Shown: piece after piece, positions 1-64,000 of the stretch
Position numbering within the stretch: position 1 is the stretch's first letter
Layout of the letters: each line of letters starts with the position of its first letter
NCBI GenBank assembly: GCA_950295325.1
Contig: OX485809.1
Location: 41,137,081-41,201,080, forward strand
Length of the DNA: 64,000 nucleotides
Reading direction: 5' to 3'
Origin: Polytrichum commune
Lineage: Eukaryota > Streptophyta > Polytrichopsida > Polytrichales > Polytrichaceae
The notes under the pieces: model-generated
Told to the model about the DNA's origin: nothing
The model's database searches: none
Seen by the model: the letters and a program-made list of their open reading frames with translations, nothing else
Position numbers and translations under genes: made by a program

Positions 1-564
1 ACACTAAATACAATATCTACTAGTGTATGTATAGCCGTGTGGATTTGTGATGGCGGAGCTCGTAACCAATTATCAAGGTCACAAAGCTCATGAAGGCTAA
101 ATCAATGGAGAAAGGCTGGAATCCTGTTTCAAAATTTTGTATCTGCATTGTTTGAACAATTTGGTACACCAGGCAAGGTATCTCCTACATTTCAATAACC
201 GTTGCTCAAGTGTTATGGGTTGCCCACAATTCCAGTTTCAGATTGCGATGGTCTTCAGCAGAACGTCATCAACGAGAGGAATAGAATTTGAATGAGGATG
301 GCGGCAGGTTGCTCATGAAAGTGTGTGAATACCGAAGCAAGCTATGCACAAAAACTCACGAAGTGTCAGTAATAATCAGATACAGGATTAGCCAGGTTCA
401 TAGATTGCTATGAAACTCCTTTATTTGCTCAATCGTGGCAGTTGTATAATTGAATTTGCAGAAATTTGAGGCGAGTTTGTAAGCGAGATCATGAAGGGAT
501 GGATCATGGTTTCAGGTGTCTGAGGCCGAGGAGGACCAAACCTGGTCATGATGAAATTTGTTGC

Positions 565-750
565 AGCTTTCCGCAGATTTCACCTTTCTGCAATTGACCA
601 TCAAGTGCGGCGTTCTTGTTAGAGTGTGTGCTATTTTGCACTATTCATTCTATTCGCCTGAATTGTGGTGAAGGAGAGGTATAGTTCTTTGTATTTTTGA
701 CTAAGCTAGCTTTGGTTTTACAGTGTTGATTTGTGTTGTTTGTTGTATTA
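565..750 (+). repeat. Repeat segment with inverted copy at 19,875-20,060
   Basis: Shared blocks include AAGTGCGGCGTTCTTGTTAG, a stretch reading CTATTCGCCTGAATTGTGG, and CTAAGCTAGCTTTGGTTTTA. The same blocks occur in the same order in reverse complement near 19,875-20,060. The two copies are diverged but alignable by eye over about 180 bp. It may be a fragment of an unclassified mobile element or an old segmental duplication. Confidence 0.65.
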
Positions 751-1017
751 AAGAGGTTTTGGGTGGGATGTTTGTTTTAGCACCCTCTACCTTATATCAT
801 GCACATGCCACACCTTCTTTAGAATATCTACAATGGATATTGTATTTAATGTTAATAATTCTATTACTCCTGATCAAGACAATTAATTGCAAACTGCACA
901 TGTACTGGTACCAACACTAAATGTAAACGTAATATTAACTTATCAAATCTTGTGGGCATTGAATATTTATAAATGTGCCAATTACTGTCACTTACTAAGT
1001 GATTTTTCATCCAAATT

Positions 1018-1192
1018 TCAATCATCCATGTGCTTTTGACGAAATCAATTTCCAGAATTGCTGAAAAAAAAGTGATCAGGGTACAGTATGAACATAAAGA
1101 GAGAACACGCCTGATACTACTGCCGGTGAAAGGCAAATGACAACAAAATCTCCCTTCCCCGAGATGATACATGTGGAGGTGAATGCAACTAG
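1018..1192 (+). repeat. Repeat segment with direct copy at 21,530-21,690
   Basis: The segment containing GTGCTTTTGACGAAATCAAT, ATGAACATAAAGAGA and GATACATG..GATGAATGCAACT is repeated in the same orientation near 21,530-21,690. Both copies lie roughly 1.0-1.5 kb downstream of the stop codon of a minus-strand host gene (LLG and the E2 gene). The homology is therefore either a repeat family or a shared duplicated flank. Confidence 0.6.
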
Positions 1193-2201
1193 AAATAGTT
1201 TTTCTTGAGATGCTCGAATCTCGTATAAATTGTTTAGGGTTTATGTCTCAGAATGATGTTTGGGCTATGTCACTCGTCCAAGACGCTTAAGGACTTAAAT
1301 AAATTATTTTTGCATATTGCTGTGTATGCTAGCCACTCTTCCTAGATGAAGGAATGAAATCAAAAGTGCAGCTGCAGGTACAACCTTCATCACCATGATG
1401 CAAACGCCACCCGAACACAAAATCATTACCACTCACCGCACCTCAGATTATAGACTCGCCATTGAATACCGGTTTGTACTTGGCTATCCCAATCCCTAGA
1501 GACAACGGATTGTGCCACTTTTGCTCTGTGTCGAAAATGACGCGCACTTTGTGTTAAGAGTGTCCTCTCTCCCTCGAAGATAAGGTCCCTTCACTAATAG
1601 TGACATTAGCCACTACACTCCTCTACTCTAGGGAGTCAGCCTCGTGAAATACACCATCTCTGGTTTTCCGGACTTTAAAAATCGATTTCGTTTGATTTCC
1701 TTACCATATCTACTAGTCGCAAAATGCAGACTTTAAACTCCTCGATGTTGTGAGGGAGTGAACATTAGTATGTACATGATGTGGGAGCACTGAAGCTCCT
1801 AATGTCAATCTCTGATGGAAAATACACAACGGCCACATGTTGCCCACAATAACACAAACTCTGCATTATCTCCCAAATGTCCAAAACGATTGGGGATTGT
1901 TTAAATTCTAGAAAATGTTGACTGCCACGTCTGATGAGTATTCAGATCAGATTTCTGGTAGAACGGGACTGCAAAATGTCCCGAACTCAGGCCACCTATC
2001 TGTCTGTTAAAATAAATTTGCAATGCAAGCATGCCTACATAAAAGGGACATTTGTGTCTGACAGGTGAAATAGAGTGGAGCTGTTCTTTTAACATGGTCC
2101 ACTCTGATCACATTCGCCAGTTTTCATCACACACACGAAGCAAAAAGCTGCCACCCTGATTGATATCTGTGGGAGAAAAACAGCCAGCACCTCGACGACC
2201 A

Positions 2202-4996
2202 TTAAAAAATAATTGCCAAAAGACTGAATATCATCAAGATGGTAGAACATGTCCATGGTGTATGAGTGAAGGCACCAGAAGGAAGGGCAGGGGCTGGAGC
2301 TGGGGCCACGGGACAGGGAAGGCCATCCGCATTACCTTGACAGAGACTTGAAAATAGCGCCGCTGGATACTTCCCGGCCATAGTGAGGTACGAGAACAGG
2401 TTGGTTGCACAGTTGGTTGCAGCGTTGTTGATGTAATCCGCGTATGGGCACGCAAAGTCGACAAAAGATGTGCAGCAAAGAGTCGTGTTAGGGTCTGTCC
2501 CATTGCAAACACTCGTGATTGAGGTGTAGTTCATGCTCGCAAAGTCAATTGGGCATTCTGTGCAACAAACAAGAAATCAGTGTGAACAGCACTTTTTCTG
2601 TAAACTATAAACTAAGAAGCTCATGGCTTACGGAGTCACAGCATTGTATCAATCAAGCTAAGTTACAGTTCTGTTCTTGTATTGTATATCAGAGAAAACA
2701 GATACAACAGACTTCCCTTGTTTCTTTCTCATTCAGTTATGGATGCTACAGTCAGTGACAACAAAACACAACGATTTCATAGCAGGTCCTAATCCTTGCC
2801 TCTCCCCTTAGCTTGAGGGCAAATTTTTGGACTTTCCAATGTGACCTAAACCCTAAACCCTAAACCCCCTATCAAAGTTTTCGCACTGCAACCCAAAACA
2901 CATTTTTCATAAAATGATGAATTAGGTAACCATTGTAGGTGATTATAGAATATTTTCAATTCGCCAACTTGCATCTCTGCACCTCTGTCCAAAAGAAGCA
3001 TTCTCGTCACTTAAGAAATACAGTGAGGACACATTTGACACGATAAATGGGTTTGAACAGATGAATTTCTGTGAGCCGTATGTAAAGAACCTCATGCTTT
3101 ACAAATGAAAATACTGTGAATCAAGCTAGCATTATGTTCTTTGTATTGTAGAATAGTAGGAAACATATAACCATACTGGACTCCCTCTTGCTGCTTTTTC
3201 ATTCAAACTTGGCAGTGACAATAAAACAAAAAAACTTCTGAATTCATCTTTCTGCAAGGGATGCCAGGTTCTAAGCCCTACCTCTCCCCTTAGCTTGAGA
3301 GAAAAGATTTGGACTTTCCACTGATGTCCAAAGTTTCTGAAACAAAGGCAGGGTACCTTGCTAATGACAATTTGAGACTTAAAACTTTGAGAGACCAAAG
3401 TCCAAACAACTGGAACCAATGAATGTCTTTGGTGAACTAAAATCGGAGGTGGTTACAGAATCTTTTCAAGTAATCATGAATCACTATTACCAACCCTAAT
3501 TTCTTGTCACTTCTTGAGAAATTCAGCGAGGACACATTTGTCCAGCCCTTTCTATGCTTAGTGGAACATAGAGAACACTTCAAGACCCTAAAACAAGGTT
3601 GCTAAACCCTCAACTCTGCCCTGATGTTCAATATGGTCAGTTAGAATAACTTACGTTGCTTGGTCTGGAGCAGATGCCTTTGCATCAATGAAAAAACCTC
3701 CGACACGCTTTCAACATCCTCAACGAGGCTTTGGTTGTCTGAAGTCCAAGATGCATTTTTGCCCCATTGCCACGGTTAGGATTACAGTCCACAGAGGACT
3801 TTCACATCCAGATCCATATGCAAAATTGCAGAACCACAAATAAAAAATCATCTACTTCATACAGCCCAGAGCACTCAATGTTGCACTTCGAGTTGACCAG
3901 TCTAGCTTTATAAGATTCTACTTAAAAGTAGACTTTCAGTAGACTTTCAGAACTGTGAAGATGTGCCCACAACAATCATAAATCCCATCCTTGATTCAAG
4001 AGCTTCTCATTGCAGCTCCAGCAATTTCTAAAAGAAAATCACTCGTGACAAATATTTATCCACTCTGTTAATTTTATGTGTTTTCCAATGCAACCACAAG
4101 AGGCTGAAAGAACCAATGCTCTCACCCTAATTCCTCCCCTGCTCTATCAATCTGAACGTCACAAGCACACAATGCACAAGATCCAACTAAAGGCCAAAGT
4201 TAAGCCCATCAAACACCGAAATTTCCAAAAACAGGAAGGGACAAGTGACTCCAAAAAATTCTACCCATAAACAGACTTCAAGGACTGTGAGGATGTGCCC
4301 ACAACAAGCATATCTTTCAAACGTCATTCAAAAAATTATCAACGCAGCTCCACCATTTCCTGAAAAAACAACCCCCACACAAGGAAATGTGCATCCACCA
4401 TTCACTGTTTCGACCATCTTCTATCTCTACTTGGATCCGAATATCGTGTAACCAACACAACTCCAGCTCTCCTTAATTCTCCCAAGTTCCAACCCACCAA
4501 TCTCAACCTCACAAAATCCCACTTGAACCCCAGAAAAACCAAAACCTCACAACAAGGACGAGAAACCTCAACAGACTTCAATGACTGAGAATGTGCCCAC
4601 AAAAATCCTAGCTTCTCCTATCCTTGGTTCGATAACTTATCATTGCAGCTCCACCACTTTTAGAAAAAAGATCACACATAAGCAAAATATGTATCAAACA
4701 ATCACTGTTGCAAGTGTTTCACATTTCCACTCGGATCCGAATATTAGATACCACTAATACTCTTATACGTCTCCCAGATTCCTACGACACCATCCATCTC
4801 AATCCCAAAACCCTACAACCCCACAATGCACAAAAGCTAACAAAAGTCCCAAACTTTAACCCCGCAAACACCAAAATCTCCCATTAAATTCACAAGAGAA
4901 GAACTTAAGATAAGATCCACCTGCTGATGAAGAACGCGGGGCTGCAACTACAACATAGAGGAGAAGAACTGCGATTACTAGCGTAGACCTCGCCAT
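2202..4996 (-). CDS. LLG: LORELEI-like GPI-anchored protein (LLG family), 143 aa, two coding exons
   Basis: LLG proteins are small GPI-anchored cell-surface proteins that chaperone FERONIA-type receptor kinases and help them bind RALF peptides. Exon 1 (4,996-4,921) starts MARSTLVIAVLLLYVVVAAP, a clear signal peptide, and ends in phase 1 at G|GTGGAT. Exon 2 (2,557-2,202) begins after ...TTGCACAG and restores the codon, giving E-CPIDFASMNYTSITSVCNG. The mature domain has the family's eight cysteines (CPID, VCNG, the CC pair, ACPY, NCAT, LCQG, LPCP) and the hallmark DFACPYADYINN and FSYL...GKYP stretches. Possible N-glycosylation sites are NYT, NGT and NTT. After LPCP comes a short Pro/Ala linker and a hydrophobic tail ending LLAIIF, as expected for a GPI signal. 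The 2,363-bp intron is made of tandem repeats. A small extra exon inside it cannot be excluded, but the frame joins without one. Confidence 0.88.
2638..3590 (-). repeat. Two diverged ~480-bp tandem units in the LLG intron
   Basis: The block with CAATCAAGCTAA, CCTCTCCCCTTAGCTTGAG, TTTGGACTTTCCA and AGTGAGGACACATTTG occurs twice, about 478 bp apart. One copy starts near 2,638 and the other near 3,118. Divergence is substantial, so the duplication is old. Confidence 0.7.
2845..2867 (+). repeat. Interstitial telomere-type repeat (CCCTAAA)3
   Basis: Just over three perfect units of the plant-type telomere motif lie inside the LLG intron. Shorter tracts occur at 5,623-5,638, 49,579-49,591 and 59,893-59,917 (opposite strand). 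They are far too short to be a telomere. Confidence 0.8.
3941..4890 (-). repeat. Three diverged ~300-330-bp tandem units in the LLG intron
   Basis: Units starting near 3,941, 4,273 and 4,573 each begin with AGACTT(T)CA..GACTG. This is followed by GATGTGCCCACAACA, then GCAGCTCCA.CA.TT, then, in the second and third units, GGATCCGAATAT. Each ends in an A/C-rich tail. The array reaches almost to the exon 1 donor. Confidence 0.7.
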
Positions 4997-5340
4997 AGCT
5001 GCTGCTCCGATTGCACTCCCCCAAAGTCCGATGACCAGCTCTCAGTGAGCTCAGATGAGCTCCTCCTGCGTATCCAAATGGTGTGTGAATGTGTGAAATA
5101 TGAGTGAGGGTGAATGTATGCTGTTGTTGCGGTGGTAGTGGTGGTGGTGGTGGTCTGAAGTTGCGATGGCGATGGAGAAGAAGCTCGGAGGTGTCTTCTT
5201 CTCCGAAGTTCTGGCGATGGCGAAGCTGCGCTGAGCGTTGGTTTCGCTGCCAGTGCCACTGTGAAGGAGGCGAGCGAAGCACGGACATAGCATAATCAGA
5301 CCTATTTCCGTGGGACAAAGGGGCCTATATGTAGACATAT
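4997..5340 (-). promoter_or_regulatory. Probable 5' UTR and core promoter region of LLG
   Basis: The region upstream of the LLG start codon is less AT-rich than its surroundings and purine/pyrimidine biased. It contains a (GGT)n tract at 5,131-5,154 and a TATA-like TACATATAGG on the minus strand near 5,330. Placement is inferred from position; no transcript evidence is available. Several overlapping open frames here, on both strands, are products of the simple-sequence composition. Confidence 0.35.
5131..5154 (+). repeat. (GGT)n microsatellite
   Basis: A run of GGT triplets with one TAG interruption lies in the putative 5' UTR/promoter of LLG. Confidence 0.8.
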
Positions 5341-6331
5341 TGACAAAAAATTGAGGGATATAAGGATTTCATATTTTCACGGGCTGCCCGACAAATAGTT
5401 TAAATTTCATGGAACTGTCCGAAAATGGTTGAGGGGTGCCCAAACACTATTCACAATTCACTACATTCTCGCAATGAGGTTCTGCATTTTTTTCATTTAC
5501 AAATATTAAAATATTAGCTATGCTATTAATTGGAGTAGTCTAAGTTGTTATGCATGTCTCTAGGCTAGATGATACAATATGTTGCCTACATTGTTGGCAT
5601 GTGTCAAAAAAGAATGTATTTGAACCCTAAACCCTAAAAAATGGATAGTATTGCACATTGGTTTGGTTACATCATAGACCACATGTTGAACAATAAACAA
5701 CACGCTTTTCATCTTAATCAAAATAATGTGCATAACGCGAGAGCGCGTTGTGTATGCATGAAGGTGGGGGTCCACATCATATTCAAGGTCATCGTACACA
5801 AGGCTTAGGGGTTGGTTCAAGGAAACCAGTGGTTTTTGACTTTGAGTATTCTTCAATATTCAATTGAGGCTAAAATTATTCTTTCTTTTTCTATACCTAT
5901 GTTTAGTCCAAAGGCTAATATCAACCATATAGCCATATGTATGTGCAATAGCTTAAAGTGTTGGTTTAAGCACCCTCTCCCTCCTAAAATTAAGAAAATT
6001 AAATATTTAAAAAATGTGGACTTAGCCCACACATTTTATTATTGGACATTATTTAAATCATATTGTGTGCTCCCATCACAACATGGACTAGTTCTCTCCA
6101 CAACCAAACTGTGTTAAACATAAACATAAACATAGACATTCTAATATATTGCATAGAGGGATCACCAAATTCATAATACATTGTAAATATTGGATAGTAC
6201 TTGTAGTTAGGGTTTTGCTATCACTCTAACTAACCCAAGGAAAACAACCTAGGGTACAAGGTCTTAGGGAAGGTTGAGATAGTATCTATGAGGATTAATC
6301 TCACATTGGATTAAGGTTTCTAATAATAATA
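5341..6331. other. Intergenic, AT-rich, no gene seen
   Basis: Nothing beyond short frames without domains. A two-unit CCCTAAA tract is at 5,623-5,638. The right end abuts the TA target site of a pogo-like element. Confidence 0.5.
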
Positions 6332-6333
6332 TA

Positions 6334-7281
6334 CAGTCAAGACTCTATAAGTGTTACCCCTATAAGCTTTATAATTTCATATATGTTAAGAAAATTTTAT
6401 CTCCCCTACAAAAACACAATTGGTTAGACTAGTGAGTGTTATGTGTTAAGTGTTATAACATGCTCTACTCCCTTCTTTGTTAAATGCACCTCTATAAGTG
6501 TTAATTTTGAGAAAATCAAGGTAATAATATATGAGAGCATACATTTTAAACGTGTAATCACATTTATCCCATATTCTTTGCGAACAATTCAAAAATTTTG
6601 GAGGCACACGGTGTTCTATCGATCTTTATTGAGAGGTAGATAGAGCAAGCTAAGCGCTTGGTAGAGGTTGATGAAGTTGCTACTCTACTTCATCAACTGA
6701 CGTTATTGTCATCTTATAATGAGGTGGGTGACGTGCTGAATGCTCATGAATACCTCAATTATGAGATAGGGTTTGATTTAAACAACCCCTATGAACCTAC
6801 CGATGAGGAGTTTTTGGATATGTATTCCTCATAACATCAAGAAATTGATGTTGATGAGGTTATGGTTTATGTAGTAGAAGGAGTTGTAGGATTTAGTGTT
6901 ATTGAGCATTCTCTAGAGACTTTGAAGAAATACTTTGAACAAAGACCAAATGATGCCCTATCACATATCATGAGCATTCAAGGACTCTAAAAGGGAATTT
7001 CATCTCATCATTTGGAAGCTTCTCATCATACTACTATAGACTCTTTCCTTCAGTTAGTTTAGTTGGAAGAATCTCGTAAAGTTACTACTATATGGATTAT
7101 TTCTTTTAATTAGTTTAGTTGAATTATGTATATCATTTGTACTTTTATTTTTATTTATTTTTTTTTAAAATTTCATTTTTATTAAGCATCGGTATGAATT
7201 CTATAAGTGTTACTTGTTATAATTCTATATATGTTATTATTTTGCTACTCCCAACCTGCAACATTTATAGAGTCTTGATTG
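6334..7281 (+). mobile_element. pogo/Lemi-like Tc1-mariner element (degraded, ~948 bp)
   Basis: Terminal inverted repeats read CAGTCAAGACTCTATAAGTG at the left and CAATCAAGACTCTATAAATG at the right, read inward. They are flanked by a TA dinucleotide on each side (6,332-6,333 and 7,282-7,283). TA target duplication and a CAGT..ACTCTATAA-type terminus are features of plant pogo elements (Lemi/Emigrant). A subterminal repeat, TCTATAAGTGTTA, recurs at both ends. Only the C-terminal part of a transposase remains inside, so this is a non-autonomous or internally deleted copy. Confidence 0.8.
6664..7062 (+). pseudogene. C-terminal remnant of a pogo-type transposase
   Basis: One frame reads EVDEVATLLHQLTLLSSYNE, then ...NYEIGFDLNNPYEPTDEEFL, a stop (TAA at 6,832), and an acidic/helical tail ...EHSLETLKKYF. 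A second stop (TAA at 6,988) follows. The acidic tail after the DDE domain, with a late SLETL-type helix, is typical of plant pogo/CENP-B-like transposases. The catalytic DDE region and the N-terminal HTH are missing. It cannot be translated to a functional protein because of the two stops. Confidence 0.6.
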
Positions 7282-7283
7282 TA

Positions 7284-8794
7284 TGTCTTTTACTTCTTCA
7301 CTCATTCTTCATTAAGTTTAATTCACACTCTTATGGTTCATATGTGTTTTCTTAGTAGTTTGTGGTTATATCCTTTGTGTGTGAATCCCTATCACTCTAA
7401 TTCCATTCTCTATATCAATCATGAAGCTCAAAAACTTGGCAAGTAGTCAATGGCTCATAGTCAAGAGTCAAGACAATGTATGGGGGTAATGTCTTTTGAG
7501 CAACCGCATAGTCTTTAATTGCCATGAATTATGCTTGCGATAAACTCATAGTTAAATTCTCTTAATCCATTTATAATCATCAAGCAAATTTTTATAATTG
7601 TGATCACCACCTTCATCTTCAATAGACCTTGCAACTTGTCTCAAGAATCATCCACACAAGTTAACACAATAACAACGCATCACCAATATAGGGCATATCC
7701 TTTGTTCATATTATTTAGACTAATTTTAGTTCATCAAATAATCCCCACCGGTCACAAACTTACTTTAGTGAGGTAAAATGTTTCCTCTCTCAAGGTAGCG
7801 TTTTTGGCAGCCTGCCCAAAATATCTTAAGTCTCATCATCCACGCATGCAAACTCTTTGTGTTTTCATGACAAGGTGCCGTAGACCTACTAGGATGTATC
7901 CTAGTTGCATTCTTACCCTTTGGTAATGTCTTTCACTCACTTGGTTGACTCTCATCTCTCAACCTAAGGCTTGGCTATGGCCTATTGCCCTCATTGATAC
8001 CAATTGTGTCCATCTCAGGCCCTCTAAATCCATTTAATTCCACTTTGGCTATTTGTTTTCTATCTTCCCATGCTAAAACTAAAACATCTATTAACCACTT
8101 CATTGATCATATTTATATATTTCTTTATCCTTTGTGGATTATTGCCTCATCACAAGCCATTAACTTATTATTTCATCCTCCACCCAAAAGATATCTTCCT
8201 CGTTGCTTGTCTCTTAAAATTATCTCATTGCTCAAGTATATGGCCCATAAACGTATTTAAACTACTCCAAGTGTTGGAGAATCTCTTATCTCATTCCTCT
8301 CCTTTGAGTCAATCACCTACTTGGATTCCAACGACTCACGATCCTACACTTCATCCCCCTCGCATTGACCCTCGTGGCTATTGCCCTAAGGATGTCACAC
8401 TCAAATTTAACTTTGGCCCCCATGACCTTCAATCTCTCTTTCCCGAACATTGACATACAACTCCCTCTTGGACTATCAAAATATTGTCCATTCTCATGAC
8501 TTCATTAAGGTCATGTTGTCACAACTGACACGGTTCATATTGTCTCTCACTCATTTTTCTTCTTCTTTGGACTATCGTCAAAGCTTCTTTATTGACGCTC
8601 AACTTGATTATCACAATCTTTGATGCATTGGTTTTTAATCTTCACAATTCATTGGTCCAAACTCAAGGCAATAGCCACTACTCTCCCACTCAATCTTTCT
8701 CTCTAATTATTACCTTAGATTAAGTTGACTATACTCAAATTTAAATCTAGCAACCTCTAATTAACCTTGAGAGTCCACTTGCATGACTTGATAC
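7284..8794. other. Intergenic, no gene recognised
   Basis: Several frames of 60-127 codons exist at 7,985-8,453, but they are serine/leucine-rich with no identifiable domain. The motif (G)GCNATTGCC recurs irregularly through 7,980-9,680, in both orientations, without a fixed period. Confidence 0.4.
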
Positions 8795-8797
8795 TTA

Positions 8798-9292
8798 GGG
8801 GCAGTTTACACTATGGACCATGAAGTCGTCCCACGGCCGTCTAAGCGATGTGATTGGACGTTGAAGTCGTCCCGGGACGACTTGGGTTTACACCAAGGAA
8901 AAAATGGCAGAGTGACCACAGAGGTTGAGGTCCACAAATTTGTTTTTTTAAGCCTACTCTATCCACTGCCATGGTCCAACGGGTTTTCCGTTGGGACAAG
9001 AAAAAGAGGTGGTCTAGGAAAAATAGCAAGGGCCCATGTCAGAAAAATGCCGTTTTAATGATTTTTTTGGATTTTTTAATGATCTTTTTTCCAACTTAGT
9101 TAATGACTCCACTTTTTGGTGCATGGTCATTCTTCATGGTCCACATTCGGTTTACACCTAGTGAAGGGCCCACGAACCATGAAAACTAATATTTTAGTAA
9201 CTCGGACCATGGAAGTCGTCCCATGAAGTCGTCCCACGCAAAATAGGCCTCTTACGTGGGACGACTTCATGGTCCATAGTGTAAACCGCCCC
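8798..9292. mobile_element. PIF/Harbinger (Tourist-like) MITE, 495 bp
   Basis: Near-perfect inverted termini of about 38 bp begin GGGGCAGTTTACACTATGG at the left and GGGGCGGTTTACACTATGG at the right, read inward. They are flanked by TTA on both sides (8,795-8,797 and 9,293-9,295). A TTA duplication and GGGG..GTTT-type ends are diagnostic of PIF/Harbinger. The motif GAAGTCGTCCC occurs repeatedly near both ends. No transposase is encoded. An older copy is at 36,972-37,530. Confidence 0.88.
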
Positions 9293-9295
9293 TTA

Positions 9296-10014
9296 GAGCC
9301 TTACACATGCCACAACTTCAATCAATTCCAATTGCAAAGTTCAACAATCGGCATTCCATGCATCAAGACAATCACAAAAATAACGGATTTATTCACTCTC
9401 ATGTCAAAGTTCAATCGTAAAGTTTTGGTGTCCGAAGCATTTGGCTCCATCAGAGTACGTCTATTAAGTCTTTGCTTGGGATTACCCCTATCAACTATAT
9501 CACTAATCTCAGTTGTTGAGATTTAGGGTTCAAAAAGCCTATTGCTTTGCTATGATGAGACTATCTCCAATTTTACAAATGAAGATAACTTAATTATACC
9601 TTGGTCAACCTTCTCCTTCTTGAGTTGAAAGGAATTAGAAGGTGGTTACACGCAATAACCAACTTATCATAGCAATAGCCTTCAAATCCTACTATGGATG
9701 AAATTCTAACTACCAAACATTGAATGAAAGCCACCAAACTTTGAGAATTGGCCAGGCTATGGACCAAAAACATGGCTTAAAATACTTATATATAATACTT
9801 ACTATGCAAATTTGGTGCAACACATTTAAATTGAAGGCCTCCTCCTGATACAAACAAATGCATTCTTAAGACAACATGCTTTGAGTGTACTAGTTGTTGT
9901 TGGACATTAATTGAATCCGTGATTGAATCACATAGTAAGCCACCATTACATCATGTTATCTATATAACCAATCTGTGCTATGACTAGATAGTTCATCTAG
10001 AAAATAAATAAATA
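9296..10014. other. Intergenic, AT-rich, no gene seen
   Basis: No coding signal, RNA gene or clear repeat recognised between the MITE and the retrotransposon 3' end. Confidence 0.5.
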
Positions 10015-10152
10015 TGACACCCGTAGCCAGGTACTGGCGTGACTGAGAGCCCGTTAGCTTATTGTTGATCCCGGTTTTCCGTGATGCAGTAATAAGCGTT
10101 ATGCCTCTTACGAGGAGGGCTCGATTGTTATATCCAAGAAAGTTTCTTTCCC

Positions 10153-10920
10153 TTAGGGAATGGGGACATGTGTTTGTTTGTTTTCTAGGTTTCTTTTGTT
10201 GAGAATAATGTATGTGAGGTAATTGATGGCATTTTGGTGGATATTTTTCATGAGGGTTTTGATGGCTAGTTTTGGGATTTTAAGGTGGGTGAGCTTGTTG
10301 ATGGAGTGTTTGTGTATGGCTCCTCTGACTCCGGCTGTGATGGTGATGAGTGGGTTAGTTTTCCATCCGTTGTTTTGTATGGTGTTTACTAGTGGGTCGT
10401 ATTTAGTGTGTTTGTGTGTGATGGCTTGGTCGGGGAATCTGTCATGATAGTATGTGAATTCGATGAATTGGGTTGTGATTGTGGGGGAAGGTGTAATTGG
10501 GGTTGGTGTGTGGTTTGGGGCTCCTATGAGACATAGTATGTCGGGTCGGAGTTTGGCTAGGCATAAGCATGGTGGTTGCGGGCATGTACATCTAAGGAGC
10601 CAATGTGGAATTGTTTTGTCCGGTGACCTATTGTTATTGATGCATGCATTGGTTAGTGTGTAGTATCGGGTGTTTTTGTTTGCTTGCAGGGTCTGGTTGA
10701 TGAGGTGCACTGCTTTGGGGTGCCGAGCGATTCTTAGACCTTTTAAGTATGGGTGTTTGCATGTAGATAGTAGGTGTGGCCACGTGTCTCTGTCATTGAG
10801 GTGGCATAGTGTACAGTTGGGATTGTGGTGTGTAAGGGGCCAAAATATGGTTTTTCTATGGTTACCCATGTATTGTGCATATCTAAATGTTAATGTTTGT
10901 GTGATTTGGGCATTTGTCAC
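10153..10920 (-). pseudogene. LINE C-terminal domain: zinc knuckle plus restriction-like endonuclease motif
   Basis: The frame holds a C-x2-C..H-x4-C knuckle (CTLCHLNDRDTWPHLLSTC) followed by an RH-containing helix, as in RLE-type LINEs of the R2 group. Next comes a CTCPQPPCLC cluster (C-x-C-x4-C-x-C), then RPDIL and IEFTYYHDRF. RPD and IEFT look like the PD and E of a PD-(D/E)XK nuclease; a K-rich helix and GW..NPLITITAGVRGAIH follow. A second, diverged copy of the same domain lies on the plus strand at 13,330-13,803. The domain assignment is by motif order, not by a profile search. Confidence 0.6.
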
Positions 10921-10989
10921 GGTTTTGTCTTTCCAGAAGTGGTTGGAGAGCTTTTGGTGTATTTGGGTGTTCGAGAGCCATTTGTCTAC

Positions 10990-11691
10990 TTATGGGAATT
11001 TGGCTTTGGCCATCGCCGTTTCTCGTGTTTGGTGTTCTTTGGTTATGAATGTGTGGAGATTACGTATGGCTCCGTCGTGCGTGGCTGACGGGCAACTTGC
11101 AAGCCAATAGGGGGTGGGGTGTGTTGTGTGTATACGTGGGGTTTTGGTTGGTTTCTCTTGGGATGTTCCCTCATTGGCTAGGCTATCGGCTATCTCATTC
11201 CCAGTAATTCCGGCGTGAGCACGTACTTCATGTATATGTATGGTGTGTGGGGTCCAATATATTTGGCGTACTATTGTTGCTATTAGCAGTTTGTCCGGGT
11301 GATGGTGTTGTGATGTTGGGTGTTGGATGTGATTATTAATTAAAAATATGCTATTTAGGCTATATGTGAATATGTGTATGTCCTGTTGGGGGGATTTGAT
11401 GTTTTTGATAACAATGAATATTGCGTTAAGTTCGGCTCTTAGTATGTTTTGATATCCTGGCAGTCGTTCGGCTATTCGGGTGTTATTATTAGGGCTATAT
11501 ACTCCCGAGCCTGCTGTATTACCCTCTATATTACCTTCTGAGTTTTTGGTGGGTGGTATAAATGACCCATCCATGTAGTAGCATTGTTGTGGGTGGTATT
11601 TGAGGGGGTGGATGTAATAGTATTTGTTTGGTATGGGTGTTGGGGGTGTGTATGTTGGGGGCTTCCTTCCATGTTTTGGAGAGTTTGACAT
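10990..11691 (-). pseudogene. LINE RNase H domain, catalytic residue lost
   Basis: Motifs in order are YYMDGSFIPP (first Asp), RAELNAIFIVI (Glu), IFTYSLNSIFLI (normally TDSL; the third acidic residue is Tyr here) and VRAHAGITGNEIADSLAN (His and final Asp). Spacing is that of retroelement RNase H, which removes the RNA strand after cDNA synthesis. The Asp-to-Tyr change and the frame breaks on both sides mark an inactive copy. Confidence 0.75.
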
Positions 11692-11866
11692 GGTAATTTA
11701 TGGGAGTGGGTTGGATGGGGTGTGTGTCAATGTGTATGTTGAGTTTGGTTCTTAGGACATTTTGGAGTTCGCTCGGGGTCTGTAGGGTTCTTGTAAGTGT
11801 AGTTTGGTTGTGTATGCATATTATGGAGGTTATGGATGGTTCCACATAGCTGTAGTATTTGGGCCA

Positions 11867-13318
11867 TTATGGTGTCGGAGCATAGAGTATGGTATGTGGT
11901 GGGATGTTGGTGATTGTATGTATGTATGCGTTTGTCGTGATTGGGAGTTGTTGTGACGTCCAATCTCTGTGGTTGAGTATTAGGAGGGTGATGGTGTTTA
12001 TGTCTTCTTTGGCTGCCATTCGTGCCCAGTGGATGGCTTCTAGGGGCGTGTTGTGGTCTGTGGGGTACGCTAGACCTATTCCTGTCCATCTAGAGGATTT
12101 TGCGTGTCCCATGGAGCCAAATATTATGTCTCTGGTATTTGGTGAGTTGTATTGTGTGAGTTGGATAGGACAAGTGAGCGGGGAGGAGTAGTATGAGTGT
12201 GTGATTTGGAAGGATTCTATTAGTAGTTTGGTGATGGCTAGGTTTAGTGTGTGGTGGTTATTGCAAGGTTGTATAGTCTTAGGTTTCTTCTTGGGGAGTA
12301 TAGTGATGTATCTTTGTATGAGCCACAATACTTCGGTTTCAAACTTTTGTGGAGGGGGTTGTAGGAAGGTTGTTAGATGTTGGAGTTTGTTATGGGAGTA
12401 TTGGTTCCATAGCCATTGTAGTCTTTCGGTTGTGATGGTAGCCATGTAGTACCCGTTTTGGTCAAAAATGTGAGATTCAGAGTCTTGTATTTGTATGGTT
12501 GGGGCGGTAGTATGGATGTCTCTGTCCGGGTTCCTTTCTTGTGTGGATATTTTGAGGTTGGTGATTTTAAGTGGGGGGTGTATGAATTTGTTGTCTTTGG
12601 TTTGTGTGAGGTTGAGGTATTTATCAAAGGTTTGTAGGGTTTTATGTTTTAAGGTTCTCATATGGTGTTGTGTTATGAGGAGGTTATGATCCAGTAGTAT
12701 GTTATTTGGGTGGGTGAGGTCCTCTTCTGAGCGCCATTGTTGTGTGAAGCCTTGTGCGGTATGCCATTGGCAGAGGTATGTTCTTTTGATGGCTTTTGCT
12801 CCCCATCTGTCTTTTCTAGTGGTAGTTTTTTCTTTAGTGATGTGTTGGATTGTTTGTCCTAGTGCATGTTGTGGTAGATCGTTCGGGTTTTGTTCAATGA
12901 TTGGGGGTGTGTGTAGTGTTACTTGTATGTGGTGTCTATGGGGGATGAGGGGGGGGGGTGGGGGAAATAGTGAATGGGCCTGTTGTAGAGTTGCTTTGAT
13001 GATTTTAGGCACATGTTTGTGTGTGGTACGGAATTCTTCCGGAGTCAATATGGTTTTAGTTTCTATATTTTGGATTTGTTGTAGGGTGGTGATACCGTAT
13101 GTGTATAGTTTGTTGAGATATTGTTGGGATTTTGTTTTGGCGATGTCCGTGAGGTTGTTGTATGCTGGGTTGGATCTCCATACTTGTTTGAGTGGGGTAA
13201 TTTTTATGGGGAATGCTCGGTTCGTAGTGGTGGCATGGATTTCGTATTCCCGTTTGAATAAGTATAGTGTTCTGGCAATGGGATCTCCTCTGAAAAATCC
13301 CGATGCTACACTCTTATG
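11867..13318 (-). pseudogene. LINE polyprotein fragment between RT and RNase H
   Basis: A long open frame (about 480 codons), rich in Thr, His, Gln and Pro because of the A/C bias. It shows no YADD or other RT motif and no catalytic signature I can name. The segment TGIGLAYPTDHNTPLEAIHW near its C-terminus looks like a folded domain. It is continuous in composition with the RNase H part, so it is assigned to the same element. Overlapping frames at 11,531-12,089 indicate frameshifts before the RNase H region. Confidence 0.5.
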
Positions 13319-13329
13319 AGCGCAGGTGC

Positions 13330-13803
13330 CTTTAATGACAACCCCCAAGAAAACACTGTCCCTAACTGGCTTTTACCCTGTACATGTGGAACCCAAAGAT
13401 GCCATTGTAATTCTCGGTTTAGACCTGACATTCTTTACGTTAAAGGGTTACCATATCAAAATGAACCCCCCACAAATATAGACCAAACACTTACCATACA
13501 ATTCATTGAATTTACATACTGTAATGACAGATTCTCACCAGAAACACTAGAAGCCAAAGCCAACAAATACAAACCCCTGATAGAAAACATTGCCGCCCTA
13601 GCTAGGCTGGAAAATCGATCCGCTCATTGTTATAACAGCCGGTGCCAGAGCCGCAACACACATCCCATCAATGAAAATACTTGAAGACAAATTTAAACTG
13701 CCTATGCCAGCCATCCGCAATACCTTCAAAAACATCAATACTATAGCCATACAATACGCTATGTCCATCCTCCTCCACGGCGGCCGGGGATTCGTGGCAC
13801 TCA
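13330..13803 (+). pseudogene. Second LINE C-terminal fragment (RLE-like), opposite orientation
   Basis: The plus-strand frame reads PNWLLPCTCGTQRCHC..FRPDIL..IQFIEFTYCNDRF, the same C-x-C..C-x-C/RPD/IEFT domain as at 10,153-10,920 but clearly diverged, so it comes from a different family member. A frameshift near 13,605 moves the homologous GW..PLIVITAGARAATH part to another frame. It begins head-to-head with the 5'-truncated minus-strand copy. It ends at a 23-bp sequence that recurs inverted at 16,477-16,499. Confidence 0.6.
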
Positions 13804-14019
13804 TGTATTTTCATTAGTGAGAGTTCATTCATCTTTGCGGATGAGATGAACCACTTTAGACACTACCTCACGTTGTCGACTCCTTGTCTCAAGGGTTTCA
13901 AAAATACCAAGTTTTAGTAGTTCTAAATGATCCTAGTCTAATCTAATACTTAAGGCAATAATACAAAGGGGGCTAGATAAAATAAAAATGCCTCATATAG
14001 AAACAAGTGGGTGCATCAT

Positions 14020-15288
14020 GGCGGACGCTAAACACCCCCCCCCCCCCACGAACTTTTCGGGGGGGGCATATTCTGTCAGGGGCAGCCCCTGACATTTTTT
14101 ATGCAACCGACCGCAAATTGTTGCCCGCCCGCCCGATTTCGAAAAAACTAGTGTACTTGCATTTTTGAAGGCTACTTGTCCACAAATCCCATATTGAGTG
14201 CACTTCATTTTCAAGGTCTCAAATCCAATATATATGTTCACTTCCATTGAGTAAATAAGCAATTGACTAGATTTCATTTTCAAAGTGAAACCGTCAATAA
14301 AGCATGTAATTAACTTGAAAGTCAAAAATATTACAAAATCTTCATTACCAATGAGGTTATAATTTTTGTCACTTACAATTGAAAGGGACTTTGTCATTCT
14401 AAAATGAAACTAAAATTTATGATTTTTTCTTTTATTTATCATATTTATCATATTTTAATATAATATAGTTAATACATTCTACTATGACAAAGTTTTCGTA
14501 CGCATTTAAACTATTTAAGTAAGATTGAATGCAACTAAGTCTAATAATTTCTGATTAATCCTAATTAATCCTATTCAAGCCCAATAAAATCAGAAAATAT
14601 GCGTACCAAATTAATTGACCCTAATCAATTATAAAATGTACTTACTGGAATTAGTCATGATTTAAATGGAATTAACTCCAGTAAATATAATTTATGATTA
14701 ATTAGGCTTAATTATTTTGGTAAGCATATTTTCTGATTTAATTGGGATTAATTAGGATTAATCAGAATATATTAGACTTAGTTGCATTCAATCTTACTTA
14801 ACTAGTTTAAATGCATATGAAAACTTTGTCATAGTAGAAGGTATTAACTATATTATATTAAAATATGATAAATAAAAGAAAAAATCACAAATTTTAGTTT
14901 CACTTTAGAATGACAAAGTCCCTTTCAATTGTAAGTGACAAAAATTATAACCTCATTGGTAATGAGGATTTTGTAATATTTTTGACTTCCAAGTTAATTA
15001 CATGCTTTATTGACGGTTTCACTTTGAAAATGAAATCTAGTCAATTGCTTATTTACTCAATGGAAGTGAACATATATATTGGATTTGAGACCTTGAAAAT
15101 GAAGTGCACTCAATATGGGATTTGTAGACTAGTAGCCTTCAAAAATGCAAGTACACTAGTTTTTTCGAAATCGGGCGGGCGGGCAACAATTTTCGGTCGG
15201 CTGCAGAAAAAATGTCGGGGGCTGCCCCTGACAGAATATGCCCCCCCCCCCCCCAAAAGTTCGTGGGGGGGGGTGTTTAGCGTCCGCC
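14020..15288. mobile_element. Long-TIR foldback element, Mutator-like, 1,269 bp, 9-bp TSD
   Basis: Two arms of about 620 bp are nearly identical inverted repeats around an axis near 14,654. Both ends read inward GGCGGACGCTAAACACCCC. The element is flanked by GTGCATCAT at 14,011-14,019 and 15,289-15,297. A 9-bp target duplication with very long terminal repeats is characteristic of Mutator-like elements. The same 134-codon frame, starting MTKSLSIVSDKNYNLIGN, is present in each arm (14,397-13,993 minus and 14,910-15,314 plus); it is probably a by-product of the arm sequence. C/G homopolymers of 13-15 bp sit near the tips. Confidence 0.88.
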
Positions 15289-15346
15289 GTGCATCATGCG
15301 TTGCCAACCTATGATTACTAGTCCGGTTATTTTTAAGAAATTAATA

Positions 15347-15720
15347 TGGGCGGACATTAAATACCCCCTCACGAACTTTCGGGGGTGTCAAATCCGGGCT
15401 AGGGCAACCCTCTAAAGAAATTTCTAAACCTAATAAAAAATTGTTGCCCATCCCGCCCAACTTCGAAAAAAAACATTGCCCTTGCATTCTTGAAGGCCGC
15501 TTGATTACAAATCCCATATTGAGTGCACTTCACTTCAAGGTCTAAAATCCAATACATATGTGCACTTCCAATTAGTAAATAAGCAATTGATTGGGATTTC
15601 ATTCCGGAAGTGAAACCATCAATGAAGCACGTAATTAACTTGGAGGTCAAGAACATTGCAAAATCCTCATTAACATTGAGGTTATAATTTTGTGACTTAA
15701 AACTATCTTTGTCATCCTAA
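15347..15720 (-). repeat. Diverged single arm of the same foldback family
   Basis: The segment starts GGCGGACATTAAATACCCCC and follows the left arm of the 14,020 element through AAATCCCATATTGAGTGCACTTCA and the AAGCAATTGA block, with many substitutions. No matching right arm was found, so the copy is truncated. Confidence 0.75.
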
Positions 15721-15793
15721 TGATAGATTAGTGCAAGTGTTCATAAAATGACCAAAATGAAACAATGAACGTAGAATATAAAACATACAACAA

Positions 15794-15816
15794 ATATATA
15801 TATATATATATATATA
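15794..15816 (+). repeat. (TA)n microsatellite
   Basis: Uninterrupted AT dinucleotides in an AT-rich gap between the foldback fragment and the next retrotransposon remnant. The surrounding interval 15,721-16,476 shows no gene. Confidence 0.85.
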
Positions 15817-16499
15817 ATTTTTTAGGTAATATAATATGAGCTATAAATAAATGGTATGTTATTTGGAATTAGACTTGTGGGATAACATTATGTATGGGGT
15901 ATACTCAGAAAATCATAAGTTTCTGACTATAGCCTATCTTAAATATTGTAAGATTTTATCCTCATCAAATATTTTATTATCTTTAAAATCGCATGGTGTA
16001 TATTAATTATTTTCAAATAAATGTTATATAATAATAATAATAATGAATTTATTTTTGAGTTCACCAATTTACCATAAGTTGATAATATTATAATGACATA
16101 TTACAAATGTTTGAGCAATCACACCCGTGCAAAATAAATGAATTGTGAACAAAAAAAATCTATGACAACACATCATAATTATATGTTGCACACGTTGATA
16201 TCTTGTGATATTTATCAAAATAACCATGTGGAATTCAAAGCCACATCATGGCCTTGGAAACAACTTATGGGAGGTTAGAAAATAGGCTTAGAGCATCCAA
16301 TGCCACATTGTTGCCTCTTGCCAACTAATTGATATTTACAAAATAGCTAGTAGTTCACAATAACTACGAGGGAGAAAATAGGTCTTACATGCCAACTCGG
16401 AGATGTTTCACTAAAGTAAGCTCCATCCGAGCTTCTTGATGGACTCATCTGATTTTTGTTACCGGATGACTTTACTTGAGTGCCACGAATCCCCGGCCG

Positions 16500-16523
16500 G
16501 CCCGGGTTGGTTTCTATGTCCCC
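16500..16523 (-). other. 2A-like motif GDIETNPG at the start of a LINE ORF2 remnant
   Basis: The minus-strand frame reads TTLIILSGDIETNPGRPG. The 2A ribosome-skipping consensus is D(V/I)ExNPGP, and LINE ORF2 proteins of several animals and protists carry it after a hydrophobic LLLSGD-type stretch. Here the residue after NPG is Arg instead of Pro, so activity would not be expected. The frame is open on both sides (stop at about 16,640 upstream). Confidence 0.55.
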
Positions 16524-17409
16524 ACTTAGTATAATGAGTGTGGTGTTATCCCATGTGTAATATCTTGTGTTCTTAATTTTTGGGGTTTGGAGGTGTGTAT
16601 GGGTTATGTAGTGGAAGTGTAACGGACACTCTATTCATGCCGGCCCCTAAAAGGGACCGGAGTTTCTATCTATCTGTAGTGGAAGTGTCCTATAAGAGTT
16701 ATGGTATGTATGGGGGGAATTGTGGTTGAGTTTAGGAGGGGGTCTTTGTTTGTGTTTGGTGTTGCGTGTTGTAATGTGTGTTGTATCGTGGAGTGTTTGG
16801 GTATGTGTGATGATGTTGTGTGCTTGCATTATTACTAGGAGGATTGTGATTATTGTGGTGGGTGTATAGTAGGTTTTATTGTAGTGTTTCTGTTTTGGGG
16901 GGTGGTGTTGGGGTACATAGGGGGTTGTATGTGGTGGGTGCGTGTGTGTTTTTGTGTGGGGGCCTTGGGTTGTGTGTGTGAGGTGGTCGTGTGTGTTGGG
17001 AGAGTTTATGTTGTTTTTGGGTTTATTTGTGTGTGTTGTGTTGATGTTTGTATGCATTGTGCAAGTGTTCCGTGCTAGGAGTATTGTGGGAATGATGTTA
17101 AACCCTTTATTTATAAGAGGGTAGATAATACATCTCATGTGTATGAGGATCCTTATTGGACATGCTAAAAAGTCGCTATTCATGTGGGTGGCGGTGGTCT
17201 TTGTGGAGGCTTCATGATGAGCTACGGAGGTGTGTGCTGACAAATCCCGGCAGTGCTAGGTGCGTGTTGGCGTCTCCCGCGTATGTGTTGACCATAGATG
17301 TGTTCGGCACGTGTGAGAGGCGTGCGATGGTGGTTGGGGGGGGGGGTTCCGATGAGGTGGCGGCCAATGTTTGCATGATGTTGTGGATGCGGTTGTTGGA
17401 TTGTTGGAA

Positions 17410-17646
17410 CTACATCGCACTCATGATGTTGTGCATGTTTGACACGTGTGTTTTGAGTGTGTTTGTGGATGTCTCAATTTGCTTGTCCGTGTTGAGGTTG
17501 ATGTTGTTGGCTAGTGTGGTGAGTTTGTCGTCCACCGTCTTGACTAGCTCTTTGATGGTTTTGGTGAAGAATTTTTCCGAGACGAGGGGCGAGGATGCGG
17601 CGGTGTTGCTCATAGCTTGGGCTTTTTGAGCTATAACTTCACGCAC
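17410..17646 (-). pseudogene. Coiled-coil segment of a retrotransposon ORF1-like protein
   Basis: The 78-codon frame contains KTIKELVKTVDDKLTTLANN followed by INLNTDKQIETSTNTLKTHV. Hydrophobic residues at a/d-like spacing suggest a coiled coil. Coiled coils are common in LINE ORF1 proteins. Nothing else identifies it. Confidence 0.35.
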
Positions 17647-19874
17647 GGGGGCATGTGCTAGGCGTATGGCCGTTTGGTTGGGTTCGGTGCCATCGATGCT
17701 ACCTTTGTGTGAATGGTTTGTGTGAATTCTAACGCCTTGTCTTTGTGGGTGTGGTGGGTGTTTCGGTCGGGAGGGATATTGGTGAAGAGCGCATGTTGGG
17801 TGTAGGGTCCGTTGGTGGAGCTTCTGCGACGGTTTCGGCTGCTCCGTTGTTTGGTTCGAGCGTTTGGCATGTGTTGGAGGAGGTGTAGCCGGCCCTTGTT
17901 TAGATATGAAGGGTAGGGTGGAGAGGCCTCATGGGCATTAGGATTCGGGTGGTGTTTGTATGCATGGGTCTGTGTTTGATCCGATGTTGTCATGTTTTCC
18001 TTGGTGGGAGGTGTGTGTAGGCGTGTAGGTGTTGTTTTCCTGTTTGATTTCTTTGTGTGGTGTTTTGTGTATGTAGGTTTTCGTGTGGGGCGGCTGTGTG
18101 TTTTATTAGCCAGGTACTTCGTTGTGGTGGGTTGTTATTGTTTGTTGGGGGTGCGGGGTCCCGGCCTGCTGGAGGTTGGGATTTGTGGCGTATGCACCGA
18201 GGGGCGATTTCTGGCATGTGGAGGTGTTTGCTCATTCGGAGGAGTGTGGTCGGCTGGTGGTGTCAGGCAAGCGATTCGTGGCAGGTTGCGGTAAGTACTC
18301 GCTTGTGACTTTTTTGTATGGTGGATGAGTTGTGTGAGAAGTTGTGTGTGTGTTTATGTGGATGTTTGTTTTGTGTGGGTGATGTGTGGGCGTGGGGCTG
18401 TGTGGGTTGTTGTGTGTGGGATCGGAAACGTATCATAGAGTTTAGGGTTGGGCGGCACCTTACATTGTGTAGGTCGGCTCGAAGCTCGTGATCGGTGATG
18501 TGTGTGGGTCTTGACGCGTTGTTGTTGTGGGTGTGGTGGTGGCATCGGGTGCGGACGCTGTTGGCGAGGCGCGCCTCTTGGGGGATGAGTGTGCTATGGA
18601 GGTTCCCGATACAACTTCTCCTGCTCCATCGCTTGGATCGCGTCCATGGTTGACGTTGGGGGGTGCTTGTGCGGCGCGGGGTTAGGTCAAGGGATGTGGG
18701 GGGGAGGTGACTTGAGCATCCGGGTTAGGGTAGAGCTTGTAGTGTGTTGTTGCCTGGTTGAGGCAGATTAGTGTGCAGATTACTATTACGGTTGCGAGGT
18801 GTTGTTCCCGGCGGATGTATCTTTGTTGTACTCTTGACGCTACATTGGAAATGAGTTGATTCTTTCCTGGAGCCCTCCCTGCGCATGTTGTTGCTTCATG
18901 TTTGTGCTTTGCGCCAACGGATGTCGTTGTGTTGGGTATCGATGCTCTTGAGTCTGAGGTGCGGGCACTGCAGCAACGGGGAGTTCCATCCGAGCCATCT
19001 CAAGAAACAATCTATGGTCCTAAATCTAACCGCACAATGATTAGAATCCAAGCTAAAGATTCATCTAGAAAACAATAGGTTTTAGTTTATTAACAAAAAT
19101 TAAACCCATCAATGTCCCATGAAAAATGGTGCACCAAAATAAATATAATTACTTCAAAATAAGACAAAAATGTCAAGTACATTTGCTACTAAATCCTCAT
19201 CCAAGGTTTGGATTATAGAAACACAATGTGCATGAAATTCCACCATGAGAAATCCATATTCATCGTATGGATGATAATAACAAAACTATGTGAATAAAAT
19301 CACCATAGGATATTTCCACTGTAGTTCCAATATATATGCTAGTTATCCAAAGTACACCATGTCAACGATCTAGCAAGTTCATCAACACTCCATGTGGGAT
19401 TGTGAATGCAGATGCCAACTTGTGGGTCCAATCTAAACCCACCTAGGAATAGATGGTTTAAATGTTTACAAGGACTATATTTCCTTCTGCCACCAATGGT
19501 GCCTAAGTGCATCTCCCAATAATTTAGAGATTGCATCTTGGATACTAATTGATTGTCAACACGTGCTTCGCACTTGGTATGACGTTGTTATGGCTAATGA
19601 CAATGTAGACCTTGCCGTACGAAGGAGGGGTCAGTTGCATCCTCTTCGCAATCTTAAGGGTCAAGAATTGTCTAAGGTTCATCTTTAAATAATGTTCTTC
19701 ATCAAGTTTGCAACATTTGATAATTTGACCTTCGCAAACTATGGGATATCCCACCAAAGAGGCATTGCCAACATCCTCCATAATGGGAGATAATGTTTAC
19801 ACAACTCTTTCGAATTACAATCATGCAACTTCCAAAGGAATATTTTAGGAAAGAAAATCCACAAACAAACCCGT

Positions 19875-20060
19875 CACTCATGCAACAAACAACACAAATC
19901 TACACCGTAAAACCAAAGCTAGCTTAGTAAAAAATACAAAGAACTATACCTCTCGTTCACCACAATTCAAGCGAATAGAATGAATAGTGCAAAATAGCAC
20001 ACACACTCTAACAAGAACGCCGCACTTGATAGTCAATTATAGAAAGGTGAACCCACAACA
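19875..20060 (-). repeat. Inverted copy of the 565-750 segment
   Basis: Reverse complement of the blocks listed for 565-750, including CTAACAAGAACGCCGCACTT and CACAATTCAAGCGAATAGAA. Confidence 0.65.
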
Positions 20061-21529
20061 CAAAAAGAAGAAAACCCTTATAGGGATACCAATTTGCACA
20101 AAGTGTCAAGGTCACAATAGCTACCATCGCTGCCTTTCCATAACGGGCCTCACAAGCTCGTACCACTTCTCAGCACCCCCCCATTCTAACCCGACCAATC
20201 CCGGAGTTGTTTCACCAAGACTATGCACAATGCCATTCTTGGCCAATACTTGAAAGAACGCACTACCTAATGACAAGTTCTTCGTGACCTTGAATGTTTT
20301 TTGCGAAAATGGAATAAAATCTTATTTCATTTGTTGCTAAAAAAATAAAATTTGTATTTTGTGGACGGAGTTTCTGTAAAGCTCCAACAGTTCATACAAA
20401 TTTTCATCCATCCATGTATCTAAACCTAGAAGATTGTAATGTAATTGTGTAAGCCAATATTGTCGGACATAGGTGAGTGCTTGAACAAAATAGTCCATCT
20501 TTAACCTTTAGAGATAACATGCAAATCAAGTTTCAAAATTTGGAAACTACAAATCTTGTGCCAAATCCACATTACACATTTGCTTCATTATGCAAGTTTG
20601 TATCACATTTCTTATGATAGTTACTGCGTCGGGTTTTGGGAGCTGCCCAATTAAGCTTCATTCACCTTATTCTCCTAAGATATACCCTCAACCTACATAA
20701 ACCAACAACAAAGGAGTCGTATCATCAATCGTGTAACATACTCAATTGCTATGACATCCAATCTTGACTCTCCTGCTTCACACTCATGCTTGATCAGCCT
20801 TCTTTCACATTGCATTGACATGATGTTCCTTTCCATTCCCCTTGAGGACATATAGTAATTTCTCACTTAAGTTCGCACTTTGAACCGTAGCGTACTTTAC
20901 TCATATCACTTTCTAGACCTTCTGACTTGATGAAACACAACGGGAAGTGGATGAAACATGAGGCATCCCACTTGAACAAAGCCCAATGATGTGAAATCAT
21001 TGCAAAGTTGGACAGACCGAATGCACCGAGCAATAATACGCTGGGGCGGACATATGAAGTCAGTGAGGTACCATCTAAAAAGTTATGGAAACGACATGAA
21101 TTGAAGAAGAACCACCTCTCTACAAAATCCAACCTATCCAGACATTTGTTGAATCTAAAAGTGCTACGGATTTCAAAGGCTTTGAAATTATATTCTTCTC
21201 GACATTGACAACCAATTGCTTTGCTATGATGTTCAAATAGAAACTAGACATATGTATAGTGAAATATGACAATCATTTGAGATGTTTCAACAAAACGTTA
21301 ACAAATTGACAACAAATGTCAACAATACAAAATTCATGCATTCACGGCAAATGAATCTGAATGTACAAACAATAAAGTATGAACTCTGATTTTCTCAAAA
21401 ACATTCAGCGCTTGATTGCGATGCATACATTAACGGGTGCATACTTCACCAGAGGAAACCTGTATTTATCAATGCAAAAAATAATGTGCTGTAAGATACA
21501 CTGTTTTGAGTTCAACGAAATCCATTATG

Positions 21530-21690
21530 TGCTTTTCACAAAATCAATCTCCAACACCCAAATTGCTGAAAAGGAGAGATAAATGTTTAATATGAACACA
21601 AAGAGACAACACGCTTAATACAATTCCTGATGAACGCCAAATGACAGCAAAATCTCCTTCCTCATAAATGATACATGCGCAGATGAATGC
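21530..21690 (+). repeat. Direct copy of the 1,018-1,192 segment
   Basis: Shares GTGCTTTTCACAAAATCAAT, ATGAACACAAAGAGACAAC and GATACATGCGCAGATGAATG with the earlier copy, with scattered changes. Confidence 0.6.
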
Positions 21691-23087
21691 AACTTACATA
21701 AACACCAAAAAGCACCGACAGAAAAAACAAGTACACCTCTGAGATGAACCTGACAGAACCAACCCTAACAGATGCCCATTTTCTTCAATAAAACTCCAAG
21801 TTGGACTGGATTGACCTGGAGGGGTCGAAGCGAGTAAGGAATAGTCTCGCCTAATTACCAATTGAGAATCCCTAGAAGACTCGTTTCAAGTGCCCATATC
21901 CCAGTCAACATGCAAAAAGTGCAACTCAAAGTCCAGATCCCGTTACTCCCCAACCCATTCCATTCCACCTCCGATCTCATCTTAATATGTCTTTTCAGTG
22001 TCCATTCCCGACTCCAATCATTGCCAGTTCGAGAGTTTATTCCATTCTTAATTTGAGTCAGATTTGTGAGGCTAAGTGTTCAACACTTACACCCCCATGG
22101 AATCTTCTTGGGGTTCGTATTAAATCTCAGGCCCTACACTGCGGCGGATCACAAGTTGCTTCACACACTCACATTCTGTAGGTTTCAAAACATGGAGGAT
22201 CATGAAATGGTACACTCGGGACACCTTTCCAATGGCATGTGGAACATTGATTTTTCAGACTTTTTGTGAAACAACAGACAATTGGAGGTGCATCTGTGGA
22301 CACCGCTATTGCTAGGCTTCTTGGACCGAGTCCCTCTCCCTATAATCTACTTCGTCAACCTACTTCGTTTCGACTTCTCGGTAGCACTGCACGCCACGTA
22401 AGTTGCTCAAAAACAACCTACCTGTTCAAGATGCTGTGACATGAGAAATCCTACCGGTGATTGCCTCCCAGCGGTGTATTAGTATAGTCATCCAAAAAGT
22501 TTTCAAGCGACCCTGAAGTAGACAACCGAACATGATTTCTTATAATGACCAGGTACTAGTCTCTCCATAACAGAAGAGCAGAAAACAAGAGCACAACAAA
22601 GGATATGCCATGTCCTTCCATAAAAATATGCCAGTTTTGGCAAGGGCATGAGATCTGCTGCAATAGCAAGGAGAAGGTGCACCTACCACTTTCGGCTGTC
22701 CTGGCAAAAGATGAAACACAAGTGACGTACAGGCTCATACACTTGTGTAGATGATACGCCCAACAGGACAATTTGGGTAGGGCAGGAAATAGACCTGACT
22801 AGATCACCAATGCTAACCCATATTTGGTGCTCTTGTTCTTCCAACTTGAAAGGCCCCTCTTGACTAGATTAGCAGACCACACTTTTGAAACCTACGAATA
22901 TGTTGCAACATCAACAACAGCGGCACGGTGGCACAAACCTCCTCCCCAGGGGCTTGGTATGGAAGTCCAACTTCCTGACCTTATAACCCACTCCTTTCCC
23001 ACCACCCAACGAGTGGAAAGCCGTTGTCTCCTCCCCAAACACAAAACCCCCACTTCGCTGCCAATTCTGCAGCTTCCCTTCTTTACA

Positions 23088-25611
<2,524 letters not shown>

Positions 25612-26110
25612 ACCAAACGCAACCCTAGCGTCTCAGCCTTCTCTCCTCCTCGAACAGAAAGAATTCCCACACCGACTTCAACCTCTGGCTACAAGCAGCG
25701 ACACTCTCACGCACGGCACGCGCTCACCAGCTTTTATCTCCACGCGGCCAGCACCAAACGACCGCCAAATCCTGCTCCCACTCGGCTCTCGCGAGGGAGA
25801 TCCCGTTCAGCGCAAAATGGCAAAGATCCACGAAAAGCTCTACAATCAAGTCACGCCCTCGAACCGTAGAACCACGGCAATAAAAGCCGCAACCAAACTT
25901 CGAAAGCCTTCCAGAAGACACAGTCGATGGCGGAACGAAACAGAGGCGGAACGAAACCCCAGGGGGCCGAGCGAGCGAGCGAGCAAGGCAACGAAGCGGA
26001 GGGGAGATGAATACTACTTTGATTCCACGCGCAAACTGGCTCAACTAGTAAGACGCCCGCGCGATCCCCGCCGTCCGATCGAGATTTGGACGCCCCCTTG
26101 CCATCCGATC
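25612..26110 (-). promoter_or_regulatory. GC-rich 5' UTR/promoter region of the E2 gene
   Basis: The 500 bp upstream of the E2 start codon is much richer in G+C and CpG than the surroundings. It includes a (GCGA)n-like run near 25,970-25,985 and a CT-rich strand bias, typical of a housekeeping promoter and leader. A 288-codon plus-strand frame (25,253-26,119) spans it and E2 exon 1 antisense; it looks like a by-product of the GC content. Confidence 0.45.
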
Positions 26111-27100
26111 CCCCAGTAGTGACTCACTACACCGTGTGTCTTGGTGTGGCAGCCAATAGTGTGTGTACTTGTAGACGAAGCGGTAAAAGCGGAACCTGCC
26201 AGAAGTCGGGGCTATACTGTGGTATATCTGTTGCGAGTGTCAGCCGTGAGATCAAATCTTGGGTCGATCCTGATCGTCCGAATAAGAGGCAGTGAGTTAG
26301 TATACCATGGCGCAATAGGTATAGAGGAGCAGGAATGACGGCATAGAATTAAAGTGGGAAGATATTGGTACTTAGCTGGGAAGATACTTGGGGCATGGAC
26401 ACTGTCCGATCGAAATTTGGACACCCACTGGCCGTCCTATGTCCAATGTTTAATTTACTAGACCATGTCAAGGATGGACACAACCCAACTTTCCCCGGCC
26501 GATGCATTGGGTTTTTGGTTTCAATTCCAAAAACGTGAATTCTACTAATAAAACCATGGTTTTATTCTAGTTATCGGCATGTGTATTTCATCGAAGGTGA
26601 AAATCTCCCAACTTTTTTCGGATCGATGCATTGGGTTTTTGGATTCAATGCAAAAACAACCCGAGTAAAACCGGATTTTTGTTGGACCTCAAATGAAAAA
26701 CTATGAAAAACGTAATTGTAAAAAATTGTGTGGCATCAGCCCTGGACCATGTGTCTTGCTGGTGGAGCCAACATAGTGATAATGGAGTTGCTATATAGAA
26801 GGCAGAGGGGGGGGGGGGGGGGGGAGGGGGCTCCCTGCTAATATCTCCAATGGACAAGCCGCATTCGTTAGATCAACTCCTGGGTCATTCTTGGTCGTCC
26901 GATTGTACTCAATCATCATTCACTATAGCATGTGTAGTGATGAGAAGGACCGACAAGTTGGCAATTAATGGAGGAAGGCGATAATGGGAGCCCGCGGGGG
27001 CTTGAGGGGGTAAGATAGTTGATGGTCTCATCACCGTCCGATCGGGATTCAAATGGCCAGTGGTCGTTAGATCTGCAATAGTAAACTACGGTTTCTTATG
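26060..27100. repeat. Cluster of diverged repeats with a CCGTCCGATCG core
   Basis: The phrase CCGTCCGATCG(A/G)(G/A)ATT followed by ...GCCAGTGG/GCC.T.. and a TAGT..ACTAC block recurs near 26,066, 26,400 and 27,040. A companion block (GATCAA.TC.TGGGTC.. then ATCGTCCGA) occurs near 26,250 and 26,870. A 30-bp phrase beginning CGATGCATTGGGTTTTTGG is duplicated at about 26,502 and 26,622. The cluster sits directly upstream of the E2 promoter. Its class is unknown. Confidence 0.55.
26807..26830 (+). repeat. Poly-G tract
   Basis: An 18-base G run, one A, then five G. Similar long G/C runs occur at 14,035, 15,240, 59,218 and 62,238. Confidence 0.8.
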
Positions 27101-28401
27101 TGTTGTATGGAGGTATTGTTGGTCTTGAGGGGTTTGTTACGTTAACTTATGTGTCATTATTGTTGTGTTGTTTTATTATCCCAGGTCAACACCGTTCAAT
27201 GCTAGTCTGCCCCTAGGCGCGGGACAGCGTGGACGCGGAGTCGGTCGGTGGGCCGCCTCCCTTGCCCCGGAAAGTTCCAACTAAAAATCAAAAAGTGAAG
27301 GTTCAAGAATGAAGGTTTTCCGTAGACTTGGTAAACCGGAAAGTCACCCTATCCAAATGACAAATGAGTAACTGAGTTTGTGGGTGTTATTTGGTTACTT
27401 TTCTTAATGAGAGGCATGTGTTTCATTGGTGTGTGGTTGGGTGAGGATCAAAGAACGAACGAACGTCATAAAGAGTTGGAGTCGATTCTTCCTTTGTCCC
27501 TTATAGTTTAAAGAATGAATGCCCTACTTGTAGGTGACGGGGTACTATGCACAGTACTATGGTCCGTGCCCATTACATGCAGCGTAATGCACTAGTAGCA
27601 TTTTCTTGTCTATCTTATTATTTAGTTTGTTTTCTTTCTTTATTTTGGTTTCTTTACACGGTCTTTGTAGAAAATTGACTTCAAACATTGTTGTCAATAG
27701 AAATTTTTCGAGAGAAAGGACTTTACCGGTTGATCGATAGACACACGAGATTTGATGTGTACATGAAAATGTGCAACATTGGTTAGCAAATATGGCAACG
27801 TGCCCATGAAGTAGCACTGTGCCGCAATCAAGACTAAGACCAAAAACGAATTGAGCTAGCCATTTGCTGAAAAACAAGTGCAAATATGCAAGACATTCTA
27901 TACATGTGTCCATGAGTAGGAAGAATCCTTCTAAAAACTAATCGGTAGCTTGCTCGTTGTTCTGCACAAAGTGGAGCTCAAAGAAGACTTGCGGTTTGTA
28001 AATATTGCATTGAGCATTGCAATCTCTGAGCATTTTGTCAATCCTTAAGTATTTCTCAAAAGATTTTTGGCCCATTAATCTCATATTGGTTCTTGAGGGA
28101 CATAAGCCTCATGCATCCAAGTAGTTTTGGTGCTACTACCTTATTTGTTTGTCACATTTTATTCCTAATCCCAGGATTCCTCTAGTCATTTTCTTGGCCA
28201 TACCACCCAAGGCGTTCCTTTCCACGTGACCCTTGGAGTACCAAACAACGTCATTTGCCTTCCACTTAGCAAGGGGCGTAAGAAAATCGGGTGTGGTGTT
28301 GATTCTTGAAAAATAGGATGGCAAGAAATCATCATCTCAATCGTGTCGATTACATTTCCCACAAGAAAATGACAAGTTTACAAAATAATTGCAGTCCACA
28401 T
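27101..28401. other. Intergenic, no gene recognised
   Basis: No domain-bearing frame. A frame at 27,913-27,557 (minus, 118 codons) shows no recognisable feature. A short GC-rich island lies at 27,200-27,290. Confidence 0.4.
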
Positions 28402-28773
28402 TACACTAAATATGACATTTAGTATCACCAATTCTAATTGTCTTGCTCAATACATTTTGTGAACCGTTAGTGCAGTGTGTTAACATTAAACTAAATGTTA
28501 ACTCAAACATTATTTGTCATTTCTTGTAAATTATTTTTTGGGAATTATAGATTTACAGAGTTGCATTTACTATCACTTACCCAGTCATATTTCATCCAAA
28601 TTTCAATCATCCTTGACAATAATTCATCACAAGTTGATGACAAGAGAAGGTAGGGTTTTGGCCATCATCCATCATCCATGACAAAAAAATTACACTTATT
28701 ATAAGAAGTGCCATCCAAAAAGTACCGTAGTGACATAAAATTCCATATGACACTAAATGTCATATTTAGTGTA
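28402..28773. mobile_element. TIR-bounded MITE-like element, 372 bp
   Basis: The ends are TACACTAAATATGACATTTA at the left and the same sequence inverted at the right (about 24 bp, near perfect). No coding capacity. A target duplication could not be fixed: TA or longer is possible. Superfamily not assigned. Confidence 0.6.
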
Positions 28774-28946
28774 GTTTTATATTTCATAAACTTCAAGCTC
28801 CACATGTGGTACACTCAAAGGTTATTATATCTTGTGTTACATTAATAGTGTATTTACACGTGTCTTGATTATGAAATTGAAGCATGCGTAAAAGCCATGT
28901 TGTGCCCTTCAGCCTCAACAAGTATAGGAAGTAGGGGGCAGTTTAT

Positions 28947-29545
28947 TTATGTAGTAGGAATTAGTGTGGGTGCCACACAATGTGCTTCATGTGTGGTTGC
29001 TTAAAAGGTGGACAAACCAATTCTCGGGGAACATGCACATGCTTGTTTTATCAACACGCACAATCTTTGTGCATGCACACTCACAACCCTCCATTTTGTA
29101 AAGTCAAGAGTTTACATATCTTTGAGTTACACAAATAGTGTGGGCCACTCTTTAAGAGGTAGGAGTTAGTGTGGATGCCACACAAAGTGCTTTATACATA
29201 GTTGCTTGAAAGGTGGACCAACTAATTCTTGGATGACATACACAACACTTGTTTTTATAAACCCACACCATTTTTTGCGTGTACACTTACAACCATGCAT
29301 TTGAGAAACTCAATTGTTGCCGTGTCTTGAGTTACACTAAATAGTGTGGGCCACTCTTTATGTAGTAGGAATTTGTGCCGGCACCACACAAAAGGCTTCA
29401 CCGTGGCTTAAAAGCATACACATTAATCTTTGGTAGCCATACACGTGTTTGTTTTCCCAAATTACACCTTCATCCGGGGGTGCACTCCATTGTCAAGTTG
29501 AACACCACATGTGATATATATACATACTTTTTACATAAAGCATCA
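28947..29545 (+). repeat. Tandem repeat, three ~205-bp units
   Basis: Units start near 28,947, 29,151 and 29,357. Each contains GTAGGA.TT.GTG..G.CACACAA, a GGTTGCTT(A/G)AAA block, ACACTTG/CACGTGTTTGTTTT, and ends TTGAGTTACAC.AA.TAGTGTGGGCCACTC. Units differ by many substitutions. The third decays after about 190 bp. Confidence 0.75.
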
Positions 29546-32500
29546 CCAAAAGTGGGTCAAAATTTTATCATTTTTTTCCATGAGTAGATATATACGGTAT
29601 CTATTACATAGTAAAAATGGTAACCAAATTCGATGATTTGTGTTTTTTTAATAAAGCATACCGTTTCTAACTAGAATAATGCATAATTGAACTAAAACAA
29701 TCACTACAAAAACGATGATGACTAAAAATTTCAAAATATATATACAAAAGATTTAATCAATGGTTATGTATATGTAAAGAAATTATCATAATTTTAAAAA
29801 TTATCTATGGCGTATAATATAGGGTAGCAAAATTTTATCGCACGTGGTTATGAAATGTAGGGGGTGTGATTGCCCTGAGTCCTCCAACACCTATTAAGGT
29901 GGTCTAAAACTTAGCATGGGTGTAAAATATTGTGGCATATTGTGTTCTATGTGTGGGTTGGAAATTTTGGTGGCAACAAACCTATAAAATTAGTTAAAAA
30001 TCAAATATAAATTTTGATAAATGTGGTTTAATCTTTATATTATGTTAATAGTGTAGTTGTCAATTCACAAAAATTGACTTCAATGGTTGACATGAATTCT
30101 TTATTCTTAGTTCCTCAAGATATGATAACGTGAACTCAAACACATAACTAAGATTGTTAACATATTCTAGTCAATATTCTTGAAGGAGGGCGCATAAGAT
30201 TGCTCATAGTCATAATAAGGTTGCAATAAGCCTACAAGGCTGGTCCATAGTGGGAGAAGAGTTATCCCATGTTGTTTGTATCAACCAAGGTGATAATGAA
30301 CAATAAAGGGCAAGGCAAGGGACGGAGGAGACCATCTCACTCCAAGCATTGTTCATATGCCTACGTGTATGTGTAACTTGCTAGAGCAATCTCGTTTCTA
30401 GACCTATTTGAGTTCCAATAAATATGTTGTACCTATGGACATACTCTTGCATAGTTTTGAACAAACCTAGGGAAAGTATTAGAATATGTGATTAATTTTG
30501 GATTTTGGATCAAATCAAGTGACCTCTAGGTACACTAAATAGTCCTATTAGTGCAGGTGGAAAATAAGCTTGGAAATATTTAACGTGAGCCACTCTAAAT
30601 GTCTAAGTCAATGTGAAAATAACATGAGTCCAAGACCTCATGTCTTCCCCAAGCAATCTTCCTTCAACTTCCAACCCCACCATACATAGAATACAATAGT
30701 TGCTTTAAATCAAAAGTTCCATAAAATAAAACATTCACACATGTTGTTTCATGGAAATAAAGTAGCCCACACTAATTTTAACTATAAATTTGGCATGGGT
30801 TGAGAATTAATGTGGGCTATAGAAATCATGGCGACCCACATCGATAGGACTATTTGGTGTACCTCATTTTAGAGATTTAGACTTTATGGATTTCATAGTA
30901 AAATTCATTATCATGTTCATTCATTTTTTTCAACAAATTATATTTTCTTAAGCTATTTTATAGAAAGGTCTAAGTAGTGTGAATTATGGTAAGTGATAAT
31001 ATATCATAAACTGACTATGAACGTCTTAGGAAGGTAAGGTAAGGTATGTGGGCCTTGTGTTGTTACTATTCTTATGAATTGGATAATTGTTTAAGTGGTG
31101 TATGGCAAGGTTTGGAGTTATATTACATGGATACCAAAAAAGGACATGATGAGAGGGCTATTTGCTCAAAATATGTCATCAATTCTGGTTCATTAATTTA
31201 CACAATTGGAAGGGTCTACCTACTCACCTTAAGAGAGCAAGACTCAACACTTGACCTCTTATAGTTTTCGCTTCTCAATGGCAATTAAGATCCTACAATT
31301 GCGGTCTATGTGATTCACAATTGCTAATTGGACGAGAAGATTCTCAATATGATCCAATGGCTAAAATTGTTGGTGGAGTGTAAAGTGCCCACAATAAGAC
31401 CACGTATTTAGTTCTAAGTAAGTGAACTTACTTATGGTACTCATCTCAAATGAACACCTTTATTGAGTGGTGTGTGCTAAAGCGTGGATGTAGAATTGGA
31501 CACAAAAGGACATGTGTTGAAAAGAGATCGGACTATGTGATTTGAATTTGTGTGCAAAGTTTATGGTAAGAGTGTCACTTACAATATTATGAGGCCCATG
31601 CAAGTTTACACTTATGGCTAACGACTTGACCATTAGTGTAACCACACGATGATTGGCATTATTGTGCTTATTAATACCCTTGCATTAATATGCTCAATAA
31701 TATTATGAGCTCTATTATTATGTTACACAATGGTCAAGAAGCTGACTATAAGTGTAAACACATGACACATAGCACTTGTATGCTCAATAAGATCTTTACT
31801 TGCATATTACATTGATTTAACCCAATTAGTGAGTGTTACTATTCAAAGTTATGGAATGCAATAACCTCTTACTCATGAGTTAAACTTTTACAAACGAAAG
31901 TTCAATAGGTAGTTCGGACATTATAGAACATAGTGACTTTGCTTGGTAAAATATTAAATTCTCGTTATTTACTTATAACATTCTGTAAGTTCAAATAGTA
32001 ATACATACTAATTATGATAATCAATGTTTATTTTAAACACACACTACTTGTCATTATTATGCTAGCAAATGTCTCCCTCTTGCATACTAAAAAGTAATAC
32101 TATCATCTCAAGCACTCCAATGTGATATGCTAAATATCATACTATAAATAATTATGCATTCCACAAAGTTATTCAAGTTGATAATTAGTGGATGTAACAT
32201 TGCCGGGCCTTTAGGCATCTAATTTAGATTGTTCACCAAGCATTTTATATACATTTTCAACAACCTACAAAGAGGGGCAAGCAAGTGCCAATGCAATCAC
32301 CGTTCCAAAGTTTCAAAATGGCTAGTTTTTGATGGCGGCATGTTGAGCAAATGGTTTAGGGATGGTACGACACATTGATTCATATGCACGGGTACAACAA
32401 AACAAAATGGCATGCATGATGAGGATGTCATTTCTTTTCTTTTTTTAAATAAAATAAGTTTCAAACTTAAAGTTGGTGATTGGATCTCATGTTTTCTTCA

Positions 32501-33309
32501 AAAATTGGAGTTAGGTCACAAGGGAATAGCTTATTATGATTGATTTGTTGACAACAACATAGGGTTGTATACATGAAATTTGATGCGGAATTGGCACTAA
32601 CATGTTAAACCACATTGCTTTGTTGTCATTTGTCATTTTTTTCAAGCTTTTGTTCTAAAGAGAAAATCACCTTATTAAATTTTGGTGCAATTTGGCCTCA
32701 TGAAGCTCATGAACACACACACTCACTCTCTCACTCACTCACAAGGATTTTCGGATCTGAGCTGAGACGATTCCCACTAGATTCTCCCCTGTGTATGTAT
32801 AAACGTTAAATTTCCTCACCCCAACCAAGCATAAACCAATGCTACACTAATTATATCAATTAGTGTGTCTCGTACTAATTCCCAAAACATACACTATTTA
32901 GCCAAGTCTCAAAGTTAATGAGGGTTGAAACTTTTGCAAAGTGAAGCTAAATTCATGAATATATGCTCATTTACTGTAGATTTCAAAAAAAAAATTGTCC
33001 ATGCTCCAAGGTGCTTGTAGAGTGATATAAAAGAGTTATACCTAAACACAAGCTGGTCTTACTCAATCCTACAGTCGAGTTACATTTCTACATTTGGCAT
33101 ATGATAGGGGCCTCCACCACTTTACCTTTATGGGAAGAAACTTCGATAATAGGAAGAAACTGACACCAGTATGAGAAATAATAATATCATGATTAGTGTT
33201 TGGAGGAATAGGGTTTCCTTGATCTTTTGGTGGCACTAATTTCATAATTAAAAAATAAAAATAAATCACCTTCACTATTTTCCCACACACATTCTTAGCC
33301 CTCCCTCAC
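29546..33309. other. Intergenic, strongly AT-rich, no gene seen
   Basis: Frames of 60-72 codons only. One copy of the dispersed GACACGTG-type repeat lies at 31,497-31,541. A (CA/CT)n-like stretch lies at 32,709-32,740. No RNA gene or element border recognised. Confidence 0.45.
31497..31541 (+). repeat. Dispersed repeat family fragment (GACACGTG-type)
   Basis: Sequence CACAAAAGGACATGTGTTGA then AAGAGATCGGACTATGTG. It matches larger copies at 36,465-36,600, 56,740-57,065 and 58,845-59,215 (plus) and at 34,555-34,668, 34,965-35,048 and 62,670-62,790 (minus). Confidence 0.55.
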
Positions 33310-33645
33310 TAATAGCCCTGCCACACAAGGGTTGGTTGGGCCAGGGAGGCGTTTGGTTGAGCGGGCTTAGTATGGCAGTTCACCAGTGGATGCTCCAACT
33401 CCTGGCCCTGCTCTAGCTCCCTAGTAAGCAGTCCCCCCCCCCGGGCTTGATTGCCATGCCTGACCTGAGGCATAGAGCAGGTGCTCCGACTGGCTGGTTG
33501 CAAGGGGGGGGGTGCCTTGCAACTAGCCAGCCGGAGCACATGTGGGGTTTTGTCCCCATGTCTGCCTGCCACCTCCCTCGTTGGGCTGTGGACTGGGGGG
33601 GATTGACAACCTGGGACCTTCATCCCCCCGGTGTGGCAGGTGTAA
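33310..33645. repeat. GC-rich insert with short inverted ends and an internal hairpin
   Basis: A GC-rich block in AT-rich surroundings starts CCTGCCACAC and ends with its inverse GTGTGGCAGG. At its centre (33,481-33,539) GTGCTCCGACTGGCTGGTTG and its near-complement form a stem of about 25 bp around a G-rich loop. It could be a small foldback/MITE. No clear target duplication was found. Confidence 0.45.
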
Positions 33646-33733
33646 AATGGGGATAATTAGTCTAGTAGAAAAACCATCAAAGTCACCTTGCCACCATAAC
33701 ACTCACCCTTAGGGTACCCACACAAATATATGG

Positions 33734-34085
33734 ATAACATTACCCAACCCAATACTCTTAACTCCGGCGTGGAGTTCGATGCGGCTCCGGGGAGGTTCGG
33801 ATGCCAGCTCCGGTGGGTTCGGGTGGGTTGGGGCAAAAATTGCCCCCTATTTTTTTGATTGGGTGGGGCCTTACTTGATCTCATAAGGGGCCTCCTAGAG
33901 TAATTTGGGGCCGTAGAACCCAAATTTAGCAAAAAAAAACCAAAAAAAATCATCAAGGGGCCAAAACGGGGAGGGCCAGAAAAATGGACCCACCGGAGCT
34001 GGCATCCGAACCTCCCCGGAGCCGCATCGGAGCCGCATCGAACTCCGCGCCGGAGTTAAGAGTATTGGGTTGGGTAATGTTAGGG
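33734..34085. mobile_element. Long-TIR MITE (Mutator-like?), ~350 bp with 11-bp direct flanks
   Basis: Inverted arms of about 85 bp share AACATTACCCAACCCAATAC, CTCTTAACTCCGGCG and GGAGGTTCGGATGCCAGCTC. The right arm has an extra 12-bp repeat of GCGGCTCCGAT. CAAATATATGG lies outside both ends (33,723-33,733 and 34,086-34,096). Long arms with a 9-11-bp duplication suggest Mutator-like. The few bases between flank and arm at the right leave the exact border open. Confidence 0.7.
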
Positions 34086-34394
34086 CAAATATATGGCCTT
34101 TTGACCAACAGAGGGTCCTCTCCAAGTCCCTTCATAATTTATTTCATATCGGTACAACCAAAAACAATTTGGTGACTTCGCTCATTGGTGTAGTTTGACT
34201 TTGTATGACCACAACATATATAGTCAAGGGAGGAGGTATTGACAATACAATGACACGAATGTGCTCATCTCCAAAGAATATTGCCTCAGGAATGACGTGG
34301 GTTCAATTGTCCACATGTCTGTACTTATTCTTGGGTGAGCATTTTGTCCACAATTTCAATAAAAGGACATGAGTTTCAAATAGTTGTTTTTTTC

Positions 34395-35060
34395 GACCTG
34401 CCCTTTTCTCTTAGGACATGAAACATGTGATTAAGTTAGTGCTAGGCGGTTAGCAAATCCAAATTCAAATGGTTGTAGCCGCTTCCCTCATAAGTTATGG
34501 AGCTCGTATGAACATTTTATTCATTACCAAAGTGAATACTCTCATGCTCATTCAGTGGTCACATAGGTCCTCCCATTTTTGTTAACTATCGAGTCTAGAA
34601 TAGTTATCATTGTTTGAGCATATCACACGATCTCTTTTAAACACATGTGTAAATTCAAGCCTATGAATAGACTTCCAAGTGGCAACATTTGCATGGTCGG
34701 GTCACTACAAAAGGGGCCAAGGGGAATCACCATTCAACTCCTTTGGAGAAAGCCATGTGAGTTATGATGGATGGGTCCTAAATGGTTAATTCTTCCAACT
34801 AGGTAGCCCACTTCTCCTGGGATATGAAACACATGATTAGTATGAATCGGTTAGCAAACCCAAATCGAGGCTACAACCACTTCTCATAAAATTTGGAGCT
34901 CATATGAATATCTATTTCACTATCAACATGAGGGTTCTTGTGCTCATTATATGGTCATATAGGTCCTCCCAATCATGATGACTATGGAGGATAGAGTGGT
35001 TACCATGTTTTGAACACGTGGTCTAATCACTTTCAAATACATGTCTTTTGGGAATATGCT
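34395..35060 (-). repeat. Direct duplication (~415-bp period) of the dispersed repeat family
   Basis: The order ACATGAAACA(T/C)(G)TGATTA, GGTTAGCAAA.CCAAAT, GGAGCTC.TATGAA.., GTCA.ATAGGTCCTCCCA and GA.CACATGTGT/ATACATGTCTTT appears twice, near 34,397-34,670 and 34,815-35,050. Read on the minus strand, both match the plus-strand copies at 56.8 and 58.9 kb. Confidence 0.6.
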
Positions 35061-35754
35061 TTTGAAGCCACACCTAACCACATACCAATCACATATATGT
35101 ATTTGATCAAGAAAGTAATTGACCAAGGGTTTCTACCTTAGTATAAATTACCCATAACCAATAGTGTCACTAAGGTATATTGGTGTCATTCGATAATCTT
35201 CATTAACTATGTTCTAAGTACTTCTAGACTTATGCATGAACTTAGACATAATAAATTGATTTATCTGCACTTCTAACGGCGAATCCTATGATAGAAAAGA
35301 CATAAACTAACACTAGATGTGGATTGCATCTCACGTAGTAGCACATGTTGGTTGCATGCACCCCGTGCTATTCATGAAAAAATACACGTCTAGAGGGGTA
35401 ATTTGCCCATGTTGCTTCTCAAAGTATGTACAATTGGGTTTTTCTTTGTCGTATTCTTCCAATTTCTCCCACCATGCTTCCCCCAAATAATGTGTTTTGC
35501 AATGTGCATGTTTGAACCATGCAAAAAACACTCTCATATGTATTATCATTCACTTGGGGGGTGACTCTTCATTGGAAACCTACATGACATGTGTGGCTCA
35601 CTATGAAATAAAACCCATTATATATGAGAATTCTATATAGAAGAGCCAATGTATATGTACTAACGACATGCTAGAATATGGATTCATGTATTTATAATAA
35701 TATTTTAGCTCAATGTGATAAAAGCCTCCATTACATATACATAATCTAATTTTT
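35061..35754. other. Intergenic, no gene seen
   Basis: AT-rich. The longest frame (35,549-35,331, minus) has no recognisable domain. Confidence 0.45.
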
Positions 35755-36267
35755 TGAATTAAATAAACCTTTATTACTTATAAAATTCACTTATACTTCC
35801 AATGAGAAAGTCAAGGAAGGTTTCATTCATAGCATATAACTCAACAATTGCATCAAACAAACAAAGACAAGAGCACAATAACTTAGCCAAGAGCAAAACT
35901 CAAGGGAGCCATGAGCACTCCAAGAGCCTAAAGTTTGTAAATTAAATTAAAATAAAATAAAATGCAAATGTAAACCCTAACAAGAATGGACAAGGTGGTC
36001 ACTGAGGACTATTACCATATGACAATAATGAATGAAAACGTGAATTAGATGAAACTAACAAATCAATTGTCAACATTTTCTTTAAACTTAGAGCCCTCTT
36101 TTGTACATTTGACTTTACCTTAAAGTTCTTAATAACCTTTCTCTATGTACATAATGAAGAAAAACAATACCTCTCCCTTATGTATTTTATGTATATCAAT
36201 GCCTCAAATAAAACCCCTATTACACTTACGTTAGTTCGTATATTGTATGAAGAGTCCACCCCCCGGG
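35755..36267 (+). repeat. ~510-bp repeat with inverted copy at 63,363-63,850
   Basis: Shared blocks include AACCCTAACAAGAATGGACAA, ATTACCATATGACAA, CACAATAACTTAGCCA and GAAGAGTCCACCCCCCGGGA. All occur in reverse order and complement near the right end of the window. The GC-rich CCCCCCGGG end is sharp in both copies and may be an element terminus. Confidence 0.7.
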
Positions 36268-36464
36268 ATCATTCATTACCACGTTCATGATGCTCCTTTA
36301 CGTCCATACCATCTTTTTATATCATATGGTAGTTCTTTGTATTTTAGTATAAAGAGATGACAAAAAATTGCATACCTAACTAAAATGTAGTCCTTACTAA
36401 GGTAGAAAGGCCTTATCAAGTTACTGCAATTATTTGAACACCTAATTCTAGGTCCAATTTTGTC

Positions 36465-36600
36465 CGTTTATGCCACCAAAAAGTCAACGCACTTTAATAT
36501 TGAACATAAAAAGACACGTGTTTAAAAGAGATTGGACCACATGCTCAAAATTTGTTGACCATTCCATGTTCAATTATCAACGTAATTGAGGGTTAGGAGG
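36465..36600 (+). repeat. Dispersed repeat family copy (GACACGTG-type)
   Basis: Contains AAAAAGACACGTGTTTAAAA, GAGATTGGACCACATGCTC and AAAATTTGTTGACCATTC, parallel to the copies at 56.8 kb and, inverted, 62.7 kb. Confidence 0.6.
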
Positions 36601-36971
36601 AGGGGTATGTGACCTTCTTACAGTTGACCATCAATGGACTTTGATAGTTTATAACAATTTGAGATTGACTCCAAGACTTTACGGAATTGATCGCGGCTTC
36701 TTCAAATACATTTGCAAATGCACATGAATTTGGACCTCGTGAATCCAAATAGTACAAGGTAGCAAACAACAACAAAGGTATCCAAGTAGGATAAAATAGG
36801 ATAAAGTGGTGTAGTTCTTACATTTGTCTAGGCATAACATTACTCAGTTGATGAGTTGTGTCCAACTACCATGACTTCGTATTCAATATGAAGCATTGGG
36901 ATTCCAACATCTAGAGGCTTTATTCTCGAATCTACTACGGGGCCCATGAACACAACTCATCAATCGAGCAA

Positions 36972-37530
36972 GGGGTTGCTTACATCACGGACCTTGAAGT
37001 CGTCCCTTGCTCCTCTAAAACATGCGATTGGTAGTTGAATTCGTCTCAGGACCACTTTGGTTTACGTCAAGAGAAAAAAATGTGAGAGTAACCATGGAAC
37101 TTGAGGTCCCCAAAAGGCCTATTTTTGGGCCTACATTATCCACTATCACAATCCTACATGTTTTATGATGGGAGAGGCAAAATAGGTTCTCTCGCTGCAA
37201 ATGTCAAGGAGCCATGGTAGGGATATGCCCACTTTAGGGTGTGTTTATATATACATTCCAAACGTTTCCATAATTACAAGGAAAGAAGGGAAGAAGGTTA
37301 AACATGAACAAACTTTTCAAAGTTGCCCTTTTTGGACATATAGTTTTTTTTTAAATTAAAAAAAAACACATCCACTTTTTGGTGCATGGTCATTTCTCTT
37401 GATCAATGTTCTGGTTAACACCTAGTTAGGGGCCCACATGCTTTTAAAAATGCATTTTTATAGAAATCGGACCATGGATAAATACCTTAAAGACATGGAA
37501 CAACTTCATGGTCCATGATGTAAACAACCC
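36972..37530. mobile_element. Older copy of the 8,798-9,292 PIF/Harbinger-like MITE
   Basis: The ends read inward GGGGTTGCTTACATCACGG and GGGTTGTTTACATCATGG. Internal blocks (TTGAAGTCGTCCC, TTGAGGTCC.CAAA, TTTTTGGTGCATGGTCATT, TAACACCTAGT.A.GGGCCCAC) follow the order of the 8.8 kb copy. The right side retains TTA. The left duplication has mutated. Confidence 0.75.
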
Positions 37531-37532
37531 TT

Positions 37533-38038
37533 AGAGATAAAGCAGTTTTATGATGTGTTCATGCATGCTCTCTTGCTTGGTCAACTTTGGGATTGAAATT
37601 TGGAATTTCCAAATCTCCGATTCGGACCAAGCTCATTGAGGTGGGGTGAGTTATTCCCGAGATATTAAAGAAGCCGAAGGTGTATGGCCCACGTTGAATT
37701 TCGGTGGGTGAATGGCTTTCGTAGGCTACCCAATTCACCGTGTGAAGACCGCATTTTAAGCTTTGATTTTGATTTTGTTTTTGGTTTGTGTGACCAATAC
37801 AATGGGCGGATAACTTTGGACCCATCCACGAATTGTCCTTGAGGCCACCCTTGGATGCGGATAGCTTGGGGGTTGGGCGGTGATATCCACAACAAGACAC
37901 TTACCGTTAGTGGGTGCATGCTTCCATAATATGATGATATATGTTCCCATTCTTAAACAACGGTGGGCCACTTGATGGGTTCTTCTTAATCCTTGTCACG
38001 AATTACAAATTTTGGTTACATTCATATAATTATAACAC
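37533..38038. other. Intergenic, overlapping minus-strand frames without identified domain
   Basis: Minus-strand frames at 37,900-37,559 and 37,971-37,756 overlap in different frames. None shows a known motif, and I see no splice pattern that joins them. Left as unassigned. Confidence 0.35.
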
Positions 38039-41000
38039 GATACACTCTAAACTTCGTAGTATCACACTTGTGGCAACCAAAGTGCATGTGATATTGTGGA
38101 GTTTTGTAGTGTTAACATGGATGCGTGATGCTATAGAATCAGTGTAGCATGTGACATTATGGAATAACACAAAGGAGATGTGAGGATAATTTGAATTCGT
38201 TCTCCCGTCACCTACGTTAGTGTGGTCCACTCCACTTGGCCTTCCCGGGCAATGTCGCGGACGCATGCACCAACATTCAACAAGTGACATAAGATGAAGA
38301 AGAAGAATAAGAATAAGAAGGTGACACTCCACATGTTGACACGGGGAGTGCTATCTTATGAGCGGTGAGCGATGAGCGGTAACTTATGAGCAGTGAGGAA
38401 GATGAAAATTTTGGTAATAGGGCCACCAATATCCTATAACCGTGGAATTGTGGCCTTAAAAATGATGATTTTAGGGTTTAGTAATAAGAGGGTTGAGAAG
38501 GATAAACAACATGAAGTCCAAAAATTTATTCATCAGTAGTAGCACTAGACATGAAACTATCTTTTGCCTCGTCATCTATATATATTCGAGCACCTTTGCA
38601 TTGCGAATTGATTTTTGGAACTATAGCAAGATTCTTCATTTGGATCCGAATCTTCGAGATTCAACATTGCAATTGCAACATTCTCGGCATATGATGGGAG
38701 ACGCGGGCTACGGCTTGGACTTCGTAGGAATTGTCTATGTGCCCAAAACGGGAGACATGTCCTCTTTCCAATCGTATTCCTGAAATCAAATCGATGAAAC
38801 ATGTAAATAATGTGAAGAAATAAAAATGAACCAATGAATTGAATGAAACGAATGAATTGAATAAAAATTTATTGTATTAAAACTTACTCACACTCAAATT
38901 CAAGCATCTCCTCGTCCGAGAGGTTATCATATTCTTTTGTGAGATCTTGTATATTCTCCTTAGATGACCCCTCTTTCAAAACGTTTTCCAAAAGCGGTTT
39001 CAATATGTGCTCAAACATGTCATTATCACCCTCAAATGCAAGAAGATGTCTGCCACATGCGCGTGTTGCTAGGATAGAAGCTCCAGTGGAACATGTCAAA
39101 TCAACAACGCGTCCATTCGATGGTGTAACAATTCAATAAGATCTTGAAAAAAACGCGGCGATTTTTTATATGGCCCCCTCCAAGGTCTTCCCGATTTTTG
39201 AAGAAACATGTTTTTTTCATCCACAAAATTGAAAAGTAAGTTTTTGCTTTTCAATCCAGTGCCAAAAAAATGGATTTTGGTTGTCTTGTGGATTTTGTGG
39301 TAGTAAAATCCCTTACCAAGATATGAGCCATAAATGCCGGAGTCTACAAAAAATGTAAATTGTGTTAAAATTATATACAATGCAAATAACACCAAAATAA
39401 TTAAATAGAAACAATTGTGATGTGTTATACTTACGGTGTAGGTTGGAGACTCCGGATCCTTGAACACCATGTACGAATTGAGGCAAATAAAAGCCCTAAG
39501 AACTTTCATGTTGCCGTTGTGTAAGGTTGAATTCAAAACCTTCTTGGTTTGCATATCAATAGCAGAAAATACTATGAGGACGCCATCATCAGACAAGATG
39601 GACTTGTACAAGGACATTGTTGCAACCATCCAGTTCTTGTCATATTTATTCCAAAGAGGAATTTTAGCAGGTCTATTGGAGAGGTTGAAGTCAAGACCGT
39701 CGGGAAATTGCAGAAAAATCAAGTCAACGGCAAATGGAGTCGGACTTCCCATGACATGAAATTCGCGATTGTCTTTGAACTGAAATACCACAACATATCA
39801 CAATATAAGACACAAAATAAAATCCAAATGAAAGTAAGAACATTACAGAAAATACCAAAACAATAATACTTACGTTTTCAAGAAATGTCCGCCATTGGAT
39901 CCACTCAGGAGGGCCTACTTCAACCCCTTCAGACTTGTTCTTGATAGCAGTAGATCGAGCAAAAGAGAGCGTGAGAAAGTTCTTCAGTATGAATAACTCT
40001 TTTCTCAAAACATTCGTTGGCGCATGATGAATAGCGTCATAGGTGCTCGAGTAATGGAATTCCAATACATCGCACTCTGACTTTGAACTTTCACCTCGAA
40101 ATGGATTCTTATCCAAATCATTGGAAAGAACAAGCAATTCTTCATGTTGTGACATTTCCGATTGATCTTGTATTTTGGTTTCAGGAACATGTTTCCTCTT
40201 ACGACGTTTTGTCTCTTTTGGTTCTGGCTCTCTAAGTTTAAGCTGCATAATTTGTGCTTGCAAAATTGCAATATCACGAGGATCCATATTTTTAGCATCA
40301 TTTATCTGACGGATTGTCTTCTCACTTGACGGACATGCATCCTTAGGACAATCAAGATACCAACCACAATCCTCATAGTGTAGGAGCGACCAATCCAAAC
40401 AAATCTCAGTAGTGAACATGCATGAATATCCTGTACTAGTGTCACGCCAATTTGGGAAAAAATGAGGTTCCCCTATAACGCATTTATGTGGAATCAAAAC
40501 ATATCGAAAATACCTACACACAAAAATATTGTAAGTCAAATATTCTATGACAATTTGACAAAATGAAATCAAAAAAATCAAAAAAACAATAAGATTAGGT
40601 TGTACCTGTATAATACACGTTTCATAGCAAGATCAATATTAGGTTGCTCATCCCAACCATTGTGTATTTTAACTTTTCCGCTTTGGAATTCACGATAGAA
40701 TATTGAATTGAAAGCCGCAAACTTCCAGGTTTGGATATACTCGGAGAGAGTAGGCACATCTGCAGGCAACTGAAGAGGAGATGAAAGAATACTTTGAAGC
40801 TTTTCGATAGCCTTTTTTTTCCAACTGTGCCCAATATGTAGACTTTGATAACCAATCATCAAGTGCAGAATTAAAGAGGGGCGATTTCGGGAAATGCAAT
40901 GCATCTTTGTCAAATCTATTGCCATTCCAAAGCTTGAGCCATCCAACTTTGACTTCTGCATCCACATTACTGACAGCAACACGATGAAGTTTCTCTTGTA

Positions 41001-42597
41001 GCATTTCAGGCACCGAAAATGAACCCCAATGGTGCTTAACTTCTTGAAGGAAAGCAGAGGTAAGGTTGATATCGGCAATCGCTAGTTGTTTCGTCAAACT
41101 AGAAGATAACATTGCACGTTTTTTGTTGACAGCTGCGGACATTGCTTTTGAAACTCCGTCTGATGTCCGTTCAAGAGGATGAGTTTCATTGTACTGGTTG
41201 AGAGCAATATCGCTAGCCTCAGCAAGTTCTTGCTGAAAAATCAAACAAAAGTCAATATTTATAAGTTCATATAGATGTAATGTAAAATGAAGGTGAATAA
41301 ACATAAGGCACATATTAACAATGGTAGAAGAACTTACACTGTACATGTAATCTTAAAAAATTGGTCGTGTCAAAGAATACCAAGTTTCGACGGACTTCTC
41401 CTCACATCGTTTATAACTCTTTAGATCCAGTTGCTTTCTGAAGGAAGTCAAAGGCATGGTGCCAATACTTTGCATCCGATATAAAGTATGCACTAAATTG
41501 GTGGATACGTGAGAATTTTTGGTTGAACTAAAAGAAACATTAAATTGATTAGATTCATGATGATATAATTTGGAAAACAAAATATAAACTAGAAATAAGT
41601 GTAAAAAAATAGGTAAGAACATTACTTGTTGATGTCATGCATAGCAGTCAACAACTTTGGAATGTCGTCAGGCTCGGGCGCCAAAATGATAGAATCCACA
41701 AAGACATGACGTTCATAATCTTCGGTATATACGTGGTCAATATAAATTTTCCAAGCAAGAAATCTGTGATTTCCATCTCATACAGAAAACATCTTGTTTT
41801 TGTATGACGTCAATGACAAATCTGTATCCAATTGAGATTCAAACAGGGCATTGGCTTGAGCCCAATTTGGGCTCCAAGATGCGCGAACCTCATCATCCAC
41901 GAATTGAAAGTTTCCCTTAGAATCGGTGGCCGATATATAAAACACACGGTCACCATCACGATAACCATTGAAAAAATCAGCCTCCAATTTAGTAATGTCA
42001 CCATTCAAAGCAGGACGCACAATCGGCATAGGAACCATGTGACATAAGGGTACACGCAAGCGAGCATTAGGTCCAGCACGGATTGAAGAAATTATGGAAG
42101 TAGATTTGACCTTTCGTTTGTTCGTAAGCTCCCACACTTTCTCTTGATAAGTTTTATTGTCACCATCATTATCTTCATCCGAGTCAAAATCATCGAGGAA
42201 TTCATTAATTTTTTTCTTTTTCTTATTATGAAGATTTGACGATATGTCCTGATGATGATGAACTTGTTGAAATTGACGATCTTGAGTTGAATGCATTGTG
42301 GAATCATCATCAGTAGAAATAGGAGTCGTTCTTTCCAAATCCATTGATTGGTCCTAAAACAAATGAAATAAGTTTCATAAATATTTCAAAACAAGTAGCA
42401 ACACATTAGCAATAACATTACAAAAACAACAACAATAACAACAGAATACCACGAACACAAGGAAGAATGACAAAAATTATTCTAGACACAGCCATTTGCA
42501 CCTTTAAATATTGTACGATTAGGGTGGCCGCTCACCCCAAAACTACAAGGCCAGACCCTGTGCGTCCAACTACAGGTCTAACAAAGTTGGACGCGAG

Positions 42598-42907
42598 GTT
42601 TGGGTCGTTCGACCCAAACCATGCTCATAGTTTGGGTGGAATGACCCAAACTAGGCACACAGTTTGGATCGAACGACCCAAACTAGGCACACAGTTTGGG
42701 TCGAACGATCCAAACCATGCTCAGAGTTTGGGTCGTTCGACCCAAACTAGGTAGACAGTTTGGGTCGATCGATCCAAACTCTGAGCATGGTTTGGATCGA
42801 TCGACCCAAACCATGCTCACAGTTTGGGTCGTTCGACCCAAACTAGGCACACAGTTTGGGTCGTTCGACCCAAACTAGGCACACAGTTTGGGTCGAACGA
42901 CCCAAAC
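42598..42907. repeat. Array of ten 22-bp palindromes, exact 32-bp period
   Basis: Palindromes start at 42,598 and every 32 bp to 42,886. Each is the half-site GTTTGGGTCG (some copies GTTTGGATCG or GTTTGGGTGG), a 2-bp centre (TT, AA, AT), and the complementary half CGACCCAAAC. The 10-bp spacers fall into two kinds, CATGCTCA(C/G/T)A and TAGGCACACA, and one is reversed. The array is not CRISPR: repeats are full palindromes and spacers are near-identical. Two more copies are at 47,318-47,371. Confidence 0.92.
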
Positions 42908-43120
42908 TGTCCGCAATTTACGCCTGATTATGCGCGATTTCCCAGTCACTATGAAAGTGCAAACAAACCTTGTACTGCACCTGTAGATGAGAGAGTTTGC
43001 AGCGATGAGCTCAGGTTCGACGGAGGAGAGAAAAAAGACTGAATGCTTTGGGGTTGTGGCAATTTATACTACTAATCCCTGGAGCCATATTTAGCGTGGC
43101 TCTTCGTGGCCCCGCATAGC

Positions 43121-43253
43121 CGCTAGAAAGTTGCCATCGCAGACCCTATGCGTTAACGCACAGGGTCTACTTGCCCAACTTTGCGAAGCCTCTAGCTAGG
43201 CAAGTAGACCCTGTGCGTTAACGCACAGGGTCTGCGCTGGCAACTTTCTAGCC
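43121..43253. repeat. Composite hairpin with nested GTTAAC palindromes
   Basis: The left arm starts CTAGAAAGTTGCCATCGCAG and contains AGACCCTATGCGTTAACGCA. The right arm is its near-complement, ending CTGGCAACTTTCTAG. Arms are about 54 bp. Each arm itself contains a 28-bp palindrome centred on GTTAAC. Three further TGCGTTA(A/G)CGCA palindromes follow to 43,320. Confidence 0.88.
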
Positions 43254-43740
43254 ACTATGCGTTAGCGCATACACCCTGTGCGTTAGCGCATAGACCCTGT
43301 GCGTTAACGCACAGGGCCGAGACGTGAATTTTTTTTTTTTTTTTTTTGCCAAAACTTGTAAAATCTGGAAAAAATGCTAATGGGGTAAAAAAAAACAAAA
43401 ATATGCTATATTATCTAAATTTCCGTAGCTACAAATTCTTCTCATATTTTGTTTTGGTTTGAAATGATTTTCTTTTCTCATTCTTCTATCTATTTCCTTG
43501 TTTTGGGCCACCTCGTAGATTTTGGGTTTCGGGGCAAAAAAAAATTTATGTTGTTTTGTGTCATTTCCTAGCTCCTATAACGTATTGCATGAGTACTTGA
43601 GTAGTCATATTTCTCATTTCTTGCATTCTAACCTCGTTTTCAATAGTTTTTTTGCTCCTAGGTTTTGAACATCGATTTAAATTCATACAATAGATATTTG
43701 TTTTAATTTTAGGCTCTCCTAGTCGTTTTACCTTCCAACT

Positions 43741-44175
43741 TTTGGCCTTCCTAAATTGCTCTTACAAACCCTGTGGGTTAACGCACAGGGTTTCTCCTCC
43801 CAACTTTGGCCTTCCTAAGTTGCTCTTACAAACCCTGTGCGTTAACACACAGAGTTTCGCCTCCCAACTTTGGCCTTACTAAGTTGCGCTTACAAACCCT
43901 ATGCGTCAAAGCACAGGGTTTCTTCTCCCAACTTTGGTCTTCCTAAATTGCTCTTACAAACCCTGTGCGGTAACGCACATGGTTTCGCCTTCCAACTTTT
44001 TGCCTCCTAAGTTGCTCTTATAAATCCTCTGCGTTCTCCTCCTGATTTCTAGCCTTCCTAAATTTCTGTTATATACCATGTGCATTAACGTATAGGGTTT
44101 CTCTTCTTTAATTTATAACCTCTATAAATTGCTACTACATGACATGTGAGTGAACGTACAAGGTTCTCTGTCCTA
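43741..44175. repeat. ~64-bp tandem array with GTTAAC palindromes
   Basis: Units start at 43,741, 43,805, 43,869, 43,933 and 43,997, then decay. Each has TTTGGCCTTCCTAA(A/G)TTGC, CTTACAAACCCTGTGCGTTA and the complementary ACGCACAGGGTTT. The period is twice that of the 32-bp array. Degeneration increases toward the gene's exon 1. Confidence 0.88.
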
Positions 44176-44506
44176 ACTTACAACTTATGCACTATCAAAT
44201 TATGTGAACGTTGAACTGACTTACCTTTTTGTTTGTCGTCTTCTTTGAACCCGTCTTCAATTCGGACTCTGATATACGATCGTCTACATCTTCTTTGTTC
44301 TTTGCACCTTCATCATCCTCCATCGCATCAAAATCCAATGTCTTCACAGTTTCTTCTACCGTACTCAACAAGTTTCTTTTCCCTTTTTTTTTTGCGTCCT
44401 TCTTTCCCACACTGAGTCTGAACCTTTTTTTCTCGGAAGTGAAATACAAAGCTTTCCTACGTCTTGCCTTCGGCCTCACGGGCGTTCTCTTTATATCGTC
44501 CACCAT

Positions 44507-45069
44507 CGTTGGTGTCTATGATATGTTTTTTATCAGGTACTATCATTTATTCTTCCAATGTATCTATCTCACAAAATCCGGCGTATATTACGATCATATG
44601 TTGTAATTGGCGTTCAATGAACGAGATATTTCGACGCGTTTGTCATTATGTGTTTATTTTTGTTATATCCGCCAAAATTTTCTGACACCTACTTTGTTCT
44701 ATTCATAATGATCAATAATTTGTTTTTCCAACCAATTTTAATTCTTTCTACATCTGCGTCAGTCCACACATATATATTTTTAATTTCTACCAATACTTTT
44801 AGTATTTGACGCCGTTTTGTGTATATCTTGCTCGTAAATAGTCTCTGACTATTATTGTATTATGGTCATTTCTGTATTATTAGATGCTATGTATCATACG
44901 CTTTCATTTCCATCCATTATTGTATCACACGTTTTCATTTCCATTCATTTCCTCACACAACTCTATACAAAAACAACATTCACCCCATATTTTTGTGATG
45001 TGTTGTTCATATGTTCTTTTGATTTTCTATGGCTACCATTAGATCTCATGGATCTTTGTTCCCTTCATT
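44507..45069. promoter_or_regulatory. Divergent intergenic region between the two transposon genes
   Basis: An AT-rich spacer of about 560 bp between the start codons of the minus-strand ParB/methyltransferase gene and the plus-strand transposase gene. It presumably holds both promoters. I see no specific conserved box and no copy of the palindromes here. Confidence 0.4.
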
Positions 45070-48000
45070 TTGCCACTCCAAGATGATGGTCATGTGAGTG
45101 TTTCAGAGGATTTACTTAGTTTGAGATTCAACCTCCAGATAAGAACCATGTATTTAGAGCATGAGATGTACTCTGCAGATAGAGAGGTGTATGAAACGAT
45201 TTTGGTTCCAAAAAATAGAACTGATGTTGGTTTTATGTGGATCTTAGGACCTGGTTCATTTAGGGTGATAGGATTTTTTGAGTCTCAGATGCAAGCTTCA
45301 ACTGTCATTTTGACAAACGAATCCGGTACATCCACAGTTCAAATTTCTTCTATCACACCTGTTAAGGTGAAACCCCTTGATGATAGTTGTTTGTGCTATC
45401 AGATTCAGAAGATGACATTTGTGCATCTGTTAATCTTTCAAACACATCGCCATTTCCATTTAGAAGTGTTCATTCTACTCCTTCCCAACTTCCTATACAT
45501 GTAGCCAAATCCCCTTGCGGTCTTATGTACAAGAAGATGGTTTCCCCAAATCTCACCTTCTCAACGTCCTCCACTACACCCTTCACCTTCATCTATAGGG
45601 TTGACTATGGTTGATGCCTTGAAGCTGATAAAGTCAAGAAAAAGATCAAAGTCCGATCTTGCATCCATTGATTTTGACAGTATAGATGTTCGTGAAGTCA
45701 AGACTTACCATCTTCTTTTAATGGTGATGTTTTATTTCTCTTGCCTCCTGTGGCACTCAAAGCTCCAAGTACGTATGGTCGCTCAATGGACGGCATGGAC
45801 AAGATGTGCGACAGTCACCCTTGGTGCACCACCAAAACCACCAATATCCAAAATGATTTTGGACTGTCCTTCCGGCGTTCTACTTGTGCTGGTCATCTCC
45901 AATGTCATAATGACTACTGTGATTACATAAATTGCAACGGGGGCCTCCGGAACAACACTGAATGGGCCGGTTCAACTCCTATCCCATTTGCTGTGGGTGT
46001 TGTTCCCCCTACTAAGTCCACTGTCGAGTGTAAGGTATGTCGTTCCACACCTGTGTGCATTGCTTTGTGTAATGCTCGAATCATATACATCCACTCCACA
46101 TCCGTTGGAATGTCCAGGGCTTGCATTCATCTTGGTGTACATGATCACCCTGTGGCCAATGGCACATGCCGTGAATCATTGGACATGGCATACGAATGCG
46201 TTGCAAATGAAGTATTGAAAACACCCACAGCAAAAAATTCAGCCATAGTTATGGCGGCGAGTAAACAATTCTTGGCCGATTACCTTCTCAAATCTCCCGC
46301 AAATGTCGAAGGCCATCACTTGGTTGGTTCATCCCTAGAGGTCGTGATGGACAAATTCAGCACTCTTGCCTCTCCAAATTGTCGTAACTTTGTATCTGGA
46401 TCAAAGCGTTTTTTGCGTAGTGGAATGGGAACTATGGATAGTATTATGGCGCTCAAAGACCACTCTGCTTTCAAATTCGTCCATGGTAGTCGGTTCCCAG
46501 GGCAGTCAAAGGACAAAGTGTTTGTTTTCAAGATGTCTATAGACCTTCCATGTAGTGGTGTGGAGCTTGTGAAGAGGATGCAAGTCGGTGGGGATATGGA
46601 GAATTCATGGATTATGTTTGAGCATGTCAAATGTTTGAAGGACTGGACGACCATGGCTTGCCATGTGTACGACAGTCGATACTGTAAAGTGTTGACTATT
46701 GCCTGTTGTGACATGCAATCTGAAGATGGTGCAGCACAAATTCTCTTTTGGGAAAATTTGAATGCTGTCATGGCAGATAATGATGTACCAAACGTAAACT
46801 TCAAAGGGTTTATGGCTGATAGTACTCAAGCTAATTGGAATGCGGTGAGGGCAATTTACGGGGATGGTGATCCAAGTCTACCCATGGTTGCATGTGAGCG
46901 TACATGTCTTTTCCATTGGTCCGCAAGCTTGGATAAGGTGACCCAAAAGTATATCAAACCATCCTTGCAATTTCAACACAAACAAATATGCAAGGATTAC
47001 AAAGACGCGAAAACAATGGACGACGCTGAGACCAAGTACCATGTGATTCGTTCTTGGTGGTTGTCTTCTGGAGCTGCCTCCGAAGAAGGCATCCTTGGCC
47101 TTTCAGAGTGGTTGGGATTTTGGCACTTTCGTTATAGACAATGGGGTGGCCATATGCTACTTGTAAGTACATATCAAACTTCATTAGTCAATGTAATATA
47201 TCCTATGTTTTTCTTATCTTTGTCTTTCTGTGTTGTTCATAGGATATGACAATAAAAGAGCGTGCGGGAATGCCAATATGCAACCTTGCAGAGACTGTAC
47301 ACAACAAACAACAAACAGTTTGGGTCGTTCGACCCAAACCTTGTATGCAGTTTGGGTCGAACGACCCAAACCTAGATATATAATCTATCTTATGTTTGTC
47401 TTATCCTTATATTTGTATGTTGTTCATAGGATATGACAATAAAAGAGCGTGCGGAAATGCCAACATGCAACCTTGCAGAGACTGTACACAACAAATGGCT
47501 CCAACAGTCCGGCAACAAAATTACTTGTTTATATGAAGCTACAGTGGACGACATGATCCGTGCCTTCATGCAAATTGCAAATTACCGGACATGGTTGAAA
47601 GGGGGGTCTGATGGTAAAGGTCATGATTCGACCTCCTTGAAACTCAAAGCAGCTGCCAGGTGTGGAGATCCAAAAATGTTGGCCGATGCCATGAAGTCTT
47701 ATCCAGGGGCAGAAGACGTCAACACGAGAGATTGTGCATTGGAAGGGTCAGAGCTCTTTGGTTCCACCAAACGCAAACTCAACCTACCACCAGGTGCTGA
47801 TTGTGGCTCTCATCGACCCGACAAAGTGAACTATTCCATTCCTCGTTCCAACACCCGAGCAACTCGTCAACGCATAGAGGAATCGTTGAGTTTTGCAATT
47901 CACGGTGTGGCTCATACTACATCTGTGTTAGAGACTGATTGTCTTGCTTCTAAGTGGCACATTGCAAGATTGCCACCCAACTCTGCCAAACGTTGTTGGG

Positions 48001-48797
48001 CACTGCAGGCCATTACAGGGACTATGTGCAATGCCAAAGTCGGGACTGGGAAACATGGCACACCTGCTTCAACATACAAAGGGCTCAGGAAGGAATTTCG
48101 CTCTCCCAACAATGTGGAGTATGAATTTTGGTTTTGTCATGACGACATCAAACGTTGTGTGAGTGGCAGTAAGAAGAAATATGTGTTGGATTGGCCTATA
48201 GTACCCAACACGTGGCCAGTGAAGATAGGTACCAATCTATCGAGAGAGGAGGTTTTGGCACTTGAAGATGCTGGATTTCAACTACAGCAGAGGGAGGCAT
48301 TGTCTCCTCGTCGTAGGCTTTCAACAATCGCAACTCTTCCCATCCCTTGCTCGCATTTTTCTATGCCACCAAACCCAAACGCCCACCCTACATTCATATT
48401 TGGGAAGACAGTGCGTCGTAATCCAACAGCACCTCTGGCGGATCACAAAAACAAATGGGAGAGCGCCGGACTCATGGAAGGTTACTATGTGGTTGGGGTC
48501 ACTGCCATTCCATATCCGGGCTTTGGAGTGATAATCAACATTGTCTCCAAGCAGGATATCACCTACCATGTCACAATTGGCGATATCCCGCATTGCACAT
48601 GTCCAGATTTCACGAAAATGTCCTCTCATGCATTGGGAAAGAAAGGAAAATGGGTGTATTGTAAACATCTTTATTATGTGTTTAGATTTTTGTGCAAGGT
48701 GGATTACGAGAGTGACAAGTTCATTCATGCACCTACATATACCTATAATGAGGTCATGCGACTACTTGAACTTGCTGGTATTTTAGAATGTGAGTAG
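45070..48797 (+). CDS. MULE-type transposase with WRKY/GCM-FLYWCH-like and SWIM zinc fingers
   Basis: MULE transposases cut and insert the element using an RNase H-fold DDE core. Two large exons are clear: one to 47,162 (frame open from about 45,675; donor CTT|GTAAGT) and 47,430-48,797 (acceptor CATAG|GATATG, phase 0). An N-terminal part (45,070-45,660) is spread over three frames, so there are about three frameshifts. In the first exon CKVCRSTPVC...ACIHLGVHDHPV is a WRKY/GCM/FLYWCH-like finger. The core shows CDMQSEDGAAQILFWENLN, then FKGFMADSTQANWNAVRAIY (second Asp), CLFHW (C-x2-H) and the GLSEWLGFWHFRYRQWGGH region. The second exon ends with a SWIM finger, IPHCTCPDF..WVYCKHLYYV (C-x-C..C-x-H). 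It may still encode a nearly complete transposase if the N-terminal breaks are sequence errors. Confidence 0.78.
47198..47495 (+). repeat. 187-bp tandem duplication at a transposase splice acceptor, with two palindromes between
   Basis: The block TTGTTCATAGGATATGACAA to GAGACTGTACACAACAAA occurs twice (border bases at 47,243 and 47,430). The second copy is followed by open reading frame and is taken as the exon start. The first runs into two copies of the GTTTGGGTCG palindrome (47,318 and 47,350, again 32 bp apart) and then a stop. Confidence 0.85.
47318..47371. repeat. Two further copies of the 32-bp-period palindrome
   Basis: Both have half-site GTTTGGGTCG and its complement, with centres TT and AA and the spacer CTTGTATGCA. 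They lie in the intron of the transposase gene, 4.4 kb from the main array. Confidence 0.9.
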
Positions 48798-49014
48798 TAT
48801 TGCAAGTGTTCTATTAAGTAACATATATTTGAATGTCAATAAATGACATGTTTTGGTTTGGATTATTATAATAAAAATTAGCAGTGGACTGAAAGTATTT
48901 CAGATAATTCAGTAACTTTATTTTTATTTAGATTGTGACCCAACTATGTGTGGTTTGATTGATTCACACGGATAAATAATAACACATTTCTAAAAATAAA
49001 AAATAATTAGGAAG

Positions 49015-49205
49015 ATTCTACGCACATCTGCGTAGTAACGTCTTCTTGGTATCCGCCTATAGATTATTTCTGCTTTATCACTAGCTCAATTTGGGATAGC
49101 ACCAGTCAATGTAACCAACCGGATTCGAACCCGGGTTGATCCAGACCTAATACCAGTCTCTTACACAACTCGCATCCACAGGCGGATGTCTCAAAACCTA
49201 GTAGC
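49015..49205 (-). mobile_element. tRNA-related SINE-like sequence
   Basis: The minus strand has GGGTTCGAATCC, a perfect pol III B box, about 40 bp after an A-box-like GGATGCGAGTTGTG. Clustered C/G-rich sequence continues to about 49,015 and then a T-rich tail. It lies inside the transposon, downstream of the transposase gene. It does not fold as a full tRNA with an anticodon arm I can draw, so a SINE is preferred. Target duplication not identified. Confidence 0.45.
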
Positions 49206-49299
49206 TACCTACATATTCATTATTTCTAATATCTAATTTTCTTTCTTTTGTAGATTCAGGGCCTTTATTCAACCTGTGGGCAGTTTGAGTGGCTCACAA

Positions 49300-49470
49300 T
49301 TATGGCACCGACATATATGTATAATGCTGTTATGCACCTACTTGAATTTGCTGGTGTTGTAGAATGTGAGTAGTTGTACAAGTGCTAGTTGTAGCTATAT
49401 GTATAAGGATGTCAATAAATGACAAGTATTGGTTTGAATTATTATAATAAAAATCAACAATGGATTGAAA
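49300..49470 (+). repeat. Partial duplication of the transposase 3' end
   Basis: The last coding bases and 3' flank of the transposase (48,735-48,895, including CTACTTGAACTTGCTGGT, GAATGTGAGTAG, AATGTCAATAAATGACA and ATTATTATAATAAAAAT) recur about 575 bp downstream with about 80% similarity. The duplicate probably derives from a relative of the element. It separates the SINE-like sequence from the right terminus. Confidence 0.8.
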
Positions 49471-49886
49471 GTGTTCTAAATGATTTATGGAAATAGGGCC
49501 CTTTCACTTGTGCTTCATTTAAAATATTGGCAATTTACAATTGAAAATATGCAATTAATTTGTCAAAAATTTGGTTGTAAACCCTAAACCCGTGTGTCTT
49601 TACTAAATTTGGATTCATTGCTCATGTGTTACTGCTCACCGCTCACCCTCACTGCTCATCGCTCATAAGATAGCTTCCCTCATGTTGACACATGGCGCAA
49701 TGTGAGGGTGTGGGTTGACTTCTTGGATGGTTTGCATTAATGACAAAATTCGTGATATAAGGGAGAGAAATGTGACAATAAGGAGTGACATTCTAACTAT
49801 GAAGATCCGTTCCCTAGGGTTTCGGGATATTAGAGAGTGTGTAACATTATGGAGGTTGATATTACGGAGTTTAGGTTGTATTGTCT

Positions 49887-49905
49887 AGAGAGAGAGAGAG
49901 AGAGA
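49887..49905 (+). repeat. (GA)n microsatellite
   Basis: About nine GA units directly to the right of the split host repeat. Confidence 0.75.
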
Positions 49906-49935
49906 TGACGTCAACCTTGGGTGTTGGCGTGACTG

Positions 49936-50437
49936 AGGGCCACTTCACACACAAGCCAAGAGTTGTGACCATGAAATTGTGAGAGCCCAAAAGAAAGTGT
50001 CCAAAGGCCTTTCCAACACACCTCCAACATCATGTAGTGTGGTCACGGACCCTCAAGTGTAGTGTGAAGTCATATGGTCTGGGCCCTCAACCAAACGCTA
50101 TTTCAATGAATTTCTATTCATGCGGGTCCTCACACTTGATAAAGTAGAATAAATCAACGGTTGTGAAGGTTCGGAGTGCCATGGTCTCCCGGTTTTGTGT
50201 GAGACCTACCTCCAAGAGGTGGTTTTTGAAAACATTCCAAGTGACCATGAAACATGATCCATTCGATGCCATGTAGGAATCCATGTACACTTTACATCCA
50301 TCTTGCATTCACATGCTTTGTTGGTCCCTCAAGCGTAGTGTGAAGCGAACTTGGACCAACTCTGCCTTTTCCACCAATGAGAGTGCTTGAAGTGTAATGG
50401 TCACGGGCTCTCAGTCTCATGTGTGAAGTGGCCCAAA
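49936..50437. mobile_element. Possible MITE with GGGCCACTTCACACA ends, ~500 bp
   Basis: The left end reads GGGCCACTTCACACACAAG and the right end, inverted, GGGCCACTTCACACATGAG. Internal GTAGTGTGAAG and CCCTCAAG blocks repeat. No coding capacity. A short target duplication is not clear. Confidence 0.5.
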
Positions 50438-52265
50438 GGGACACTTTGCCTTGATCACAAGCGCAAGTTCAAATGTAAATCCAAAACGGGTTGATGGAGC
50501 ATGGCTATGTGAGACAAGAGCTATTGTCTCATGTTGGGGGTAGTGTGAGCCCAAAAGCATGTGCTCACATGTGTTTTTAGTTTGGAAACTATTAAGATTT
50601 GAGTTTGGATATATTATTACCTTATAAAAACATAAAAAGAGTGAGCTTTGATCATGCTTTGATGATCATGCTTTAGGCTGGATAGTTAGTGTGTGGTAGT
50701 TGCATCACTGAAGGATTAGGCTAAATGTTAAGTAGGATTTAGATTTGAAGTGTGAGTGTTATGTTGACTTGAAGGCCGGGGCTAAACTACGGAATTAGGT
50801 AGAGTTGTTGTCCGAATTAGGCAGGTTGGTTGTTCGTAAGAGGGTGGCTGGGACTGTACCCTAGCAATTCTCGGCTGGTGTGTTTGACATTCGGGAGTCG
50901 GAGGAGAGCTCAGGGTGAAAAATGCGAATGTGGGTTGCAGCTAAGCCGAAGGGAAGAGCCTAGGCAGGGGCAACATAAAATCGGTTGGGAGGCCAGGAAT
51001 GGATTCGCCCACAGCTACAGAGCAACATTGTCTAATACCAGGGCAAGGGGAGGAGCTACGTGATGGGCATAGTTTCAGCCAAAGAGGAAAACAACTGCTT
51101 GGACAATGGCCACATTCTGAGGCCGAAGGGATTGTGCAGGCGACTGTCTGTGGGTGTGAGAAGGAAGAAAATTGAGGATTTGCCGCGGGGAAGGGTAAAG
51201 ATCAACTGAGCTGAATGAGGGGGTAATTCGCACACTCTGGCAATCTGCGAACATGGATTCAATGCAGAGTGTCATTATGTGAGGAGACAGGTAGGTTGAA
51301 AAGGAATGAGGATTCGCGCCAAGTCGGGAATTGTTTGAACTAGAGGCGCTACCGCTCTGCACAAAGGGGAGCACTGCTGGATTCCGATCCACATAGGCTA
51401 CAGAAGCGGTAATGGGGACCATGAAGGAGGTGGCGCAGAGCACCTGTGCAATTGGGAGTCGGAGCTCAACTGTTTCTGGGGCTTGAGTAATCTCTGGGCA
51501 ACCAATTTGCGGTGGCTGGGCCAGCCGGCTGACCGAACTTTGATAGTTGACGGGCGATGACGTCCTATGACGGGTGATGACGGGCTCATCATCTGCCCAA
51601 CAACGTAGAATTACGCTCAGCCACTTAACACTGAGGATCCGGTAATCAACTCTAGGGTAGGGGATTAGCATTTAGGAGGTGGGAAATGCTAGGTTACGGA
51701 AGAATTAGTGGGATAAGCAAAGAAGGGCCACCAATTAGGTGGTAATGGTCACTTATTAGGTACTTAATAGTTAGTTAGAGAGTAGGGCTTGAATTTCAAG
51801 GAACATGGATAACTAAAGAGGGGAGTTGTGTGAATGGTTACAGTGAAAACTGACCATTGGGGGTTGGGTGTTTCTAAACACTTGACACTTGGGTGGTGGA
51901 ATAAAGTTGTGAATTGATGAAGTTGTTTTATTGGTAAGAGGGAACTTAATCCTAAGGGAGGGGAAATCACACTGAGCTAGATGTGGGCCTTGGACTCTCA
52001 CCCGGACTACGAACGCATAAGGGTGGGAGTTTAGGCCTCACATGTAGCCTACAATATTGTCTAGACCTAATATGACATCAATGAATCCTCAACTTATTTA
52101 TGTTACTTGTTTGACATTCATAAATGATGTCATTTGTTGCTTAGGATTGGCAATGCCGTGCTCTAATGTTGAACATGTGGTAACATTCCAAATTTTATTG
52201 TGATTGCATTGTACACTAGAATGGTGTATAGCATGAGGTCAAAAATATTTTGCATGTATGACTTC
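50438..52265. other. Intergenic; unassigned G/C-richer block at 50,830-51,690
   Basis: The block 50,830-51,690 differs in composition from its neighbours and carries a 198-codon minus-strand frame (51,671-51,075), starting MLIPYPRVDYRILSVKWLSV, and other overlapping frames. No domain, catalytic motif or element border is recognised. It may be an inserted fragment of unknown origin. Confidence 0.35.
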
Positions 52266-52268
52266 TAA

Positions 52269-52656
52269 GGGCAAGCCCAGTGACCCTGCACCTGCATTTG
52301 CATTTGCGCTTTCTCATCCGCAATGCGGATGCGGATGCAGGATACTAGCCCAGTCACCCTGCTATACCCTAAAATTGAATGTAAATTAATACATGAAGTG
52401 CAGAACTCCCTGCATTTTGGCGAGATATGCAGGGAGCCTGCTATCAGCTAAGGACAAACAACTTCATGGCGGCTTTTAACTAAAGACAACTCAATATGGT
52501 AGGGCCGCAGAAAACTACAATTCATTTTAGAGGGAATTATGAGGTAGTAAGGTAGAATGAGTGGTAGTTTTGCCTGGGTCTGCATCTGCAATCTGGGTGG
52601 AGGCCACTTTTCATTCCCGGATGCAGATGCAGATCCGGGAACGACTGGGCTTGCTC
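52269..52656. mobile_element. PIF/Harbinger (Tourist-like) MITE, 388 bp
   Basis: The ends read inward GGGCAAGCCCAGTGACCCTG and GAGCAAGCCCAGTCGTTCCC, flanked by TAA on both sides (52,266-52,268 and 52,657-52,659). The subterminal sequence is rich in GCATCTGCAT/GATGCGGATGC repeats. The three-base TAA/TTA duplication indicates PIF/Harbinger. Unrelated in sequence to the 8.8 kb family. Confidence 0.82.
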
Positions 52657-52659
52657 TAA

Positions 52660-55304
52660 GTCATAGTATTTGCAGATCACTTGATATGTGTGGCATGTCA
52701 TTGATAAAGGCTAGGATACCCAATGGCCTTCGAGAACATGCAAGGAAACCTATAGCAACCATATTTTTTACATGGAAATCTTGTATTGCTAGTTACAAAA
52801 TAGAAGTTGAACATTCTGTCGACTTTTCATAGGTGAAATCTCCACAAACATCCTCAATATCATAAAATTTTGAGTGAATGTATTCATATTTGTATGAAAA
52901 TTTGTAATATTGTCCATATGTGGCTTCACCATTCCAATGGCTATTGCCATTTTGGCTTTCTTAAAAACTTGAAAAAAAAAGTGTTGATTGGCATGATTAC
53001 GCATTGAAAAACTTACCACCGATTATCATCAAAGTGCATTTGCAAATGCTACGGTCCACATAACCAAATAGGCAACTACTATAAGTATCCTACATATTTG
53101 TATTTTATGACAGGCCATTCAAATTGGATGAAAATGGTCAATCCAACAAAAACCCATCTCCTATAGATTTATTGAATCTTTTATTCCAATTGGACGCAAC
53201 TTGAACACACTATGTATTTAGCTTAATGTGGCTCACACTATTCATCATTGACCAACGTCAAATGAAATTGTAATCACCTAGTGGCAACCGTAGAAATTCC
53301 AAGCAATTTATGTAGGCATAAAAATCTTTTAGACAAATCTAGATATTTTAGAAGATGGTGCAAGTGGGTGTGCAAGTGGTGATATTGAACAACCTAAGCC
53401 CAAATTCATGTTTAAAATATGATACAATTATGTTGAATTGATGATTCTCTACAAAATATTTGATGGTGACCTCCAGTGTATAATGAATTCAGGGAATGTG
53501 ATAAATACAAAATTAAAAATAGTTAAAGTCATGAAATTTATGTCCAAAACCAAATCTAGCCATTTTCTTTCGAGCATTACTTTCAATGAAAACTTTTGGA
53601 GATCTCATCTTAGTATTTTATATTTGAATATTTAGCACAATAAAAGAGGTCACCATGAAAAATATTCAATTTAAACAATGTTTTTTCTATTATTTTAAGG
53701 CATTTGACCAAAAAAAGGTTTTAAGTTACTGGGGCACTTTCTTGGTCCACTCTACCATGCTTGCACCCATTCCAGAGTTCGAGGCCTCTTGTTTGCTCCC
53801 AACGATGTATATTTTGGGCAAAATTTTGCCAAATACTTACCTATGTTTATGGGTGTTGACCTTCGCATGTTAAAACACGGGTAAGAAACCATGGCACGTT
53901 GCCAATTACTTATTTGGTCCATGCTATAGATAGCCAGTTGCCTCACCCAACATTTCGAGTATTGCCAACATTCACAACGAATGAGGTTAATGGAATTGCC
54001 ACCCCCCAATCCCATGTAGTAGGCAAATTTGACACTCAAGTGCCGTGAATCGCCAACCCTCTCAAGTGGAAGAGATTTCACGTCGCTTGTACAAACCCAC
54101 CATGCCAAGCGTCCCATTGCCAATTTGAGCCTTGCCACAATGTTTCAAGTTGCCATTTGCTAGATGCAACATCCATCTCCTTGCCAATCATCTATTCTTC
54201 GATGTGGCCATCACTAGTTTTGGGAATTCATATGTGCATGTTGCTAGTCTTTTGCTTATTTTGGTGTTTGCAAGGATGATTGAATTTCCTGACCGCATTG
54301 TGCATTTTGCAGGACCTGTAGATGCGAAGATGAACAAAGGGATGAGTTGTAAAAATGAGCACAAAGGATGAGCAAAGGGATGAGCAAAGGGATGAGCACA
54401 TGGGATGAGCAATGCGAGTGAGCATCGTTGATAGAGAGTCATTGGAGTTAGGGGAACGATGAGTTGCAAGGTAAGTGCATGTATAAGTCTCGTCCTCATC
54501 TCTGCTTCTCATCATTTGGATTTTCCTGCTACTTTTGTGTGTGTTGGTTATCAATTCTTTGCATGTTGCATTTGTGTTACATGTTGTCCAACTCTAAGAG
54601 ATGGCTCTCCCTCTTAGATTGCCAATTCATTTCACATGTTGTTGGTCCCCTTGAGTCTCTTCTTGAGGGCCTTCAAACTCCTATCAAACTTGATCCAATG
54701 CTGGTAGTTGCCAAAACTAGAGAGAGTAGACAAAGGTATGAGAGGAAGAAGATGTTTCAGGATGCATGGGCAACAAAAACAACCTAGGCGGAGAGTAAAC
54801 TAGGTGACGATGGTAAGGCCACCAAGTCCACTGCCTAACCTACACCAAAATTCTTAAACTATCTCATGGGGTTGCCTCACTAGGTTGGGCCACCATTTTG
54901 GATTTGACCGGTCACAAGCCACAAACTCAAGTATTCAACAAAAAATTTGTAAGCTAAAACTTCCAAGCTGACTGTTTAAAGTCGAAGACTTGAAGAATGG
55001 ATCCACACCTTTTTTTATAGAAGATAAAACAACACCGAGCATTTACGTTGGAGCTTCTCTTGTAGCATTACACTAAGAGAAAATAATGCACATTGCTACT
55101 AGTATGAGGGATACTCAATCTCTTATTGGTTTTGGAGCAGGCTACGCTTGGCCTACACACTATCGCATGTTGGAGTTGGTAGGCGACATTGGTGTGGGGG
55201 TGGGCCTTCATAGAGGTTGCTTAATCCTTAACTTCCTAGAGGGTATTGTGGTTTTATTAGGTCATCTAAAAAGTAAGTTTTTTAGAGCTCACTTTTTATT
55301 GTTG
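52660..55304. other. Intergenic, no gene established
   Basis: Frames up to 128 codons (54,138-53,752, minus) have no recognisable domain. A frame at 54,464-54,787 (plus) ends in a charged stretch, TRESRQRYERKKMFQDAW, that may be a transposon relic, but I cannot place it. A minisatellite lies at 54,362-54,425. Confidence 0.35.
54362..54425 (+). repeat. Minisatellite, GGATGAGCAAAG-type units
   Basis: Four to five imperfect 12-15-bp units of GGATGAGCAAAG / GGATGAGCACATG, preceded by a looser GATGAACAAAGG copy near 54,327. Confidence 0.7.
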
Positions 55305-56235
55305 TACACTCTAGAAATTCCATAGTATCACATATGTGGCAACCAAAGTGCATGTAATATTACGGAGTTTTGTAGTGTTAACATGGATGTGTGATACTAG
55401 TGAATTAGTGTAGCATGTGACACTATGGATTAACACAAAGTGCAACATTTTAATGGTGTGGTGTGGTCCACTCCACTTGGCCTTCCCGGGCGATGTGGTG
55501 GACGCATGCACCAACATTCAACAAGTGGCATAAGAAGAAGAAGAAGCAGAAGACACTCCACATGTTGACACATGGCACAATGCGAGGGTGTGGGTTGACT
55601 TCTTTGGTAGTTTGCATTAATGACAAATTTTGTGATATAAGGGAGAGAAATGTGACAATAAGGAGTGAGATTTGAACTACGAACATCCGTTCCCTAGGGC
55701 TTCGGGATGTTAAAGAGTGTGACATTATGGAGGTTGATATTACATAGTTTAGGGTGTATCTACGAGGAATGTTCTTGTTGATGATTTTTAGATTACATCA
55801 ATACAATAGCAATATTCATTGATTTTCACAATTCGTTTATGATCTATTGAGAATCATTAAACTTCAAAAAGTTGTGATAAATATATGCAATAAAATTAGA
55901 GTCAAAACTTTCAAGATTATATTAAGAATAGATGCACACTTTGAGGTGAGAAAAATTGTCCATAGAAAATTGACAAGTTTCAATCAAAATAGGACGAAGT
56001 TATTATGTGTAGTAATGTATCAACAAAGGGGAACGTTAGTTCATTCTCGACTTTAAAAAATTATTGTGAACAACCAGGTCTTCATATTGAACATGAATTG
56101 TCACCATTGACAAGACGATTTCGTAAGGAACACAATGATGCCTATTGCGACATTCCTAGCACCTTCCTTTTGGATGAATTCACCTTCAAAAGTCATTCAT
56201 AAGCCCAAAATGGGCCTCTCATGAAGTAAAGAGTT
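55195..56235 (+). repeat. Repeat with inverted copy at 60,080-60,560, interrupted by a TIR element
   Basis: The parts 55,220-55,304 and 55,765-56,235 match, in reverse complement, a region at 60,080-60,560. Shared blocks are TAAAAAGTAAG, AATAAAATTAGAGTCAAAACTTTCAA, ACAAAGGGGAACGTTA and CACCTTCCTTTTGGATGAAT. The copy at 60 kb lacks the 55,305-55,760 element, so it is an empty site for that insertion. The plus copy also has about 80-100 bp of extra sequence near 56,060-56,140. Confidence 0.75.
55305..55760 (+). mobile_element. Small TIR element, ~456 bp (uninterrupted copy)
   Basis: The left end is TACACTCTAGAAATTCCATA and the right end, inverted, GATACACCCTAAACTATGTA. It is the full-length counterpart of the repeat split by the 11.3 kb transposon. 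It is itself absent from the homologous locus at 60,470-60,480, which shows that it transposed. It holds one copy of CATGTTGACAC at 55,561-55,571. No coding capacity. Confidence 0.8.
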
Positions 56236-56739
56236 AAGAATTTCAAGAAGTCAAGCTCTCATTTTAAGGGCCCCAACCCAAAAGATATCCAAGCATGCTT
56301 TGCCTTGTCACAACTTCCCCTTGGTTGGTATTATTCCCCCTTGATATCTCCATGACATTATTCAGTTGTGTATGTACATAGTACGTTGGTTGGGGCCAAG
56401 AAGCATCTAGATTCTCTTCGGAACTATACTATGTTTACTTTCACATCAAAGCAATGCACTAGTATATTCAGGCTAGAAAAACTCGGGTGAAGTGTTGCAC
56501 TCATATTATTAGAATGGAACAACTTACAACAATTGGATAATATTATGTCACTTTGAACATGATCATTGTACACTTGCTCAGATTATCTAGAGCTTAAAGA
56601 TATCTTGTCAAACTCTTGCTAGTTTGAGCTGGTGGGAAGAAAGGTTGTTAACTCCAAGAATCAAACTCCCCAAAATTGCAAGTTCTATCTCTTAACTTGA
56701 GTTTTGGTGGTAAGAAAGCGTATAGTAACAATTTAAGGC

Positions 56740-57065
56740 AAATGTGCCAAAATCAAACACAAAAATAATTTGGAAACCTAAACTTGAGTGGTCTATGGTT
56801 AGGTTTAAATCTCATAATTGGAACAAAAAAGACACGTGTTTGAAAGAGATTGGACTAAGAGCTCAGAGTATACTGATCATTCTAGACTTGATAGCCAAAA
56901 TGACCGTGAGGGACCTATATAACCACTTAATGAGCAAGAGAATCTTCGCTTTGATAAGAATAAGATATTCATCAGAGCTCCACAAAATTTGAAGCCAATG
57001 GGCACATGGACAATTTGGATTTGTTAATCACCTTGCACTCATTGCATGTTTCATATCCTTCAAGA
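56740..57065 (+). repeat. Dispersed repeat family, longer copy (GACACGTG-type)
   Basis: Contains AAAAAAGACACGTGTTTGAA, GAGATTGGACTA, ATCATTCTAGACTTGATAG, GAGGGACCTATATAACCACT, GAGCAAGAGAATCTTCGCTT and GGATTTGTTAATCACCTTGCA, in the same order as the copy at 58,845-59,215. Confidence 0.65.
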
Positions 57066-58309
57066 TGTGAGTGCAGATAAAAAAGGTAGGGGATTGTTAA
57101 ATCGACCATGTAATTTGTTACAACGACCACAACTAACATGTAAGTACATTTGGATAAACCACTTGTCCAAAAATAGGATGGGATGTGCACTTGTGGAGAC
57201 AAAAACATCAAACGACAACTGCAAAAGCAACAACACAACAATCACAACTTCAAATGTTTGTATTTCATGTTCACCAACCATTAGATTCGTGTAGTTTTGC
57301 GATCTAGTGTAAGTCATATTGGCGGTTGGAATTGTCCGAAATTCATTCATAATTCCAAATATACTTAAATCCTATTTCTACATAGATGCATCACGCAGTC
57401 ACATGAGCTATTAACATTTAATTCTCCATTGCACGCATGAAGAGGAGCAAGGTAATTGGTTTCATGTTATAACTAATAAACTTGGCCAACTTGGATGACA
57501 AGTGAGAGCATGTAGCCTACATGTGACCATCTTTGTGGTTGTTTTAACTACTGTGTGGTTGATTTAACAATCTTCGAAACTATCCATCTAAGGCACGTCT
57601 AAAGTCGAGGCATCTTTAACCCATAAAATAAAAGGGTTTGCATCTGTTTGGGAGAAGGAGTAGCGGGATATTGATTTTCTTGTGAAGAGAAACAAATTAT
57701 AAGGAAAATGCAACAAAATATAAAGTTTTTTCACGAATATGGAAATTGCTCCAAATTTCAAAGCAGTAATTTAGGGTAACACTCTATAGCATCATCCATA
57801 ACATAATTGATCTGAATCCTACTACTTGGCTATGCCAATTCTCATAACTCTTACGAGGGTAACCAACCACAAGCTGCCACCACATAAACCCTAACTCCGT
57901 TTGCACAGTAAAAAATATAGATCTCATCCATGTCGGCATTACATGACCCTAGTGAGAGGTTAAATGGACTTGGTCGTCTATGGATGCATGTCTTAACCTT
58001 ACTACCTTATGTCAAGCACTTCTCCTAGAATAGATGCCTCAATGTCGGCAATAGGTGACCTTACCGTGTGACAACACGTCCCGGCCACTCAAACCTCGAC
58101 ACCTGTCACATGCACCCTTTTCCACATGAAATTTGTCTTGGCCTCCACCTTGCCTACACACAAGGGGATGATGCAACTACCTATCTAGCCCTTGCCTTGT
58201 GGTTGGTTGGTCGGTTTCCCTTTGATGCCCCTTCGGTGTCAATGACCTTTTGGAGGCCCCTCGAGGCGAGAGCCGGTGCATTGCTTGGTGCACGTGGAAA
58301 GGCCTTTGT
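57066..58309. other. Intergenic, no gene established
   Basis: Only short frames. From about 58,070 the sequence becomes GC-richer and carries a 157-codon plus-strand frame (58,068-58,541) without recognisable domain. Part of it is the first unit of a tandem duplication. Confidence 0.35.
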
Positions 58310-58800
58310 TGCGTCGATGCTACGCACATATTTGGCATCCACACTCTCGCTAACTTCAATGTTTTCTCTTTCTCTTCTTCATCCCTCGACCCGACTTCCA
58401 AAAGACGCGTTAGGTATCGATGTGGCATTTGTTCGCGATTTGTTTCGTGGGCCATGGCGATGTTTCCCTATTCCCTCTTCTTCCCAAAGTGGAGCCCATC
58501 GCGGCGTGGCATGGAGGCGTCATTTTGGTTTGTTTGGTTGACAATCATTTGCTATTATTGAACTACTCCCAAGAAACTTGAGGCCCCAAACGACGCACAT
58601 ATAGTCGCATCCACACTTGCTTAACACTTTGTTCTCTTATCGATTTCTCAACCCCCAAAGTCGCCAAAGACGCGGTGTTGATGTGGCATTTGGTTGAGTT
58701 TCGTGGGGCCATGGTTCTCTTTCACTTTTTTCAAAGTGGCTTACTTACCATGACGTTGCTATTGTTTTACTACTTCAAGAAGCTCGAGTTCCCAAATTCT
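58310..58800 (+). repeat. Tandem duplication, ~280-bp units
   Basis: The blocks CGCACATAT..CATCCACACT, AAAGACGCG.T, GATGTGGCATTTG, TTTCGTGGG.CCATGG and AAACTTGAG/AAGCTCGAG..CCC recur in order at 58,320-58,590 and 58,598-58,800. The second unit is shorter and diverged. Confidence 0.65.
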
Positions 58801-58844
58801 GGGAGACTTGAAGGAATTCGATAAGGATAACCTAGAATTGTCTC

Positions 58845-59215
58845 ACTTTAAGGTGGACGTGCCTAAATTGAACACAACAATAATCTAGCCATTAATATTT
58901 GAATGGTATGTGGTTGTTTGTGGATCTAAGAACTGGCACCAAAAAGACAATTTATATTTTATATTTTATATTTATTTTTAAAGAGAATGAATTCCGTGCT
59001 TAAAAATTGCTAGTCATTCTAAGCTCAATAGTCAACATAATCTGGAGGGACCTATGTGACCACTTAAAGAGTAGGAGAATTTTCACTTTGATGATGAAAT
59101 CTAAACAAGATGTTCATATGAACTCTGAACATTGTGAGGCAAATGACTACAAACACGATTTGGATTTGCTAATTATCTTGCATTGATTATGCATCCTACA
59201 TCCTATGAGAAGTGC
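58845..59215 (+). repeat. Dispersed repeat family, longer copy
   Basis: Parallel to 56,740-57,065: CACCAAAAAGACAATT, GCTAGTCATTCTAAGCTCAAT, GAGGGACCTATGTGACCACT, GAGTAGGAGAATTTTCACTTTG and GATTTGGATTTGCTAATTATC. It ends beside a 16-base G run at 59,218. Confidence 0.65.
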
Positions 59216-59235
59216 TCGGGGGGGGGGGGGGGGCA

Positions 59236-60079
59236 CCGGCCGAAAAGTAGAAACCACGTGAGAACAACTATAGGGTATTTTTTATTCATTGGAAGGAAAA
59301 TTTCTATAAACTTTGGATCTACCATGGCCTCCTTAAATTGCAAAACATGTGATTATATATAATTTAGTGTAAGAGGAAAACCCCCACTTTAGGTTTGAGG
59401 TAGAAATAAATTAGGGTGACAAAAAATAAGGAGGATTAAAAAATAAAAATAAAATGAGTATATTTACATATAATACAAGAATGAAAGAAATATTGAATGA
59501 ATATTAATGGATGGGTCAAACTATGGATGAAGACTTAGAATTGATTGGGATTTAGGATCAGGGTTTAGCCTATGCGCCTCCACGCCTCACATTCCCTTCT
59601 TTGCTTAGCTTTACTTTCTCTTTCTCTTTCTCTTGCTCTTAGCATTTCGCAAGTCACTCTGGGTTTGCATAATACTTATGCGGGCTGCACCGTGTGATAT
59701 TCTCAAGCTCTAGCAACAACTCTTCGACTCTTCTATTAGCTTCCTCAACCCTCTCCTCAGCTTGAGGCGCCCAATCTTCGGCTTCATCTGTTGCCTTCAT
59801 GAATACTTCTCAACCATTGTGATAAAGGTTGCACTCCTTCTCCAAATGGATGCATTCTTGAGTTAGTCTTCCATCTTCATTTATAGTTCTATGGTTTAGG
59901 GTTTAGGGTTTAGGGTTGTAGTTTAATGTATCTAATTTGTTATGTGGGACTAACAGTATTATGTGGAATATTTCTCACATTCAGACTGAATGTGAGGAAT
60001 ATTCTGTAGAATATTGTGAGTCCCACAAAACATTGCTATGGATCTAAATAATGTTATGCAACACCTAGGATTGCTTAAC
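59236..60079. other. Intergenic with telomere-type tract
   Basis: No gene seen. TTTAGGG units (three and a half) lie at 59,893-59,917. Confidence 0.45.
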
Positions 60080-60560
60080 CCTTAACTATCTAAGAGGCCC
60101 ATTTTGGGCTTATGAATGACTTTTGAGGGAAAATTCATCCAAAAGGAAGGTGCTAGGAAGGTCACAATAAACTAATGTCGAGAATGAATTAATGTTCCCC
60201 TTTGTTGATACATTATAGTACATAGTAACTTCATACTTTTTTGATTGAAACTTGTCAATTTTCTATGAACTCTTTTCTTACCTCAAAGTGTATATTTATT
60301 CTTCAAAGTTTTGACTCTAATTTTATTGCATATACTTGTCACAATTTCTTGAAGTTTAATGTATCTAATTTGATTATTAACAAATTATGAAAATCACTTA
60401 ATATAGTGTTCTTATTGATGTGATCCTAAAATCATTAGCAACAACTTTTATTTTAGGTACAATAAAAATTACACACTAGAAAGCTTACTTTTTAGATGAT
60501 CTAATGAAACCACAATATGCTCTAGGAAATTAAGAGTTAAGCCATGCCTCAAGGTAGAAG
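60080..60560 (-). repeat. Inverted copy of 55,195-56,235 without the TIR insertion
   Basis: Reverse complement of the segments flanking the 55.3 kb element, continuous across the point where that element is inserted in the other copy. Confidence 0.75.
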
Positions 60561-62669
60561 CGGTTTGTAACACAACTCTCTATGTTACATCTTGTTGTAG
60601 CCTTGCTCAAGGCACTTTGGTAAAGTTAAGTTCGTGTTGTAATGGAGCTCACTAAGACTTATGCTAAGGACTAACCCTCAAAGTGATTGTGAAGTCATGT
60701 TCAAAAAAACTCTAAACCCCTAATGTTCTATGTGACCATAATTTGGTCGTGTGTAGTTCATTCTGACTCCTTTGACACTAGTTCAAATGGTTTATTGATT
60801 GTTTCAACTACTCCTTTTGTTTATGTTCAAGTATGCTATGTTCTACCATGTGAATAATTTTGGTTTTGGATTAATTCAAATATGGGAATATGCTCTCATT
60901 TGGTTTACAATTAAACCGGTCTACGAACCAAAACTTGACATTTGTCACCTTCGTGGGTTAGGGAGGGCGTATCCTAAACATTTTTTTTGTTGATCCCTAT
61001 ATGCAAATGATTCCCAATTGATCTGAAAATTTGCATGACACTCAATCGCAATATATCCCAAACAATTGCCATGGGAATTTTTAGTTGGACATGTGTTGGT
61101 GGGTGTAAATCCATGTGGAAAGTGTGTAGTTGTGGCAACGTTGCCTCACATTCCAAGCTTCCCAAAATATCATAAAATAATGGTTTCAAGTTTTGTGAGC
61201 TTATTTGAGTATGTTTATTGTCCTTCTTTTGAATGAGGATAACATTTTGTCATTTGGAGATGATTTGAGTGGAGATTAGATCCAAAAACCAACCCTAATT
61301 TTATTTTTTCTAAATTGTTGCCCTTCAAGACCACTATTGACATTCCTATTGTAATCTCTTACATAAGACAACTTCAACTTCAAATTGGACTATAAAGAGT
61401 GACCGTCACGTCTAACACGAAAACATCTATTTGATTGGATTTGTCAAAGAAACCTTAGAACTTCAACTATGATTGTTGAAATTGAGGTCACATTTTTTGG
61501 ACAATTTTGAGAGAAACTGGACATGGGAAGTTAGGGATTAATGAACCTTATCTTTGAACCCAAGTTTGACCAAAAGTTTGGAGTTTGGTTTCTCAAACTA
61601 GGAAGAGTTCTTTCTCAAGTTGGAATGATGAAGTTTCCTAGGAGAATAATACCACACAAAAGCCATTGAACCCAAACCCCAATATATACACTCCTTGAGT
61701 TCAATATAATCAAACTCTTGACCAATAAGATAGTTGGCTTTAGGACCTTTTTCAGTCTTGAACTTGGATGCAAACAAGTACTAATATTCACCTCTAAATC
61801 GAGGCAATAACTTTTGGGTGAAGAGACTCTTAAAGTCATTCTAGGGTTTGAAAATCTTAAAATTGCCTCTTTCGTAAAATTTGGAACCACGAGGGCACAT
61901 GGGTGATGACACAATTGTTGTTCCAAATTTTCAAATTCAATTGACCGTTGATAACATGTTGAATGGATAGTTTGAATATAATCCGGATCATTAATTCATA
62001 TACACGAGTGCAACAATCTAAGATAACATGGGCTAAAACTAGTTTGATGCAAGTTAGGCAAATGCCAAGCAAACTTTAAATAGAGGCATACTTGACATGC
62101 TCAAAATTATAGACATAATAATTCTCAAACTCCAAAACTACCCTAAAGATGGTAACAACTAGGGTCATCTCCTACACTAGATTATTGTGGCTATGGCTTC
62201 AATACAAGTTTTCCACAAGACACATGAACATACACCCCCCCCCCCCAAGAAAAGAAAACACACACACACACACAAACAAACTTCAAGACTTCAACACAAA
62301 CTCACATGCCTCCCATAAAGATATATGTCCAATAACCTCCTCAAATCATCCACATCCACTACTAAACAAAGCCAAACCCTATCTCATTCATCGCACTAAA
62401 CTTGCTAATAAACAAATTTATATTAAGTAACATGCAACAAACTCTTCAATACAAGACCCATACACGATCTTAACACACATCTCTTCTAAGGTAGATGGGC
62501 CTTATTTAGTTCCATTTTGTTGTTTGCTACCTTATACAACTCAATTTTGTGAGTTCAAGTTTATGTGCATCCACAAATGCATATTAAGAAGCTAGGAACA
62601 CTTTTATTAAGCTTTGGAGCTAGTAATTAAAAGTTGGTATGAATCATCAAAGCTCATTGACAGAGAGCT
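60561..62669. other. Intergenic, AT-rich, no gene seen
   Basis: Frames of up to about 100 codons without domains. A C run and an (AC)n tract lie at 62,238-62,275. Confidence 0.45.
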
Positions 62670-62790
62670 GTAAAAAGCCACATAGGTCCTCCCCCCAAAA
62701 ATGTTCAATGTTGAGCATAGAACGGTCAACAAATTTTGAGCATGTAGTCCAATATTCTTTAGATACATGTCTTTCTAGTGTCAAGTCAAA
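62670..62790 (-). repeat. Dispersed repeat family copy (minus orientation)
   Basis: Contains TAGGTCCTCCC, GGTCAACAAATTTTGAGCAT, GTAGTCCAATATTCTTTAGA and TACATGTCTTTCTAGTG, the complement of the plus-strand copies. Confidence 0.6.
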
Positions 62791-63362
62791 TTAGGATGTT
62801 GACCTTTTAGTGCCATAAGCTAAATAAAGTAGACCCAAATTTAGATGTCTAAATAATCATAGAAAAAAATTAGGCTATCTACCTTGTAACATATCCATAG
62901 GCCAGACGTCACCATCCCAAACTACCCCTCCATCCATAAATAGAAAAACTATGAACGCCTCAATCACACCCTCTCAAATCCCTTATGGGCCAACCCATCA
63001 ATTACACTTCCCCACATCTCTCAAACCATTATATTATGAAACGGCCAAGACACTTGTGCAACTAAAGAAACCACGTCTTCTAGCGACAAAACCTTCCTCC
63101 ATCTCTTGTGCACTAATGCGGATAAGGCCGTATCCAAAGTGAACACCAAACCTCACCTCATAGTCTCATAGCCTCATGTACAGTACAATCCCATTCTTAA
63201 AGGACTTCACATGGACAAACACAACAAAGCCTTAAACAAGATTTGCAAAATGCTCTTCACCCATCATATCATCATATTGAAATGTCTTCATCCCTCTTCA
63301 AGTCCATGATTGGATCTATGTTAACATTGCCCATGTAGCCTTAAAACTATCAATGCCCACCT
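62791..63362. other. Intergenic, no gene seen
   Basis: Short frames only. No repeat border or RNA gene recognised. Confidence 0.45.
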
Positions 63363-63850
63363 CCCGGGGGGTGGACTCTTCATACAATGTACGAATTAAC
63401 ATTAGTGTAAGGAGGGGTATCATGTGAGGCATTGATATACATAGTGTACATAAGAGAGAGGTATTGATTTTCTCTAATGTTTATATTTGGAAAGGCTATT
63501 GGCAATGTCAAAGTAAATGTATATGTACAAAAAGGGGCTTAAGGTTTAGAAAAAATATTGACAATAGATGTTAGTTTCACCCAATCCACGTTTTCATCCA
63601 TTCTTGTCATATGGTAATAGTCCTTGAATGACTACATTGTCCATTCTTGTTAGGGTTTGCATTTGGGTGCTAGGTTTTACAAATTGGAGGCACTTGGAGC
63701 ACCCATGGGCTCCCTTGGGCTTTGTTTTTTGGACTGTGGCTAAGTTATTGTGCTCTTGGCTTTCTTCATTTGATTTAAACGTTGCATTCCATGTTCATTG
63801 GAAGTGAAAGTGGATTTTATAAGTAATAGAGGCATATTTGATTCATAATT
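63363..63850 (-). repeat. Inverted copy of the 35,755-36,267 repeat
   Basis: Begins at the same sharp CCCGGGGGGTGGACTCTTCA border and follows the complement through GTCATATGGTAATAGTCC, CATTCTTGTTAGGGTTTGCA and GGCTAAGTTATTGTGCTCTT. Confidence 0.7.
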
Positions 63851-63965
63851 ATAGTTTGTATTTGTAGTGAAGGTATTCATCGCATTAAATTGAAAAGCTT
63901 AGCATAAATACATGAGTCCATTTTCTAGCTTGTTGTTAATACATACACATTTGTTTTTTTTGTTA

Positions 63966-63989
63966 TTATTATTATTATTATTATTATTT
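63966..63989 (+). repeat. (TTA)n microsatellite
   Basis: About eight TTA units near the right end of the window. Confidence 0.85.
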
Positions 63990-64000
63990 TCTCTTGTAAA

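Follow-up and report, generated by a model that had tools for sequence, protein, structure and literature searches.

The closest described systems are the VANC genes of Arabidopsis VANDAL/Hiun MULEs, in which a MULE-type element carries an extra gene (PMC5735166, PMC10398659). Short motifs have been amplified there as tandem arrays within the intronic and other non-coding sequence of the element itself and vary between copies, and in VANDAL21 the motifs bound by VANC are tandemly arrayed within introns and in upstream regions (PMC5735166). Bacterial-type amino-methylation has also been met in a eukaryote: N4-methylcytosine is reported as a mark of host DNA in a bdelloid rotifer (PMC8885841). 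A further point of comparison is the set of phage ParB-methylase fusions, in which an N-terminal domain is followed by an N6_N4_Mtase domain whose motifs come in the order seen here. One such protein, L059, has 422 residues and a Pfam ParB_N domain, with L059-like loci in 80 viral contigs (IMG/VR); another, L055 of Wolbachia phage WO, has 401 residues and a DPPY motif, the fusion being recognised by eye. Here, we describe a moss transposon that shares features with each of these. No described transposon of this kind was found among the literature matches listed, which cover few subscription journals.

The window, that is, the whole stretch of 64,000 nucleotides of Polytrichum commune DNA that was analysed (GCA_950295325.1, contig OX485809.1, forward strand positions 41,137,081 to 41,201,080), contains a DNA transposon of 11,338 bp (38343-49680), bounded by terminal inverted repeats and flanked by an 11-bp target-site duplication. 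Its borders and transposase-like frames are as follows, in window coordinates.

38332..38342, unstranded: left target-site duplication CATGTTGACAC, exact repeat of 49681-49691
38343..38400, plus strand: left terminal inverted repeat, starting GGGGAGTGCTATCTTATGAGC; inner end approximate
45696..47249, plus strand: transposase-like open frame, part one (stop-to-stop frame, exon ends approximate), pointing away from the methylase-like gene
47430..48797, plus strand: transposase-like open frame, part two, with a SWIM-like CxC...CxH motif (CTCPDF...YCKH) found by eye
49622..49680, minus strand: right terminal inverted repeat; inner end approximate
49681..49691, unstranded: right target-site duplication CATGTTGACAC, exact repeat of the left one

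The target duplication and both element ends were read in the window copy only; the same terminal letters, with differing flanks, occur at 15 of 20 other loci, and the N-terminal part of the transposase-like frame is present upstream of the methylase-like gene in 15 of 20 loci. MULE target duplications measure 8-11 bp, and the window copy has both a duplication of that size and terminal inverted repeats. In a Pfam search the spliced transposase matched no transposase model (the best match was DUF6208, E 0.2). Because of the target duplication and the CTCPDF...YCKH motif, which we take to be a SWIM-like zinc motif, it is plausible that this element belongs to the MULE-like DNA transposons. Its two genes, one transposase-like and one methylase-like, point away from each other.

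The second gene of the transposon is a genuine gene. It runs on the minus strand in seven exons from an ATG at 44506 to a stop at 38884-38886, all introns are GT-AG, and the protein has about 1,090 residues.

44225..44506, minus strand: exon 1, with the ATG, encoding a charged N-terminus of low complexity
41626..42353, minus strand: exon 2, conserved domain with VPLC...DGNHR; TGA before DGNHR in the window copy
41338..41527, minus strand: exon 3
40606..41232, minus strand: exon 4, middle region, fold unassigned; one base more than copy L031
39874..40513, minus strand: exon 5, Cys-containing stretch and charged linker preceding the methylase-like domain
39435..39779, minus strand: exon 6, with VDLIFLQFPDG at the motif IV position (DPPY lost), then DDGVLIVF
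38884..39343, minus strand: exon 7, with a KP region resembling motif X and the SAM-binding motif (VVDLTCSTGAS); shorter by two bases than in L031

A sequence-only reading had proposed a multi-exon minus-strand gene inside an 11.3 kb transposon, and the seven GT-AG-bordered exons were found where it had placed them. Exon 2 does contain the quoted VPLCHMVPMPIVRP and DGNHRFLAWK, and exon 7 the quoted VVDLTCSTGASILATRACGR followed by HLLAFEGD. It made no mention of the lost catalytic motif IV (LQFP, exon 6) or of the palindrome arrays in the intron. The window copy itself has decayed: a TGA stands directly ahead of DGNHR, and relative to L031 there is one base too many in exon 4 and there are two too few in exon 7.

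Is the gene still under selection elsewhere in the genome? Relatives of exon 2 occupy more than 100 genome places (150 matches are listed, 25 of them a distant group), and a single open frame across exons 2-7 survives in 3 of 20 aligned copies; among these, the splice sites flanking exons 2-7 are all canonical in L033, and L031 and L040 have one altered site each. Between the majority sequences of two subfamilies dN/dS is 0.115 (923 codons; 83.5 synonymous and 39.5 non-synonymous changes), so that the idea of a pseudogene is ruled out and the whole protein is under purifying selection between subfamilies. By part, the values are 0.11 for exon 2 (codons 91-242), 0.073 for exon 4 and 0.068 for exon 5. 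The methylase core in exons 6-7 shows only three synonymous and five non-synonymous changes between subfamilies, too few for a dN/dS, and values of 0.23-0.76 against divergent copies (five for exon 6, four for exon 7), these comparisons being taken against the merged A+B group. Pairwise values are 0.33-0.70 among recent A copies and 0.51-0.85 among divergent copies, and single copies therefore drift. The protein alignments omit stop-containing pieces of L047, L035 and L044, and the gene alignment omits L046.

The sequence-only reading saw a DNA-methyltransferase-like domain at the C-terminus. This assignment holds as far as homology to N6_N4_Mtase goes, and the catalytic motif has been lost. 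The C-terminal 240 residues of L033 match PF01555 (N6_N4_Mtase) with 22.7 bits and E 1e-4, below the curated cut-off of 26.7, in a co-linear alignment over model positions 30-218 of 221. The whole L033 protein scores 16.1 bits (E 0.011), and the exon frames of the window copy itself gave no PF01555 match in Pfam. Further evidence for the domain comes from a PHROG profile match (E 3e-8) and from a profile-profile comparison of exon 7 and its sister protein L051 with 22 phage methylases (96.7%, E 4e-10); exon 6 alone gave 0.4% against the same 22, and the profile-profile support thus comes from exon 7 with L051. L051 exceeds the PF01555 cut-off with 33.5 bits. Sequence searches of the PDB reached at best E 1.4 for L033 and 0.088 for L051, a structure prediction for L051 alone had a pLDDT of 35, and close relatives of L051 were found neither in viral contigs nor, up to E=1, in phages. 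Among the matches listed, no member of the 460-frame methylase group lies within 10 kb of one from the distant exon-2 group.

The layout is that of a beta-class enzyme, with the catalytic region first and the SAM motif last, as the sequence-only reading had it: the order IV, X, I runs from exon 6 to exon 7, in agreement with the co-linear PF01555 match, and L051 has the whole order in one frame. Like PF01555 and phrog_67, the protein has the KP region and the SAM-binding region; unlike them, it has a changed catalytic tetrapeptide and has lost one SAM-loop glycine. The position of DPPY is occupied by LQF in all 34 copies (LQFP in 30) of a set made up of the window, 13 loci and 20 further loci after removal of duplicates. 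The pattern [DNS]PP[YFW] is absent from all 34 of these copies, and sister family 2 has DIPY. In the SAM loop one GxG glycine is replaced by Ser, and conservation of the STG motif was confirmed, CSTG being found in 30 of 32 copies (L045 has CSIG and L047 YSTG). Because LQF stands at the DPPY position in 34 of 34 copies, the protein of this family is probably not a working methylase. The element borders and the PF01555 match thus bear out the idea of a eukaryotic cut-and-paste element with a methylase-type protein, and the loss of DPPY weakens the suggestion that it marks its own DNA.

The other half of the proposed fusion, a ParB-like domain in exon 2, fared worse. Profile searches of Pfam, NCBIfam, PHROG and the PDB returned no ParB family even at E up to 10, and tblastn against phages and plasmids returned no ParB among the matches listed (20 of 26 phage records). 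Across the whole genome PF02195 matches are confined to three small contigs, C10, C12 and C23. Profile-profile comparison (hhalign) with 23 phage ParB domains gave 0.2%, for a query with an effective number of only 1.2, and an AlphaFold2 model of exon 2, made from an alignment of 12 rows at 81-94% identity, was unusable (pLDDT 40). Other weak matches of exon 2 were attributed to chance or to low complexity: NTR2 (0.0053), phrog_2967 (0.0028), phrog_9020 (0.011), Lipocalin_5 (0.011, in 2 of 12 copies) and ribosomal eL24 (0.76). The loose motif GxxR..A (G-x(1,2)-R-x(2,3)-A) is found in 21 of 23 phage ParB domains and also in 9.1% of 5,000 protein shuffles, and a ParB-type motif alone is therefore not above chance; a stricter pattern, drawn after seeing the sequence, occurs in none of the 5,000 shuffles and also in none of the 23 phage domains. 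The expectation that DGNHR would be conserved held in part, the exact motif being present in 13 of the 19 copies read there and altered in six: the open-frame copy L031 (DGNYK), L034 and L038 (DGNYR), L035 (DRNHR), L047 (DRNHN) and L048 (NDNY).

Intron 1 contains arrays of perfect palindromes. Genome counts are 694 for TGTGCGTTAACGCACA and 9,231 for GTTTGGGTCGNNCGACCCAAAC, with none for the reversed controls.

42598..42908, unstranded: array of the P2 palindrome GTTTGGGTCGNNCGACCCAAAC in intron 1, 10 copies, 32-bp period, 0-2 mismatches
43143..43316, unstranded: first group of the P1 palindrome CCCTGTGCGTTAACGCACAGGG, in intron 1
43731..44035, unstranded: 64-bp tandem array in intron 1, of 4.8 units and containing four P1 sites that differ from P1 by 1-3 mismatches
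47318..47371, unstranded: two further P2 palindromes, between the transposase frames

Given the mismatches in its four P1 sites, the 64-bp array is partly decayed in the window copy. P1-like sites number 198 in 19 of 21 sequences (a first P1 listing covered 15 of 21) and P2-like sites 95 in 13 of 21, with up to four substitutions allowed, so that the conservation of P1 and P2 is partly a matter of how sites were chosen; P2 is absent from L034, L037, L038 and L045-L049, and P1 from L045 and L046. P2 is a 22-bp palindrome of 20 fixed bases around a free two-base centre. Its arms are 84-100% conserved, the centre is variable, the commonest letter at its two positions accounting for 41/95 and 55/95, and its spacing is fixed, with 9,231 genome sites for N2 versus 2 for N3 to N9. 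Among the first 100 P2 sites listed, 78 have no P1 nearby and belong to arrays with other periods, and the reader of P2 may therefore be a protein common to several elements, or one of the host. Covariation driven by hairpins was rejected for the P1 core, where changes in the two arms are independent; a pair just outside the core does covary. To judge from their sequences, the palindromes of intron 1 look like landing sites for a putative protein.

How might a methylase-derived protein serve the element that encodes it? The reading we favour, tentatively and with a probability of about 0.35, is that a dead methylase has become a VANC-like, sequence-specific and putatively anti-silencing protein that reads the palindromes of its own element. 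The protein of the second gene, or a partner, would bind P1 and P2 as a dimer; once bound, it would coat the non-coding parts of its own element, and the coat would keep host silencing away, as VANC does for VANDAL elements in Arabidopsis. The methylase fold would have been retained without its enzymatic role, as a scaffold for binding DNA or SAM. Escape from silencing is preferred because the arrayed palindromes resemble arrays of VANC-binding sites, the motifs being arrayed within non-coding parts of the element itself, and the gene may be the element's means of controlling its own silencing. The likeness lies in the layout of the motifs; unlike those of the VANC systems, the motifs here are long perfect palindromes and the protein has a methylase-derived domain.

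Some of the same evidence can be read otherwise. Perhaps LQFP is an unusual active site, and the protein a working methylase whose target is the DNA of the transposon itself, for instance at adenine or N4-cytosine in the palindromes. The co-linear homology, the profile-profile support for the SAM-binding part and the DIPY kept by the sister family are consistent with this, as is the symmetry of P1 (centred on GTTAAC) and P2, shared with many methylase targets; considering that motif IV has lost its first and its last residue to substitution in all 34 copies, and that Ser stands for the first Gly of the SAM-loop GxG, we regard such an activity as unlikely. Unlike the rotifer system, in which 4mC is reported as a mark of host DNA, the gene here is transposon-borne and its domain looks catalytically dead. 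A true phage-style fusion, in which a nucleotide-gated clamp or nickase with a methylase tail loads at parS-like palindromes and spreads, would account for 16-bp palindromes and for a DGxHR-type motif N-terminal to the methylase, as in L059 and the Wolbachia phage WO protein. We give it very little credence, since profile, sequence and structure support are all absent, DGNHR varies between copies, and the two halves of the motif lie about 50 residues further apart than in L059. Unlike the phage fusions, the moss protein also has an unrecognisable ParB part and no DPPY, and is spread over seven exons.

Two further readings detach the palindromes from silencing. The second gene adjoins and diverges from the transposase-like gene, and P2 is present between the transposase frames too, as might be expected of an accessory transposition protein whose palindromes are cis sites for a transposition complex or for replication rather than for chromatin. 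Such a role is assumed for maize mudrB, described as apparently required for integration (PMC6446971). Against it, the arrays lie inside the element and in an intron rather than near its ends, and in L039 the visible end has another repeat, CTCACCGCTCATAA; this reading seems to us rather doubtful, though not far-fetched. Alternatively, the arrays could be selfish satellite repeats with no protein partner, the function of the gene being unrelated. Tandem arrays expand by slippage, unit number does differ between copies, and the arms of the P1 core change independently, but the same 20 fixed bases and fixed-length free centre of P2 recur across array periods (32, 35/36, 57, 64 and 78 bp from the coordinates), even where no P1 is listed, and we consider an origin as satellites alone improbable.

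If the favoured anti-silencing reading is true, the element would be a second, independent MULE-type case of self-defence by a sequence-specific protein and co-evolving motif arrays, here built on a bacterial methylase domain, and it would offer a direct test of a non-catalytic methylase fold acting on chromatin. A broader and more speculative proposal, unlikely as it stands, is that a bacterial-type DNA amino-methylase was captured by transposons in this genome and then split into a methylating line (the DIPY-bearing family 2, perhaps family 3) and a dead, palindrome-reading, anti-silencing line, with P2 as a recognition code apparently shared by several element families. With its fixed spacing and 9,231 exact copies, P2 is a ready bait for identifying the putative reader.

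Both ends of the DNA transposon lie in the window (38343-49680, 11,338 bp). Its flanks are exact duplicates of CATGTTGACAC (38332-38342 and 49681-49691), GCTATCTTATGAGC is common to the two ends, and the same terminal letters, ...GATAGCACTCCCC, recur with differing flanks in 15 of 20 other loci. The element carries two divergent genes:

45696-47249 and 47430-48797, plus strand: open frames of the transposase-like gene
44506 to 38884, minus strand: the second gene, with seven exons

The minus-strand multi-exon gene that a sequence-only reading had placed in an 11.3 kb transposon is thus borne out. The transposase-like gene, whose N-terminal part adjoins the second gene in 15 of the 20 loci, matched no Pfam transposase. 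It contains a CxC...CxH motif that we take to be SWIM-like, and this motif and the target duplication are consistent with a Mutator-like element.

The window copy of the second gene has a TGA ahead of DGNHR, and its exon 4 is one base longer and its exon 7 two bases shorter than in another copy (L031); the copy in the window is broken, but the gene family is not. The genome comprises 64 contigs (407.8 Mb in total), of which seven measure 42-78 Mb. A search of it, in which only the best candidates were scored, gave at least 244 matches to the methylase part, 150 or more to exon 2 and 152 or more to exon 4. The sequence-only reading had proposed to look for intact copies: among 20 aligned copies (the window and 19 loci, L046 excluded), the frame is open from exon 2 to the stop in L031, L033 and L040, with one splice site altered in L031, one in L040 and none around exons 2-7 in L033. 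L046, in which exon-2-like pieces (29-53% identical) are oriented opposite to the methylase exons, is a rearranged or nested copy.

Thirty-four copies were grouped into subfamilies A (16) and B (13) and five divergent copies. Between the majority sequences of A and B, 923 codons show 83.5 synonymous and 39.5 non-synonymous changes, a dN/dS of 0.115 (exon 2, 0.126; exon 4, 0.073; exon 5, 0.068; exon 3 excluded). Changes in exons 6 and 7 together (3 synonymous, 5 non-synonymous) are too few for a ratio. Pairwise values are higher, 0.33-0.70 among recent A copies and 0.51-0.85 among divergent ones, as expected because copies decay after insertion. From the A-B ratio and this pattern of decay, we conclude that the protein is maintained in source lineages; the support is weaker for the methylase core specifically, where comparison of merged A and B with the divergent, decayed copies gave 0.23-0.52 for exon 6 and 0.29-0.76 for exon 7. 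Synonymous divergence between A and B declines along the gene (0.31, 0.24, 0.12, 0.014 and 0.022, exons 2 to 7), which suggests recombination between the subfamilies near the 3' end.

The methyltransferase-like domain claimed from sequence is upheld by several comparisons. The C-terminal 240 residues of L033 match Pfam N6_N4_Mtase co-linearly over profile positions 30-218 of 221 (E 1e-4; 22.7 bits, below the cut-off of 26.7); the whole protein reaches E only 0.011, and for the exon frames of the window itself Pfam showed no N6_N4_Mtase match. The phrog_67 DNA methyltransferase family matches at E 2.7e-8 (window version, 1.7e-5). Two further methylase groups occur in the genome:

C1:9661850-9662950: L051, of a second methylase family
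G000:C5:16865277 and C4:44111695: long open frames of the same (DIPY) family
C3:47762922: long open frame, example of the 460-residue group

L051 and L033 share 30% identity over exon 7; L051 exceeds the N6_N4_Mtase cut-off (33.5 bits) and has the motifs VDLIIVDIPYG and DLSVGTGAS. Among the matches listed, its family has at least three copies in 577-residue open frames, and the 460-residue group, 30-31% identical to it, at least seven. In profile-profile comparison with 22 phage methylases, an alignment of exon 7 with L051 scored 96.7% (E 4.2e-10) in the 75 columns surrounding the SAM motif; exon 6 alone gave no match (0.4%). Nothing significant was found among PDB sequences (best E 1.4; for L051, 0.088).

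The SAM loop CSTG, the STG motif of the original claim, is kept in 30 of the 32 copies having exon 7. At the DPPY position every one of the 34 copies has LQF; 30 of them read LQFP, and the four that do not are divergent and decayed. In N6/N4 methylases, the acid or amide and the aromatic residue of motif IV are required for catalysis. Because LQF replaces them, the domain is probably no longer a methylase.

The other half of the proposed fusion, a ParB domain in exon 2, found no support in these tests: only the motif and its position ahead of the methylase speak for it. No ParB family matched in Pfam at E up to 10, whether the query was the full-length protein, its exon-2-3 part or 12 aligned copies, and NCBIfam gave no support either. 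A PDB profile search of exon 2 returned no ParB (best, eL24 at 0.76), and the matches listed from phages and plasmids were unrelated (E 5-9; six further phage records lay outside the list). Against 23 phage ParB domains, exon 2 scored 0.2% in profile-profile comparison, where its alignment is shallow (effective number about 1.2) and distant homology may escape. The predicted structure of the exon-2 domain has a pLDDT of 40. Thirteen of 19 copies have the exact DGNHR, and in the other six it is altered. Exon 2 is clearly a widespread module: distant relatives (44-51% identity) make up 25 of 150 listed rows, 21 of them without internal stops, and at C2:67027235 one is followed 0.36 kb on, in the same direction, by an exon-4 relative (36%). 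Across the whole genome, PF02195 matched only on the small contigs C10, C12 and C23; ParB_N and N6_N4_Mtase share single frames of 722 residues on C10 and 501 on C12. We presume that these contigs come from bacteria or phages and that they encode genuine ParB-methylase fusions.

Phages and prophages are known to carry such fusions. One was seen by eye in Wolbachia phage WO; in another, that of phage L059, which served as a positive control, Pfam finds both ParB_N and N6_N4_Mtase. Published cases are a predicted fusion in a Wolbachia prophage (PMC3089641) and Bacillus cereus Bce_0392, whose ParB part has nicking activity (PMC5512222). A survey of eukaryotic 6mA methylases focuses on MT-A70 enzymes, and the terms ParB and N6_N4 are absent from its main text (PMC12695648); a MULE review lists mudrB, mutB, vanB and vanC as extra genes, without the term methyltransferase (PMC6446971). 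The entries listed by our literature search, which covered few subscription journals, include no transposon with such a methylase-type gene.

Intron 1 contains two kinds of perfect palindrome, P1 and P2. The P1 core, TGTGCGTTAACGCACA, lies in a 64-bp tandem unit (4.8 units in the window, 19.7 in L039) and is present in 15 of 15 sequences among those listed; a search allowing up to four substitutions finds 198 sites, spread over 19 of 21 sequences. Genome-wide, the core has 694 copies and its reversed control 0. Since freeing the centre (TGTGCGNNNNCGCACA) raises the count just to 852 (control, 4), the TTAA centre is mostly kept. Six of the first eight P1 clusters listed, all on C1, have a methylase match no more than 8 kb away; the cluster at 6.11 Mb adjoins exon-2 and exon-4 matches, and that at 461.6 kb adjoins none among the matches listed. 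Perfect 56-bp palindromes surround P1 in intron 1 of L040 (3596-3651) and L037 (2692-2747, both gene-oriented), and their outer sequences differ.

P2, GTTTGGGTCGNNCGACCCAAAC, also lies between the two transposase frames and is absent in L034, L037, L038 and the divergent copies L045-L049. Its central bases vary and its spacing is fixed (9,231 genome sites with N2, control 0; two with N3-N9), the pattern that would be expected of a site read by a dimer. Of the first 100 sites listed, 22 were assigned to P1-bearing elements, either because they adjoin a P1 cluster or because they form the transposase-side pair up to about 6 kb from one. The other 78 fall in parts of C1 where the P1 sites listed include no exact match; one stands alone and the rest make up three clusters, each about 10 kb long, at periods near 78, 64, 57 and 35/36 bp:

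G000:C1 616-626 kb, 1180-1191 kb and 2115-2126 kb: P2 clusters

Because these sites lie away from exact P1, P2 is probably common to other elements as well, the clusters presumably marking other transposon families that use the same 22-bp site.

The protein might bind these arrays, and silencing would then be lost. The loss of DPPY argues for the methylase-derived domain serving as a scaffold rather than as a methylating enzyme. The arrangement resembles the VANC system of Arabidopsis VANDAL MULEs, as described in PMC10398659: here too there is a second MULE-like gene under selection, and the arrays lie in the gene's own intron and near the transposase and vary between copies.

Elsewhere in the window, a further repeat-like element has neighbouring open frames on the minus strand (10153-13372). 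One is an RNase H (PF00075, 3.8e-13), and the frame after it matches PCIF1_WW (5.5e-6; 26.5 bits, below the cut-off of 31.1), whose name points to the family of PCIF1, the N6-methyltransferase that acts on the cap adenine. This frame may represent a second case of a methylase-type domain carried by a mobile element.
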